This document shows, one piece after another, positions 1-41,202 of a stretch of 41,202 nucleotides of DNA. A model generated the notes under the pieces. That model saw only the letters and a list, made by a program, of their open reading frames with translations, was not told the origin of the DNA and searched no databases. Within the stretch, counting starts at the first letter, position 1. Each line of letters begins with the position of its first letter. The stretch is from a virus, in the IMG/VR virus record IMGVR_UViG_3300031251_000052, positions 1 through 41,202 of that record; one strand, written 5' to 3'. The translations under genes were made by a program, and so were the position numbers.

Positions 1-1
1 C

Positions 2-178
2 CTCGCCAACCACGCCTCGGAGATAGCGGCGCTGGTGGAGGCGCTGGAAGCGGTTATTGCAGACTTGGATATGCGGGCAAAGATTCAAGACCCTGACGAA
101 CCTGTGTTGGATATTAGCAACGGCGTTCTGGAACGTGCCCGCGCAGCCTTGGCCGCGCTCGAAGAAAGGAAGGGATGA
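2..178 (+). CDS. Ea22-like protein, C-terminal part (partial)
   Basis: An open frame runs from the window edge to a TGA at 176-178 and encodes 58 residues with the start missing. It begins with LANHASEIAALVEA and ends with LAALEERKG. Both stretches also occur in the complete 119-residue gene at 35639-35998, so this is a cut-off second member of that family. Such short, Glu/Ala-rich proteins in phage early regions are usually called Ea22-like and their function is unknown. Its stop overlaps the start of the next gene (ATGATGA), which suggests translational coupling. The family name is an inference from the full-length paralogue. Confidence 0.6.
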   Translation, partial: LANHASEIAALVEALEAVIADLDMRAKIQDPDEPVLDISNGVLERARAALAALEERKG

Positions 179-555
179 TGAGCGACCACGCCAAGCGCCA
201 AGCTGATTTGAACATCGCTTTTGCGAGAGAGGACTGGAACATGACCACACAGAAAGAAGCGCTGACGGATGAAGTTATCGAAACCCTGCGTCCCGGTGAA
301 CACAACTACGGAAATTGCTTGTCGATTACAGATGAGTATCTTGAGCGACTCTGCGACGCCGCCAAGGAACGCAACGCACTCGCCGCCCGCCCTGCGATAC
401 CGAGCGCGGAGAGGGTGCGGGAGGCAGATGTTATCGAACTGGCGCGTGAATTAGTAACTGCATTGGATGGTGCGTTTATATCGTCGTGGCAATCGACCGC
501 TGGCTGGAAAAAGCAGCTTGACGCACTACGCGAAGCCATCGGAGGCGGGACATGA
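175..555 (+). CDS. Hypothetical early protein
   Basis: Encodes 126 residues of unknown function. The chosen ATG overlaps the upstream stop and follows the purine-rich GAAAGGAAGGG. A second possible start at 241 would begin MTTQKEALTDE, which is nearly the same as the start of the protein at 36273. This suggests that a shared N-terminal block has been joined to a different body. The rest is charged and helical, with AKERNALAARP and a C-terminal DALREAIGGGT. It overlaps the next gene by four bases. It is probably an accessory early gene in a hypervariable cluster; no function is claimed. Confidence 0.6.
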   Translation: MMSDHAKRQADLNIAFAREDWNMTTQKEALTDEVIETLRPGEHNYGNCLSITDEYLERLCDAAKERNALAARPAIPSAERVREADVIELARELVTALDGAFISSWQSTAGWKKQLDALREAIGGGT

Positions 556-1382
556 GCGCGACGCCGGAAGAACCTCGCTGGATAAGAGAGTGGCGGCACA
601 GTGCGCCAAAACATGTAGTTGAATACATCGACAAACTCCGCGCTGCGCTGGTGGCGGCAGAGGAACGGGTGAAGGAGTTGAAAGCACACGCGATTAAGTA
701 TATCGACCCGATAATGGGCAGCGATAGCATGGTCAAGGATGCGGAGGATTGGATTGAAAACCGCATGGCGCGTCACGGCGAGGGGCATCATGCGCTGGTC
801 GGAATCTATCCATGCGATATGGGGATGCTGACAAACGCACTCAAGTCATTGCGAATCCGGTTATATAAATCAGAGCAACGCGCCGAAGCCGCCGAGCGCC
901 AGCGTGACGAAGCGCGGGCGGAGATTGAGCGGTTGAAAGCAGCCGCCCCTGCCACTGTGCCGGTTGAGCCGGTGGCGTGGATTCATTGTTCTCCTGAATT
1001 GTTAGCATCAGGGATAGATTGCGGAACGACTCCACGCAGACCGTGCGAGTGTGCAATAAAGGGTTCTCACGACCATCTAATAAGAATCGCCCACCCCGCC
1101 GACACCTTCCGTCGAGCGATTGAGCGGGCGGCGTGGATGCCGATTGAGACTGCGCCGAAGGATGGGCGGACTATGCTGCTCGGTCATTTCAACGACTGCG
1201 GCAAGTGGCGCACCTTGCGCGGGCAGTGGTTTTCTAAAGAACAGATAGCGGAAGAATGGGAGAACGACGAAAACGAAGAAGGCTGGTATGAAACCAGTGT
1301 CGAAAATGACGACATACCGAATTGCTGGCCGACAGACCCCTCCCACTGGCAACCGCTCCCCGCTCCACCAGCCGCGCCCTGA
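552..1382 (+). CDS. Mosaic early protein with C-terminal DUF551-like domain
   Basis: Encodes 276 residues. Residues 1-100 are unique. Residues about 105-130 form a coiled coil (AERQRDEARAEIERLK) that is also present in the protein at 36261. Residues about 131-192 are encoded by a 185-bp segment identical to one in the gene at 36776. The C-terminal 80 residues start at WMPIETAPKDG and end in HWQPLPAPPAAP, which is the usual DUF551 signature of small phage proteins. The protein is thus a patchwork of blocks shared with other genes in the window. Function is unknown. It overlaps the previous gene as ATGA. Confidence 0.7.
   Translation: MSATPEEPRWIREWRHSAPKHVVEYIDKLRAALVAAEERVKELKAHAIKYIDPIMGSDSMVKDAEDWIENRMARHGEGHHALVGIYPCDMGMLTNALKSLRIRLYKSEQRAEAAERQRDEARAEIERLKAAAPATVPVEPVAWIHCSPELLASGIDCGTTPRRPCECAIKGSHDHLIRIAHPADTFRRAIERAAWMPIETAPKDGRTMLLGHFNDCGKWRTLRGQWFSKEQIAEEWENDENEEGWYETSVENDDIPNCWPTDPSHWQPLPAPPAAP
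942..1126. repeat. 185-bp perfect direct repeat, left copy
   Basis: Every base from 942 to 1126 matches 37181-37365 by eye, in the same orientation and 36,239 bp apart. Identity stops abruptly on both sides. It is coding in both places and in the same reading frame, encoding the segment that begins TVPVEPVAWIHC. Confidence 0.95.
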
Positions 1383-1444
1383 CCGAGGACTGACCGCCCT
1401 CCCCGCGAGTTATTTAATTGGACGATTAACAGGAGCAGAACAAG

Positions 1445-1699
1445 GTGAAGAAAATGAGAATCGAGCGCGAAGTAAATAACGGCTGGTCGCGCTGGGTTCA
1501 GCCCGTCATGCGGAATTACCTGATGGCCTGCTGTGACTGCGGGCTGGTGCATCGGGTTTCTTTTCGCATCATCAAGATTACCAAGAAGTTAGCGGGCGGC
1601 GTTATTCGCGGGGTCAGGGTTGGCGGTCATCAGGTGCAATTCAAGGCACAGCGTGCATCGAACTATACGAAGCGGCAGCGCAAGGGAATACCCAAATGA
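1445..1699 (+). CDS. Small basic protein with a CxxC motif
   Basis: Encodes 84 residues from a GTG at 1445, nine bases after AGGAG at 1431-1435. An ATG at 1454 (MRIEREV) is an equally plausible start. The protein contains ACCDCGLVH near residue 30, a motif often seen in small phage proteins, and is strongly basic towards the end (NYTKRQRKGIPK). It may bind zinc or nucleic acid, but that is only suggested by composition. Its stop overlaps the next start as ATGA. Confidence 0.6.
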   Translation: MKKMRIEREVNNGWSRWVQPVMRNYLMACCDCGLVHRVSFRIIKITKKLAGGVIRGVRVGGHQVQFKAQRASNYTKRQRKGIPK

Positions 1700-1917
1700 G
1701 CGAACGCGGATACATGAAGATGAATCTTCCAAGCGGTGGAATTATTGAGTTTGCATTTCCCAATGTTGCTACTCGCGACGACATTTGGTTTGCAAGAGAG
1801 GTTGTCAAGTTACAGATTGATACTTGGGAACGCCGCAATATCGAGCGGGAGCAACGTATCGTGGACGAATGGTGTTCGGCAATAACACGATTGCATTATG
1901 GCGGCGGCTATCCGTAG
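1696..1917 (+). CDS. Hypothetical early protein
   Basis: Encodes 73 residues, coupled to the upstream gene by an ATGA overlap. The sequence has a beta-like N-terminal half (GGIIEFAFPNV) and a charged helical second half (WERRNIEREQRIVDEW). No family is recognised. The last codons (GGGYP) form the left arm of the long hairpin at 1903-1938, so the end of the coding sequence and the hairpin are intertwined. Confidence 0.5.
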   Translation: MSERGYMKMNLPSGGIIEFAFPNVATRDDIWFAREVVKLQIDTWERRNIEREQRIVDEWCSAITRLHYGGGYP

Positions 1918-1938
1918 TAGTCGCAACGGATAGCCGCC
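1903..1938 (+). terminator. Long perfect hairpin at a gene end
   Basis: GGCGGCTATCCGT at 1903-1915 is the exact reverse complement of ACGGATAGCCGCC at 1926-1938, giving a 13-bp stem with a 10-base loop. No T-run follows, so it is either a weak or Rho-assisted terminator or an mRNA-stabilising structure. Its right arm is reused at 32814, where the left arm is absent. Confidence 0.5.
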
Positions 1939-1973
1939 CTCACCTAACGCACAAATAAACAGGAGAAGAAATA

Positions 1974-2300
1974 ATGGTCAAAAAATCTGCTTTAATTCAC
2001 ACGAATCAGCTTCAGGTTAGGTATCTGTCTGAACGCATCAAATCCAAGGAGCGCGACGCGAGGAATGAAATTTATAATCGTGAAAAAAATCGAAAGGAAC
2101 CTCCAGTCATTCGTCAGGCAAGAGCGATGGTGAAAAAGTGGGACGCATCCGAATACACATTTAAAAGGTCTGTTCAAGATCGCGCATTACAGAAACTTAA
2201 TTCTGCCGTTTTGCGAGCTAGAGAGAAGCTTCTATTTTCGACACCATCAGAAGCATTGAAGGCGGTGCAAGAACTTGAGCAATTAGTCATAACAGTCTGA
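1974..2300 (+). CDS. Hypothetical charged helical protein
   Basis: Encodes 108 residues. A good ribosome binding site (AGGAG at 1961-1965) precedes the ATG. The protein is rich in Lys, Arg and Glu and predicted helical throughout (SERIKSKERDARNEIYNREK; ALKAVQELEQL). It is noticeably richer in A and T than its neighbours (many AAA, GAA and TTT codons), which may mark recent acquisition. No known family is recognised. Confidence 0.55.
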   Translation: MVKKSALIHTNQLQVRYLSERIKSKERDARNEIYNREKNRKEPPVIRQARAMVKKWDASEYTFKRSVQDRALQKLNSAVLRAREKLLFSTPSEALKAVQELEQLVITV

Positions 2301-2352
2301 AGCCCGAACGTAGCCAAATCACTGTGACCAACAAATAAACAAACACCTATCC

Positions 2353-2406
2353 ATGAGCCTGACACTTACGCCTGATGAAGTAGCCGACCTGAGGATTCTG
2401 GCGTGA
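2353..2406 (+). pseudogene. Possible remnant of a DUF4224-like small gene
   Basis: Seventeen codons (MSLTLTPDEVADLRILA) are followed by a stop that overlaps the GTG of the next gene. The first twelve residues resemble the beginning of DUF4224 proteins, short phage proteins often encoded next to integrases. The rest of such a protein is missing. It may be a truncated relic or simply a leader peptide coupled to the excisionase gene. Confidence 0.25.
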
Positions 2407-2729
2407 CGCTCGACATCGAACAGGCCGCTGCGTACCTGCGGCTTCACCCCCACACGGTGCAAGCGCGCGCGAAGGCGGGTATTATTCCGGCGTCGAAGCC
2501 GGGGAGGCGCTGGGTGTTCATCCAGGCCGAGCTTGAGGAGTATTTGCGGTCATGTCGATCTATAAGCGTGGTGAAACGTGGTGGATCTATCTCGTTCATC
2601 ACGGACAGCGAATACGCCAGTCTGCTCAAACCGACGACAAGCAGGCGGCGCAGCGCCAACACGACGAGCTCAAAGCGAAACTCTGGAAACGTCGCCATGT
2701 TTCCAGCGCGACCTGGCGTGAGGCCGTAG
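2403..2729 (+). CDS. Excisionase-like helix-turn-helix protein
   Basis: Encodes 108 residues from a GTG start. Residues 3-50 have the HTH_17/excisionase pattern (DIEQAAAYLRLHPHTVQARAK, then PGRRWVFIQAELEEYLRS), as in MerR-type winged helices and AlpA/Xis proteins that bend DNA at attachment sites. The C-terminal half (about residues 51-108) overlaps the integrase gene in another frame for 178 bases and is Ser/Arg-rich, so it may add little. Its location immediately before the integrase supports a role in excision or integrase control. The direct role is inferred. Confidence 0.7.
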   Translation: MTLDIEQAAAYLRLHPHTVQARAKAGIIPASKPGRRWVFIQAELEEYLRSCRSISVVKRGGSISFITDSEYASLLKPTTSRRRSANTTSSKRNSGNVAMFPARPGVRP

Positions 2730-3511
2730 CGGCATGGCTCAAGGCGGCGCCGCGTGATGATGCCGACAAATACCGGCTGAGTTCGCTTGATGTTGAGGAC
2801 GACGCCCTGCTGCATGAAATGACCGCGGGCGACTTCCTGACCGCCCTTGCCGACAAGTCGCCGGCCACGCACAACCGATACGTCAATCTTATTTCAGCGA
2901 TCCTGAACCTCGCCAAGCTGCGGGGCTGGCTTGATGCGGTTCCGGCGATCGAGCGCCGAAAACTCCCGCCCGCCACCTTTCGCTGGCTCACGCGCGCCGA
3001 ATGGAAAAAGCTCGAGAAGGAGTTACCCGCCCACCTGCTGCCGCTTGCCCGGTTCGCCGTTTATACCGGACTGCGGCAATTCAACGTGACGCACCTGCGC
3101 TGGGAGTATGTGGATATGCGCCGGCGCACCGTCACGATCCCGCCCGGCGAGGCCAAGGCCGGCAAGGTCATCAGCGTGCCGCTGTCGGACGCGGCGATCG
3201 GCGTGCTCAGAAAACAGGCCGGCGAGCATGAAACGTGGGTTTTCCCTTACGAGGGTCATCCGCTCGGCCAGATCAAGGCCGCATGGGGCAAGGCATGTAA
3301 GCGCGCCGGGCTCACCTGCCGTTGGCACGATCTGCGGCACACGTGGGCATCATGGGCGGTCCAGGCCGGCGTTCCGCTGCCAGTTTTGCAACAATTAGGG
3401 GGCTGGGCGAGCTATACTATGGTTCTCCGTTACGCTCATTTATCTCCTGAGCACCTGCGCAAATGGGTGAATGTGGGCCACAAAAAGCGCCACAGGGCGG
3501 CTAAAAAGTAG
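2552..3511 (+). CDS. int: Tyrosine-type site-specific integrase
   Basis: Encodes 319 residues. An N-terminal SAM-like DNA-binding region (about 50-140) precedes the catalytic domain. The active-site set is visible: R175 (TGLRQ), K205 (AKAGKVISV), H259-x-x-R262 (HDLRHTW), W285 in the His/Trp position (LGGW) and nucleophile Y294 (RYAHL). The family cuts and joins attP and attB. The gene ends 28 bases before a tRNA-derived attP-like site, the usual arrangement for this class. It overlaps the excisionase-like gene, so the two are probably co-transcribed. All catalytic residues are present, so it should be active. Confidence 0.95.
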   Translation: MSIYKRGETWWIYLVHHGQRIRQSAQTDDKQAAQRQHDELKAKLWKRRHVSSATWREAVAAWLKAAPRDDADKYRLSSLDVEDDALLHEMTAGDFLTALADKSPATHNRYVNLISAILNLAKLRGWLDAVPAIERRKLPPATFRWLTRAEWKKLEKELPAHLLPLARFAVYTGLRQFNVTHLRWEYVDMRRRTVTIPPGEAKAGKVISVPLSDAAIGVLRKQAGEHETWVFPYEGHPLGQIKAAWGKACKRAGLTCRWHDLRHTWASWAVQAGVPLPVLQQLGGWASYTMVLRYAHLSPEHLRKWVNVGHKKRHRAAKK

Positions 3512-3522
3512 GGTAAATCACT

Positions 3523-3539
3523 GTTTCCTAGACGGAAAC
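3523..3539 (+). terminator. Small hairpin after int
   Basis: GTTTCC (3523-3528) and GGAAAC (3534-3539) form a 6-bp stem with a five-base loop directly before the tRNA-like sequence. There is no T-run. It could be a weak terminator for int or an integrase or excisionase binding site. Confidence 0.35.
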
Positions 3540-3578
3540 GGGTCGTTAGCTCAGCGGTAGAGCACTGCCTTCACACGG
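3540..3578 (+). other. attP: attP-like core: 5' half of tRNA-Val(CAC)
   Basis: From the GGG at 3540 the sequence reads as a tRNA 5' half: a 7-base acceptor strand (GGGTCGT), a D-arm with GCTC/GAGC pairing, then CTGCC and loop TTCACAC with anticodon CAC, followed by GG. The anticodon stem is then broken, and there is no T-arm or 3' acceptor strand. With the integrase just upstream, this is best read as the shared attP/attB core, with strand exchange in the anticodon region. Most tRNA-targeting phages carry the 3' half; this one carries the 5' half. The host tRNA sequence is not in the window. Confidence 0.75.
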
Positions 3579-3611
3579 ATGAGACGGTATCAGGCGGTCT
3601 CGGTAAGCCTT

Positions 3612-3670
3612 ACGCCACCTGCCGCGCGGTCCCGCATAACACCGTTTGACCACGCCACAATTTACGCCAC
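3612..3670. repeat. Three ACGCCAC repeats beside attP (possible Int arm sites)
   Basis: ACGCCAC occurs at 3612-3618, 3652-3658 and 3664-3670, the last two spaced 12 bp apart, all in the same orientation on the far side of the tRNA-like core from int. Lambda-type integrases bind short direct repeats in attP arms. Assignment to that role rests on position only. Confidence 0.35.
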
Positions 3671-3814
3671 ACGAACCCGCTCAAACACCCCGAATTCCTG
3701 ACGACGCGGGCCGCCAGTGAACGCAGCGCCCGGCTTGGCTACAAGGATACCTCCGAAATCGCCCTGAGGCGTTTTAAGCAGCCGCAGCGCTATCCGGCGG
3801 TTTCCGCTTCCAAT
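3662..3814 (-). CDS. Possible short gene after the lipase
   Basis: An open frame on the minus strand between the lipase stop and attP encodes about 50 residues, with a protein-like end (GDFGGILVAKPGAAFTGGPR, then FGVFERVRV). No ATG, GTG or TTG lies in a sensible place. An ATT at 3814 follows GGGGCGAG and is the only start-like position. It is either a gene using a rare start, a relic, or chance. It overlaps the third ACGCCAC repeat. Confidence 0.3.
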   Translation of the reverse strand: MGSGNRRIALRLLKTPQGDFGGILVAKPGAAFTGGPRRQEFGVFERVRVA

Positions 3815-3831
3815 GACTCGCCCCGCCCGCC

Positions 3832-4461
3832 CTACGCAGCCATCGCTCGCGCCCCAAGCCCGAGCAGGTAGCGCGAAATGTGATGCTCCCGAAATACGGT
3901 CAAGTCGCCCGGCTCGGCGCCGCCGTGAATCTGCGCCGGCTCGATCACGTGGCAAAAGATGCCCGGCGCGAACGGGACGAAGGTCACCGGGTCGCGCTCG
4001 TTGCGGTAGGACTCGGGATGCGTGCCCGACAGGCAAACGGTATCGCGCAACTCCTCGCCGCCGGGCCGCGGGCAGCCGAACACCGTGACCTGGTGGGCTG
4101 GCGCGCCCGCTTTGGCGAACAATCCGGCCAACAGCATCGCCCGCGCGGCACCTAAACTGTGCCCGATCAGCGCCACCTTGCCGGTGATGGCCTGCTGAAT
4201 CTCGGCGTAGGCGTCGTCGATCCCGATGGCGAAACCGGCGTGTACCCAGCCTAGAATCGGGTGATGGGCGGGTATTGCGGCCGAATCCCGCGCCCAGTCA
4301 ATCCCGACCTTGGATCCGCGGCAGATGAAGGCGTCGATGCCGTTGATCTGGCGGTGCGCGATTACGACGTCATCGCGGGTCCAGTAGTCATCCCACGCCG
4401 ATTCGTCCGCGCCGTAGAGTTCGGCGCATAGGTTCGCGCAGGTTATGGCGTCGAGGATCAT
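3832..4461 (-). CDS. Class 3 lipase / esterase of the lysis cassette
   Basis: Encodes 209 residues starting MILDAITCANL, coupled to the lipoprotein gene by an ATGA overlap. It has the alpha/beta-hydrolase nucleophile elbow GHSLG with Ser102, a candidate acid Asp157 (NERDPVT) and a candidate base His193 or 194 (EHHISRYL), the order of the lipase class 3 family. FGCPRPG follows the elbow, as usual in these enzymes. There is no signal peptide. As the last gene of a late operon after endolysin, holin and lipoprotein, it may attack membrane lipids during lysis. That role is inferred. A homologue with the same neighbours lies at 38985-39635. Confidence 0.85.
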   Translation of the reverse strand: MILDAITCANLCAELYGADESAWDDYWTRDDVVIAHRQINGIDAFICRGSKVGIDWARDSAAIPAHHPILGWVHAGFAIGIDDAYAEIQQAITGKVALIGHSLGAARAMLLAGLFAKAGAPAHQVTVFGCPRPGGEELRDTVCLSGTHPESYRNERDPVTFVPFAPGIFCHVIEPAQIHGGAEPGDLTVFREHHISRYLLGLGARAMAA

Positions 4462-5009
4462 TGCGCTTTGATCGCCGCCGCAGCCGCGCCAAGCCCAGCA
4501 GCACCGGGCGCCAGCAGCACGTTGCCCTTGATGCCGGCCAGTCCGACCAGTTTGTTGAATAGCCCGACAACGGCGGCCGTTTCCTGCGCGGCCAGGCTCG
4601 CGCAATTCGCCTGAATGTCGGGCGGTATCAAGCTCCCCTGCGAATTCATCGCATCACTGATTTCCAGCAGTTTTTCCTTTTCGCTGACGATGCCCTTCGG
4701 GGCGGTTTCGTTCGAACTCGATGCCGTGACTGCGTTGAAATGGACAAGCAGCGTGTCGTAGCACGCCCCGCGATCGGCGGCGAGTTTGGCGAGGCTCGGG
4801 TCTTTGGCTGCGGCCGACGCGGCTTTGGCGCGGGCGCTGGCATCCTGCAGGTCGGCAACGACCTTGGCGAGCAAGCCGGTTTGCACAACCGGCGCTTCGG
4901 GGGCGGCTGTTGCGGCCGGCGCGGGTTTCGATACTTGCGCGCTCGCGCACGCGGCTAGCAACATGGTGGCAGCGACATACGCCGGAACGAGCTTTACGAT
5001 GTTTTTCAT
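4458..5009 (-). CDS. Lysis-cassette lipoprotein
   Basis: Encodes 183 residues. A signal sequence (VAATMLLAAC) ends in a lipobox with Cys at about residue 20, so the mature protein should be lipid-anchored. After an Ala/Pro-rich linker comes a helical body with two further cysteines (GACYDTLL, DIQANCASL) that could form a disulfide in the periplasm, then an Ala/Gly-rich, mildly hydrophobic C-terminus. It overlaps the holin-like and lipase genes as ATGA. A clear relative lies at 40063-40623. No Rz/Rz1-like spanin pair is seen, so this protein may take part in outer-membrane disruption, possibly with the lipase. That is speculation. Confidence 0.8.
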   Translation of the reverse strand: MKNIVKLVPAYVAATMLLAACASAQVSKPAPAATAAPEAPVVQTGLLAKVVADLQDASARAKAASAAAKDPSLAKLAADRGACYDTLLVHFNAVTASSSNETAPKGIVSEKEKLLEISDAMNSQGSLIPPDIQANCASLAAQETAAVVGLFNKLVGLAGIKGNVLLAPGAAGLGAAAAAIKAQ

Positions 5010-5311
5010 GATGTCCCTTTCTGTTTGATGAACTTTGCAACGAGAGCCGCAACAGCACAGGCGGCGGTGAGTTTGTGCAGCACTGAACCGCCCACGTATT
5101 GCGAAAGCTCCGGCGCGTAGGCGGGCAACACTTCTGAGAGTCCGGCGAGCGCACCCGTCGCGGTGATCAGCCAGCTCGACCACTCGCGCCAGATCGTGCG
5201 CCAGTTGTTCGCCAGCCACTTTGCCCACCAGGGGGCGTCGTCGGGAAACGGCGTCAGCGGTTGCGTGGCGTCGGGGTCGAGTTTCGGTGAACCGTCTGCG
5301 GGCTCGCTCAT
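5006..5311 (-). CDS. Holin-like small membrane protein
   Basis: Encodes 101 residues. A Pro-rich N-terminus leads to the aromatic motif DDAPWWAKWLANNW, then two hydrophobic stretches at about 47-62 and 78-93, ending in AKFIKQKG. The layout (Trp-rich entry, two membrane helices, basic tail) resembles phage proteins of the DUF7940 type found in holin positions. It sits directly after the endolysin gene with an ATGA overlap. The related protein at 40661-41026 keeps the DDAPWWA motif. Holin function is inferred from size and position. Confidence 0.65.
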   Translation of the reverse strand: MSEPADGSPKLDPDATQPLTPFPDDAPWWAKWLANNWRTIWREWSSWLITATGALAGLSEVLPAYAPELSQYVGGSVLHKLTAACAVAALVAKFIKQKGTS

Positions 5312-5757
5312 GATTGCATCCCTTGTTTGAATTCCGCTTGTTCAGCCAGTCGGCGGCGCAGTAGTCCTGCGACCTCTTTGCCGCCGCATTTGTCCCAACG
5401 GGGGAACTGCGCTGCAGCCCCGTCAAAATCCCCCGCGTTCAGCAGCCGCCAGAGCGTTGACGATTCGAGTCTGTGCACGCCGAGGTTGAAACCGAAATCC
5501 ACCAGCGCGTCGAATTCGCCCTGTGCGAGCTTGGCTAGAATGGCCGGATTCAGATCGCGGTTGATCGCGTCGGCGACGTACTGAATATCGCCGTAGAGCC
5601 ATTCGTCGGCCTCGGCTTGCGTGCAGGTCTGCCCCTCGTACACGCCGAACGTATGGCCGTAGCCTATCGTCCACGTGCCGCCCTGATCTTGGTAAGCGAT
5701 TAACTCGCAGCCCTCGAATTGCTGCGTCAGTTTTACGCCATCCTGCGAGTAGTTCAT
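5308..5757 (-). CDS. Endolysin, GH24 lysozyme
   Basis: Encodes 149 residues. The GH24 catalytic triad is present with the expected spacing: Glu15 (QQFEGCE), Asp24 (YQDQGGTW) and Thr30 (TIGYGHT). The region around LVDFGFNLGV and the C-terminal LLRRRLAEQ also fit T4/lambdoid-type lysozymes. The enzyme hydrolyses the glycan backbone of peptidoglycan. No N-terminal signal or SAR helix is visible, so export should depend on a holin, in line with the neighbouring membrane proteins. It overlaps genes on both sides as ATGA. Confidence 0.92.
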   Translation of the reverse strand: MNYSQDGVKLTQQFEGCELIAYQDQGGTWTIGYGHTFGVYEGQTCTQAEADEWLYGDIQYVADAINRDLNPAILAKLAQGEFDALVDFGFNLGVHRLESSTLWRLLNAGDFDGAAAQFPRWDKCGGKEVAGLLRRRLAEQAEFKQGMQS

Positions 5758-5942
5758 TTTCTCCCGCCCGACAAAGTATTTTTTGCAAGCGATGCGATAG
5801 CCGCTGCGAGAGAGGAGTGCCCGATCTCTTTTCTGATTTCCTCGATCTCGTTTCTCAGGCGCCGCAATTCATAGATGACGCCAACATACAATGCAGCGAT
5901 GAGCGCGCAGATGATTCCGATGAATGTATTGCTTTCGGTCAT
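5754..5942 (-). CDS. Small membrane protein with coiled coil
   Basis: Encodes 62 residues. One transmembrane helix near the N-terminus (FIGIICALIAALYVGVIYEL) is followed by a charged helical segment (RRLRNEIEEIRKEI). The layout fits an inner-membrane protein with a short soluble tail, such as an antiholin or an inner-membrane spanin fragment, but it is much shorter than Rz proteins. It overlaps the endolysin gene by ATGA. No family name is assigned. Confidence 0.6.
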   Translation of the reverse strand: MTESNTFIGIICALIAALYVGVIYELRRLRNEIEEIRKEIGHSSLAAAIASLAKNTLSGGRK

Positions 5943-6226
5943 CGACGCGCCTCGATCAGCCGGTCAAGTTTCTGATTGATGTTCGCGAGCGAAGTGTCGA
6001 TGCGCGCCTGATAGCGCAGCGCTTCCTCGTCCTGTCGCCGGTCGGTGTTGCTCTGCACGGGCGACATGCGCTCAAGCCCGTCGATGCGCTTGTCAAGGTT
6101 ATTCCACGCGGCCAACATCGCGCAGAAGGCGACGACGATGCTGACCAGATCGGCAATCGAGATTTCCTTGCTGATCTTCCAGCGTTCCGGTGCGCGGCGT
6201 TCGTCGCCGTCGTAGCCTTTGTCCAT
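5939..6226 (-). CDS. Small membrane protein with C-terminal coiled coil
   Basis: Encodes 95 residues. A charged N-terminus is followed by a single hydrophobic helix (ISIADLVSIVVAFCAMLAAW) and a long heptad-like region ending IDTSLANINQKLDRLIEARR. Proteins of this layout are common just upstream of phage lysis genes and are often called holin-like or tail-associated membrane proteins. It overlaps the next gene by ATGA. Its role in lysis is an inference from context. Confidence 0.65.
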   Translation of the reverse strand: MDKGYDGDERRAPERWKISKEISIADLVSIVVAFCAMLAAWNNLDKRIDGLERMSPVQSNTDRRQDEEALRYQARIDTSLANINQKLDRLIEARR

Positions 6227-6230
6227 GCCG

Positions 6231-6473
6231 TTACCCCTTGAGTTGAACGGCAGAGGCCGTGATCGTGACAGCCGCCTGCGTCAAGTCCGCATCGGTGAGC
6301 CCGAGCTTCTTCGTGACGGCGGCTTTGAATACTTCGTCGGGGCTTGGCGCTTTCGCTTCACGGCCTGCAAGTTCCTGCGCCGTCCTAGCTTCGGCATCCG
6401 CGATTTCCTCCGGCGTCAAATCAATTACTGTCTGTTCGCCGGTTGACACGTTGACTTCAATTCTCTGCGGCAT
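6231..6473 (-). CDS. Small hypothetical protein after the tailspike
   Basis: Encodes 80 residues if started at MPQRIEV, seven bases after the tailspike stop; the longer frame would overlap the tailspike. It contains TGEQTVIDLTPEEIADAEARTA, resembling a short tail-fibre-assembly-like or chaperone-like segment (LTPEE..). No firm family match is made. It is co-directional with and very close to the tailspike, so a role in fibre assembly is conceivable. Confidence 0.55.
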   Translation of the reverse strand: MPQRIEVNVSTGEQTVIDLTPEEIADAEARTAQELAGREAKAPSPDEVFKAAVTKKLGLTDADLTQAAVTITASAVQLKG

Positions 6474-6480
6474 GATTGTC

Positions 6481-8142
6481 CTATTCGTAAAGGATGTTGA
6501 TTTCACCGGCATCGAATGTGTTGGCGCCACCGATTGTGGTTATGCGAACCTTTGAAAGCGGGCCTGCGATTGCTTTGGTTCCCGTTCCAGTAGCCAAAAG
6601 CCCTACGTTTGAATCGTAGAGAGCGGAGAATGACGCCCACGTATTGTTTGTTGAATTCTCAAGCGTCAGAATAAATACCCCGCCGATGACGCTGGCCGCC
6701 GCCTCCGAAGTGTCGATACCGATAAAGCTGATCGTGGATTGAGTCGGGCCGGTGCCGGTGTGCTGCGCCGCTGAAAGGTAAGTAGTCGATTCAATCCCGC
6801 TACTCGGGCCGATCTGCACGCAGAGGCTGGATGTGCCATTGGTCGATACCCCGACGAAACTGATCGTCACCCGCTTGACGCCGGCAGGTATTCCGGTGAA
6901 ATCAATTGAAGTGCCAGAGGTCGACGCAACCGGAGTGCCAAGCGTTGCGCCCTGGTTATGAACCGGATTGACGACAATATCCGTAACGCCAGTCGCCCAC
7001 GTTCCAGCGGTCGCCTGCGTGCTATCGAAATAGCCGATGATCGTAAACGGAACGCTGGTGCGCGCCGTTGTCGAATACCACGTCTGCGCGGAATCAGCAG
7101 CGCCAGCCCCGCCTTCTGCCGTGGTCGTAATTACCGCCCCCTCGTCTGGAGCGAGGGACATGGATTGATTCCCGCTGTTATACCAAGCGAGTTCGGGAGT
7201 GCCTGCGTTGTCGATCGCAGCAATCCATATGCGCGATGCAATCGCATTTACCGTTCCGCCAGTTGATCCCGAACTGATGACGGTTGAAAGTGCGGCCGTT
7301 ACCGCTCGCGTATTCGATGCCCCGCTCGTAAGCGTTGCAGACCTGAATCCGATGGCGACAGAATTTGATGCGGACGGATCATTACCATCAGCCCCCTTGA
7401 GAGCAATCGTTGCAGCACTCGCCCCCATCGTTACGGCGAGCCCGACATTCTGCAAAAGCCTCGGAACGGTCGTCGTGGTGCTGGTGCTTGCAATCGTCGG
7501 CTTGCCGCTCGCATAGGTGACAGTAATTCCAGTCCCCGCGCTGATAAGCTGCGGCTCTGATGGATTCGTTGCAGTCAACAGCGCAAGCTGAACCGCCGAC
7601 AATCCGCTATCCAGAACTTGCGCCGTGTCCATCGTCATCGTGACGGTCGTCAGCGCACCGAATACGCTGGTCGAGATCGTCCCGTAAACCGTTCCAGCCG
7701 TGACCGTGAATTTCAGGCGCCGATTGGCATGGAACGCCGAGGTCTGATCCCCAGGCATCGTGAATTGAACGGTCGAGACATACGTCGGCGTCTGCCCCGA
7801 AGAGATCCACTGGTCAATCGTGACGCTCGTATCGTTGATGCCACGAAGGTTATCGACCGTCCATATCGGGGAGCTTGGCGGGTCGGTGTCGCCGGCCGGC
7901 GCGTAGACCACCTTGTACGACTGCCCCGCGGTAAACCATACCTGCGTGTTCGTCGGGAATCCGTTCGCGTCCAATACGATCGGATTCGTGTTCGCCACCC
8001 CTCCGGTCGAGTCGGTATAGGTGTTCTGCTTCGTGCTGGTCGAACCGGCCACGTAAAAGAACAACAAGCCGCCGACCGCGGGCAGGCCGCTACTCAGTTG
8101 AATCTGCTCTTTGACTCCGAGCGGGGAGGGATTGACTGCCAT
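6481..8142 (-). CDS. Tailspike / tail fibre with P22-like head-binding N-terminus
   Basis: Encodes 553 residues. The N-terminal 115 residues have the pattern of short-tail phage fibres (GGLLFFYVAGSTSTKQNTY; NPIVLDANGFP; VWFTAGQSYKVVY), similar to the head-binding domain family of P22-type tailspikes. The rest is Ser/Thr/Gly-rich and beta-like, with the low-complexity STSTTTTV near residue 220. No enzymatic motif is recognised. The C-terminal third should contain the receptor-binding surface. It follows the ejection-protein genes as in P22. A start at 8142 follows AAAGGACG. Confidence 0.8.
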   Translation of the reverse strand: MAVNPSPLGVKEQIQLSSGLPAVGGLLFFYVAGSTSTKQNTYTDSTGGVANTNPIVLDANGFPTNTQVWFTAGQSYKVVYAPAGDTDPPSSPIWTVDNLRGINDTSVTIDQWISSGQTPTYVSTVQFTMPGDQTSAFHANRRLKFTVTAGTVYGTISTSVFGALTTVTMTMDTAQVLDSGLSAVQLALLTATNPSEPQLISAGTGITVTYASGKPTIASTSTTTTVPRLLQNVGLAVTMGASAATIALKGADGNDPSASNSVAIGFRSATLTSGASNTRAVTAALSTVISSGSTGGTVNAIASRIWIAAIDNAGTPELAWYNSGNQSMSLAPDEGAVITTTAEGGAGAADSAQTWYSTTARTSVPFTIIGYFDSTQATAGTWATGVTDIVVNPVHNQGATLGTPVASTSGTSIDFTGIPAGVKRVTISFVGVSTNGTSSLCVQIGPSSGIESTTYLSAAQHTGTGPTQSTISFIGIDTSEAAASVIGGVFILTLENSTNNTWASFSALYDSNVGLLATGTGTKAIAGPLSKVRITTIGGANTFDAGEINILYE

Positions 8143-8186
8143 ATCGTCCTTTCGCGCACCGTCTCGGTGGGCTATACTTTGGTTCT

Positions 8187-8279
8187 ATGGATATGTTTAC
8201 TGGCTATTTGCTTGTCAAGTTCGTTGTGATAGTGGTTCTCGCGTTCATCGGCGGCCTCATGGGCTGGATTGACGATTAG
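8187..8279 (+). CDS. Possible 30-residue membrane peptide on the opposite strand
   Basis: Thirty codons encode MDMFTGYLLVKFVV and a hydrophobic core ending GGLMGWIDD, a convincing single membrane helix. It lies on the plus strand in the short gap between tailspike and ejection protein and overlaps the latter's 3' end. There is no Shine-Dalgarno sequence, but a -10-like TATACT (8173-8178) ends eight bases before the ATG, so it could be leaderless. The -35 is poor. It may be chance. Confidence 0.3.
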   Translation: MDMFTGYLLVKFVVIVVLAFIGGLMGWIDD

Positions 8280-9882
8280 CCGAGCTGTAAAGCAACGCGC
8301 GCAACGCCTTGTTTGCTGGCAATGCGCTTGAATCGTTGGCCGCAGTCGCGCCCTGCTTCAACAATAATTTTTTAAGCGTTTCACTGTTCAGTGCGGAATT
8401 GGTCGCACGCCCTGCTGCCGCGCCAACTGCCAAGGCCGGCACGGTTCCGGTAGCCAGCGCAGCGGGGGCGGCAACCGAGCCGACCATCACCCGCTGCATC
8501 GCGCCGTGCGGGCTTTCTCGAGTCTTGACGAACTGCGACGCAATGTCGGCCAAGTCCTGAAGTTGCGGGTTGTTGATGTTTTTCATGTTCGCCAGGCGCG
8601 CGAGCGAGACGCCGCCATCCGCACCGTTCTGCGCGATGCTTTCGATGTCCATCATGTTGCCGTATTGCTGGCGAACGTTTTTGAAGGCGGCGGCCTTATC
8701 AGGCCCGAGCGAGCGATCCAGCGCGCCCATCAGCGATTTCTTCAGGTCGCGCGCGTAGTAGGCTTCCGGCGCGTTGCGGTTGCCGATGCGGTCGAGCGTT
8801 TTCTTGATGTTGTAGGCGGCCTGCCCGTCGATCTCTCCATTCGCGCCGACCTTGCTCATGATCTCGTCAACCTGCTTGCCGATGATGCGCGCGCCGTCCG
8901 CGCCGAGTTCTTTGTCAGCGGTCTGCAGATGCGAGACGAGATCATTCACTAATTCATCGTCAACCTTGACCCTGTTGCTTTTGAGCGTCACTTCGAACTT
9001 ATCGCCAAGCGCGGTCTGTGCTTTACGCAAAGCGCCGGTTATATTGTCAGAGTCCTGCCCGAACGTGCGCGATACCGCACGGTCAAGCTGCGATTTCATC
9101 AGGTCTTCAGTGCCGGCCCGACCGCTCAACGGAACGTAATTCAACGATGCGGCAACCGCGTTCAGCGGCTTGCTGTTGACGATGCGATCGGCAGGAATAT
9201 CAATACCGAGACCCTTGGCCTTCTGATACAGCGCCGAGACTTCCGGCGATACTTCGGGCGCTACGGCGTTGCGGATGACTCCGCCGACCGCGCCAGCAGC
9301 CTTGGCTACCGCAGGCAATGCGCCGCCGATAGCAGCGCCAGCAGGCGCGTTTGCGGGGTCTATGAGGCCAGCAGACGCGCCGCCGACCGCAGCGCCCGCA
9401 CCGACGCGCGTTGCCATATCGGCAACCTTTCCGGCCACGGTGGCGGCCGGCGCGCTATTGAGCGTAAATCCGCCGCTCTCAAGGGCTGCAGCGAGCTTGG
9501 GCGCGTATTGCGCGATGGCGGGTATGACGGCGCCAGCCGCGCGCGCGCCCTTCGCCAGAACGCCGCCAGCGCCTGCTGTGCCAGCAACGTCCGCACCAAG
9601 TTCCCCGCCTTTGAACGCGAGCGATTCGGGGTCGGCGTTGTCTTTGAAAAATCCAGCGAGCGATGCCTTGCGCTCAACGTTCGTGCGCCCGGTCAATCCC
9701 GTGGCATCGAGAGGACGCATAAGCGTTGTGCCGATGTCGGACGCGCCCTTGAGTGCGCCCATAGCAATGTTCTTGTTGGCATTGAGATAGCGGTCAACAA
9801 GCCCATGCGATTCTGCCGGCGCAATGGTAAAACCGCCGGTTTTTGGCGGTTCGTCCGCTGGCGGCCCTATCGTGAATCCCAT
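8257..9882 (-). CDS. DNA-ejection / internal virion protein (P22 gp16 position)
   Basis: Encodes 541 residues from the ATG that overlaps the upstream stop (TAATG); another ATG lies at 9900. The N-terminus carries short repeats (MGFTIGPP, GGFTIAP). Residues about 80-220 are unusually Ala/Gly-rich (GADVAGTAGAGGVLAKGARA) and could insert into membranes. The remainder is helical and charged. It is the third of three large virion genes just before the tailspike, the place of gene 16 in P22, whose product is ejected to help DNA cross the envelope. The function is inferred from order and composition, not from a motif. Confidence 0.65.
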   Translation of the reverse strand: MGFTIGPPADEPPKTGGFTIAPAESHGLVDRYLNANKNIAMGALKGASDIGTTLMRPLDATGLTGRTNVERKASLAGFFKDNADPESLAFKGGELGADVAGTAGAGGVLAKGARAAGAVIPAIAQYAPKLAAALESGGFTLNSAPAATVAGKVADMATRVGAGAAVGGASAGLIDPANAPAGAAIGGALPAVAKAAGAVGGVIRNAVAPEVSPEVSALYQKAKGLGIDIPADRIVNSKPLNAVAASLNYVPLSGRAGTEDLMKSQLDRAVSRTFGQDSDNITGALRKAQTALGDKFEVTLKSNRVKVDDELVNDLVSHLQTADKELGADGARIIGKQVDEIMSKVGANGEIDGQAAYNIKKTLDRIGNRNAPEAYYARDLKKSLMGALDRSLGPDKAAAFKNVRQQYGNMMDIESIAQNGADGGVSLARLANMKNINNPQLQDLADIASQFVKTRESPHGAMQRVMVGSVAAPAALATGTVPALAVGAAAGRATNSALNSETLKKLLLKQGATAANDSSALPANKALRALLYSSANRQSSP

Positions 9883-11513
9883 TACGGCACTCGCATCCAA
9901 CGCTTGCCATCGGATTTGTATTTGATGCCATCGTCGCCGGTCGCCACCTGTCCGCTGTATTTCGCCGGGTCTGCTTGTGACAGTGAATTGACGCGCGTAG
10001 GCTGCGCCGCAGTTGCTGGCGCAGATTCGCCCCTCAACTTAGCCAGCGCATCCACCGATTTTGGCGTGATGCTCTGATAATCTCCCGGCTTGCCGTGCAT
10101 CCCCTGAACATATTGGGCGTGGTTGGCTTCGAGCTTGGATTGAAGCATTTCCGCGCCCTTGGCCATAACCGCCTTGAACTGCGCCGGCGAATTTGCGTTG
10201 CCCAAATTCTGCTGCCATTCCTTGATAGAGCCTTCCGAACCGCCCGCCCCACGGTAAGCGCGCTCCAACTCTTGAGCAACGCCCTGTGCGTTCAGGTTGA
10301 ATTCCTTGACGCGCGGATCGCCGGTCGCACTCAATACCGCATTCTTGAACGTGTTGACCCACGGGAAGGATGTATTGTTGAGTTTGTCCGCGGCATCCGA
10401 CAATCCGGCCAAATGGCCGACCACGGTATTGAGCGCGTTATTGCTTGATGCGAGTTTGCCGCTCGCCGCGTCTTTTGCGGTCGATGCGCGCGACTGGTAA
10501 ACGGTCTGATCGGTGCCGGGCTCGTACTGCATCGCCATTTGAATCAGCGCAGCACCCTGCGGGCTGCGGGAAGTCATCGGGCTGATCTGCAGCTTACCTT
10601 CGGCGATTGCCTTCACTTGGTTAGCGACACCGGGCGGCAGGGTTGCAAGATACTCGTCACCGGATAAGCCAGAGCCAGCAACGGCCGCTTGCGACGGATT
10701 CTTATTGATGCCTAGAACGCCCATCGGGTCAGCCTTCACGCGCTCAATATTCTGCGATTCAAGCGCGCGGGAGTTCGTCATGTTCTGGCCGCGAATTTGC
10801 GTTGCCTGTGACGCCACGCTGTCGGGAGATTGCTGAATGGGCGTGCTGGATAGCGTGGTCGGCGCACCGCCCAAGCCGGGAACCGCGACAAGGTTGCTCG
10901 CATTGCCCGTGTTCTGCACATGCACGTTCGGCTTGTTCAATTCGATGAACTTCGTCGCCCCGAGCGCGTTCTGCTGCTTCCATTGCTGAAAGGCCGCGGG
11001 ATCTTGCGGGATGCGCGCCAGCGCCTGATCGAGCGTTCCGGCACGCGCAGCAATCGGGCCGAGCACCGGATTCTGATAGCCCGCAGTTACCCATTGCGCC
11101 GCCGCCTGCGGGTCGTTAACATTCGCCAACTCGTCACGATGCTGCGCGGTTTCCTTGACGACGAGCTCCTGCTGCTTGAGAGGAATTTCGGCCTTATTCT
11201 TGTCGATGTTCGTGCGCTTTTCTTCGGTTTCGAGCGCGAACTTATCCAGCGCCTGAACCGCTTTATGCTGCCCGCCCTTATAGAGCAACGCGCGCAGGGT
11301 CGCAGGGTCTCCACCAGATTGCTGATACGCCGATCGCACAGCGTTTTCGTCGTCAAGATTCTGCCGCGCAGATTGCATTTGCAAGCCCTGCAAATCCTGC
11401 TGCCCGATAAGACCCTTGAGCGCAAGCGACTTCCCGTATGACTCCATCGGGTCAGTCTGCTGAATCTGGATCGGCTTGACGCCGAGGATGATACCGGGAT
11501 CGACAGGAGGCAT
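9882..11513 (-). CDS. DNA-ejection / internal virion protein (P22 gp20 position)
   Basis: Encodes 543 residues. It is rich in Gln, Ala and Asn and predicted mostly helical, with a long polar region (QQDLQGLQMQSARQNLDDEN) and coiled-coil-like stretches around 90-120. The C-terminus (GDDGIKYKSDGKRWMRVP) is short and basic. Such Gln-rich helical proteins in this location correspond to P22 gene 20, which is ejected with the DNA. No enzymatic motif is seen. It couples by TAATG to the next gene and follows the 332-residue gene with a three-base gap. Confidence 0.65.
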   Translation of the reverse strand: MPPVDPGIILGVKPIQIQQTDPMESYGKSLALKGLIGQQDLQGLQMQSARQNLDDENAVRSAYQQSGGDPATLRALLYKGGQHKAVQALDKFALETEEKRTNIDKNKAEIPLKQQELVVKETAQHRDELANVNDPQAAAQWVTAGYQNPVLGPIAARAGTLDQALARIPQDPAAFQQWKQQNALGATKFIELNKPNVHVQNTGNASNLVAVPGLGGAPTTLSSTPIQQSPDSVASQATQIRGQNMTNSRALESQNIERVKADPMGVLGINKNPSQAAVAGSGLSGDEYLATLPPGVANQVKAIAEGKLQISPMTSRSPQGAALIQMAMQYEPGTDQTVYQSRASTAKDAASGKLASSNNALNTVVGHLAGLSDAADKLNNTSFPWVNTFKNAVLSATGDPRVKEFNLNAQGVAQELERAYRGAGGSEGSIKEWQQNLGNANSPAQFKAVMAKGAEMLQSKLEANHAQYVQGMHGKPGDYQSITPKSVDALAKLRGESAPATAAQPTRVNSLSQADPAKYSGQVATGDDGIKYKSDGKRWMRVP

Positions 11514-11516
11514 GAT

Positions 11517-12515
11517 TTATCCGTATTGCACGTTAGACGTGCTGTATTGGCCGGGATATTGATAGCCGGAGTATTGGCCGCTGTTTTGATTTTTCAGCAA
11601 CGCCTGCAGCGTCTGATTCGAGTTGTAGTTGTTGACCGAATTACCGACGCCACTGAAAGCGTTACCCCAAGCGTTCGACCCGCCGACAATCGACGCCGCA
11701 GTTGAGTTGCCGATTCCGGTTTGCAAGCTGCTGACGTTGTTCGCCATGTTCGCGCCTGCGCTCGCAACCGTATTCGCCGCCACCTGACCGGCCCCGCTCA
11801 CGCCCGCGAGTCGGTTGTACGTGTTCGTGTTGTTCGTGTTGTAGCGGTTATATGCGTCGTTGCCATACTGATTGGCGACGTTAACGCCCTGCGCCTGCAA
11901 TGCCTTAAGAGTCGCTCCGCTGTCATACGAACCGCTCGCCAGTGCGCGCGAGTTGATAGAGTCCGCTGCATTCTTCTGCGCGAAGTCATAGCCCGACGAG
12001 TAGACCGGATCGGCCACCATGTCGGCCGTGGTAAAATTGCGCGTCAGCGAACCGTAATCCGCAGGGTTATCCAGCGCCGAACTTGAGTCTGAGTAAATCG
12101 CGCGACCATTGCCAGCGCCCGCGCCAATATCGCCGCCACTCTTCGGGCCTGGGCTATTGTTCAATTCCTGCTGCACCGAATACATATCCGGCTTTTGCAG
12201 CATGTAGGCCAGTTCCTGCGCGCCAGCATCACGCCCGATATAGCTGTTGTATAACTGCTGAATCGCGGCCGCGGTCGGCGCAGCATTGGAAGTTTTCGGG
12301 CCGATCCCGAGCAAATGCGCGAGCCTTTGGTTTGCCGCCGTTCCAGTATTCAAAAACGGCGCATTGTCGGAGCGCGTCTGATTGTATTGGCGACGTTGTT
12401 CGGCAATCGCGGCTTGCGATGCCGCAGTCTGAGCGTCAGCCGCATTGTTTGAAGCACTCGAACCCATTGCGCCGCCGATAAGCGACGCGCCAGCACTTAT
12501 TATCGAACCCCACAT
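11517..12515 (-). CDS. DNA-ejection protein (P22 gp7-like position)
   Basis: Encodes 332 residues. The N-terminus is a hydrophobic Gly/Ala/Ser segment (MWGSIISAGASLIGGAMGSS) followed by an Ala/Gln-rich helix, a layout shared by many phage internal or DNA-transfer proteins. The middle contains PFLNTGTAANQRLAHLLG, a common feature of these proteins, and the end is rich in Tyr, Asn and Gly (GYQYPGQYSTSN). It is the first of three co-directional ejection candidates. Function is assigned from family-like features and gene order. Confidence 0.7.
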   Translation of the reverse strand: MWGSIISAGASLIGGAMGSSASNNAADAQTAASQAAIAEQRRQYNQTRSDNAPFLNTGTAANQRLAHLLGIGPKTSNAAPTAAAIQQLYNSYIGRDAGAQELAYMLQKPDMYSVQQELNNSPGPKSGGDIGAGAGNGRAIYSDSSSALDNPADYGSLTRNFTTADMVADPVYSSGYDFAQKNAADSINSRALASGSYDSGATLKALQAQGVNVANQYGNDAYNRYNTNNTNTYNRLAGVSGAGQVAANTVASAGANMANNVSSLQTGIGNSTAASIVGGSNAWGNAFSGVGNSVNNYNSNQTLQALLKNQNSGQYSGYQYPGQYSTSNVQYG

Positions 12516-12516
12516 A

Positions 12517-13029
12517 TCAAGCCTCCATCGCCGCGCGCATTTCGGTCGCCAGCCGGCGCGTGACTTCGCGTCCGACCTTCAACCCCGAAAACTGCGGCTG
12601 CATTTCGATGTTTTTCAAAAGTTCATGCCGCTCGTAATCAAACGGCAACTGCGTCAGGTATTCGTAAATCGTCCGCGGACTGTCGAACAGGTTTCGCCAG
12701 TCAACGTGCATCCCCTGAATCCGGTCGAGATTCTTGAGCAGGAATTTTTCAACCGGCGGCAGACCAATGGCTGCAAGTGACGCATTTATTTCCGACTCGT
12801 CACGATGCAAAATGACCTTGCGAGCCGGATGCTTATCAACCCACTCCCAAAAATACGCCATGCCTGTGCAGGCAACGCCGAGCATCTTGCTGGTCGGGTA
12901 AGCGTCCAACTCCTGATAGTGCCGCTCGAAAAGCGGATCGTGCAGGCACAGCGTTGCATCGGTCGTCAACCAATTCCCCGCCCATGTAGTCCCACACCGA
13001 GGCGCACTGATGACCATGAACGAAATCAT
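12517..13029 (-). CDS. Sulfotransferase-like P-loop protein
   Basis: Encodes 170 residues. Residues 8-16 read SAPRCGTTW, which fits the 5'-phosphosulfate-binding loop of PAPS-dependent sulfotransferases. Residues 75-85 (HRDESEINASL) fit their 3'-phosphate-binding motif with Arg and Ser. The protein is shorter than most sulfotransferases (usually 200-300 residues). Those enzymes move sulfate from PAPS to a hydroxyl or amine. It is embedded between virion genes with a one-base gap and an ATGA overlap, so it is made late. The target is unknown; a virion protein or a host surface glycan could be modified. Confidence 0.65.
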   Translation of the reverse strand: MISFMVISAPRCGTTWAGNWLTTDATLCLHDPLFERHYQELDAYPTSKMLGVACTGMAYFWEWVDKHPARKVILHRDESEINASLAAIGLPPVEKFLLKNLDRIQGMHVDWRNLFDSPRTIYEYLTQLPFDYERHELLKNIEMQPQFSGLKVGREVTRRLATEMRAAMEA

Positions 13030-13298
13030 GCGGCGCTCCCATCGGCTTTAACCCATGACGATGTTTTGTAAAAGATCGGCAGTCCGAGCGTCGTATCAAA
13101 ATAAAAACGCCCCGTCCAAAGCAACTTCGTCGGTCTGTTCGCAGTCGTCCCGCTCGATGTCAACGCGACGCAAATCGTATAGACGGCCATGAAGAAATTG
13201 CGCCACCCCCCATCAATGCCGGTCAGCGCAGGCACGGCGCCGCTCGCGTCCATTACATCAACGGCGTTCGTCGGCGGGCTGTTTATCAGTGCGGCCAT
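13026..13298 (-). CDS. Small virion-cluster protein
   Basis: Encodes 90 residues. It contains GWRNFFMAVYTICVALTSSG, a segment that recurs in small proteins of podovirus structural clusters, and ends with a beta-like motif (GRFYFDTTLGLPIFYKTSSW) resembling the small repeat at the ends of some phage tail proteins. In P22 the tail needle gene would be near this place, but this protein lacks the long coiled coil of a needle. It is probably a minor structural protein; this is weakly supported. Confidence 0.55.
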   Translation of the reverse strand: MAALINSPPTNAVDVMDASGAVPALTGIDGGWRNFFMAVYTICVALTSSGTTANRPTKLLWTGRFYFDTTLGLPIFYKTSSWVKADGSAA

Positions 13299-14956
13299 CA
13301 GGAATCCGGATTGATGCAGGCCGAGACAAACGTCACCGGCACAGGGTCAGTGATGCGGAATTTGAAACTGAACTCACGGTCAGTCCCGCACTTTCTCCAC
13401 TCAACGCGCGTGCGGTATTGCCCGACAGCCCCCATCGGCTTCAAAACCTCCGGCCCCCACGTCTTACCGTTATCTCGCGAGATCGACATACCGACTTGCG
13501 GGTTGCTGCCCTGTCCGAGCGTCAAGCCAACTCCGACCTCCATATCCAGCCGCACGCGATTTACGGCCAGATAGCTCAGATCAGGATTTGCAATGTTTTC
13601 GCTAATCAGTTCGCGCTCGATTGAGTCGCCGTTGTCCGTCAACGCGGACGGCTGCAGCTTGTAAATCTTGCCGGTCGAATAGTCAGCAACCAGCGTATTG
13701 CCAACCAACCCGAATGAAAACTCCGCGCGATGGCGCGTGAGTCCGTAACTCTTGAGCGGCGACCACATACCCGTAGATCCATCGAACAGCCACGAATAAC
13801 CGGCTGACGGAAACGTGATTACATACATCGGATGCCCGCCGAGCATGTAGCTGTAGGCGGTCGCGTCCGACGTTGCGGAATATCCATTGATGATTGAGTC
13901 AATGTCGGGAGTCGATATTTTCTTCGGCAGATACCCGTTCATTTGGGCAATCATCACTTGCCCCATGCGATTCTTTATGAGGCAGGCAAACGTGTTGTCG
14001 TATTTCGCAATCGACCACATGGCGGCGAGCCCCCATTCGGTCGCGGTTCCCTGCAATGCGACAAACGGAAAATCAAGCGTTCCCGAGTTCCCGAAAAATT
14101 CAGTCGTCAGCGTTCCCGGCAGAACCAACTGCCCGCTACTCGACCACACGGCCACCAGCGGATCAGGGCTGGTTTCTGCATTGGCAAAATAGAGCGGGTC
14201 CCAATACAGTCCGTCGTAAACAACCGACCCGCTGCCGCAGACGTAAAATCGCCCCGACGAGCGCGTGCTGATGATGAATCTGCCGGTCAGAAAGGTAACG
14301 GTCGTCGGCGCGGTCGAGAACCCGGCCGCCGCTATTTTCAGGAACGTCGATACGGTATACGTCCCGACCGGCGACGCGACGCCGCCAGGGTCTGAATACA
14401 TGTTGTATGTCAGGGTCGAGGCACCCGTTACCGTGACCGTAAACTGGCCGTTATAGGCAGCAGCACTCGCTCCCGATACCGTGATGAGGTTTCCGGTCAC
14501 AAGCCCGTGCGGCGCCGCCGTGGTCATCGTGGCGACGGTTCCCGAGCGCGTGATGCTGGATATGGTCTGCGGCGTACCCGAAGATGCGACGGTCGAATAG
14601 ATGTAGCCATAACTGCCGTCTACGATCATTACCTGCTGGCCGTTGTGCGCCATCGACACGCGGCCAGAGGTCGTTGAGAGTGTGCCGCGGCTGGTCTTGA
14701 CGCCAGCGTTATTCACCTCCCACAGAACGCCACGATGCACCACGTAGGCCACATCGTTCGGCTCGAACTCGAGCCCACCGCGCGGCGCCGTGTCTCCGAA
14801 ATCAACGAACAGGTTCAGCCCTGGCGTGCCATACCCGACGATGGACGACTTTTCACCATCAGGCCGGTTCTCGGCGTAGATGTTGGTCATTTTCTTCGCG
14901 GTCACATACGGCGACTTTGAGGAAAGACCGGGGCCGAAGATCGGGATGCGGCTCAT
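13298..14956 (-). CDS. P22 gp10-like DNA-stabilisation / tail hub protein
   Basis: Encodes 552 residues from the ATG one base after the upstream stop. The beginning (MSRIPIFGPGLSSKSPYVTAKKMTNIYAENRPDGEKSS) and the WSPLKSYG and EFSFKFRIT motifs match the P22 gp10 family, which plugs the portal after packaging and bears the tailspikes. Residues about 155-210 contain an inserted small beta domain (TAAPHGLVTGNLITVSGA, then YNGQFTVTV), a module often seen in phage surface proteins. It lies after a gp4-like gene as in P22. The inserted module may be a local addition to the hub. Confidence 0.8.
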   Translation of the reverse strand: MSRIPIFGPGLSSKSPYVTAKKMTNIYAENRPDGEKSSIVGYGTPGLNLFVDFGDTAPRGGLEFEPNDVAYVVHRGVLWEVNNAGVKTSRGTLSTTSGRVSMAHNGQQVMIVDGSYGYIYSTVASSGTPQTISSITRSGTVATMTTAAPHGLVTGNLITVSGASAAAYNGQFTVTVTGASTLTYNMYSDPGGVASPVGTYTVSTFLKIAAAGFSTAPTTVTFLTGRFIISTRSSGRFYVCGSGSVVYDGLYWDPLYFANAETSPDPLVAVWSSSGQLVLPGTLTTEFFGNSGTLDFPFVALQGTATEWGLAAMWSIAKYDNTFACLIKNRMGQVMIAQMNGYLPKKISTPDIDSIINGYSATSDATAYSYMLGGHPMYVITFPSAGYSWLFDGSTGMWSPLKSYGLTRHRAEFSFGLVGNTLVADYSTGKIYKLQPSALTDNGDSIERELISENIANPDLSYLAVNRVRLDMEVGVGLTLGQGSNPQVGMSISRDNGKTWGPEVLKPMGAVGQYRTRVEWRKCGTDREFSFKFRITDPVPVTFVSACINPDS

Positions 14957-14957
14957 G

Positions 14958-15686
14958 CTACCATCCGCCAAGAAACCGACCCAATGCGCTCCCGCCGCCG
15001 CCAGTTCCGCCGAGCGCGGGGTCATAGCTCATCAAAACCCGCTTTTTATTCGCGCGGCAGATGTCGGCAAACGTCGAATTCGCGGTCGCAACAACATCAG
15101 GGAATTTGCTGATGTCAACGCCGAACGAATCCCCGAGCATGACCGCCAGCTTGTATTTGAAAACCATCGCGTAACCGGGCGGGAAGCTGATCGACGCTCC
15201 AGCGCTCGTAATGGCGGTCAGCACGCGGTCGATTGAGAACGTGACCGGCGTCACCGCGGACGGCACCGGCCACAGCGTCACAATCCCGAGCGGGAATTCG
15301 TTGACGTAGAGATAGCGCAGCGGCCAGGTCATCGTCTGCGCTTTGTAGCCGATCAGGTTGTATTCGCCCTGCGTCATCGACGTGCAGGGATAGGTCACGC
15401 CGTTGACCGTCGAATAAGCCGGGTCGTTGATGCGCTCGGGGCGCGTGGTATTCCACGTCCCGCCCGTGCCTATCGTGTAGGTCGCGGTCCCGATGGCCGT
15501 GTTGAACGTCTGATTCGCCTGCCCGTAAACCGCCAGATTTCGAGTAGAGAAGAGTTCCAGCAGATCATTGAACGCACGGACGCCCTCGGCCACTTCGTCC
15601 GAGGTCAGAGTTTCGTCTGACCCTACGGCATTGGTGAGTCCGAGAGCATCTTCAATGATTTGCTGCGCGGTAGTGGGAGACGGCAC
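14958..15686 (-). CDS. P22 gp4-like tail accessory factor
   Basis: Encodes 242 residues. It starts with a helical segment (TTAQQIIEDALGLTNAVG, EVAEGVRAFNDLLELFSTRN), followed by a beta-rich middle (TATYTIGTGGTW, RPERINDPAY), and ends Gly-rich. This is the pattern of the P22 gp4 head-completion/tail-accessory family, which binds the portal and starts tail assembly. It stands immediately before the gp10-like gene. Unlike P22 gp4, no muramidase motif is apparent. Confidence 0.8.
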   Translation of the reverse strand: MPSPTTAQQIIEDALGLTNAVGSDETLTSDEVAEGVRAFNDLLELFSTRNLAVYGQANQTFNTAIGTATYTIGTGGTWNTTRPERINDPAYSTVNGVTYPCTSMTQGEYNLIGYKAQTMTWPLRYLYVNEFPLGIVTLWPVPSAVTPVTFSIDRVLTAITSAGASISFPPGYAMVFKYKLAVMLGDSFGVDISKFPDVVATANSTFADICRANKKRVLMSYDPALGGTGGGGSALGRFLGGW

Positions 15687-15699
15687 GATGCCTCACGCT

Positions 15700-15725
15700 A
15701 AAAACGCCCGGAGTCCGTCCGGGCG
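15700..15725 (-). terminator. Rho-independent terminator inside the late operon
   Basis: On the minus strand a perfect 8-bp stem (CGCCCGGA/TCCGGGCG, 15705-15725) with a five-base loop is followed by TTTTT (15704-15700). It lies after the 210-residue gene and before the gp4-like gene, so it should reduce expression of downstream tail genes compared with the capsid genes. Confidence 0.85.
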
Positions 15726-15732
15726 CGGGTTA

Positions 15733-16365
15733 TTAGCGAGTCGGGATACGTGCGTAAATCAGCGATGAAGTGTGACCCGATGCCGCAGCGGCGGCGCCCA
15801 AAGCGCACAGATGCGCGAATCCGCCCTCGGGGATAACGAATTGTCCCTTCAGGTCGCCCGTTTGCTGATCTTCGCCAACGGTGTTGATCGCCGCCGTGTT
15901 GTGATGCAGCGTATGAACGAGAATCGGCGCGGTCAGCACGGTCGCAATGCTGGCCGTAACGGTCGTTGCGTCGGCTGTGCGCGTTACGCCGCTGGCGATG
16001 GTGTTGCCCGCCGAGGTCGCCGCGGTCATCGTGGTCGGGGTCGTGGTCTGGAAGCCCAACGCAAGGCCGATGCCGGTACACGTCGCGGAAGTCGCAACGA
16101 TCTGCGAAGTCCAGTCCAGCAGGAACAGCAGGCAGCCTGAACCCGGCGGGTTCCAGATGAAATTGCCGATGGTCGCGGTCGCCGGCAGCGAGGTCGCCAC
16201 GGTCGAAACCTGCACCGAGTAAAGCATACCGGCGCGGGCTAGTGCTGCGCGCGGCGGGAGCAGCTCGCTGACGAACATGCCGCCGAGCGTGTCTGCGATG
16301 ATGTTTTGAATACCGTTGCCGAGCAATGCCGGAGCGGTCGTTACGTTTCCTTGGATCAGGGGCAT
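15733..16365 (-). CDS. Virion-associated beta-rich protein
   Basis: Encodes 210 residues. It is rich in Thr, Ala and Val with few charged residues (TATIGNFIWNPPGSGCLLFLL, then TTTPTTMTAATSAG), as expected for a capsid-decorating or structural beta protein. It lies between the coat gene and a terminator, so its expression should be high like the coat. No family is named with confidence. AAAGGA precedes the ATG. The composition is close to that of the 240-residue protein two genes upstream, but no clear homology is seen. Confidence 0.6.
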   Translation of the reverse strand: MPLIQGNVTTAPALLGNGIQNIIADTLGGMFVSELLPPRAALARAGMLYSVQVSTVATSLPATATIGNFIWNPPGSGCLLFLLDWTSQIVATSATCTGIGLALGFQTTTPTTMTAATSAGNTIASGVTRTADATTVTASIATVLTAPILVHTLHHNTAAINTVGEDQQTGDLKGQFVIPEGGFAHLCALGAAAAASGHTSSLIYARIPTR

Positions 16366-16376
16366 GATTTTTCCTT

Positions 16377-16580
16377 TTACGGGAGAGGCAAGACTTCGTT
16401 GACCACATCGAGACGGAGCGATTCAAGCGTGACGGTCGTATTCCCTCGTGCGAGTTCCAGTGCAAGCAAATTCGCAACGCGCAGTTCGATCAGGATGTTC
16501 GCTATGAACGTATTTGCGGATACGTTCTGCGTTACCGTGACCACCGCGCCATTCAGCGGGTTTAAGACCGTCATCGCCAT
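16377..16580 (-). CDS. Small hypothetical protein
   Basis: Encodes 67 residues. The first half is beta-like (NGAVVTVTQNVSANTF); the second is helical and hydrophobic (RVANLLALELARGN). It lies in the capsid part of the late operon, closely spaced to both neighbours, so it may be a minor head protein. No family is recognised. Confidence 0.5.
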   Translation of the reverse strand: MAMTVLNPLNGAVVTVTQNVSANTFIANILIELRVANLLALELARGNTTVTLESLRLDVVNEVLPLP

Positions 16581-16610
16581 GTCATCGCTCCGTTTGCAGT
16601 CGCCGGGTTA

Positions 16611-17333
16611 TTACGTCGTGAACAGTTGGCAGATCGGCGCGACCGCGGTCGTGAAGGTCGTCGGGACGGTGATCGTCGCCGGAACCGTGCCGAACGTGCC
16701 TGCAACGCTGCCGCACATCACGTTCGACCCGTTGGCCGACAGGACGTGGCGGATGGTGTCCGCGCCGGTCGAGTTCACCTGGAAGCCTAGGAAGTAACGA
16801 CCCGGCAGCAGGAAGATCGGATTGGTGAACGAGATGTTCAGCATGGTCGATGCTCCCGCGGTAATAACGCCGGCCACCGCCGAGTTCGCCAGCAACGCGC
16901 CGTTTGTTCCCCACAGCGCGCACATGACGTTCGTGCTGCCGACGGTGCTGCCTTGCAGGACGCCGCCGCCCTTCCAGAGATTCGCATACGGGACGTAAAT
17001 CTCGGAGAAGTTGAACGTGCCCGCCGTCTGCGCAACGCCGTTCGTCTCGTAGCTCGTCAGAGCAAGCGAACCGAGCGCGATGTTGGTTGCAATCGCCGGC
17101 CCTTGCAGCGAAGCGGGAGTGCCTCCGATGCCAGAGTTCTGAATGTCGGCCAGATTGCCGCCCTGCAACGAGTAAACGTCAGGGGTCGGCGTGATTGCTG
17201 CGGTGCTGGTAACGCCGGCCGCGACCGCCAAGCCTTGCGCGATCAGCGCCTGCTCCGTGGCATCGGGGAAGATTACCGGAATGGTGGCGCTTGCCGTGAA
17301 CCCGCCGTAGTTCTTGAGAAGATAAACGCTCAT
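16611..17333 (-). CDS. Head decoration-like structural protein
   Basis: Encodes 240 residues. The N-terminus (MSVYLLKNYGGFTASATIPV, FPDATEQALIAQGLA) is a short module found in small phage head-associated proteins. The rest is beta-rich and low in charge (NFSEIYVPYANLWKGGGVLQ), with an ending of repeated Thr/Val. Next to the coat gene, it is a good candidate for a capsid decoration or host-range surface protein. The homing endonuclease gene now separates it from the coat gene. Confidence 0.6.
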   Translation of the reverse strand: MSVYLLKNYGGFTASATIPVIFPDATEQALIAQGLAVAAGVTSTAAITPTPDVYSLQGGNLADIQNSGIGGTPASLQGPAIATNIALGSLALTSYETNGVAQTAGTFNFSEIYVPYANLWKGGGVLQGSTVGSTNVMCALWGTNGALLANSAVAGVITAGASTMLNISFTNPIFLLPGRYFLGFQVNSTGADTIRHVLSANGSNVMCGSVAGTFGTVPATITVPTTFTTAVAPICQLFTT

Positions 17334-17383
17334 TGTAATTTCCTTTAAACAGTGCTAAATTGCAATTTTGAAAAGGGGCCAAA

Positions 17384-17869
17384 ATGCTGACTGCCGAACG
17401 CTTGAGAGAACTTCTGAAATACGACAGAAATACTGGCGTTTTTCATAGGAGAATCGACAGCGGTAAGCGATGGAAGGCTGGCGAGGTTGCGGGCAGCATT
17501 CACAAGCACAATGGCTACGGGATAAACAGAGTCGATGGAAAGGATTATTTTTCCCATCGGCTTGCATGGCTTTACGTAACCGGCGAATGGCCGAGCAGAG
17601 ATATTGACCATATTGACGGCAATAAAACCAATAATCGTTTTGCCAATCTTCGCGAAGTTTCCGAAATGGTTAACGCACAGAATCAGAAGCGCGCCCATAG
17701 TGGAACGCACTCCGGTATTCTCGGCGTTTATCCTGTCGGAAACCGATGGAAAGCGATGATCTGCATCGAAAAGAAACCCATATATCTCGGTTCCTTTGCG
17801 ACGCCCGAAGAGGCAAGCGCAGCCTATCTTGCGGCTAAACGCTTGCATCATCGAGGCTGCACGATCTAG
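17384..17869 (+). CDS. HNH homing endonuclease with AP2-like DNA-binding domain
   Basis: Encodes 161 residues on the strand opposite to all neighbours. An HNH core is visible: HRLAWLYVTGEWP (His58), then DIDHIDGNKTNNRFANLRE (Asp75, His76, Asn80, Asn84). The C-terminus (about 108-155, SGILGVYPVGNRWKAMI, YLGSFATPEEASAAY) is an AP2-like DNA-binding fold typical of free-standing homing endonucleases. AAAAGGGG precedes the ATG. Its codon usage is more A/T-rich than the virion genes. It is best seen as a selfish gene inserted between coat and decoration genes without harming them. Confidence 0.9.
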   Translation: MLTAERLRELLKYDRNTGVFHRRIDSGKRWKAGEVAGSIHKHNGYGINRVDGKDYFSHRLAWLYVTGEWPSRDIDHIDGNKTNNRFANLREVSEMVNAQNQKRAHSGTHSGILGVYPVGNRWKAMICIEKKPIYLGSFATPEEASAAYLAAKRLHHRGCTI

Positions 17870-17883
17870 AGTCATTTTCAAAC

Positions 17884-19098
17884 TCATACCGTGTAATACT
17901 TGACCGCGAGTTCGGGGTACGTCGCAGCCCACCCGAACAGAACGTCAATCCGCATCAGGCCGTTGTCGTTGATGCCGTCGTAGAAGTCCGTAACCTTCAC
18001 GGTGAATCCGCTCTCGGAACGCTGCGAAACTTTCGCGCCCATGCCGGCCTCGGGCTTCCACATCGGAACCATCGCCAGGGTGAAAGCGTCTTTGTGAACC
18101 ATCACGTTCGTGCCGTAACTGGTCGAAGCCGAGCCGAGAATCACAAACGCATTGGCGGTCGTCGGGCTGGCGGTCACGTTCTGATACGCGCCGGAGGTCA
18201 CGATTGCCGGAGAGATCGGAAGCGAGGTCGCGCCAACCGGAACGTCAGCCGTGATGACGAAGTTCATCAGGTTGCCAGTGTCCGTGCGGTTCTGCGGGTT
18301 GACCGCGTTGCAGCCGACGAAGGTGATGACCGTGCCGCGGGTGATCGTGCCCGTGCCGGTCGCGTTTACCGTGATGGTGGAGCCGATTTGGTTCGATCCG
18401 TTCACGTTGGATGCCGTGCCGGAACCGTTTACATGCCGGTCAACGTTCTGATCCATCGCATAGGCACAACCGAGCGAATCGACCATCATGCCGGTGTCGA
18501 ATTGCTTGCTGATCTTGCCGGGGTTGTTGAACAGACCCGCAAAGCCCTGGATCATCGAAGCGTTCAGCGACGGATTGCTGATAAGCGTGCGGCGCTTGTC
18601 GCGCGGCGCGCCCATTTCGTCCAGACGCTGATTCATGGCCGTAACAGCCAGCAGCGCGTTCGCCTGCGAGGTCGGCAATGCGCCGGCGCCGTTCAGGGTG
18701 TTGAACGCTGCATAGTGGGCCAAGGCCGAGCCCTGACGGTCGATTTCGTTGACCACCGCAGCAACTGCGGCTTCGATCTTGTCGCCAATCGAGGAGCTCG
18801 TAAAGCTGATCGTGCGTTCCTGACTGGTGAAGCTCAGATCGCAGCCGCCCTGCGAGAGGGTCAACGGAACGGTCGATTCGACCGAGCCCTGCGGGACCGC
18901 AACACGGCCAGCGCGGTAGGTGTAGCGCGACGGCTTTTTGATGTTGATGGTCTGACCGGGCGCATAGCCGCGGGTCATGTTGCCGCCGTACTCATCTTCC
19001 CAGTCGCGGTTGCAAGCGTTCGCAAACGCCAACTGGTTCTTCAGGATTGCGAGCGTCTCGCGCGCAACGATGCTGCTTGTGACTGGGGTATTTGCCAT
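17884..19098 (-). CDS. Major capsid protein, P22 coat (gp5) family
   Basis: Encodes 404 residues. The beginning (SIVARETLAILKNQLAFANACNRDWEDEY) and the regions GQTINIKKPSRYTYRAG and FTSQERTISFTSSSIGDKI match the P22 coat family. A Thr/Gly-rich segment at about 225-320 (NGSNQIGSTITVNATGTGTI) is likely the inserted I-domain-like region of this HK97-fold coat. A near-ideal ribosome site (AAAGGAG, seven bases before ATG) fits high expression. It follows the scaffold gene, as in P22. Confidence 0.9.
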   Translation of the reverse strand: MANTPVTSSIVARETLAILKNQLAFANACNRDWEDEYGGNMTRGYAPGQTINIKKPSRYTYRAGRVAVPQGSVESTVPLTLSQGGCDLSFTSQERTISFTSSSIGDKIEAAVAAVVNEIDRQGSALAHYAAFNTLNGAGALPTSQANALLAVTAMNQRLDEMGAPRDKRRTLISNPSLNASMIQGFAGLFNNPGKISKQFDTGMMVDSLGCAYAMDQNVDRHVNGSGTASNVNGSNQIGSTITVNATGTGTITRGTVITFVGCNAVNPQNRTDTGNLMNFVITADVPVGATSLPISPAIVTSGAYQNVTASPTTANAFVILGSASTSYGTNVMVHKDAFTLAMVPMWKPEAGMGAKVSQRSESGFTVKVTDFYDGINDNGLMRIDVLFGWAATYPELAVKYYTV

Positions 19099-19126
19099 TT
19101 TTCAAACTCCTTTTTAAGCAGGACAA

Positions 19127-19144
19127 CCGCGCCTCTCGGCGGGG
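19127..19144 (-). terminator. Hairpin between scaffold and coat genes
   Basis: CCGCGCC (19127-19133) and GGCGGGG (19138-19144) pair with one mismatch around a TCTC loop. On the minus strand the stem is followed by TTGTCC rather than a T-run, so at most it tunes scaffold-to-coat transcription or protects the coat mRNA. Confidence 0.3.
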
Positions 19145-19179
19145 TTTTGGCGGCGCTTCTCAGCGCGGCCGCGTTTTGT

Positions 19180-20049
19180 TCAGTTCGCCCATCGTGCGCC
19201 CTGTGACTTGCGCCATTCGCGGTATTCGCGGTCGTTCATGTTTTCAGAGTAACCGTTACTCGCGCTCTTGCCGCCTGTCATGGGCCGGATCGGGGCCGGT
19301 GCTTTAGAAATCTTGTTCGGTGCTGCTTCCGTCTTTTCTGCCGCCGGTTTGTCCAGCTTGCCCTCGATCTTTCCGAGTTCAGCGATTTGACGCAACGGCG
19401 ATAGTGCTGCTATGCGGTCGTGTTCGTCAGGGTTGCGGGCCAGGTGATCGAGCAACGCGGGGCCGGCGTCGAGAATCAACCGTCTTGCGCCGTCGCTGAG
19501 TTGACCTAAGTCCTCTTCGACATACGGCGTGACCATCGCTTCGTAATCCGGTGTTGCGCTGATGAACGCTTTTTCACGTTCAACCCAAGATTTCGCCATC
19601 TCGTCTTGAGCGGCGGCCTGCTTGGTCTGCGTTTCTTTGCCCTGGCGTGCTTCGCTATCGGCTTTGAGGGTTGCCGCGGCTACCTGCTTCGCCTTGTATT
19701 CGGTCTTGGCGTCGAGATATGCCTCGTAATCCTCGAACTGATCGCGTTGCGGCTCGCCGTCCTGCTGTGCTGCCGGCTTCGCATCCCGTGCCGCCAGTTG
19801 TTCACGAAGTAACCGTGCCTCGGTTTCTGCCGCCACGCGCAAATCACGTTCGCGCGTCAGCTTGCGTTGCCGTCTCGATTCCTTCTTGACTTCCTGCTGC
19901 TCGGGAGTTTCTTCTTTCGCGGTTTCATCGGTCGCGCCGGTTTCCGTTTTCTTGTCGTCCGCAGCGGTCGCGGGAGGGGCGGGATCGACATCAATCAGCG
20001 GTTGCGCCGAGGTATCGACTGCCTCTGTAATACCAACTTCTTCGGTCAT
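19180..20049 (-). CDS. Scaffolding protein
   Basis: Encodes 289 residues from the ATG that follows GAGGA by seven bases. The N-terminal third is acidic and disordered (ETGATDETAKEETPEQQEVKK), followed by a Lys/Arg-rich helical region, a long Ala/Lys/Glu coiled coil (about 70-170), and a small basic C-terminus (NMNDREYREWRKSQGARWAN) that could bind coat. It stands between portal and coat genes, the position of gene 8 in P22. Sequence similarity across scaffolds is weak, so the assignment rests on composition and order. Confidence 0.8.
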   Translation of the reverse strand: MTEEVGITEAVDTSAQPLIDVDPAPPATAADDKKTETGATDETAKEETPEQQEVKKESRRQRKLTRERDLRVAAETEARLLREQLAARDAKPAAQQDGEPQRDQFEDYEAYLDAKTEYKAKQVAAATLKADSEARQGKETQTKQAAAQDEMAKSWVEREKAFISATPDYEAMVTPYVEEDLGQLSDGARRLILDAGPALLDHLARNPDEHDRIAALSPLRQIAELGKIEGKLDKPAAEKTEAAPNKISKAPAPIRPMTGGKSASNGYSENMNDREYREWRKSQGARWAN

Positions 20050-20077
20050 GTGCAAATCCTCATGGTTATAAATGTAA

Positions 20078-22441
20078 CTACGCTTGCGGCCTTACCAGTT
20101 CAGCCCCATCAGCAGGCGGCTTTTTCTGCATGGCAGAACTCACCGCCCGACGTTCAGCGGATCTCGCAGCGATCTCGGCCACCATGATTCGAGTGTTCGA
20201 TTCCAGCGTTGCCTTCCACGCCTCAAATGCGCTCGTATCGCCGTTCGCTGCGATCGCTTCAGCAGCCTTGGCGTCAACCTGCAGCTGCGCGTGCGCCAGT
20301 AGCAGTTCCGCCTCCTTGGCGTCCGCCTCGGATTGAGCCTTCGCCCGCTCGGTTTCCGCTCTCATGCGCGCGGTCTTGGCGTTTTCCTCTTCGACCTGCA
20401 CGCGATGGAAGTCGAGTTGACCATTGACCTCGGCGGTCTTGGCGGCGGTCTGAATCTTCGCCTGCTCGTTCTGTTGCCGCATGGCCTCCGCAGATTTCCC
20501 ATCCGCGTCCGCTTTCTGCAGCGCCTCGGTCGCCTGTTGCAACTGCGCCTCAAGCTGCGCTAGCACTTGCGGAACCTGCGCGACAGGTAACGGACCCTTC
20601 GGCGTCTGGATAACCTCGCCATCCTCCTCGTCCGTTTTCTGGACTTCGGGCGGGAGCAGTTTTTCAAGCATTTCCGCAGCCTCTTCCGCCCCCGGCACGT
20701 CTTGATACTTGACCGCCAGATACGTGATGACAGCCGCCATCTTCGGATCGCGCGCCGCCTGTATCGCCTTCGTGAAGAATTGCGCCGACTCCTCGCGCAT
20801 GGTCGTATAGTTCGGCCCGCTCTCGACCGTCGCCGTGTACTCGCCGCCGCTCATGTCGTTCAGGACTTCGCGCACAGCCCCATCCGTAGACTTCTCCCCC
20901 TCGGCGTTCGGCTTGTTGATTTCCGCGTGCTCAACCGAGTTATCGGGATTCATGATCGCAACCATGCGCTGCGCGTCGTAATAATGCGGGATCATGTAGT
21001 CGATGCAGCGACCGCAATGCCGCAGCGACCGGAGCAGATTGTCGGTAAAGTGAAAGTTCGTAACCTCGCCCTGATGCTGCTGTTCGCGCTCCTGAATTCC
21101 GCTGGTCGCATTGCCCTTGTTGCCCAAAGACGAATCGAACAGCCCGGTAGTCGCCTTCACGTTATCCCGAGCGTGCATCGCCATCGCCAGCGTTCCATTC
21201 GGGACATCGGCCATCGGCTGACGTTGCGGCGGGGGTGCCAGAGTTCCGTCAATCGTCACCGGCTTGTAATACATCGCCGGCCATGCGCGCTGATTGGCCT
21301 GCGCATACATATCCTCGTACCCCTCGTCCTGACCCTCGGCCATCATGTAAGGGGATTTCGAGCGCAGGCTGACTTCCTCCGTCGCGCTGGTAATCATCAC
21401 GTTATACATCTGCGCCGGCCCCTTGGCGTTACGGATGATGCCCGAGCGAATGACCTTGCCCTCGATGTCAACCTCGTCACCGTAGACAGGAAATACCGGG
21501 ATCCATTTGCACTTTATTTCCTGACGTTCAAGCACGTCGATGCCCGTGATCTTGAACCACTCGACCTTGCATTTTGTTCCCGCGCGCCGGTTGATAACCG
21601 TCAAGTTGACCGGCAGCTTTGCCTCGTCACCGTTCGGGATCAACTCGTCCGCATACCCGCTCGTGCCATCCGACAACTGGACAACCTCGGCATCGGTCTT
21701 TTTGATGCGGTAATACTCGCACACGACAACCGTCGAGTCGGTCAGCCATCCGCTGATGTTGTCGTAACCCTCACCCATCGCGCTCGTCGTCGCCTTGGCT
21801 TTAGGATATTGGCGCTTGAATTCAGCCCGCGCCATTGCCATTTCGATGAAGCAGAATTGCTGATCGCTGCCATCTGGCTCGGTAGATAGCGGATCCATCC
21901 GAACCGACAAAGCGTTGCGGATGCTGCGATACATGATTTTCTGATTGAAGCTGGTATCGCTCTCGTAATCCGTCACCAGCCGCCAGTAGCCAAAGCCTAC
22001 CGCTGCAGCGCTGTTCACCGCGCGATCGGTAGCAACGTCAGCGTTCGAGTCGTATTCGATGTGCCGGATCATCCCCTGCCGCACTTTCGCGGTATCGATG
22101 TCGGCCCCGTCGTTGACCGGATGCACCTTGATCGACGGCGTGTTCTGCCGCTGGTCGTTCGTGACCTGGTGCAGATATGTCGGCAGCGTGTTGACCGTTA
22201 TCATCGGTCTGCCGTCAGCCTTGCGCGCCTCGACGGCTTTCTCGTCCCATTGCGCCGTGCCGCCGGTCAGGAACATCAGGTCGGCAAGGGCTGCAGTTCG
22301 ATTGTCGGTATCGGCGTCAACGCATTGACGGTAACGCTTGCGCGCCTCTTCGAGTATTTCGTCGTCCGCTTCCGATTGCGGCTCGGCGGATTCCTCGGTG
22401 GGATCTTCGCTGTCTACTTCTTCGTCAATGACTGAGTTCAA
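20078..22441 (-). CDS. Portal protein, P22 family
   Basis: Encodes 787 residues. Residues 35-110 (RYRQCVDADTDNRTAALADL, QWDEKAVEARKADGRPMITVN, TNDQRQNTPSIKVHP) fit P22-type portals. Later motifs (ATTGLFDSSLGNKGNATSGI, REQQHQGEVTNFHF) also match. The C-terminal 170 residues are a long Ala/Gln/Glu/Lys helix (about 620-760), corresponding to the portal barrel region. P22 portal has about 725 residues, so this one is slightly longer. The portal is the dodecameric DNA channel of the head. It overlaps the GNAT-like gene by ATGA. Confidence 0.9.
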   Translation of the reverse strand: MNSVIDEEVDSEDPTEESAEPQSEADDEILEEARKRYRQCVDADTDNRTAALADLMFLTGGTAQWDEKAVEARKADGRPMITVNTLPTYLHQVTNDQRQNTPSIKVHPVNDGADIDTAKVRQGMIRHIEYDSNADVATDRAVNSAAAVGFGYWRLVTDYESDTSFNQKIMYRSIRNALSVRMDPLSTEPDGSDQQFCFIEMAMARAEFKRQYPKAKATTSAMGEGYDNISGWLTDSTVVVCEYYRIKKTDAEVVQLSDGTSGYADELIPNGDEAKLPVNLTVINRRAGTKCKVEWFKITGIDVLERQEIKCKWIPVFPVYGDEVDIEGKVIRSGIIRNAKGPAQMYNVMITSATEEVSLRSKSPYMMAEGQDEGYEDMYAQANQRAWPAMYYKPVTIDGTLAPPPQRQPMADVPNGTLAMAMHARDNVKATTGLFDSSLGNKGNATSGIQEREQQHQGEVTNFHFTDNLLRSLRHCGRCIDYMIPHYYDAQRMVAIMNPDNSVEHAEINKPNAEGEKSTDGAVREVLNDMSGGEYTATVESGPNYTTMREESAQFFTKAIQAARDPKMAAVITYLAVKYQDVPGAEEAAEMLEKLLPPEVQKTDEEDGEVIQTPKGPLPVAQVPQVLAQLEAQLQQATEALQKADADGKSAEAMRQQNEQAKIQTAAKTAEVNGQLDFHRVQVEEENAKTARMRAETERAKAQSEADAKEAELLLAHAQLQVDAKAAEAIAANGDTSAFEAWKATLESNTRIMVAEIAARSAERRAVSSAMQKKPPADGAELVRPQA

Positions 22442-22773
22442 TGGCTGCTCACTAGTTTAGGTTTCTGCGGTAGGCGCGACATCAACAGCGGCTCGGCCTG
22501 AATCGTCACGAAATTAAATTTCGAATAGAACCGCTCAAGCTGTTCAGCAGTCATGCCGTCATCAAACGGCTGAACGTGAATCAGCAGGATCATCCATGCG
22601 AAATCAGCCTCGGCCGTGATTTGGTGCATCAGCGCAGTCGCCTCGCCCGCGCGCCGCGACTCGCTGGCAACGCCCAAGACCTCGCGCACCTGTTCGTGGA
22701 ATTCGTCAGGCAGACCGGGCGGAATGGCGATGCGGCAGGATGCCGATTTGTAGGTGCGCGGGCCGGCGTTCAT
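22438..22773 (-). CDS. GNAT acetyltransferase-like protein
   Basis: Encodes 111 residues when started at the ATG that overlaps the TerL stop (ATGA). The segment ESRRAGEATALMHQITAEAD resembles GNAT motif A, and the end (LERFYSKFNFVTIQAEPLLM) resembles the GNAT motif B region (xxFYxKxGF). It is shorter than typical GNAT enzymes (about 150), lacks an obvious first beta-alpha unit, and the acetyl-CoA loop is imperfect. It sits between terminase and portal genes in many podovirus-like genomes. Acetyltransferase activity is uncertain. Confidence 0.55.
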   Translation of the reverse strand: MNAGPRTYKSASCRIAIPPGLPDEFHEQVREVLGVASESRRAGEATALMHQITAEADFAWMILLIHVQPFDDGMTAEQLERFYSKFNFVTIQAEPLLMSRLPQKPKLVSSH

Positions 22774-23990
22774 CCCATCCACCCGGCGCCCGCGTAGATG
22801 CGCTCGACCTTCACTTTCGGTTTGCTCACGCGCCGCGCCGCCTCGCACGCATAGCGCAATGCGTCAATGACGTGGTTTTTCTTGTCGTCAAGTTGCGACG
22901 TTATCTGATTCGTCAGCGCGTCAGTCTTGAAGCTGTAACTGGTCAGTTCGTCAATCGTATGCACGCAACGCGGGTGCACGATGATGTCGAATGACTTGAG
23001 GAATTCAATCCCCTCCTCTAATGACTTCGGCCCCTTGATCGCCGCGTTGATCTTCGGGAATCCATGATTACGCATGTGGCTGATGGTTTCCGGTCGCGCG
23101 CTGTCCGCAGTAATGAACCATTTGCGCGACTCAGGAACGCGGTCGAACAGGTCGGGCAAGTTCACAATCTCGCAGCCGACCATGTAGGCTTCATAATCGA
23201 CGTAGAGCCGATTACCCTCGATGTCGCAGCGGATCAGGACTGACGGATCGACTGAGAACCCCCAGTCTGCCCCGAGCCTGTGAAGCGTTCCGGCCGGCCG
23301 CTCGAACTCCTCAATCTTCCAATTCTTGAATACGCGCGCCTCGCTGTTGCGCTGGTAGTCGCCCATCCAAATGTGCGCGAACTTGTCGGGATCGCGCTTC
23401 TGGTCGTATTCAATCTCGGCCTTGATTACATCAGGCAACCACGGATTGTCCCGATAGTTGGCACGCACAACGACGCTACCAGGCGGCGGGCTGTCGCCAC
23501 GCAAAAGCGCATCAACCGGATCGCTCGGCAAATTCGGATTCCAGCCGAACCACAACTCGCTGCCGTCCTTGCGAATCGTCGGGCGCAACAGGTCAAGGCT
23601 GCGCTGGCTCAACGATTGCGCCTCTTCGACCAGCGCGACGTCATAATCCTCAAGCGACTTGATCGACTCTGCGGTATGGTTCTGCATCCCCTGAAATATG
23701 ATGCGCCCGCCTAGATCGCTTTCGATGTGAGATTGCAGCACGTTAAATCTCGATCCAAGTGCAAAGGATTCGATCTTCATTTCGATCAACTTCTTGACCG
23801 ATTGCGCGAGTGATTTTTGAATCTCCCGAACACACACAATGTCCGTCTTTTGCATGATCGAGCGCTCGACCGCAAGACCCGCAAAAAAATGAGACTTTGC
23901 CGAGGCACGCCCCCCGTATGCGCCCTTGTAGCGCGCCGGCTCCAGCAGCGGCTTGAATACGCGCGCCGTGGGGATTTGCAACGTGGTCAT
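22770..23990 (-). CDS. terL: Terminase large subunit (ATPase and nuclease)
   Basis: Encodes 406 residues. Walker A is GGRASAKS (26-33) and Walker B is VALVEE (118-123), with FGWNPN as a coupling motif near 148-153. The nuclease part shows Asp242 (GADWGFSVDPS), Asp296 (TADSARPE) and a C-terminal Asp near 384 (NHVIDALRYA). This is the Terminase_3 (PBSX/SPP1-type) pattern. The protein powers DNA packaging and cuts concatemers at the portal. It overlaps terS by ATGA. Confidence 0.95.
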   Translation of the reverse strand: MTTLQIPTARVFKPLLEPARYKGAYGGRASAKSHFFAGLAVERSIMQKTDIVCVREIQKSLAQSVKKLIEMKIESFALGSRFNVLQSHIESDLGGRIIFQGMQNHTAESIKSLEDYDVALVEEAQSLSQRSLDLLRPTIRKDGSELWFGWNPNLPSDPVDALLRGDSPPPGSVVVRANYRDNPWLPDVIKAEIEYDQKRDPDKFAHIWMGDYQRNSEARVFKNWKIEEFERPAGTLHRLGADWGFSVDPSVLIRCDIEGNRLYVDYEAYMVGCEIVNLPDLFDRVPESRKWFITADSARPETISHMRNHGFPKINAAIKGPKSLEEGIEFLKSFDIIVHPRCVHTIDELTSYSFKTDALTNQITSQLDDKKNHVIDALRYACEAARRVSKPKVKVERIYAGAGWMG

Positions 23991-24307
23991 GGTTTCGCAT
24001 CGACAATCACGCGCTCTATGCGGTCGGTTTTGAACGGCTCGCCGTCCTTGTTTCCGAGGTCAACGGTTTGCGCCGCCTTGCCGTCCAATCGGTCTGCAAA
24101 CTCTTTGAAGAATCCCAAGTCAACGTCGCCGCTCATCTTTGCAATGAACTGGTCTGCAAGAGCGTCAAGCGCCTTTGCGCGAGGCCCGCGAACGAATGGC
24201 TGGTCAGGGTCTATTGTCGGATCGCCCATGCGCTCCAGTGCGCGCTCGATGGCCGCAGACCACTGTTTAGCCTTGGCCGCGTTCTGATTTCCGGCAGGAG
24301 CCGCCAC
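23987..24307 (-). CDS. terS: Terminase small subunit
   Basis: Encodes 106 residues from a GTG. The beginning, GNQNAAKAKQWSAAIERAL, is a common start of small terminase proteins. The middle is helical (AKALDALADQFIAKMSGDVD) with a conserved-looking FFKEFADRLDGKAAQ. It sits directly before TerL and is the first gene after the middle-operon terminator. Small terminases recognise the packaging site. No pac sequence is identified here. Ribosome binding sequence is weak. Confidence 0.75.
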   Translation of the reverse strand: MAAPAGNQNAAKAKQWSAAIERALERMGDPTIDPDQPFVRGPRAKALDALADQFIAKMSGDVDLGFFKEFADRLDGKAAQTVDLGNKDGEPFKTDRIERVIVDAKP

Positions 24308-24347
24308 GGTTATTGACTCAACCGATTATGTTGATTTTTCGTCATGT

Positions 24348-24386
24348 GAAAAAGAAACCCCCGAGCGCCTTATGAGCGCCGGGGGC
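24348..24386 (-). terminator. Terminator between middle and late operons
   Basis: On the minus strand CCCCCG pairs with CGGGGG, extended by a bulged GCGC pairing, and is followed by TTTCTTTTTC. Position after the last middle gene and before terS means that late genes either need their own promoter or need antitermination. A CATAAT (-10-like) at 24330-24325 lies just downstream of it, with only a poor -35. Confidence 0.85.
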
Positions 24387-24393
24387 CGAGGTT

Positions 24394-24449
24394 GCAACGG
24401 TCAGGGAGGAGGTCTCCCGTTGCTACTCCCGCGGCAAGGAGGCGCGGGA
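24394..24449 (-). ncRNA. Two adjacent stem-loops before the terminator
   Basis: Stem-loop one: TCCCGCG (24427-24433) pairs perfectly with CGCGGGA (24443-24449). Stem-loop two: GCAAC plus GGGAG (24394-24398, 24404-24408) pair with CTCCC plus GTTGC (24414-24423) with a five-base bulge. Three bases separate them and seven bases lie before the terminator stem. Two neighbouring stem-loops just ahead of a terminator recall the put antitermination RNAs of phage HK022. That role is a hypothesis based on layout, not on sequence identity. Confidence 0.4.
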
Positions 24450-24487
24450 TGTTCTGTTGGCAGCCAACCGTCAGCGATTTACCGTTC

Positions 24488-24543
24488 TGGCGGTTTTGAG
24501 CGTGGCGGTTTTCAAGGACGGAAGGCATGCGCTACATTAGCGC
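24488..24543. promoter_or_regulatory. Direct and inverted repeats after the middle operon
   Basis: TGGCGGTTTT occurs at 24488-24497 and 24503-24512, exactly 15 bp apart, and GCGCTACATTAGCGC (24529-24543) is a 6-bp-arm palindrome. They lie in the gap between the last middle gene and the stem-loops. They could be protein-binding sites, additional RNA structure, or part of the packaging region. Confidence 0.35.
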
Positions 24544-24549
24544 GATGCG

Positions 24550-24792
24550 TTATGCCTTGGATGTCGTTTCAGTTATGGATTTAATTACTTTGGTCACAAC
24601 ATATTCCGCATGAATCATCAGCAGCATCTGCCCCTCGTAATGCTTCGGCTCGGTGCCTTTTTTCCATTGCGTGACCTGGTTGTATTGCCGGTGCATCATG
24701 CAGGCGATTTTGTAGTGAGTGATTCCCGCCGCTTCGATTGCGGCAATGATGGCCGGCCAGTCCTCGCGTTTGGGGTCGGTCAAGACCACCAT
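24550..24792 (-). CDS. Small HTH-like DNA-binding protein
   Basis: Encodes 80 residues. The central part (DWPAIIAAIEAAGITHYKIA, MMHRQYNQVTQWKKGTEPKHYEGQML) looks like a Cro/CI-type helix-turn-helix, with HYKIA as the first and YNQVTQWKKG as the recognition helix. It is the last gene of the middle operon, so it might control late expression, as Q-like or late repressors do in other phages, but that is a guess. Its start overlaps a tiny upstream frame. Confidence 0.65.
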   Translation of the reverse strand: MVVLTDPKREDWPAIIAAIEAAGITHYKIACMMHRQYNQVTQWKKGTEPKHYEGQMLLMIHAEYVVTKVIKSITETTSKA

Positions 24793-24851
24793 CCGGGCCA
24801 GGTTGCGACAAGCGCGGCCAGCAGGATCGCCAGCAGTTCGGCCGCGCTCAT
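24780..24851 (-). CDS. Possible 23-residue membrane peptide
   Basis: The ATG overlaps the stop of the replication gene (ATGA) and the frame ends inside the start of the HTH-like gene. The peptide MSAAELLAILLAALVATWPG is a short hydrophobic helix. The perfect coupling pattern of the operon supports it, but the length is small. Confidence 0.35.
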   Translation of the reverse strand: MSAAELLAILLAALVATWPGWWS

Positions 24852-25591
24852 GCGCTCACCACCGGTTGCCGCCCTAGCCATTCCTGCGCCGCCCGATCCT
24901 GCTGCGTTTGAGCGGTTTCACGGGGAACCTCGTCGAGCCAGCGCGCTTTATTCAGCCAGGTAGCTGGATGAGGAATGAACTGCTTGTCGTTCCAGGATTT
25001 CGACTGCTTTTGCAACTCCAACGCCGCCATGATGGTTGCTCGAAGCGCTGCATCAGGATTTAGTTTTTGCCATGCTTTTTCAGCGTCTTGCGGCCCAACT
25101 TTCCTTGGATATGCTGCGTAAAAATCCGCGAACCCTTCGGCCTTGGGCTGCGAGCGTTTTTTGCGAGCGGGGGTAATATCGTCTCCGTCTCCGCATACGT
25201 CTTCGACTACGACTACGTCTAAGTGTGCATTTGATAGCGGATGCGTAGCAGATGATTCTCCATTGATAGGCATTTGCGGGAACTTGCTTTGCTGCGCCCT
25301 CACTTGCTGCCGAAAATCGCAAAGTTCCAGATACTCTTTGCCCGACACGGCGTACGTCCTTACAAGCCCCGCGTCCACGCATTCGGTGAGCCACTTGACT
25401 ATGTCCGGGTTTCCAACCTTGTCGTGCTGCAGCGGGTAGGCCGCTGACCTTAAGAGTTCCGGTTTTGCGAAATATCGGCCGAAGTCATCCACGACCGACA
25501 TAAGCCGGCGGTAAAAAACCTCGGCTGGCCAGGGGAGCTTTGCAACGCGCTCGCTGGACAAAATGCCCTCGCGCAGAATCCTGTTCGGCAT
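24848..25591 (-). CDS. Phage replication initiation-like protein
   Basis: Encodes 247 residues from MPNRILREG; AAGGGGG lies upstream of the ATG. The N-terminus (SSERVAKLPWPAEVFYRRLM, VVDDFGRYFAKPELLRSAAY) is a winged-helix region widely seen in phage replication proteins. After a variable acidic linker (about 130-155) the C-terminus (FADFYAAYPRKVGPQDAEKA, then PHPATWLNKARW) resembles the DnaT/helicase-loader-like part of O-type proteins. The protein probably recruits host helicase to the phage origin. No iteron array was recognised inside the gene. Confidence 0.75.
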   Translation of the reverse strand: MPNRILREGILSSERVAKLPWPAEVFYRRLMSVVDDFGRYFAKPELLRSAAYPLQHDKVGNPDIVKWLTECVDAGLVRTYAVSGKEYLELCDFRQQVRAQQSKFPQMPINGESSATHPLSNAHLDVVVVEDVCGDGDDITPARKKRSQPKAEGFADFYAAYPRKVGPQDAEKAWQKLNPDAALRATIMAALELQKQSKSWNDKQFIPHPATWLNKARWLDEVPRETAQTQQDRAAQEWLGRQPVVSA

Positions 25592-25592
25592 T

Positions 25593-25691
25593 TCAGGAAT
25601 TTCCCCCTTGCAACCCGGCAAAAGGAGCGCGCAGCAAAGCGGGCCGGAAGACCGCTCTTTCGGGGGCTACCCTAGCTGCGCGCGTGAACAC
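25593..25691 (-). CDS. Possible 32-residue coupled ORF over a folded element
   Basis: A GTG overlapping the upstream stop (TAGTG) opens 32 codons whose stop lies one base before the replication gene ATG. The peptide is Arg/Ala-rich (MFTRAARVAPERAVFRPALL). Its DNA forms a strong nested secondary structure, so either the peptide or the structure, or neither, is functional. Confidence 0.25.
   Translation of the reverse strand: MFTRAARVAPERAVFRPALLRAPFAGLQGGNS
25627..25683. other. Three-way-junction-like fold
   Basis: GCGCGCAGC (25627-25635) pairs perfectly with GCTGCGCGC (25675-25683). Directly inside, AAAGCGG (25636-25642) pairs with CCGCTcTTT (25652-25660, one bulge), and GGG/CCC (25662-25664, 25670-25672) makes a small third stem. 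It lies in a 100-base gap between two middle-operon genes. Confidence 0.45.
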
Positions 25692-26083
25692 TATGCTAAT
25701 TCCTCATCTGGCATTTCTTCTACATCCTCGCCGGGCTCGCGAACGCGAGCCGGAATTTCAATTTTCGGCGGAAGCTTTGGCGGATCAACAGGAGTCCCGT
25801 TTTCAAGATACCAGCGGTCCCGATAACTCAATCGAATCGCATCGGTCGATTTGACTGGCCAGCCCTTTAGAATTCCCCAATGTTTCGAGCAATACCACGG
25901 GCCGCCGCCAATCGTGGACTCGCTCAACGATCCAGGCTGTCCGCAGATATGCCCGTGATCGTTGAACGGACAGTTGAGATTTACGGTCGGACGATCGCTG
26001 CGAATGTCAGCAAAAACAACCCCGCACGAATCACATTCTTTCGCGCCATGCAGATTAACGAATTTGCACTTCGGACACTTCAT
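25691..26083 (-). CDS. Zinc-ribbon protein
   Basis: Encodes 130 residues from MKCPKCKF, ATGA-coupled to the replication gene upstream. CPKC and CDSCG near residues 3-20 form a classic zinc ribbon. A second Cys/His set (NCPFNDHGHICG, WYCSKHW) around residues 40-70 may bind another metal. The rest is acidic (REPGEDVEEMPDEELA). It may be a nucleic acid or protein adaptor in replication. The exact function is unknown. Confidence 0.65.
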   Translation of the reverse strand: MKCPKCKFVNLHGAKECDSCGVVFADIRSDRPTVNLNCPFNDHGHICGQPGSLSESTIGGGPWYCSKHWGILKGWPVKSTDAIRLSYRDRWYLENGTPVDPPKLPPKIEIPARVREPGEDVEEMPDEELA

Positions 26084-26796
26084 TGCATCGCCTTTCGGAT
26101 GCCCGCCCAATCTTCGCGGATCGCGTTTTGAAAAGCCTGCTCCCAATCGGCATACGCCTTGCCGTTCGCCTTGGCATAGCCGACGAAGTGGATCAGGTGC
26201 GCTTTGACTTGGGTCTCGCCCCGCTTCTCAAGCCAACCCCGCATAGCAGGGGAAAATTCAGAGCCGAAGCCCTCGGGGATTTGCGTCTTTTTTTGCTTAC
26301 TGCCGTTGACACGAACAGGAGCCGCGCCAGCGGCGGGGGTGTCTTTGTTTTTTGTAGTTGCAGTTGCAGATGCTTCTGCAGTTACATGTGCTACATCCGC
26401 TACACTTGCTACTTCCGGCGACAAATTGCTACATTCAACTACATCTTTATTTTTCTTGGCATTTCTCTGATCTGAAATGCGGATTCTGTCGGCCTCGTTC
26501 TTTTGCGCGCGGTTTACCATATCGCGGTATTTGGCATAGTTCACGATCAACCAACCCCACGGACGTCGGTCGTCCATCAAAATAATCCTGCGCCCCTCCT
26601 CGCCCGGAGTGCGGGTGTACGGGTCGGGCTCGGACAGGATGCCGATGCCTTTGGTTATGATTTCCAGCGGTATCGACGTGCGCGCGGCCATCGCCTGCGG
26701 GGTCATGTCCAGAACGCCGTCCTGGTTGCACAGAACCAGCATCTGCTGCAGCGTGACGATGGCCTCCCAATGGCCGTATAGCGTGCCTTCATACAT
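26080..26796 (-). CDS. Replication-associated protein with missing canonical start
   Basis: Encodes 238 residues from the ATG at 26796, but the frame continues upstream as IYGKIFDS before that Met, which looks like natural protein sequence. ATT at 26820 lies after GGGGAGA and could be a rare start. The N-terminal domain (EGTLYGHWEAIVTLQQMLVL, MAARTSIPLEIITKGI) looks like a winged helix. A Thr/Ala-rich linker (about 115-150) leads to a C-terminal region (FGSEFSPAMRGWLEKRGETQ, then ADWEQAFQNAIREDW) typical of phage replication proteins. The start may have been altered when the endonuclease gene inserted upstream. Confidence 0.7.
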   Translation of the reverse strand: MYEGTLYGHWEAIVTLQQMLVLCNQDGVLDMTPQAMAARTSIPLEIITKGIGILSEPDPYTRTPGEEGRRIILMDDRRPWGWLIVNYAKYRDMVNRAQKNEADRIRISDQRNAKKNKDVVECSNLSPEVASVADVAHVTAEASATATTKNKDTPAAGAAPVRVNGSKQKKTQIPEGFGSEFSPAMRGWLEKRGETQVKAHLIHFVGYAKANGKAYADWEQAFQNAIREDWAGIRKAMQ

Positions 26797-26822
26797 CGAA
26801 TCGAAAATCTTGCCGTAAATAG

Positions 26823-27260
26823 CTATCTCCCCGTGAAATTCTGCAAATACGCGATCGCTGCGCGCAGAATTTCTGTGTCGTCATTTGCGTGTCCAATGAC
26901 GAAATTGCACTTACAGCAAAGGAGGCCGCGAACCGTTTTTGTTGCATGGTCGTGGTCAACGAAAAAATGCTTACCTGGTCCGTTTGGCTTATCGGTTCGG
27001 CAGATGGCGCACGCGCCACCCTGCTTTTCAAGCATCAGGTTGAATTGTTCGACGGTGATTCCGTAAGTTCCTTTGAAATGCGCGCGTCTACGATTTGCGG
27101 TCAATCGGTTACGATCAGATTTTTGATACCTCGCAACGGATGCACGATAGCTTTCAGGGTTTGCCTTTCTCCACTCTCGGCATCTGCGTGCCATGCAGGG
27201 CTTACACATGGTCGGATGCTTGCCCGCGTGTTCGCCGCGGCAATCAGTGCAAATCTTCAC
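26823..27260 (-). CDS. Endonuclease VII-like HNH nuclease
   Basis: Encodes 145 residues from a GTG two bases after the upstream stop. Early Cys pairs (CTDC, CKPC) are followed by a CAIC...HFFVDHDHATKTVRGLLC core (about 85-120) and a nearby second Cys pair (CCKC). This is the Endonuclease_7/HNH pattern of T4 endonuclease VII relatives, which resolve branched DNA or act as mobile nucleases. Its base composition is more A/T-rich than its neighbours and it breaks an otherwise ATGA-coupled operon, so insertion as a mobile gene is likely. Confidence 0.85.
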   Translation of the reverse strand: MKICTDCRGEHAGKHPTMCKPCMARRCREWRKANPESYRASVARYQKSDRNRLTANRRRAHFKGTYGITVEQFNLMLEKQGGACAICRTDKPNGPGKHFFVDHDHATKTVRGLLCCKCNFVIGHANDDTEILRAAIAYLQNFTGR

Positions 27261-27261
27261 G

Positions 27262-27759
27262 CTATGCCGCTCCCAAGTATTTCGTTATGACTTCAATCGC
27301 CGCGGGAGCCCCGTAGCACACGCACACCTTCAAACCCTGCGCGCGCAGCAGTTCGTGACACTCGGCCTGCACATCGTTCTCGCGTCCGTCCAGCGCCTTC
27401 AGTTCAATCCGTAGGCCATGAAATCCACCGCGGGCGACGTCGAGGCCGTAGTCGGGATAACCCGCCCTGCTCCCCTCGGCTTTCATCTTGGCGCCCACCG
27501 CCGGATGCCGGTGTCCGCCGTTCGGTATGGCGTGGAATAGGCGCGGGTCGAGTCCCATCATCGGGAAATTGAAATCCACCCACAGGGTCAGGGAGACGGC
27601 TTCTTGATGCTCGCTCGGGGGCTTGGGCTTGTGCGGACCTTTGGGGCGGCCGATTTTTTTCTTGCCCGAGCTGCCGAGGTCAACCGTGCGCGGGCTGTGC
27701 GCGGCGCGGTTCTTGGCGCTCAATGATTCGACCTCGGCGGCGCTCATCAGGCGAGTCAT
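27262..27759 (-). CDS. VRR-NUC domain nuclease
   Basis: Encodes 165 residues. After a basic N-terminal tail (GKKKIGRPKGPHKPKPP) comes a PD-(D/E)xK core: Asn80 in IPNGGHR, Asp103 (GYPDYGL), then E119-x-K121 (RIELKALDG), with DVQAECHELLRAQG after it. This is the VRR-NUC fold, often found in phage recombination or replication modules. It overlaps the upstream winged-helix gene by ATGA. It probably cuts branched DNA, but the substrate is unknown. Confidence 0.85.
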   Translation of the reverse strand: MTRLMSAAEVESLSAKNRAAHSPRTVDLGSSGKKKIGRPKGPHKPKPPSEHQEAVSLTLWVDFNFPMMGLDPRLFHAIPNGGHRHPAVGAKMKAEGSRAGYPDYGLDVARGGFHGLRIELKALDGRENDVQAECHELLRAQGLKVCVCYGAPAAIEVITKYLGAA

Positions 27760-28190
27760 ACCATCCCCAACCGCTTGCGCGCGATCTCATAGAAAGCATT
27801 GGCCTTGTCCTCGGTCACAATCCGCCGCGCGGTTGCAATGCTCATGGGCGGCATGTAGCCTGTGAATGGATGGATGGCAATAAGGTCACGCGCCGCATGC
27901 GATGCAACACCCGCAGGGAGGTCGGGCTTCCCATCACGTAAGTAATGCGGCGCGTGTTTGATTCGTAAAGGGTGCCGGCCATTGATCGGTTCAAGTGATT
28001 CGAGCGTGCCGGCGTCCAGCAATTCCTTGCAGCGCCCGCAGATTGCATTGATCGGCATGCCAGTGAGCGCGACAAGCTCCTGCCGTGTGTGCTGCGCGCC
28101 TGGTTTGAATGCGGACAGCACGCGCGCTTGCCCTGCGGTTATGTCAACGCGGGCGAAGGCGTCGCGGCTGGTGGCGTCGTAGCCGCTCAA
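27756..28190 (-). CDS. Winged-helix-like regulatory protein
   Basis: Encodes 144 residues. Residues 15-70 (TAGQARVLSAFKPGAQHTRQ, LVALTGMPINAICGRCKELL) resemble a winged-helix DNA-binding domain with a following beta wing (GTLESLEPINGRHPLRIK). The C-terminus contains a helical segment ending ANAFYEIARKRLGMV. It sits between a small acidic gene and the nuclease gene, all ATGA-coupled. A role in replication control is plausible from context. Confidence 0.55.
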   Translation of the reverse strand: MSGYDATSRDAFARVDITAGQARVLSAFKPGAQHTRQELVALTGMPINAICGRCKELLDAGTLESLEPINGRHPLRIKHAPHYLRDGKPDLPAGVASHAARDLIAIHPFTGYMPPMSIATARRIVTEDKANAFYEIARKRLGMV

Positions 28191-28405
28191 AGCGGATCCA
28201 TCCCCAGCGATTGCCGCACCCGGCCGCCCAGCTCATACAGATCGCTCACCATCGCCCGCAGCCGGTCAAACTCGGCATTGGCGTCATCCTCGCCAGTCCA
28301 ATCGGTATGCTCGGCGTCGCGCGTCGATGACAAAGCGATCTCGCCAGCGATGCCGTCGAGTTCGGCGGCGGCGTTCTCAATCAGATCGAGGTCGGCAACG
28401 GTCAC
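28187..28405 (-). CDS. Small acidic helical protein
   Basis: Encodes 72 residues from a GTG overlapping the previous stop (GTGA). It is acidic and helical (ADLDLIENAAAELDGIAGEI, EFDRLRAMVSDLYELGGRVR). No family is recognised. Coupling to genes on both sides supports expression. Confidence 0.55.
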   Translation of the reverse strand: MTVADLDLIENAAAELDGIAGEIALSSTRDAEHTDWTGEDDANAEFDRLRAMVSDLYELGGRVRQSLGMDPL

Positions 28406-28566
28406 GCGAGCGCCCCAAACAAATCCGGCTGCTTTTCGCTGACCGTGGCTTCATAGCCATGCAGCCGTGAACCGTCGGCGTATTCGTTCGCCTGCGCGAG
28501 CGTGTCGAAGTCGTCGTCCTGATAATCGGACTCGCCCTTCGTCCATGTGCGCACGGTGAATTTCAC
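28402..28566 (-). CDS. Short hypothetical protein (54 residues)
   Basis: A GTG at 28566 overlaps the stop of the upstream gene (GTGA), and the TGA at 28402-28404 overlaps the GTG of the next. The product begins MKFTVRTWTKGESDYQDDDF and ends KQPDLFGALA. Tight coupling on both sides and good codon use make it a convincing gene despite its length. It resembles small phage proteins of unknown function with the TLAQANEYA-type helix. Confidence 0.6.
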   Translation of the reverse strand: MKFTVRTWTKGESDYQDDDFDTLAQANEYADGSRLHGYEATVSEKQPDLFGALA

Positions 28567-28745
28567 GCCAGCGCCTCTATCGCCGCAATGGCCGCGTCAA
28601 TCTGATCACGCTTGGCGCGCAGCTCGGCCAGCACGTCCGAATACTGCCCGCGCGTTTTATTCGTCACGACGGCGGCAACCTTCGGCGGTCTGCCACGGCG
28701 TTTCGGTGCTGCATCGCCCTTGCGTTTGTAAACTCCGGTCGGCAT
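28563..28745 (-). CDS. AT-hook-like small protein
   Basis: Encodes 60 residues from MPTGVYKRKG, chosen because AGGAGG lies seven bases before this ATG; the frame is open further up to an ATG at 28874. The segment PKRRGRPPKVA is an AT-hook, and the C-terminus (VLAELRAKRDQIDAAIAAIE) is a coiled coil. The layout resembles small nucleoid-associated proteins, so DNA binding with oligomerisation is likely. It may act as an accessory regulator in the middle operon. Confidence 0.65.
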   Translation of the reverse strand: MPTGVYKRKGDAAPKRRGRPPKVAAVVTNKTRGQYSDVLAELRAKRDQIDAAIAAIEALA

Positions 28746-28883
28746 GGGTGGTTCCTCCTGTATATCGTCTGCATGGCTCATCGGGGAAATGACCCGCGTG
28801 CCGTTTACTCTCGGCGGCGGCATCGAATTTAGGATCGCGTCGAAGGCGCTGACGTGTTCGTTGGCGGCGCTCATTTATTTAGC

Positions 28884-28973
28884 CTATGCGTACGCCAACG
28901 CACAGACTGCGCGTGCAAATCGGCAGAATATGCGGACAGTCGCGGGATGTTCGGCGGCGGAATCGTGGCGCAT
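28884..28973 (-). CDS. Possible 29-residue ORF
   Basis: The ATG overlaps the previous stop (TAATG). The product (MRHDSAAEHPATVRIF, then ALAYA) has a mildly hydrophobic end. Its position in a run of coupled tiny frames is the only support. Confidence 0.25.
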   Translation of the reverse strand: MRHDSAAEHPATVRIFCRFARAVCALAYA

Positions 28974-29035
28974 TATTTACGCCCCTTCCCCGCCGGCGCG
29001 GACTGCTCCACCAGCGCCTGTAATACCGGAGTCAT
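28973..29035 (-). CDS. Possible 20-residue ORF
   Basis: The ATG overlaps the stop of the ribbon-helix-helix-like gene (ATGA), and the TAA overlaps the ATG of the next small frame. The product is MTPVLQALVEQS plus a basic tail. Support comes only from coupling on both sides. Confidence 0.25.
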   Translation of the reverse strand: MTPVLQALVEQSAPAGKGRK

Positions 29036-29259
29036 TTCCCCTTACCTCCCGCCAAATCCCCCAAGTTCCCGCTGAATCCCACGCCTCGGTATTTGTTCGC
29101 TGCTAACGTGAGCACATGAACTCGACCCAACAGCGATTCCTCCGCGATCAGGCGCAGCATTTCCGCAATGTCTTTTTCTTCAACGTCAGCGAGGACGGCG
29201 AGAACCTTGTGCGCCTCGGGCGACAAGCGACAATGGACGGATTTAAGCGGCTCGCTCAT
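29032..29259 (-). CDS. Ribbon-helix-helix-like small protein
   Basis: Encodes 75 residues. The beginning (SVHCRLSPEAHKVLAVLADV, then KDIAEMLRLIAEESL) fits a strand followed by two helices, the Arc/CopG-type DNA-binding fold. The Gly-rich tail is probably disordered. As the second gene after the left promoter, it could be a regulator or anti-repressor-like protein. It overlaps the Cro-like gene by ATGA. Confidence 0.55.
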   Translation of the reverse strand: MSEPLKSVHCRLSPEAHKVLAVLADVEEKDIAEMLRLIAEESLLGRVHVLTLAANKYRGVGFSGNLGDLAGGKGK

Positions 29260-29456
29260 GCAGCTTTTTTGCGCGACGAGAGAAACTCGGATGCCGACAT
29301 GGCTTTTAGTTTCCCCTTTGTGATCTCTTCGATTTGCTGTTGACGCGTAAAGGGAACGATGTCGCCCCAGTCGTATATCGACGCCAGTTGTATGCCCAGC
29401 GCTTCCGCGATTTGTGGCTTGCCGCCGAAATGTTTAATTGCGTCTTTTGTCTTCAT
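29256..29456 (-). CDS. cro: Cro-like repressor
   Basis: Encodes 66 residues. The sequence MKTKDAIKHFGGKPQIAEAL, GIQLASIYDWGD, and RQQQIEEITKGKLK matches short Cro-type helix-turn-helix regulators (helix 2 KPQIAEALG, helix 3 LASIYDWG). It is the first gene of the leftward operon, divergent from the CI-like gene, with an operator in its promoter. It should compete with the repressor for the same sites and favour lytic growth. Confidence 0.8.
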   Translation of the reverse strand: MKTKDAIKHFGGKPQIAEALGIQLASIYDWGDIVPFTRQQQIEEITKGKLKAMSASEFLSSRKKAA

Positions 29457-29464
29457 GCGCCGAT

Positions 29465-29514
29465 TCTATAGGGATACCTAAACACAATGCAAGCGATTTT
29501 TTCCGGCATACCTA
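29465..29514 (-). promoter_or_regulatory. Leftward early promoter with two operators
   Basis: On the minus strand TTGCAT (29492-29487), a 16-base spacer and TATAGA (29470-29465) form a promoter for the cro-like gene. Operator one (TAGGGATACCTA, 29469-29480) covers the spacer edge and -10; operator two (CCGGCATACCTA, 29503-29514) lies just upstream. Both match the palindrome TAGGNATNCCTA at most positions. Confidence 0.75.
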
Positions 29515-29540
29515 AGCCTGCCAACCCTACTATCTGGCTC

Positions 29541-29912
29541 ATGAGCATCGGGAAGCGCATCCGGTCGCTGCGGCTCACCAAAGGAATGAAGCAGGGGGAG
29601 CTTGCGGGGAGGATCGGAATCAAGCAGGCCAGCCTGTCCGAAATCGAGCACGGGCACACCGCCCAGCCCGCCGGGGATACCCTGCTGAAGCTGGCCGTGG
29701 CGCTGGACACCAATCCCCACTGGATACAAACGGGTCGCGGTAGTCCCGTATTGCCCACAGAAACGACGCCGGACGAGTCCGAGGCCATAGCCCTGTTCCG
29801 CGCCCTGCCGGATCAGCTACGGGCCGCATGGTTGGCCGCTGGCCGGTCCTTGCTGGCACATTCGCCGGCCAAAGCCAGCAAGACCAAGCCCTTCCCCGCC
29901 ACGGTCAAATAA
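29541..29912 (+). CDS. Short CI-like repressor lacking a cleavage domain
   Basis: Encodes 123 residues from MSIGKRIRSLR; a longer frame from 29487 would start inside the leftward promoter. Residues 4-60 are an HTH_3 domain (LRLTKGMKQGELAGRIGIKQ, SLSEIEHG). The C-terminus (ESEAIALFRALPDQLRAAW) is only a short helical tail; no S24 peptidase Ser/Lys pair is present. The protein probably maintains lysogeny by binding the operator clusters on both sides. Lack of a self-cleavage domain means induction must use another route. Confidence 0.8.
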   Translation: MSIGKRIRSLRLTKGMKQGELAGRIGIKQASLSEIEHGHTAQPAGDTLLKLAVALDTNPHWIQTGRGSPVLPTETTPDESEAIALFRALPDQLRAAWLAAGRSLLAHSPAKASKTKPFPATVK

Positions 29913-29953
29913 ACCCGCTTTTCCTGCTTTGCCCCGACTGTTACAAATTATTT

Positions 29954-30003
29954 TAGGTAACCCTATCGAAAGTTGTTGACACGCATTTAGGTATTCCTAT
30001 AGG
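29954..30003 (+). promoter_or_regulatory. Rightward early promoter with two operators
   Basis: TTGACA (29976-29981), a 16-base spacer and TATAGG (29998-30003) form a strong promoter for the early operon. Operator TAGGTATTCCTA (29988-29999) fills the spacer; a second, TAGGTAACCCTA (29954-29965), lies upstream. The arrangement mirrors the leftward promoter. Confidence 0.8.
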
Positions 30004-30039
30004 CTTCGTTATCGCACCACACACCACGGGAGAAACGAA

Positions 30040-30330
30040 ATGGCACAGATCGCAAGTTTCAAACTGAATAGCAAGCAGGAAGCCCGCACGATTTCCGCAA
30101 TTGCTAAACGCGCTGTTGAGATGGCGGCGAGTGCAGGATGGCGTTACGAGTTCATGGACGCCGACATGGACATCACCGCGTGCCACGTCAACGGCAACCC
30201 GCTCAAGCTGGACGAACTGTTGGCGGCTGACGAATTCAATTTTTCGCATGACGTGTTCGGCATCCGTCGCCACATTGACCGGCGCACCGGCAAGCTTGGC
30301 GATTGTTTCTCTCCGCGCTTTTCCGAGTAG
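30040..30330 (+). CDS. First early protein (DUF6874-like)
   Basis: Encodes 96 residues; GGGAGA precedes the ATG. The sequence (QEARTISAIAKRAVEMAASA, RYEFMDADMDITACHVNGN, FNFSHDVFGIRRHIDR) looks like the DUF6874-type phage proteins that often start early operons. No function is known. As the first gene after the repressible promoter, it is expressed immediately upon infection, which makes it a candidate for host takeover or anti-repression. Confidence 0.65.
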   Translation: MAQIASFKLNSKQEARTISAIAKRAVEMAASAGWRYEFMDADMDITACHVNGNPLKLDELLAADEFNFSHDVFGIRRHIDRRTGKLGDCFSPRFSE

Positions 30331-30335
30331 CGCAT

Positions 30336-31268
30336 ATGGCCCAGCCGCAAATCCAGAAGCCCGAACCGCTCGCGCAGAAGCCCGAGCCGCTCATCGCCTA
30401 CAAGGGTTTCAATCCCGATTGGACGTGCCGCGATTTCAAATACACGGTCGGAGAAACCTATACCGAAGATGCCGCCGACCTGTGCAAGCGCGGATTCCAC
30501 GCCTGCGAATACCCGCTGGACATTTTCAATTACTACGAGCCAACCGGACAGATGGCGCTCGTTGAATTGACGGACGTCAGCGACAAAAAAGACGACGACA
30601 GCAAGCGCGTCGGCAAGTCGATCACCATCAAAGCATCGCTGACGATTCCGCTGCTCGTTGCGGCCGCAATCGAATTCACGACGCGATTCTGCGAACCAGC
30701 GAAGGCGCAACACGCAACCGGCTACAGCTCGGCGAGCAGCGCAACCGGCGACAGCTCGGCGAGCAGCGCAACCGGCTACAGCTCGGCGAGCAGCGCAACC
30801 GGCTACAGATCGGCGAGCAGCGCAACCGGCAACAGATCGGCGAGCAGCGCAACCGGCGACAGCTCGGCGAGCAGCGCAACCGGCGACAGCTCGGCGAGCA
30901 GCGCAACCGGCAACAGATCGGCGAGCAGCGCAACCGGCGACAGCTCGGCGAGCAGCGCAACCGGCGACAGCTCGGCGAGCAGCGCAACCGGCTACAGCTC
31001 GGCGAGCAGCGCAACCGGCGACAGATCGGCGAGCAGCGCAACCGGCTACAGATCGGCGAGCAGCGTTAAAGGCAAAAACGCCGTCGCCATGAATATCGGA
31101 ATTCATGGTAAGGCGATGGCAGGTAAAGACGGCGCAATCGTTCTGTGCAATCACGATGACGATTACAACATTCGCCACATTCGCGCCTCGAAGGTTGGCG
31201 AAAACGGAATCAAGCCGAATGTGTTTTATGTGCTAAACGATGCCGGCGAATTCGTGGAGGCGGCGTGA
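30336..31268 (+). CDS. DUF7666-like protein with 13-fold nonapeptide repeats
   Basis: Encodes 310 residues from MAQPQIQKPEP. Residues 15-125 (LIAYKGFNPDWTCRDFKYTV, then CKRGFHACEYPLDIFNYYEP and MALVELTDVSD) match DUF7666-like domains. Residues 127-243 are 13 copies of the nonapeptide ATG(Y/D/N)(S/R)SASS. Such repeats resemble those that form YadA-head-like beta-rolls. The C-terminal part (NAVAMNIGIHGKAMAGKDGA) continues the roll-like pattern. The protein probably folds as a head domain on a repeat rod. Cellular role is unknown. A relative with a different tail lies at 32225. Confidence 0.75.
   Translation: MAQPQIQKPEPLAQKPEPLIAYKGFNPDWTCRDFKYTVGETYTEDAADLCKRGFHACEYPLDIFNYYEPTGQMALVELTDVSDKKDDDSKRVGKSITIKASLTIPLLVAAAIEFTTRFCEPAKAQHATGYSSASSATGDSSASSATGYSSASSATGYRSASSATGNRSASSATGDSSASSATGDSSASSATGNRSASSATGDSSASSATGDSSASSATGYSSASSATGDRSASSATGYRSASSVKGKNAVAMNIGIHGKAMAGKDGAIVLCNHDDDYNIRHIRASKVGENGIKPNVFYVLNDAGEFVEAA
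30714..31064 (+). repeat. Thirteen 27-bp tandem repeats (in frame)
   Basis: Exactly 13 units fill 351 bp. Each unit begins GCAACCGGC and varies only at two codons (TAC/GAC/AAC and AGC TCG/AGA TCG). All units keep the frame. The array is open in other frames as well, which explains long false reading frames on both strands. Confidence 0.95.
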
Positions 31269-31552
31269 TGAACGCCATCCAGAACACCGAAGCCTACCGC
31301 CGCGACCAGCAGGAAACCGACCTGCGCGAGATTAAACGGATGCTGTCGGTTCACAAGTGGGACGGACTGCTCAAGCTGGTGGCCGAGGCTTGCGAGGATA
31401 AATCGGAGCTTGAATTTGATGACATGGAAATCTGCGCCCAACGGATTGACGAGTGCGTTGATTCGCTCAGGGACGAGCTGGACGGCGACCCTGTTACCGA
31501 ACAGGAAATCGCATCCGAGAACCGATACAACGACCCACGGAGGGCTGCGTGA
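31268..31552 (+). CDS. Hypothetical acidic early protein
   Basis: Encodes 94 residues; a TGATG overlap couples it to the repeat protein. It is helical and acidic (DLREIKRMLSVHKWDGLLKL, ACEDKSELEFDDMEICAQRI). No family is recognised. It forms a tight cluster with the next two small genes. Confidence 0.55.
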   Translation: MNAIQNTEAYRRDQQETDLREIKRMLSVHKWDGLLKLVAEACEDKSELEFDDMEICAQRIDECVDSLRDELDGDPVTEQEIASENRYNDPRRAA

Positions 31553-31806
31553 TGGCTGACAAACCTATTGCTGTGGGCGACTTGGTGATTTGTATCGGTG
31601 CAAAAAATATTATTTGCTTCCCGTTTATCGGAAGTATCAGAACTGTTCGGGAACAGTCTAAATATTACGCCGACCATTGGAGCTTATCGCCCCCGACAAT
31701 AACGCCGGATGGAATAGAAATTGATTGGCTAACTTGTCGCCTCAAGCGCATCGACCCTCCCGCGCTCCCCGAATCCGTCCAGACCGAAGAAAAGGTGAGC
31801 GCGTGA
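31552..31806 (+). CDS. Small early protein, SH3-like fold possible
   Basis: Encodes 84 residues starting at an ATG that overlaps the previous stop (TGATG). The beginning (MADKPIAVGDLVICIGAKNI) and the end (WLTCRLKRIDPPALPESVQT) are frequent in small phage proteins that look like SH3-type barrels. Function is unknown. Confidence 0.6.
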   Translation: MADKPIAVGDLVICIGAKNIICFPFIGSIRTVREQSKYYADHWSLSPPTITPDGIEIDWLTCRLKRIDPPALPESVQTEEKVSA

Positions 31807-32063
31807 TCCTCGCCGCTCTGCACTCCCACCCATACGTATCCCTGCTGATTGCTTTTCTTCTAGTGGTCGCAGCAGTCCTACTCAACGAAATCATCAAAGG
31901 AGGTCAACGTGAAAGTGATACCTATAAACGACAAAGTTTCTCAGGTCATGGCGATGGAAATGCAACGGTCAGGACAGGCAAAACTGGTGTGGCAACCGAA
32001 ACCAGGCGTCGTGGTGATGATTCCAAAGACCAGCGAGCGCGTAATGCGGGATTGGGAGCCTGA
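31803..32063 (+). CDS. Small membrane protein
   Basis: Encodes up to 86 residues from a GTG overlapping the previous stop (GTGA). Residues 10-30 (YVSLLIAFLLVVAAVLLNEI) form one strong membrane helix. The remainder overlaps the next gene in a different frame and is polar, low-information sequence, so the functional part may be only the first 40 residues. Confidence 0.5.
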   Translation: MILAALHSHPYVSLLIAFLLVVAAVLLNEIIKGGQRESDTYKRQSFSGHGDGNATVRTGKTGVATETRRRGDDSKDQRARNAGLGA

Positions 32064-32076
32064 CGAAGCGGCATGA
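31909..32076 (+). CDS. Small protein with strong ribosome site
   Basis: Encodes 55 residues (MKVIPINDKVSQVMAMEMQR, then VWQPKPGVVVMIPKTSERVM) from a GTG four bases after AAAGGAGGT, a near-perfect ribosome binding site. It overlaps the membrane-protein frame almost entirely in another frame. The strong signal makes this the better-supported of the two overlapping frames here. Function unknown. Confidence 0.6.
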   Translation: MKVIPINDKVSQVMAMEMQRSGQAKLVWQPKPGVVVMIPKTSERVMRDWEPDEAA

Positions 32077-32144
32077 ACAACGGGGCTGCGGCAACGCCGG
32101 TAAGCGTTGGGTCGGCAGAATATGTCGTTAGTTACGAGCCGTGA
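32073..32144 (+). CDS. Possible 23-residue ORF
   Basis: The ATG overlaps the preceding stop (ATGA). The product, MNNGAAATPVSVGSAEYVVS plus three residues, has no recognisable features. Coupling is the only support. Confidence 0.25.
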   Translation: MNNGAAATPVSVGSAEYVVSYEP

Positions 32145-32224
32145 GAATCGGCCAGCCCCACCAATTTTGATTATTTGACCGCGCCGTTTCAATAGGCCGA
32201 TTACAGATACATACAGGAGAAACC

Positions 32225-32806
32225 TTGAAAACAGCATGGCATTTTGTCGGAAAGACTCTGCGCGATGGTCAGCCAATTCCGAAGGATGGCGAGTGGCTTG
32301 TGCATGATGGTGAAGTCAGAATTTGTGCGTCAGGACTTCACGCGAGCTTTGACCCGTTCGATGCGCTTGAGTATGCGCCAGCAGAAACGCTCTGTCTTGT
32401 CGAAGTCGATGACATCGTAGAGCAGCAAAGCGATAAATTGGTATGCCGTCGCCGCAAAATCATTGCGCGTATGGATGCAACAGAACTCTGCCGCTATTTC
32501 GCCCGTATGCAAGCCCTGTCGGTCGTGCATCTGTGGGACGCGCCTGATGTTGTGCTTGATTATCTGATGACCGGCGACGAGTCTATAAGGGACGCCGCAA
32601 GGGACGCCGCAAGGGCCGCCGCATGGGAAGCCGCAAGGGACGCCGCAAGGGACGCCGCATGGGCCGCCGTAAGGGCCGCCGCAAGGGACGCCGCAAGGGC
32701 CGCCGCAAGGGCCGCCGCATGGGAAGCCGCAAGGGACGCCGCAAGGGACGCCGCAAGAAAAGACTTTAACGCTCTAGTTCGCGATTGCTTCGAGGATTTT
32801 CTGTAA
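32225..32806 (+). CDS. DUF7666-like protein with Ala-rich tetrapeptide tail
   Basis: Encodes 193 residues from a TTG that follows AGGAGA. Residues 1-115 (TAWHFVGKTLRDGQPIPKDG, then CASGLHASFDPFDALEYAP and CLVEVDDI) align by eye to the DUF7666-like part of the protein at 30336 (GFHACEYPLDIFNYY, ALVELTDV). Residues 122-177 are 14 tetrads of the type RDAA/RAAA/WEAA, which should form a long Ala-rich helix. A short helical end (FNALVRDCFEDFL) follows. Function unknown; the two related proteins share a head and differ completely in tail architecture. Confidence 0.75.
   Translation: MKTAWHFVGKTLRDGQPIPKDGEWLVHDGEVRICASGLHASFDPFDALEYAPAETLCLVEVDDIVEQQSDKLVCRRRKIIARMDATELCRYFARMQALSVVHLWDAPDVVLDYLMTGDESIRDAARDAARAAAWEAARDAARDAAWAAVRAAARDAARAAARAAAWEAARDAARDAARKDFNALVRDCFEDFL
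32588..32755 (+). repeat. Fourteen 12-bp tandem repeats (in frame)
   Basis: The array consists of variants of AGGGACGCCGCA, with GCC and TGG/GAA substitutions, all kept in frame. It encodes the Ala-rich tail. The reverse strand is open across it too. Confidence 0.9.
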
Positions 32807-32813
32807 AAGCCCC

Positions 32814-32853
32814 AACGGATAGCCGCCCTCAAATCACTGTGACGCACAAATAA
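32814..32853. repeat. Composite copy of intergenic elements
   Basis: AACGGATAGCCGCCCTCA (32814-32831) equals 1925-1942, AAATCACTGTGAC (32831-32843) equals 2316-2328, and ACGCACAAATAA (32842-32853) equals 1947-1958. The segment therefore joins pieces of two separate intergenic regions near the left end. Such shared gene-boundary sequences may serve as recombination joints. Confidence 0.8.
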
Positions 32854-32855
32854 CC

Positions 32856-33026
32856 ATGAACCCTCTGACGCCCTCCGAAATAGACGCGCTCGCCACGTTC
32901 CTGCTGTCGTGGGCTGTGCTCGGCCCGTTCGTGGGCGCCGGACTGGTGGCGGCGTGGTACGAATGGAGGTATCGCAAGAGCCTGACGTTTCACCGGCAGA
33001 TGGAAAACAACCTTTTTCGGGAGTGA
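32856..33026 (+). CDS. Small membrane protein (56 residues)
   Basis: Starts MNPLTPSEIDALATFLLSWA and contains one membrane helix (about 14-36, ending GAGLVAAWYEW), then a short basic tail (RYRKSLTFHRQMENN). The first segment resembles the beginning of the remnant at 2353, placed after a similar intergenic sequence. No family is recognised. Confidence 0.5.
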   Translation: MNPLTPSEIDALATFLLSWAVLGPFVGAGLVAAWYEWRYRKSLTFHRQMENNLFRE

Positions 33027-33028
33027 GC

Positions 33029-33214
33029 ATGGACGACGATCAGCAACAAGCGCAGGACTTGCAGGAGCAGGAGGAGCGGTTATTCAAGGCGCTGGAGAAC
33101 ATCAGCAATTGCGCGTTCAGCGGCGGTTATAACGTCGAGTCTGACGTTTATCTGATCGCCTCCGCGCTCGGCATCCAGAAGTATTTCAAACAACCTCAAC
33201 GGAGGGCAGCATGA
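33029..33214 (+). CDS. Small hypothetical protein before the SSB-like gene
   Basis: Encodes 61 residues (MDDDQQQAQDLQEQEERLFK, then ESDVYLIASALGIQKYFKQP). It is acidic and helical, starts two bases after the upstream stop and is coupled to the next gene by ATGA. No function is recognised. Confidence 0.55.
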   Translation: MDDDQQQAQDLQEQEERLFKALENISNCAFSGGYNVESDVYLIASALGIQKYFKQPQRRAA

Positions 33215-33819
33215 TTTTCAAAGACACGGGCGGCGGGGATTTCGAGCAACCGGAAGCGGGGAGCTATGCCGCTATCTGCTATCGCATCATCGACCTCGGC
33301 ACTCAGCACGGAGAATACCAGGGGGTGCCGAACGAAAAGCATCAATGCTTAATCTCGTTTGAACTGGACGAGAAAATGGCAGACGGTAAACCGTTCGCGG
33401 CATCCAAGTTTTACACGGTCAGCCTTTCAGAGAAAGCCAATCTTCGCAAAGACCTTGAAGGCTGGCGCGGGCGGGCGTTCAGCGATGAAGAGCTGCAAGG
33501 CTTCGACCCCAAGAACGTGTTGGGCAAGCCCTGCATGCTGTCCTTGATTCGCACGGACAAGGGCAAGACGAAGATCGCCAGCATCAGCAAATTGCCGAAA
33601 GGCATGGCCGCACCTACCCCGGTAAACCCGCAAGTGTATTTCACCATGCAAGCGAAATCGCTCGATCCCGTGTTCGAGTCGTTCAGCGACGGCATCAAGA
33701 AGATCATCATGCAATCGCCGGAATATCAGGCGCTGGTCAATCGCAAGCCGGCGCCGGCTGGTGGCGGGACGTTCGATGACATGCAGCGCGATGAACTCGA
33801 AACCGAGATCCCATTTTAG
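33211..33819 (+). CDS. Single-stranded DNA-binding-like protein
   Basis: Encodes 202 residues. The core (EAGSYAAICYRIIDLGTQHG, then FYTVSLSEKANLRKDLEGWR and GKPCMLSLIRTDKGKTK) fits a common phage family with an OB-fold-like profile. The last residues, DDMQRDELETEIPF, look like the acidic C-terminal tip of SSB proteins that binds partner proteins. Immediately upstream of an exonuclease gene, it likely protects ssDNA in replication or recombination. Direct DNA binding is inferred. Confidence 0.7.
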   Translation: MIFKDTGGGDFEQPEAGSYAAICYRIIDLGTQHGEYQGVPNEKHQCLISFELDEKMADGKPFAASKFYTVSLSEKANLRKDLEGWRGRAFSDEELQGFDPKNVLGKPCMLSLIRTDKGKTKIASISKLPKGMAAPTPVNPQVYFTMQAKSLDPVFESFSDGIKKIIMQSPEYQALVNRKPAPAGGGTFDDMQRDELETEIPF

Positions 33820-33828
33820 GGCGATGCC

Positions 33829-34545
33829 ATGACTACAATCACACTAGACATCGAAACCATCGGCACGTCCGACGAATCAGTGATTGCCGACATTGCCGCA
33901 GGCATCACGCCACCGGGCAACATCACCAAAGCCGAAACGATAGCTGCTTGGAATCTCGACAAGAAACCCGCCGCAGTCGAGGAGGCTGTTGCGAAAACCT
34001 CATTCGATGGCGCGGTCGGGCAGATCGTGTGCGTCGGGATGGCAATCAACGACGAGCCGGCAATCGCCAATTGCCTGACCGATGAACGGGTATTGCTGGC
34101 CGGTGTGTTCATGGCTATCCAAACCGCCGCAACCCTGCACTACAAGTCCGGCACGGCAAAAGATACGCCGATCGTATTCGTCGGCCATAACGTGTCCGGC
34201 TTCGATCTGCGGTTCCTGTGGCAGCGGGCGGTGGTCCTTGGTCTCAAGCCGCCCGCCTGTTTGCTCAAGGCCATGAAAGCGAAGCCGTGGGATGGCGTCA
34301 TTGCCGACACGATGATTATGTGGTCGCCGGAACGTGAGCGCCGCATATCGCTGGACAGGCTCTGCAAGGCTCTGGGCGTTCCCACAAGCAAGGGTGATAT
34401 GGACGGCTCGAAAGTGTGGGCGGCGTTCAAGGCCGGCGAACTGGACAAGATAGCGACCTACTGCGCGGCTGATGTGGAAGCTACCCGCGCCTGCTATCGG
34501 CGTATGACGTTTTCTGAGCCAGATTTGTTGAGCGTGGCCGCGTAA
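33829..34545 (+). CDS. DEDD-family 3'-5' exonuclease
   Basis: Encodes 238 residues. The exonuclease motifs are present: I, LDIETIG (Asp7, Glu9); II, GHNVSGFD (119-126, Asp126); III, YCAADVEATR (Tyr211, Asp215), which places it in the DEDDy group. It resembles small phage proofreading-type exonucleases that lack a polymerase. With the SSB-like protein upstream it probably processes DNA ends during recombination or replication. It ends in TAATG overlap with the next gene. Confidence 0.85.
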   Translation: MTTITLDIETIGTSDESVIADIAAGITPPGNITKAETIAAWNLDKKPAAVEEAVAKTSFDGAVGQIVCVGMAINDEPAIANCLTDERVLLAGVFMAIQTAATLHYKSGTAKDTPIVFVGHNVSGFDLRFLWQRAVVLGLKPPACLLKAMKAKPWDGVIADTMIMWSPERERRISLDRLCKALGVPTSKGDMDGSKVWAAFKAGELDKIATYCAADVEATRACYRRMTFSEPDLLSVAA

Positions 34546-34697
34546 TGCCGGCCGCCAATCCTCGCGCATGGTCAGCCCAATGGCGCTCCCGCAACCGCCC
34601 CAAGCTGAGAGCTAAGCGCATGGCTTATCACAGGCAGGTAATGCAGCGTAAGCGCGAGGAACGGCTGCGTGAGATTGAATGGATGAACCGGAAATGA
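34545..34697 (+). CDS. Small strongly basic protein (50 residues)
   Basis: Starts at the ATG of TAATG at the exonuclease stop and overlaps the next gene by ATGA. The sequence (WSAQWRSRNRPKLRAKRMAY, then RKREERLREIEWMNRK) is highly basic and helical, so it probably contacts nucleic acid. No family is recognised. Coupling on both sides makes it a reliable small gene. Confidence 0.6.
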   Translation: MPAANPRAWSAQWRSRNRPKLRAKRMAYHRQVMQRKREERLREIEWMNRK

Positions 34698-34948
34698 CCC
34701 ACCTCGACCGCCTCCACACCCTCCCCTGCGTTGTGCATACCTACGTTATAGGCTCGCCGCAGACCTCGCCCACTGTCGTCCATCATCTGGAATCTGTGCG
34801 CGATGAAAACACAGACTTTGCCGGGGTCTCAATCTGTGATGACTGCCACAAGGATTTGCATCGGCTGTCGCGGCGTGGTTTTGAAATGCGCTACAAGCTG
34901 ACGCCGATTGATTTGCTGGCGTTGACGATTAAGGCGCTTGAGTCGTGA
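34694..34948 (+). CDS. Small HNH-like protein
   Basis: Encodes 84 residues. LPCVVHTYVIGSPQTSPTVV leads into HHLESVRD and CDDCHKDLHRLSRRGF, a Cys/His set fitting a small HNH nuclease such as phage recombination-associated HNH proteins. It follows the exonuclease and precedes a NinB/YbcN-like gene, the lambda nin-like context for recombination functions. Activity is not proven by sequence. Confidence 0.65.
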   Translation: MTHLDRLHTLPCVVHTYVIGSPQTSPTVVHHLESVRDENTDFAGVSICDDCHKDLHRLSRRGFEMRYKLTPIDLLALTIKALES

Positions 34949-35328
34949 CGCCCCGCACGTTCCTGATCGACCGCCCCGAGCGCCTGCAACACTTGGCCGC
35001 GTTCCTGTCGAAGCAGGAGTTGCCGCTCGATGTGACGGTAGCGCCGTATATCCCCAAGCGCACGAGCAAGGCGAACGCAAGGCTATGGAAGCTGCACACG
35101 TTGGCCGCTGGCATCACTGGATATTCTCCCGAGGATATGCACGAGTTCGCGCTATGCCGACACTTCGGATTCACGGAGCAGCGGATAGGCAACATTGAAA
35201 GACGCGTACCGCTCAAGCGTTCAAGCCAGCGCAACAAAAAAGAGTTTCACGAATTCATGGACTCAACAGAGTCCTGGTATGCGACCGACTTCGGCGTGTG
35301 GCTAGGACAAGAGGACGAGCAAACATGA
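34945..35328 (+). CDS. NinB/YbcN-like recombination protein
   Basis: Encodes 127 residues. KRTSKANARLWKLHTLAAGI corresponds to the conserved region of NinB (lambda Orf) and YbcN proteins, and LKRSSQRNKKEFHEFMDSTE to the YbcN-type C-terminal region. These proteins bind ssDNA or SSB and help the phage recombination system. The nearby SSB-like and exonuclease genes support this. It overlaps both neighbours by ATGA. Confidence 0.65.
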   Translation: MTPRTFLIDRPERLQHLAAFLSKQELPLDVTVAPYIPKRTSKANARLWKLHTLAAGITGYSPEDMHEFALCRHFGFTEQRIGNIERRVPLKRSSQRNKKEFHEFMDSTESWYATDFGVWLGQEDEQT

Positions 35329-35642
35329 GCCACCCGACGCCGAGAACGGATGCACTGGCAAAAAAGTTTGGTGAAACATGGAATCAGTTTGCGTATCGAA
35401 GCGATGAGGACTTTGCCAAGCAATGCCGAAATACGGATGAGGCGGTATTGCTCGCCCGCCAACTCGAACGAGAGAACGCGGCGATGAGGGAGGCGCTTTC
35501 ATCCGTCGTTTGCGAGATTGAGTGGTTTGTATCTCGCAAGAAAGACCTGAGCGCAAAGTTGGATGACGAAGATAAAATTTGGGCTGACATTCTAGACAGC
35601 GATCTTGATATTGCCCGCGCCGCACTCAAGGAGAAGCCATGA
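35325..35642 (+). CDS. Coiled-coil early protein
   Basis: Encodes 105 residues starting MSHPTPRTDALAKKFGE; this opening with a later coiled coil (AVLLARQLERENAAMREAL) is common in phage accessory proteins. It overlaps both neighbours by ATGA. Function unknown. Confidence 0.6.
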   Translation: MSHPTPRTDALAKKFGETWNQFAYRSDEDFAKQCRNTDEAVLLARQLERENAAMREALSSVVCEIEWFVSRKKDLSAKLDDEDKIWADILDSDLDIARAALKEKP

Positions 35643-35998
35643 CCTTCACTAAAAAACTGCGTGAGTTGCTGAAGGGGGCGACGAAGGGGCCGTGGGGTGC
35701 TGGCTACGCTCATTGGGGAAAGTATCAATTATATGGTTGTTACGGAAATGGCGGATTCAACATTGCTGAAATGACCGCCTACGTTCAGCCGGAGTTTAAA
35801 GAGGCCGACAGAAAGAACATAGAGTTTATCGCTTTCCTCGCCAACCACGCCTCGGAGATCGCAGCGCTGGTGGAGGCGGCAGAACAGTTGCTTAAAGAGG
35901 TCAATTACACACCGGGATTAGCTGACAACGATATACGTAAGGGTTCCGGCAACAAAATTGCAGATGCCTTGGCCGCGCTCGAAGAAAGGAAGGGATGA
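35639..35998 (+). CDS. Ea22-like protein
   Basis: Encodes 119 residues. LRELLKGATKGPWGAGYAHW and FIAFLANHASEIAALVEAAE match the Ea22-like family layout (a W-containing N-terminal motif and FIAxxANxxxEIxALxE). It shares two near-identical DNA blocks with the partial gene at the left edge. The N-terminal region between the blocks differs between Ea22 family members, indicating that the family diversifies by block exchange. Function is not known for the family. Confidence 0.7.
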   Translation: MTFTKKLRELLKGATKGPWGAGYAHWGKYQLYGCYGNGGFNIAEMTAYVQPEFKEADRKNIEFIAFLANHASEIAALVEAAEQLLKEVNYTPGLADNDIRKGSGNKIADALAALEERKG

Positions 35999-36264
35999 TG
36001 AACAAAACAATGGAAATGAATTTTAGCCAGTTTTGCAGCATGTTCGGAAAAACTGAAATTGAGTGTGGAGTTGCCGAGGTCGTAAACAAGTCGATGTGGG
36101 ACGGATGCAAACTTGCGGATGTGCATTTCGACAAGGGCGACTTCAAAGAGCCAGCCTTGTTCGATTATCTGCAACGATACGACTGGCTAACCGAAAGCCA
36201 CGGAAAGTATCGCCTTGACGCGGCAGCGGTCAAACGTGTCCATCAACGCTATCCTAATCTGTGA
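35995..36264 (+). CDS. Hypothetical early protein
   Basis: Encodes 89 residues; the ATGATGA overlap couples it to the Ea22-like gene. The protein (FSQFCSMFGKTEIECGVAEV, then FDYLQRYDWLTESHGKYRLD) looks like a compact helical domain with a possible wing. A regulatory role is conceivable. No family is recognised. Confidence 0.5.
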   Translation: MMNKTMEMNFSQFCSMFGKTEIECGVAEVVNKSMWDGCKLADVHFDKGDFKEPALFDYLQRYDWLTESHGKYRLDAAAVKRVHQRYPNL

Positions 36265-36779
36265 GCCAAGCCATGACCACACAGAAAGAAGCGGCGCTGA
36301 CGGATGAGATGGTGGATCGGTTGAACGCAGCAGCACTACCTGACCCACAGGACGAACGCGAGGTAATGCACGCTCCACTGTTGCGTGAAGCCGCCGCCGC
36401 AATCGTCGCGCTTGAGGAGCGGGTGCAACAGCGTGATGGGCAGATTGCGCGATTGCTTGAACAGCAAACTCGACTGATCGACGGTAGGCAAGCCGCCGAG
36501 CGCCAACTGGCCGAAGCGCGGGCGGAGATTGAGCGGTTGAATAAGGCTTGCGACGTATATGCAGGTGTAGCAAAGATTGAAACAGAAAAGCGTCGAGCAA
36601 TAGAACATTTTATTGATAACAATATGACGTTCTACGATGTTGACGCGGATTGGCCGGTAGAAGGTCACAACATTCCTGCGCTTGCTCAAGTAAGTAATCG
36701 AATTTGGTATCACGCGACTGACGATATTACCTCTTATCCATTTAGCAAATTAATCGACGCCACACGGGAGCAGAAATGA
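36261..36779 (+). CDS. Mosaic coiled-coil early protein
   Basis: Encodes 172 residues from a GTG, or 168 from the ATG at 36273. The beginning (MTTQKEAALTDEMVDRL) is shared with the gene at 175, and the coiled coil (about 60-95, ending ARAEIERLN) is shared with the gene at 552 at nucleotide level. The C-terminal 70 residues are unique and more A/T-rich. It continues the block-exchange pattern of this region. Function unknown. Confidence 0.6.
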   Translation: MSQAMTTQKEAALTDEMVDRLNAAALPDPQDEREVMHAPLLREAAAAIVALEERVQQRDGQIARLLEQQTRLIDGRQAAERQLAEARAEIERLNKACDVYAGVAKIETEKRRAIEHFIDNNMTFYDVDADWPVEGHNIPALAQVSNRIWYHATDDITSYPFSKLIDATREQK

Positions 36780-37387
36780 TAAGCGATGAACGGATTAAAG
36801 AGTTGTGCGGTTTAGCGGTTCACAATGGACACGCCTGCATTTGCTCGGTTATCAAGCAAGCCCTGCGCGAGCAGGAAACGAACGCAGCCCACTGTTGCCC
36901 TAAATGCAAAGGGTCGGGCGAGGTCGAGGGTAATATCCCTCATCCATTTAGCGGCGATCCACAAGACGACGAATGGGGAACGGTTCAATGTTCTGACTGT
37001 AAAGGAACTGGCGAGGCTGTCGGTGCTGCGCCCACGCAGAGGGTCGTGCCGGTTGAGCCGGATGACGCACTGTTAGCTGAGGTTGCCGTTATCGCTGGTG
37101 TATGGCCTGCAAGCGACAAGGAAAACGTGCCTTACGCAATACGGCAGGCAATTCGCAAATATCACAAAGCCATGCTCGCCGCCGCCCCTGCCACTGTGCC
37201 GGTTGAGCCGGTGGCGTGGATTCATTGTTCTCCTGAATTGTTAGCATCAGGGATAGATTGCGGAACGACTCCACGCAGACCGTGCGAGTGTGCAATAAAG
37301 GGTTCTCACGACCATCTAATAAGAATCGCCCACCCCGCCGACACCTTCCGTCGAGCGATTGAGCGCGGAAGTTTCAGCGCAGATTAA
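36776..37387 (+). CDS. Mosaic protein with DnaJ-type zinc motifs
   Basis: Encodes 203 residues. Residues 38-85 contain two CxxCxGxG motifs (CPKCKGSGEVEG, CSDCKGTGEAVG) like the zinc centre of DnaJ. Residues about 136-197 are encoded by the 185-bp repeat shared with the gene at 552. Only six residues follow before the stop, whereas the other copy goes on into a DUF551-like domain, so this gene may be truncated at the junction to the second unit. Confidence 0.6.
   Translation: MISDERIKELCGLAVHNGHACICSVIKQALREQETNAAHCCPKCKGSGEVEGNIPHPFSGDPQDDEWGTVQCSDCKGTGEAVGAAPTQRVVPVEPDDALLAEVAVIAGVWPASDKENVPYAIRQAIRKYHKAMLAAAPATVPVEPVAWIHCSPELLASGIDCGTTPRRPCECAIKGSHDHLIRIAHPADTFRRAIERGSFSAD
37181..37365. 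repeat. 185-bp perfect direct repeat, right copy
   Basis: Identical to 942-1126. Beyond 37365 the sequence no longer matches the left end; within 50 bases the gene set and base usage change. Confidence 0.95.
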
Positions 37388-37414
37388 ATCCATGCTCACC
37401 ACCAAGGAGCAATC

Positions 37415-37891
37415 GTGATACTGAACCAGCTACTCCTCCTCAATACCGTCCGGGCGCAGTTCCCGCTAGACTACCTCGGCATTCACGGAGCGCCGCACTG
37501 GTCCCGCGTTATGGACAATGGCCTAATTCTCGCCCAGCGTAACGGGGCGGATGTGGACGTGATACGCCTGTTCGCCTTCCTGCATGACTCCTGCCGGGAG
37601 GACGAGAACGCGGACCCGCTCCACGGGATGCGCGCCGCTGCGTTCACAAGTTCCATCCGCAATCGCGGCATCTTCCAGCTATCGGAGGACCGCTTCGAGC
37701 GGCTCCACTTCGCTATCGGTGCGCACTGCGACGGGTTGACCGAGGCCGATATCACCGTCCAAACGTGCTGGGACGCGGACCGTTTAGACCTTGGGAGGGT
37801 AGGGGTGCGACCGGACCCGCGCCGCCTCTGCACCGCCAACGCGAAGAACCCCGATGTAATCAAGGAAGCCTACTGGAGGAGCATGAGATGA
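37415..37891 (+). CDS. HD-domain protein
   Basis: Encodes 158 residues from a GTG preceded by AAGGAG. The sequence shows an HD-superfamily set: His in APHWSRV, HD in AFLHDSCRE, a following GAHCDGL and CWDADRLDLGRVGV, which carries the last Asp. These metal-dependent phosphohydrolases act on nucleotides or cyclic dinucleotides. In a phage early operon it may change nucleotide or signalling pools. It belongs to the second unit and its codon use (CGG, GGG, GAG) differs from that of the first. Confidence 0.75.
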   Translation: MILNQLLLLNTVRAQFPLDYLGIHGAPHWSRVMDNGLILAQRNGADVDVIRLFAFLHDSCREDENADPLHGMRAAAFTSSIRNRGIFQLSEDRFERLHFAIGAHCDGLTEADITVQTCWDADRLDLGRVGVRPDPRRLCTANAKNPDVIKEAYWRSMR

Positions 37892-38265
37892 CCGCACAGG
37901 ACATACTGGACGCGCTGCATGACCTGAATGATTCCCGGAAAGCCGTAGCTGAGGAATACAAGGTGCGCAGCGGGGACACCCTCACGATACAGCACATGCC
38001 CAGCTGGGCGCGGAGCGTAAAGGCCGAGAAGAAAGTTCACCAGCTTCTCCTCTTCATGCCCCGTCACGCCATCGAGCTGGAGTTGCCAGCCTCCTCCCAC
38101 GCGGAGAAAGCCGCCGCCCTCAGCCACGAACTCGCGGAGATACGGGACGACAAGAACACGCCACCCTCCGTTAGCAAGGTGTGCGGAGAGGCAGTGAATG
38201 AGATTAGCGTCCTCGCACACCAGGTCTACTACAAAATCAGCAAGGCAGGTAAGCGCACCGCCTGA
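37888..38265 (+). CDS. Helical hypothetical protein
   Basis: Encodes 125 residues, ATGA-coupled to the HD gene. It is helical (LDALHDLNDSRKAVAEEYKV; SHAEKAAALSHELAEIRDDK) with a central hydrophobic patch (VHQLLLFMPRHAIELELP). No family is recognised. Its context suggests that it is made together with the HD protein. Confidence 0.6.
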   Translation: MTAQDILDALHDLNDSRKAVAEEYKVRSGDTLTIQHMPSWARSVKAEKKVHQLLLFMPRHAIELELPASSHAEKAAALSHELAEIRDDKNTPPSVSKVCGEAVNEISVLAHQVYYKISKAGKRTA

Positions 38266-38302
38266 TTGGAAAGGGTGCGCATTTCACGAAAGGAAGTATA
38301 TC

Positions 38303-38506
38303 ATGAAGAAAGTGATGTTGGGCGCGTTGGCAATCGGCTTCTCGGCCACCTTCGATGACGGACGGGTCGTGCGCCTGAACCCGGGCGAAGAGGTGGAAGT
38401 GGACGAGGACGTTGCGGGGGCGCTGGTCGCCGTCGAAGACACCACCCCGGGCAAGGAAGACGCCTTCCCGAAGGCCCCGGGCGGCGGCGGCAAGCAGGAA
38501 GACTAA
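38303..38506 (+). CDS. Small acidic protein
   Basis: Encodes 67 residues; GAAAGGAAG precedes the ATG. The N-terminus (MKKVMLGALAIGFSATFDDG) is followed by an acidic stretch (NPGEEVEVDEDVAGALVAVE) and a Gly/Pro/Lys tail. It could be a small anti-host protein, but no evidence beyond composition exists. It is followed closely by a terminator. Confidence 0.55.
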   Translation: MKKVMLGALAIGFSATFDDGRVVRLNPGEEVEVDEDVAGALVAVEDTTPGKEDAFPKAPGGGGKQED

Positions 38507-38524
38507 CAACGCGCCGGCAAAAGA

Positions 38525-38552
38525 AAAGGCCCCCCTACATCAGGGGGCCTTT
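38525..38552. terminator. Bidirectional terminator between convergent operons
   Basis: AAAGGCCCCC pairs with GGGGGCCTTT around a short loop, with A-rich and T-rich flanks on both sides. It terminates the rightward early genes and could also end the leftward lysis operon of the second unit. Confidence 0.85.
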
Positions 38553-38563
38553 CCACATCCAGC

Positions 38564-38742
38564 CTCCGGGGAGCCCAGAGGCCGGCAACTCAGCCGTTTT
38601 CTTCTTTGTGTTGAGGTTTGCGGTCCATCCGGTCACTCTCCTTTCCGTAGTTACCCGCCGAAACCGGACGGGCGCGGCCCTAAAATCCCACACTCCGGCC
38701 AATTCTCCCACACGTAGGCGTGCGCTACGCCCCGTGTCTATC
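38564..38742 (-). other. Short gap after the second lysis cassette
   Basis: No clear gene. On the minus strand an ATG at 38628 follows AAAGGAG at good distance but opens only 12 codons (MDRKPQHKEENG). CGTAG/CTACG around 38715-38732 can pair. The function of either is unknown. Confidence 0.3.
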
Positions 38743-38988
38743 CTACCCTACAACCTCGCCCGCCCGAACACCGGCAAACACCTGTTTAACGCGAACGCTG
38801 AATTTCACATTCCCGCCAGAATCGTCGAGGTGCCCCGCGCTCTCCACAATCAGGCACACTTCCGCCCCGGGGACCTTATCCATAGCCGCGAACAGGACGC
38901 CCCGAATACACTCCGGGACCCGAGGGAGGGTGCGTATATGGGCCTTTACGTCTTCCCGCCGTCCCGCCGCTACGATGTTCCAAGTCAT
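38743..38988 (-). CDS. Hypothetical protein after lipase
   Basis: Encodes 81 residues; the ATG overlaps the lipase stop (ATGA). MTWNIVAAGRREDVKAHIRT, VLFAAMDKVPGAEVCLIVES and GNVKFSVRVKQVF look like a compact alpha/beta domain seen in small phage proteins. The alternating charged strands suggest a ferredoxin-like fold. It is the last gene of the second lysis operon. Function unknown. Confidence 0.6.
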   Translation of the reverse strand: MTWNIVAAGRREDVKAHIRTLPRVPECIRGVLFAAMDKVPGAEVCLIVESAGHLDDSGGNVKFSVRVKQVFAGVRAGEVVG

Positions 38989-39635
38989 AGCGCCCACGCT
39001 CCCCGCGAGTCTACGGGACGCGCCGGGGTGCCGGCGAGGTAGAGGGGCATGTGGTGGCAGTGTAACGGCTCATGGTCATTCGGGTCCGGGGGCGTATAAA
39101 TCAGCGTATCCTGCACCGGCTTTATCCACTCCGGTATGAGGTGCGGGACGAGCGGCACAGGGTCATCCCCATTCCGGTAACACCGAATCGGCACGCCCGA
39201 GCACGCCAGCATCTCGCTCAGCGCATAAAACCCGGGCCGTGGGCACCCGAAGGTAATCACCGCGAGGGGATTGTATTCGTTCTTTATCATCAACCCCGCC
39301 AGTATCAACGCCTCCGCCGCCCCGAGGCTATGCCCTGTGACTACGGTTTTGCCGGTGTATTGCTTTATGAGGTCGAGCACCTCCATGTAGGCGTCCGGCA
39401 ATCCCCGGTAGAATCCGGCGTGAACGGTGCCCAGAGACTTCGTGTAGAGAGGGATGGCGAAAAAATCCCGAAGCCAATCCCCCGGCGTCGTGGACCCCCG
39501 GAACGCAAGCACCAGCACGTCCCCGAGGATACGGGCATACAAATACACCCCGAACTCGGACCACTGATGGTCCCACTTCGCGCTTACGTCATACGTGTCC
39601 ACGCAAACCTGCGCAGCGTCCTTGTCGGTTATCAT
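38985..39635 (-). CDS. Class 3 lipase / esterase of the second lysis cassette
   Basis: Encodes 216 residues from MITDKDAAQV, chosen because GGAGG lies before it. It has the AFRGST oxyanion motif near 44-49, nucleophile elbow GHSLG with Ser103, Asp158 (NGDDPVP) and a candidate His at 194-195 (LHCHHMPLYL). FGCPRPG follows the elbow as in the first lipase. The gene stands after a lipoprotein, holin-like and endolysin gene. The two lipases are clearly related but quite diverged, so their conservation suggests a real lysis or release function. Confidence 0.85.
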   Translation of the reverse strand: MITDKDAAQVCVDTYDVSAKWDHQWSEFGVYLYARILGDVLVLAFRGSTTPGDWLRDFFAIPLYTKSLGTVHAGFYRGLPDAYMEVLDLIKQYTGKTVVTGHSLGAAEALILAGLMIKNEYNPLAVITFGCPRPGFYALSEMLACSGVPIRCYRNGDDPVPLVPHLIPEWIKPVQDTLIYTPPDPNDHEPLHCHHMPLYLAGTPARPVDSRGAWAL

Positions 39636-39646
39636 CTCCAGCCTCC

Positions 39647-40060
39647 CTATCCGGCGTGCCCGGGCGGGATGCCCGAGCTGCCCACGAACCCGTGCCACGT
39701 GCACCCGGGTGGCGATAAAAGAATGGACGGGGATAGGACTAAATCATCCAGCCCCGTCCCGCTCACTACGGTCCAGCGGGAGGGGACCCCTGCGGAACTG
39801 ATACTGCCGCAGCCCTCCGGTATCTCCCGCCCCGCGAAGCTCACGAGCACGCTATGCGTCCCCACTGCGCCGCCGTTCTTCTCGTAGCAGAGCGGGCACA
39901 GGAACATAATGTCGTGCGCCTCCGCGAGGCTCTCCGCCAGCCGCCGGTAGCGGTGAACGCCGTCCGGAGACATGACCCCGTTGACGAAGACCCCGGGTGT
40001 GTGCTGCTCGATGTAGTTGAAACCGAGCCGCGCCTCCAGCTGGCGGAGAGGGTAGTGCAT
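39647..40060 (-). CDS. DUF6527-like zinc-binding protein
   Basis: Encodes 137 residues. The segments IMFLCPLCYEKNGGAVGTHS, GTGLDDLVLSPSILLSPPGC and TWHGFVGSSGIPPGHAG resemble DUF6527-type phage proteins, whose Cys/His pattern probably binds zinc. The gene lies between the lipoprotein and lipase genes in this unit and has no counterpart in the first cassette. Function unknown. Confidence 0.65.
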   Translation of the reverse strand: MHYPLRQLEARLGFNYIEQHTPGVFVNGVMSPDGVHRYRRLAESLAEAHDIMFLCPLCYEKNGGAVGTHSVLVSFAGREIPEGCGSISSAGVPSRWTVVSGTGLDDLVLSPSILLSPPGCTWHGFVGSSGIPPGHAG

Positions 40061-40062
40061 GG

Positions 40063-40623
40063 CTATTGCGCCCGGATTACCGCAGCCGCCGCCCCTACGC
40101 TCGCATTAAGCGGCGCAAGGACCGGATTGCCTTTCAGTCCCGCAAGGGTCGCAATCCGGTTCACGAAGTCCACCACTGCGGCCGTTTTCTGCGCCGCGTA
40201 GCTGGCACAGTTCGCCTGAATGTCCACAGGGATGAGGTTGCTGCTCTGGCCACTCAGTTGGTCCTTCAGCTCAATGCCCTTCTCTTCGAGGGAGAAGATG
40301 CCCTTGGCCGGAGTGGTCTGTGCTACGCCCTTCGTGAGGGCGTTTACGTGCGCAACGAGGGTGTCGTAGCACAGTGCGCGGTCCGCCGCCAGCTTCGCCG
40401 TCGAGGGGTCCGACGCAGCCGCCGCAGACGCCTTCGCCAGCGCCGATGCAGCCATTAAGTCCGTCACGAGCACCCCCGGCTCCGGTGCGAGTTGCGCCGA
40501 GACCGGAGCCTCAGCCGGAGCCGCTGTGGCAGCCGGAACCGAGGCGGGCTTCGAGACGGGCGGGGAGGAAGCACAGGCAGTGAGTAAGGCGGTAATTGCG
40601 AGAATGACGCTGAGGTGTTTCAT
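40063..40623 (-). CDS. Lysis-cassette lipoprotein, second copy
   Basis: Encodes 186 residues; AGGAGA precedes the ATG. A signal (VILAITALLTAC) ends in a lipobox with Cys near residue 17, followed by a Pro/Ala-rich linker and a helical body with ALCYDTLVAHVNAL, VDIQANCASYAAQKTAAVVD and an end AAAAVIRAQ. These match the first lipoprotein closely in order. It should be lipid-anchored and periplasmic. Persistence next to a lipase in both cassettes suggests that the pair works together. Confidence 0.8.
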   Translation of the reverse strand: MKHLSVILAITALLTACASSPPVSKPASVPAATAAPAEAPVSAQLAPEPGVLVTDLMAASALAKASAAAASDPSTAKLAADRALCYDTLVAHVNALTKGVAQTTPAKGIFSLEEKGIELKDQLSGQSSNLIPVDIQANCASYAAQKTAAVVDFVNRIATLAGLKGNPVLAPLNASVGAAAAVIRAQ

Positions 40624-40660
40624 GGTGGTATCTCCTAGATTGAACTGCGGTTGAATGAAA

Positions 40661-41026
40661 CTACTTTTGGTCGCCGGGGGAGCCTTTGTTGCCTTCGTCC
40701 GGAGCCTCCCGGGGCACAACGCTGACTTCCTTCACCTTAGCAAGGCTCACAATCCGGAAGAAGATTGAGGCCATGAATACTCCCGCGAGGGCGTGCGGGC
40801 GGAGGGGAGCGGGGATGAGGTCAACGGCCCAGTCGATGACCTTTTGCTGCTGGTCTACCGGAAGCTGGGCCCAGACTTCGATTGCCGCCGCGCACAGTCC
40901 CGGCCACCAGACCGAGGCCCACTTGTAGGCTTCGTTCCAGTTCGCCACTAGCCATCTCGCCCACCATGGGGCGTCCGGGGGAAGGTCGGTGCTGCGCGTG
41001 CCGTTTATTACGGGTTGGTCACCCAT
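40661..41026 (-). CDS. Holin-like membrane protein, second copy
   Basis: Encodes 121 residues from MGDQPVING; AGGAGA precedes this ATG, and it overlaps the endolysin stop by eight bases. DLPPDAPWWARWLVANWNEA matches the aromatic entry motif of the first holin-like protein. Two hydrophobic regions (about 40-57 and 85-105) and a charged C-terminus follow. Holin function is inferred from context. Confidence 0.65.
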   Translation of the reverse strand: MGDQPVINGTRSTDLPPDAPWWARWLVANWNEAYKWASVWWPGLCAAAIEVWAQLPVDQQQKVIDWAVDLIPAPLRPHALAGVFMASIFFRIVSLAKVKEVSVVPREAPDEGNKGSPGDQK

Positions 41027-41202
41027 TGCTGTCTCCTGTCGTGTAGGTTGCGATGCCATTGGAATTAAAGTGTGCCGTGAGCACTCGGCGGCGGAGGGCG
41101 GGTGCGAAGGACGCGTGACACCAATCCCCCTCCTGTATCAGTTCGTCAAACGGGAGGCCGGAGGTGATGATCTTCTGGATGATGAGGAAAGGGGAGCCGA
41201 AG
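41019..41202 (-). CDS. M15 peptidase-type endolysin, C-terminal part (partial)
   Basis: Sixty residues remain, starting at the window edge with FGSPFLIIQKIITSGLPFDE and ending at the TGA at 41019. The motif LPFDELIQEGDWCHASF is the C-terminal metal-site region of the M15 (VanY-like) peptidase endolysins, where the final His binds zinc. These enzymes cut peptide cross-links in the cell wall. The second unit thus uses a different endolysin class from the first (GH24). Confidence 0.75.
   Translation of the reverse strand, partial: FGSPFLIIQKIITSGLPFDELIQEGDWCHASFAPALRRRVLTAHFNSNGIATYTTGDSNG

Follow-up and report, generated by a model that had tools for sequence, protein, structure and literature searches.

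How a phage might open the outer membrane of its host without spanins is the question raised by a 41,202-base virus contig (IMG/VR record IMGVR_UViG_3300031251_000052; hereafter the window, meaning the whole stretch of DNA that was analysed). A preliminary description of its first lysis cassette proposed that a lipoprotein and a class 3 lipase stand there in place of a spanin pair. In the main survey of spanins, no spanin was found in about 13% of phage genomes and an alternative route was asked about; 31 genomes had a lipoprotein gene with no i-spanin candidate, and a lipase goes unmentioned (PMC6139136). Our search of open-access papers found none that reports a class 3 lipase among phage lysis genes or a lipase-lipoprotein pair.

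Cassette 1 lies on the minus strand and begins with two small membrane proteins, one of 95 amino acids (5939..6226; by hydropathy a transmembrane segment at about residues 22–40, then a coiled-coil-like tail; phrog_24782, function not assigned) and one of 62 (5754..5942; an N-terminal transmembrane segment by hydropathy, possibly a holin or a short i-spanin-like protein). These are followed by endolysin 1, a GH24 phage lysozyme (5308..5757; PF00959, E 7e-41; phrog_7), holin-like protein 1 (5006..5311; PF25612, DUF7940, 8.6e-11; phrog_1356 holin, 1.2e-9), lipoprotein 1 of 183 amino acids (4458..5009; lipobox LAAC, Cys21, +2 Ala) and class 3 lipase 1 of 209 amino acids (3832..4461; PF01764, Ser102/Asp157/His193, without a signal peptide). 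The lipase is the last late gene and adjoins a convergent integrase (2552-3511). Lipoprotein 1, which alone among the ORFs of this cassette in all frames has a lipobox, contains a two-cysteine helical domain (4545..4871, minus strand) that was recognised by iterated HMM searches and belongs to no Pfam, PHROG or NCBIfam family. Its stop codon overlaps the lipase start by 4 bp as ATGA, and lipase 1 has no Shine-Dalgarno sequence of its own, so that translation of the lipase probably depends on translation of the lipoprotein. By inspection, a 103-amino-acid protein in locus L040 resembles the 95-residue protein.

The combination had been said to recur at 38985-40623 beside a different type of endolysin. 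Both genes are indeed present in this second minus-strand cassette, but they are not adjacent: lipoprotein 2 (186 amino acids, 40063..40623; lipobox LTAC, Cys17, +2 Ala; the two-cysteine helical domain at 40153..40467 by iterated HMM) is separated from class 3 lipase 2 (216 amino acids, 38985..39635; PF01764, 69 bits, 3.7e-19; with its own Shine-Dalgarno sequence) by a DUF6527-like ORF (39647..40060; a weak PF20137 match, E 0.16). Upstream are holin-like protein 2 (40661..41059; phrog_1356, 4e-7; DUF7940 at 24.7 bits, just under the cut-off of 27) and the C-terminal fragment of endolysin 2 (41019..41201), an open frame cut by the record end. The proposed difference in endolysin type comes from this 60-residue fragment, which is M15-like solely by an ExxWxH motif and matches nothing in the profile libraries searched. 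DUF6527-type proteins also lie beside a lipase or lipoprotein in L041 (6082-6477), L030 (4693-5082) and L050 (6532-6801); the family assignment is profile-confirmed only in L041, where the gene is upstream of the lipase, and is weak in the window and made by inspection in L030 and L050.

The two cassettes probably belong to two related phages and not to one. The terminase encoded in the record shares 70% identity with its counterpart in Xanthomonas phage PBR31 and 61% with the one in MW202573. Positions 1-1126 and 35836-37365 are diverged direct copies of one early region in interrupted order, with stretches of the former matching the copies at 35.8-37.4 kb at 92-100% identity, and the two ends of the record do not join as a circle. 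These features indicate one genome unit flanked by parts of a second, related yet distinct unit; the record is probably about 1.2 genome units from two related phages, either tandem prophages or a mixed assembly. A single phage with two lysis systems was rejected in view of the diverged duplicated flanks, and the best reading of the cassettes is as two natural alleles. The lipoprotein and lipase are kept between them, at 58% and 37-38% identity, respectively, while their surroundings differ; a closer relative of lipoprotein 1, at 81% identity, is found in L005.

The absence of an Rz/Rz1-like overlapping pair from cassette 1 was borne out by a scanner that looks in every frame for a type II membrane ORF that contains, overlaps or abuts a lipobox ORF. 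This scanner recovers the lambda Rz/Rz1, T7 18.5/18.7 and P2 LysB/LysC pairs, and in the relative MW202573 it finds, within the lysis cassette, an Rz of 173 amino acids with a nested Rz1 of 63. In the window it found no such pair in either cassette or anywhere on the minus strand, and its plus-strand matches at 26204 and 34027 fall within other genes. Only the two cassette lipoproteins pass a strict lipobox test in any frame of the 41 kb, and a search for a spanin among the membrane proteins at 5754-6226 found no o-spanin partner for them in any frame.

The lipoprotein might instead be a unimolecular spanin, a candidate that was rejected on sequence criteria. Like T1 gp11, which is of that kind, it has an N-terminal lipobox; unlike it, it has no C-terminal transmembrane segment, its low-confidence models are helical rather than beta-rich, and it has two conserved periplasmic cysteines, which are absent from all 58 unimolecular spanins (PMC6139136). 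The C-terminal segments of lipoproteins 1 and 2 reach best hydropathies of 1.56 and 1.31, with insertion energies of 5.6 and 8.8 on the Hessa scale, and are too polar for a membrane span, as judged by hydropathy alone.

The lipases themselves are clear members of their family, scoring 36.3 and 69.4 bits against PF01764 (cut-off 22). Across 54 homologues the catalytic columns are S102 in 54, D157 in 51 and H193 in 50, the serine lying in GHSLG, and the lid columns W-x-x-D are likewise kept (W56 in 49/54, D59 in 54/54). Lipase 2 matches the Rhizomucor miehei lipase (PDB 1tgl/4tgl) with E 5e-12, aligned across the lid and nucleophile region; the two share fold family, GxSxG, Asp/His triad and lid segment, and differ in that the window lipase is a phage product of about 210 amino acids without a secretion signal or propeptide. 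The substrates of fungal class 3 lipases are acylglycerols. An N-terminal hydrophobic signal is missing in 53 of the 54 homologues, and without an export signal the enzyme would need a holin to reach the envelope. By analogy with a canonical endolysin, we infer that it would stay cytoplasmic until holin action opens the inner membrane. The lipase gave no match in plasmids and no relative in bacterial genome contigs, and for the window lipases Pfam, PHROG and NCBIfam return only Lipase_3 or phrog_21992, or nothing, with no family of the LysB type. The predicted lipases of L063, L064 and L070 have late starts and unaligned catalytic Asp and His, and these genes may be split or frameshifted.

It is informative to examine how widely the pair occurs. 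Five lipases were used as queries in a pattern scan of IMG/VR; the resulting 64 loci, together with the window and named phages, came down to 58 non-redundant lipases after removal of near-duplicates and uncalled genes. In 15 of these 58 loci the gene immediately upstream of the lipase encodes a lipoprotein, whereas among genes distant from the lipase in those loci, a background made up mostly of non-lysis genes, the figure is 7 of 543 (p 1e-11). Lysis cassettes are generally rich in lipoproteins. Most of the upstream pairs have the 4-bp overlap; in L009 the order of the two genes is reversed and the overlap kept, and a further pair, in L041, escaped the lipobox rule owing to a proline within that motif. 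Roughly half of the lipase loci have neither a neighbouring lipoprotein nor the domain. The endolysins that adjoin the lipase belong to at least seven families (GH24, M15, Amidase_2, glucosaminidase, GH19, GH25 and DUF5675, the GH19 matches falling below the Pfam cut-off), so that the claim that the pair is conserved despite endolysin exchange holds outside the window. By inspection, some lipases have lipoprotein partners of apparently unrelated families (L024, L030, L032, BgManors32 and QDWS; L025; L050), and on a lipase tree the partner types are clustered yet have changed repeatedly, with 18 changes compared with 28 in shuffles. Most surveyed lipases lie within or beside holin and endolysin genes, in varied positions and gene orders. 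Those of L011, L044 and L046 are outside lysis cassettes, and those of P-SSM2, Cr-LKS4 and L011 are far from lysis genes. In L026, L028, L034, L035 and L057 the lipase is preceded by a small soluble helical protein of about 100-120 amino acids, with no lipoprotein.

Two isolated phages carry the pair, each with a 4 bp overlap: Burkholderia phage BgManors32 (lipoprotein 27700-28188, lipase 27059-27703) and Shewanella phage vB_Sb_QDWS (lipoprotein 8990-9454, lipase 8397-8993). In six frames of their complete genomes the only credible lipoprotein is that of the pair, the remaining lipobox matches sitting opposite annotated genes on the other strand. The QDWS lipase, like that of the window, is the last late gene, beside a convergent integrase. 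Hujiaoplasma phage zrk29-1 (L099, OP650936) is 99.9% identical to QDWS (L096, OK094664) over its full 47,902 bases; its record gives the host as a Tenericutes bacterium and is marked UNVERIFIED_ORG, and given this identity one of the two host assignments is probably wrong.

Across the same survey, the pair is found largely without spanins. A plausible spanin pair is present at 1 of the 58 lipase loci and in 6 of 10 lipase-free GH24 cassettes (Fisher p 1e-5), and restricting the loci to those with a recognised endolysin gives 1/17 against 6/10 (p 0.004); the control set in both comparisons is small, ten named-phage cassettes of a single endolysin family. The controls with a pair are PAJU2, MPK9, CRP-235, phi80, RcDora and pVa-2; a seventh match, in MW202478, was set aside on manual inspection, and the annotated spanin of VLCpiS13d went undetected by the scanner. 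Scanner matches at lipase loci were likewise discarded by hand where the putative i-spanin resembles a holin or a small membrane protein (L004, L005, L032, L058) or lies inside a structural or lipase ORF (L037, L038). The exception is L028 (8009-8356/8353-8709), which carries both a lipase and a spanin-like pair. The phrase "in place of" is thus apt in that canonical spanins are missing from nearly all cassettes with the pair, but it is not absolute.

The lipoprotein is the less familiar partner. Its domain, of about 95 residues, is common to both window lipoproteins and was traced by iterated profile searches to 16 proteins in lipase-bearing records; no Pfam, PHROG or NCBIfam model matches it. 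It is found in other lipoproteins (L005, L021, L022, L037, L040), in secreted proteins (L066, L067, L070) and as the C-terminal portion of holin-like membrane proteins (L036, L039, L049, L051, L053, L054, L078). Holin-like proteins of L077 and L079 carry such a C-terminal copy as well. The lipoprotein and holin-fused forms point to one periplasmic domain that is anchored differently in different lysis cassettes. The strongest eight members share two Cys, two Asp, two Ala and one Gly as invariants, and the C-terminus of many members is a hydrophobic Ala/Gly tail. Both window lipoproteins have Ala at the +2 position that governs outer-membrane sorting, and none of the 15 homologous loci listed has +2 Asp. 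Structure models of the lipoprotein and the domain, of low confidence (mean pLDDT 55 and 62), suggest a helical bundle, and Foldseek with the low-confidence lipoprotein model returned nothing significant. Close relatives of the window lipoprotein were found in no named phage or bacterial genome contig and in one viral contig, L005; tblastn found the domain in no named phage, searches with the partner lipoproteins of L040 and L024 returned only the queries themselves, and the QDWS lipoprotein matched in phages only itself and its duplicate record.

The domain also led to three further records, of which L078 has a lipase and L077 and L079 have none anywhere in their contigs; in the latter two the domain is fused to holin-like proteins, and no spanin pair is present in the stretches examined. 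Because it occurs without a lipase, the domain is not a dedicated lipase chaperone. The preliminary description had suggested a joint role of lipase and lipoprotein, with the latter as activator, anchor or chaperone. The recurrence of the pair beside many endolysins, the missing spanins and the retained triad and lid of the lipase speak for the joint role; an exclusive activator or chaperone role is not supported, given the lipase-free records and the half or so of lipases that are unpaired.

We tentatively favour, from the sequence evidence, the reading that the lipase and adjacent lipoprotein may form a module that disrupts the outer membrane by lipolysis and takes the place of spanins in scattered Gram-negative phages; it has a real chance of being right, if not quite an even one. 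A joint role is favoured by the association of the lipase with several lipoprotein families and by the gene coupling. Specifically, the lipase would accumulate in the cytoplasm and leave it together with the endolysin once the holin opens the inner membrane, after which it might hydrolyse outer-membrane glycerophospholipids from the periplasmic side. The lipoprotein, presumably exported early, would be held by its acyl chains in the outer membrane's inner leaflet, where its two-cysteine domain might dock or activate the lipase, or itself weaken the membrane. Together the two would replace the membrane-fusion step of spanins. A broader formulation, in which this is a third, lipolytic class of disruption, with a holin-released class 3 lipase recruited or activated by a co-translated outer-membrane lipoprotein and standing in for spanins in unrelated phages with various types of endolysin, is possible but more doubtful. 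Counted against the module are the split genes of cassette 2, the domain without lipase in L077 and L079, the spanin-like pair in L028, the unpaired half of the lipase loci and the lipases outside lysis cassettes. Furthermore, the end of the late operon beside an integrase is a usual spot for accessory genes.

Since the domain occurs without a lipase, the main rival, which stays strong even if we think it unlikely, is that the domain is itself a non-canonical spanin-like disruptor of the outer membrane, alone or with a membrane protein, and the lipase an auxiliary or operon passenger. This would accommodate the appearance of the domain as lipoprotein, secreted protein or holin-like C-terminal part, its Ala/Gly tail and the state of L077 and L079, which have the domain and neither lipase nor detected spanin pair. 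However, the tail is too weak as a membrane span, and an independent protein would need no 4-bp overlap with a lipase, a coupling seen in many phages and with different lipoprotein families. An improbable reading gives the lipase an accessory role outside lysis, in lysogenic conversion or host lipid use, with its gene placed at the late-operon end beside the attachment site. The positions in the window and QDWS, next to the convergent integrase, and the phage lipases far from lysis genes are consistent with it, but at most loci the lipase lies in or beside holin and endolysin genes and not only at the operon end, and with no export signal it would act inside the cell or after holin opening. 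Least probable is a separated two-component spanin with the lipoprotein as o-spanin and the 95- or 62-residue protein upstream of the endolysin as i-spanin: spanins are extremely diverse and can stand about 1 kb apart (PMC6139136), and both proteins, like the 103-residue one of L040, have the N-terminal transmembrane segment and charged helical tail for which they were examined, but the tails, at 43-59 residues, are in our judgement short for a periplasm-spanning i-spanin, the same filter finds no such candidate in the cassettes of BgManors32 and QDWS or in L021 and L037, and the lipase is left unexplained.

It is also worth considering the lipolytic module in light of known systems. With two-component spanins (lambda Rz/Rz1; SpaninDataBase, PMC6139136) it shares a cassette position after endolysin and holin and an outer-membrane lipoprotein; it differs in having no overlapping or nested i-spanin/o-spanin pair, an enzyme as the companion, and a lipoprotein of about 160 amino acids of predicted helix with two conserved cysteines. 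By analogy, mycobacteriophage LysB (Ms6, D29) is a functional counterpart of the putative lytic lipase, being a lysis-cassette alpha/beta hydrolase or esterase that attacks a lipid outer layer after the endolysin, whereas the window family is Lipase_3, with Gram-negative hosts and a lipoprotein partner. Likewise, the lysis cassette of psageB1-type Pseudomonas phages holds a GDSL lipase, a lipolytic enzyme in a Gram-negative setting whose esterase activity was measured in a fusion; it is of the GDSL fold family with a carbohydrate-binding module, and no lipoprotein partner is reported (PMC12173070). The lipase-lipoprotein module is a concrete, testable candidate route for spanin-less phages, and both isolated phages that carry it have named Gram-negative hosts; the analysis further brings to light a lipase family and a so far undescribed domain of lysis cassettes. 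Elsewhere in the window, arrays of 27-base and 12-base repeats (30632-31146 and 32550-32789) lie within plus-strand genes and encode repeated short peptide motifs.
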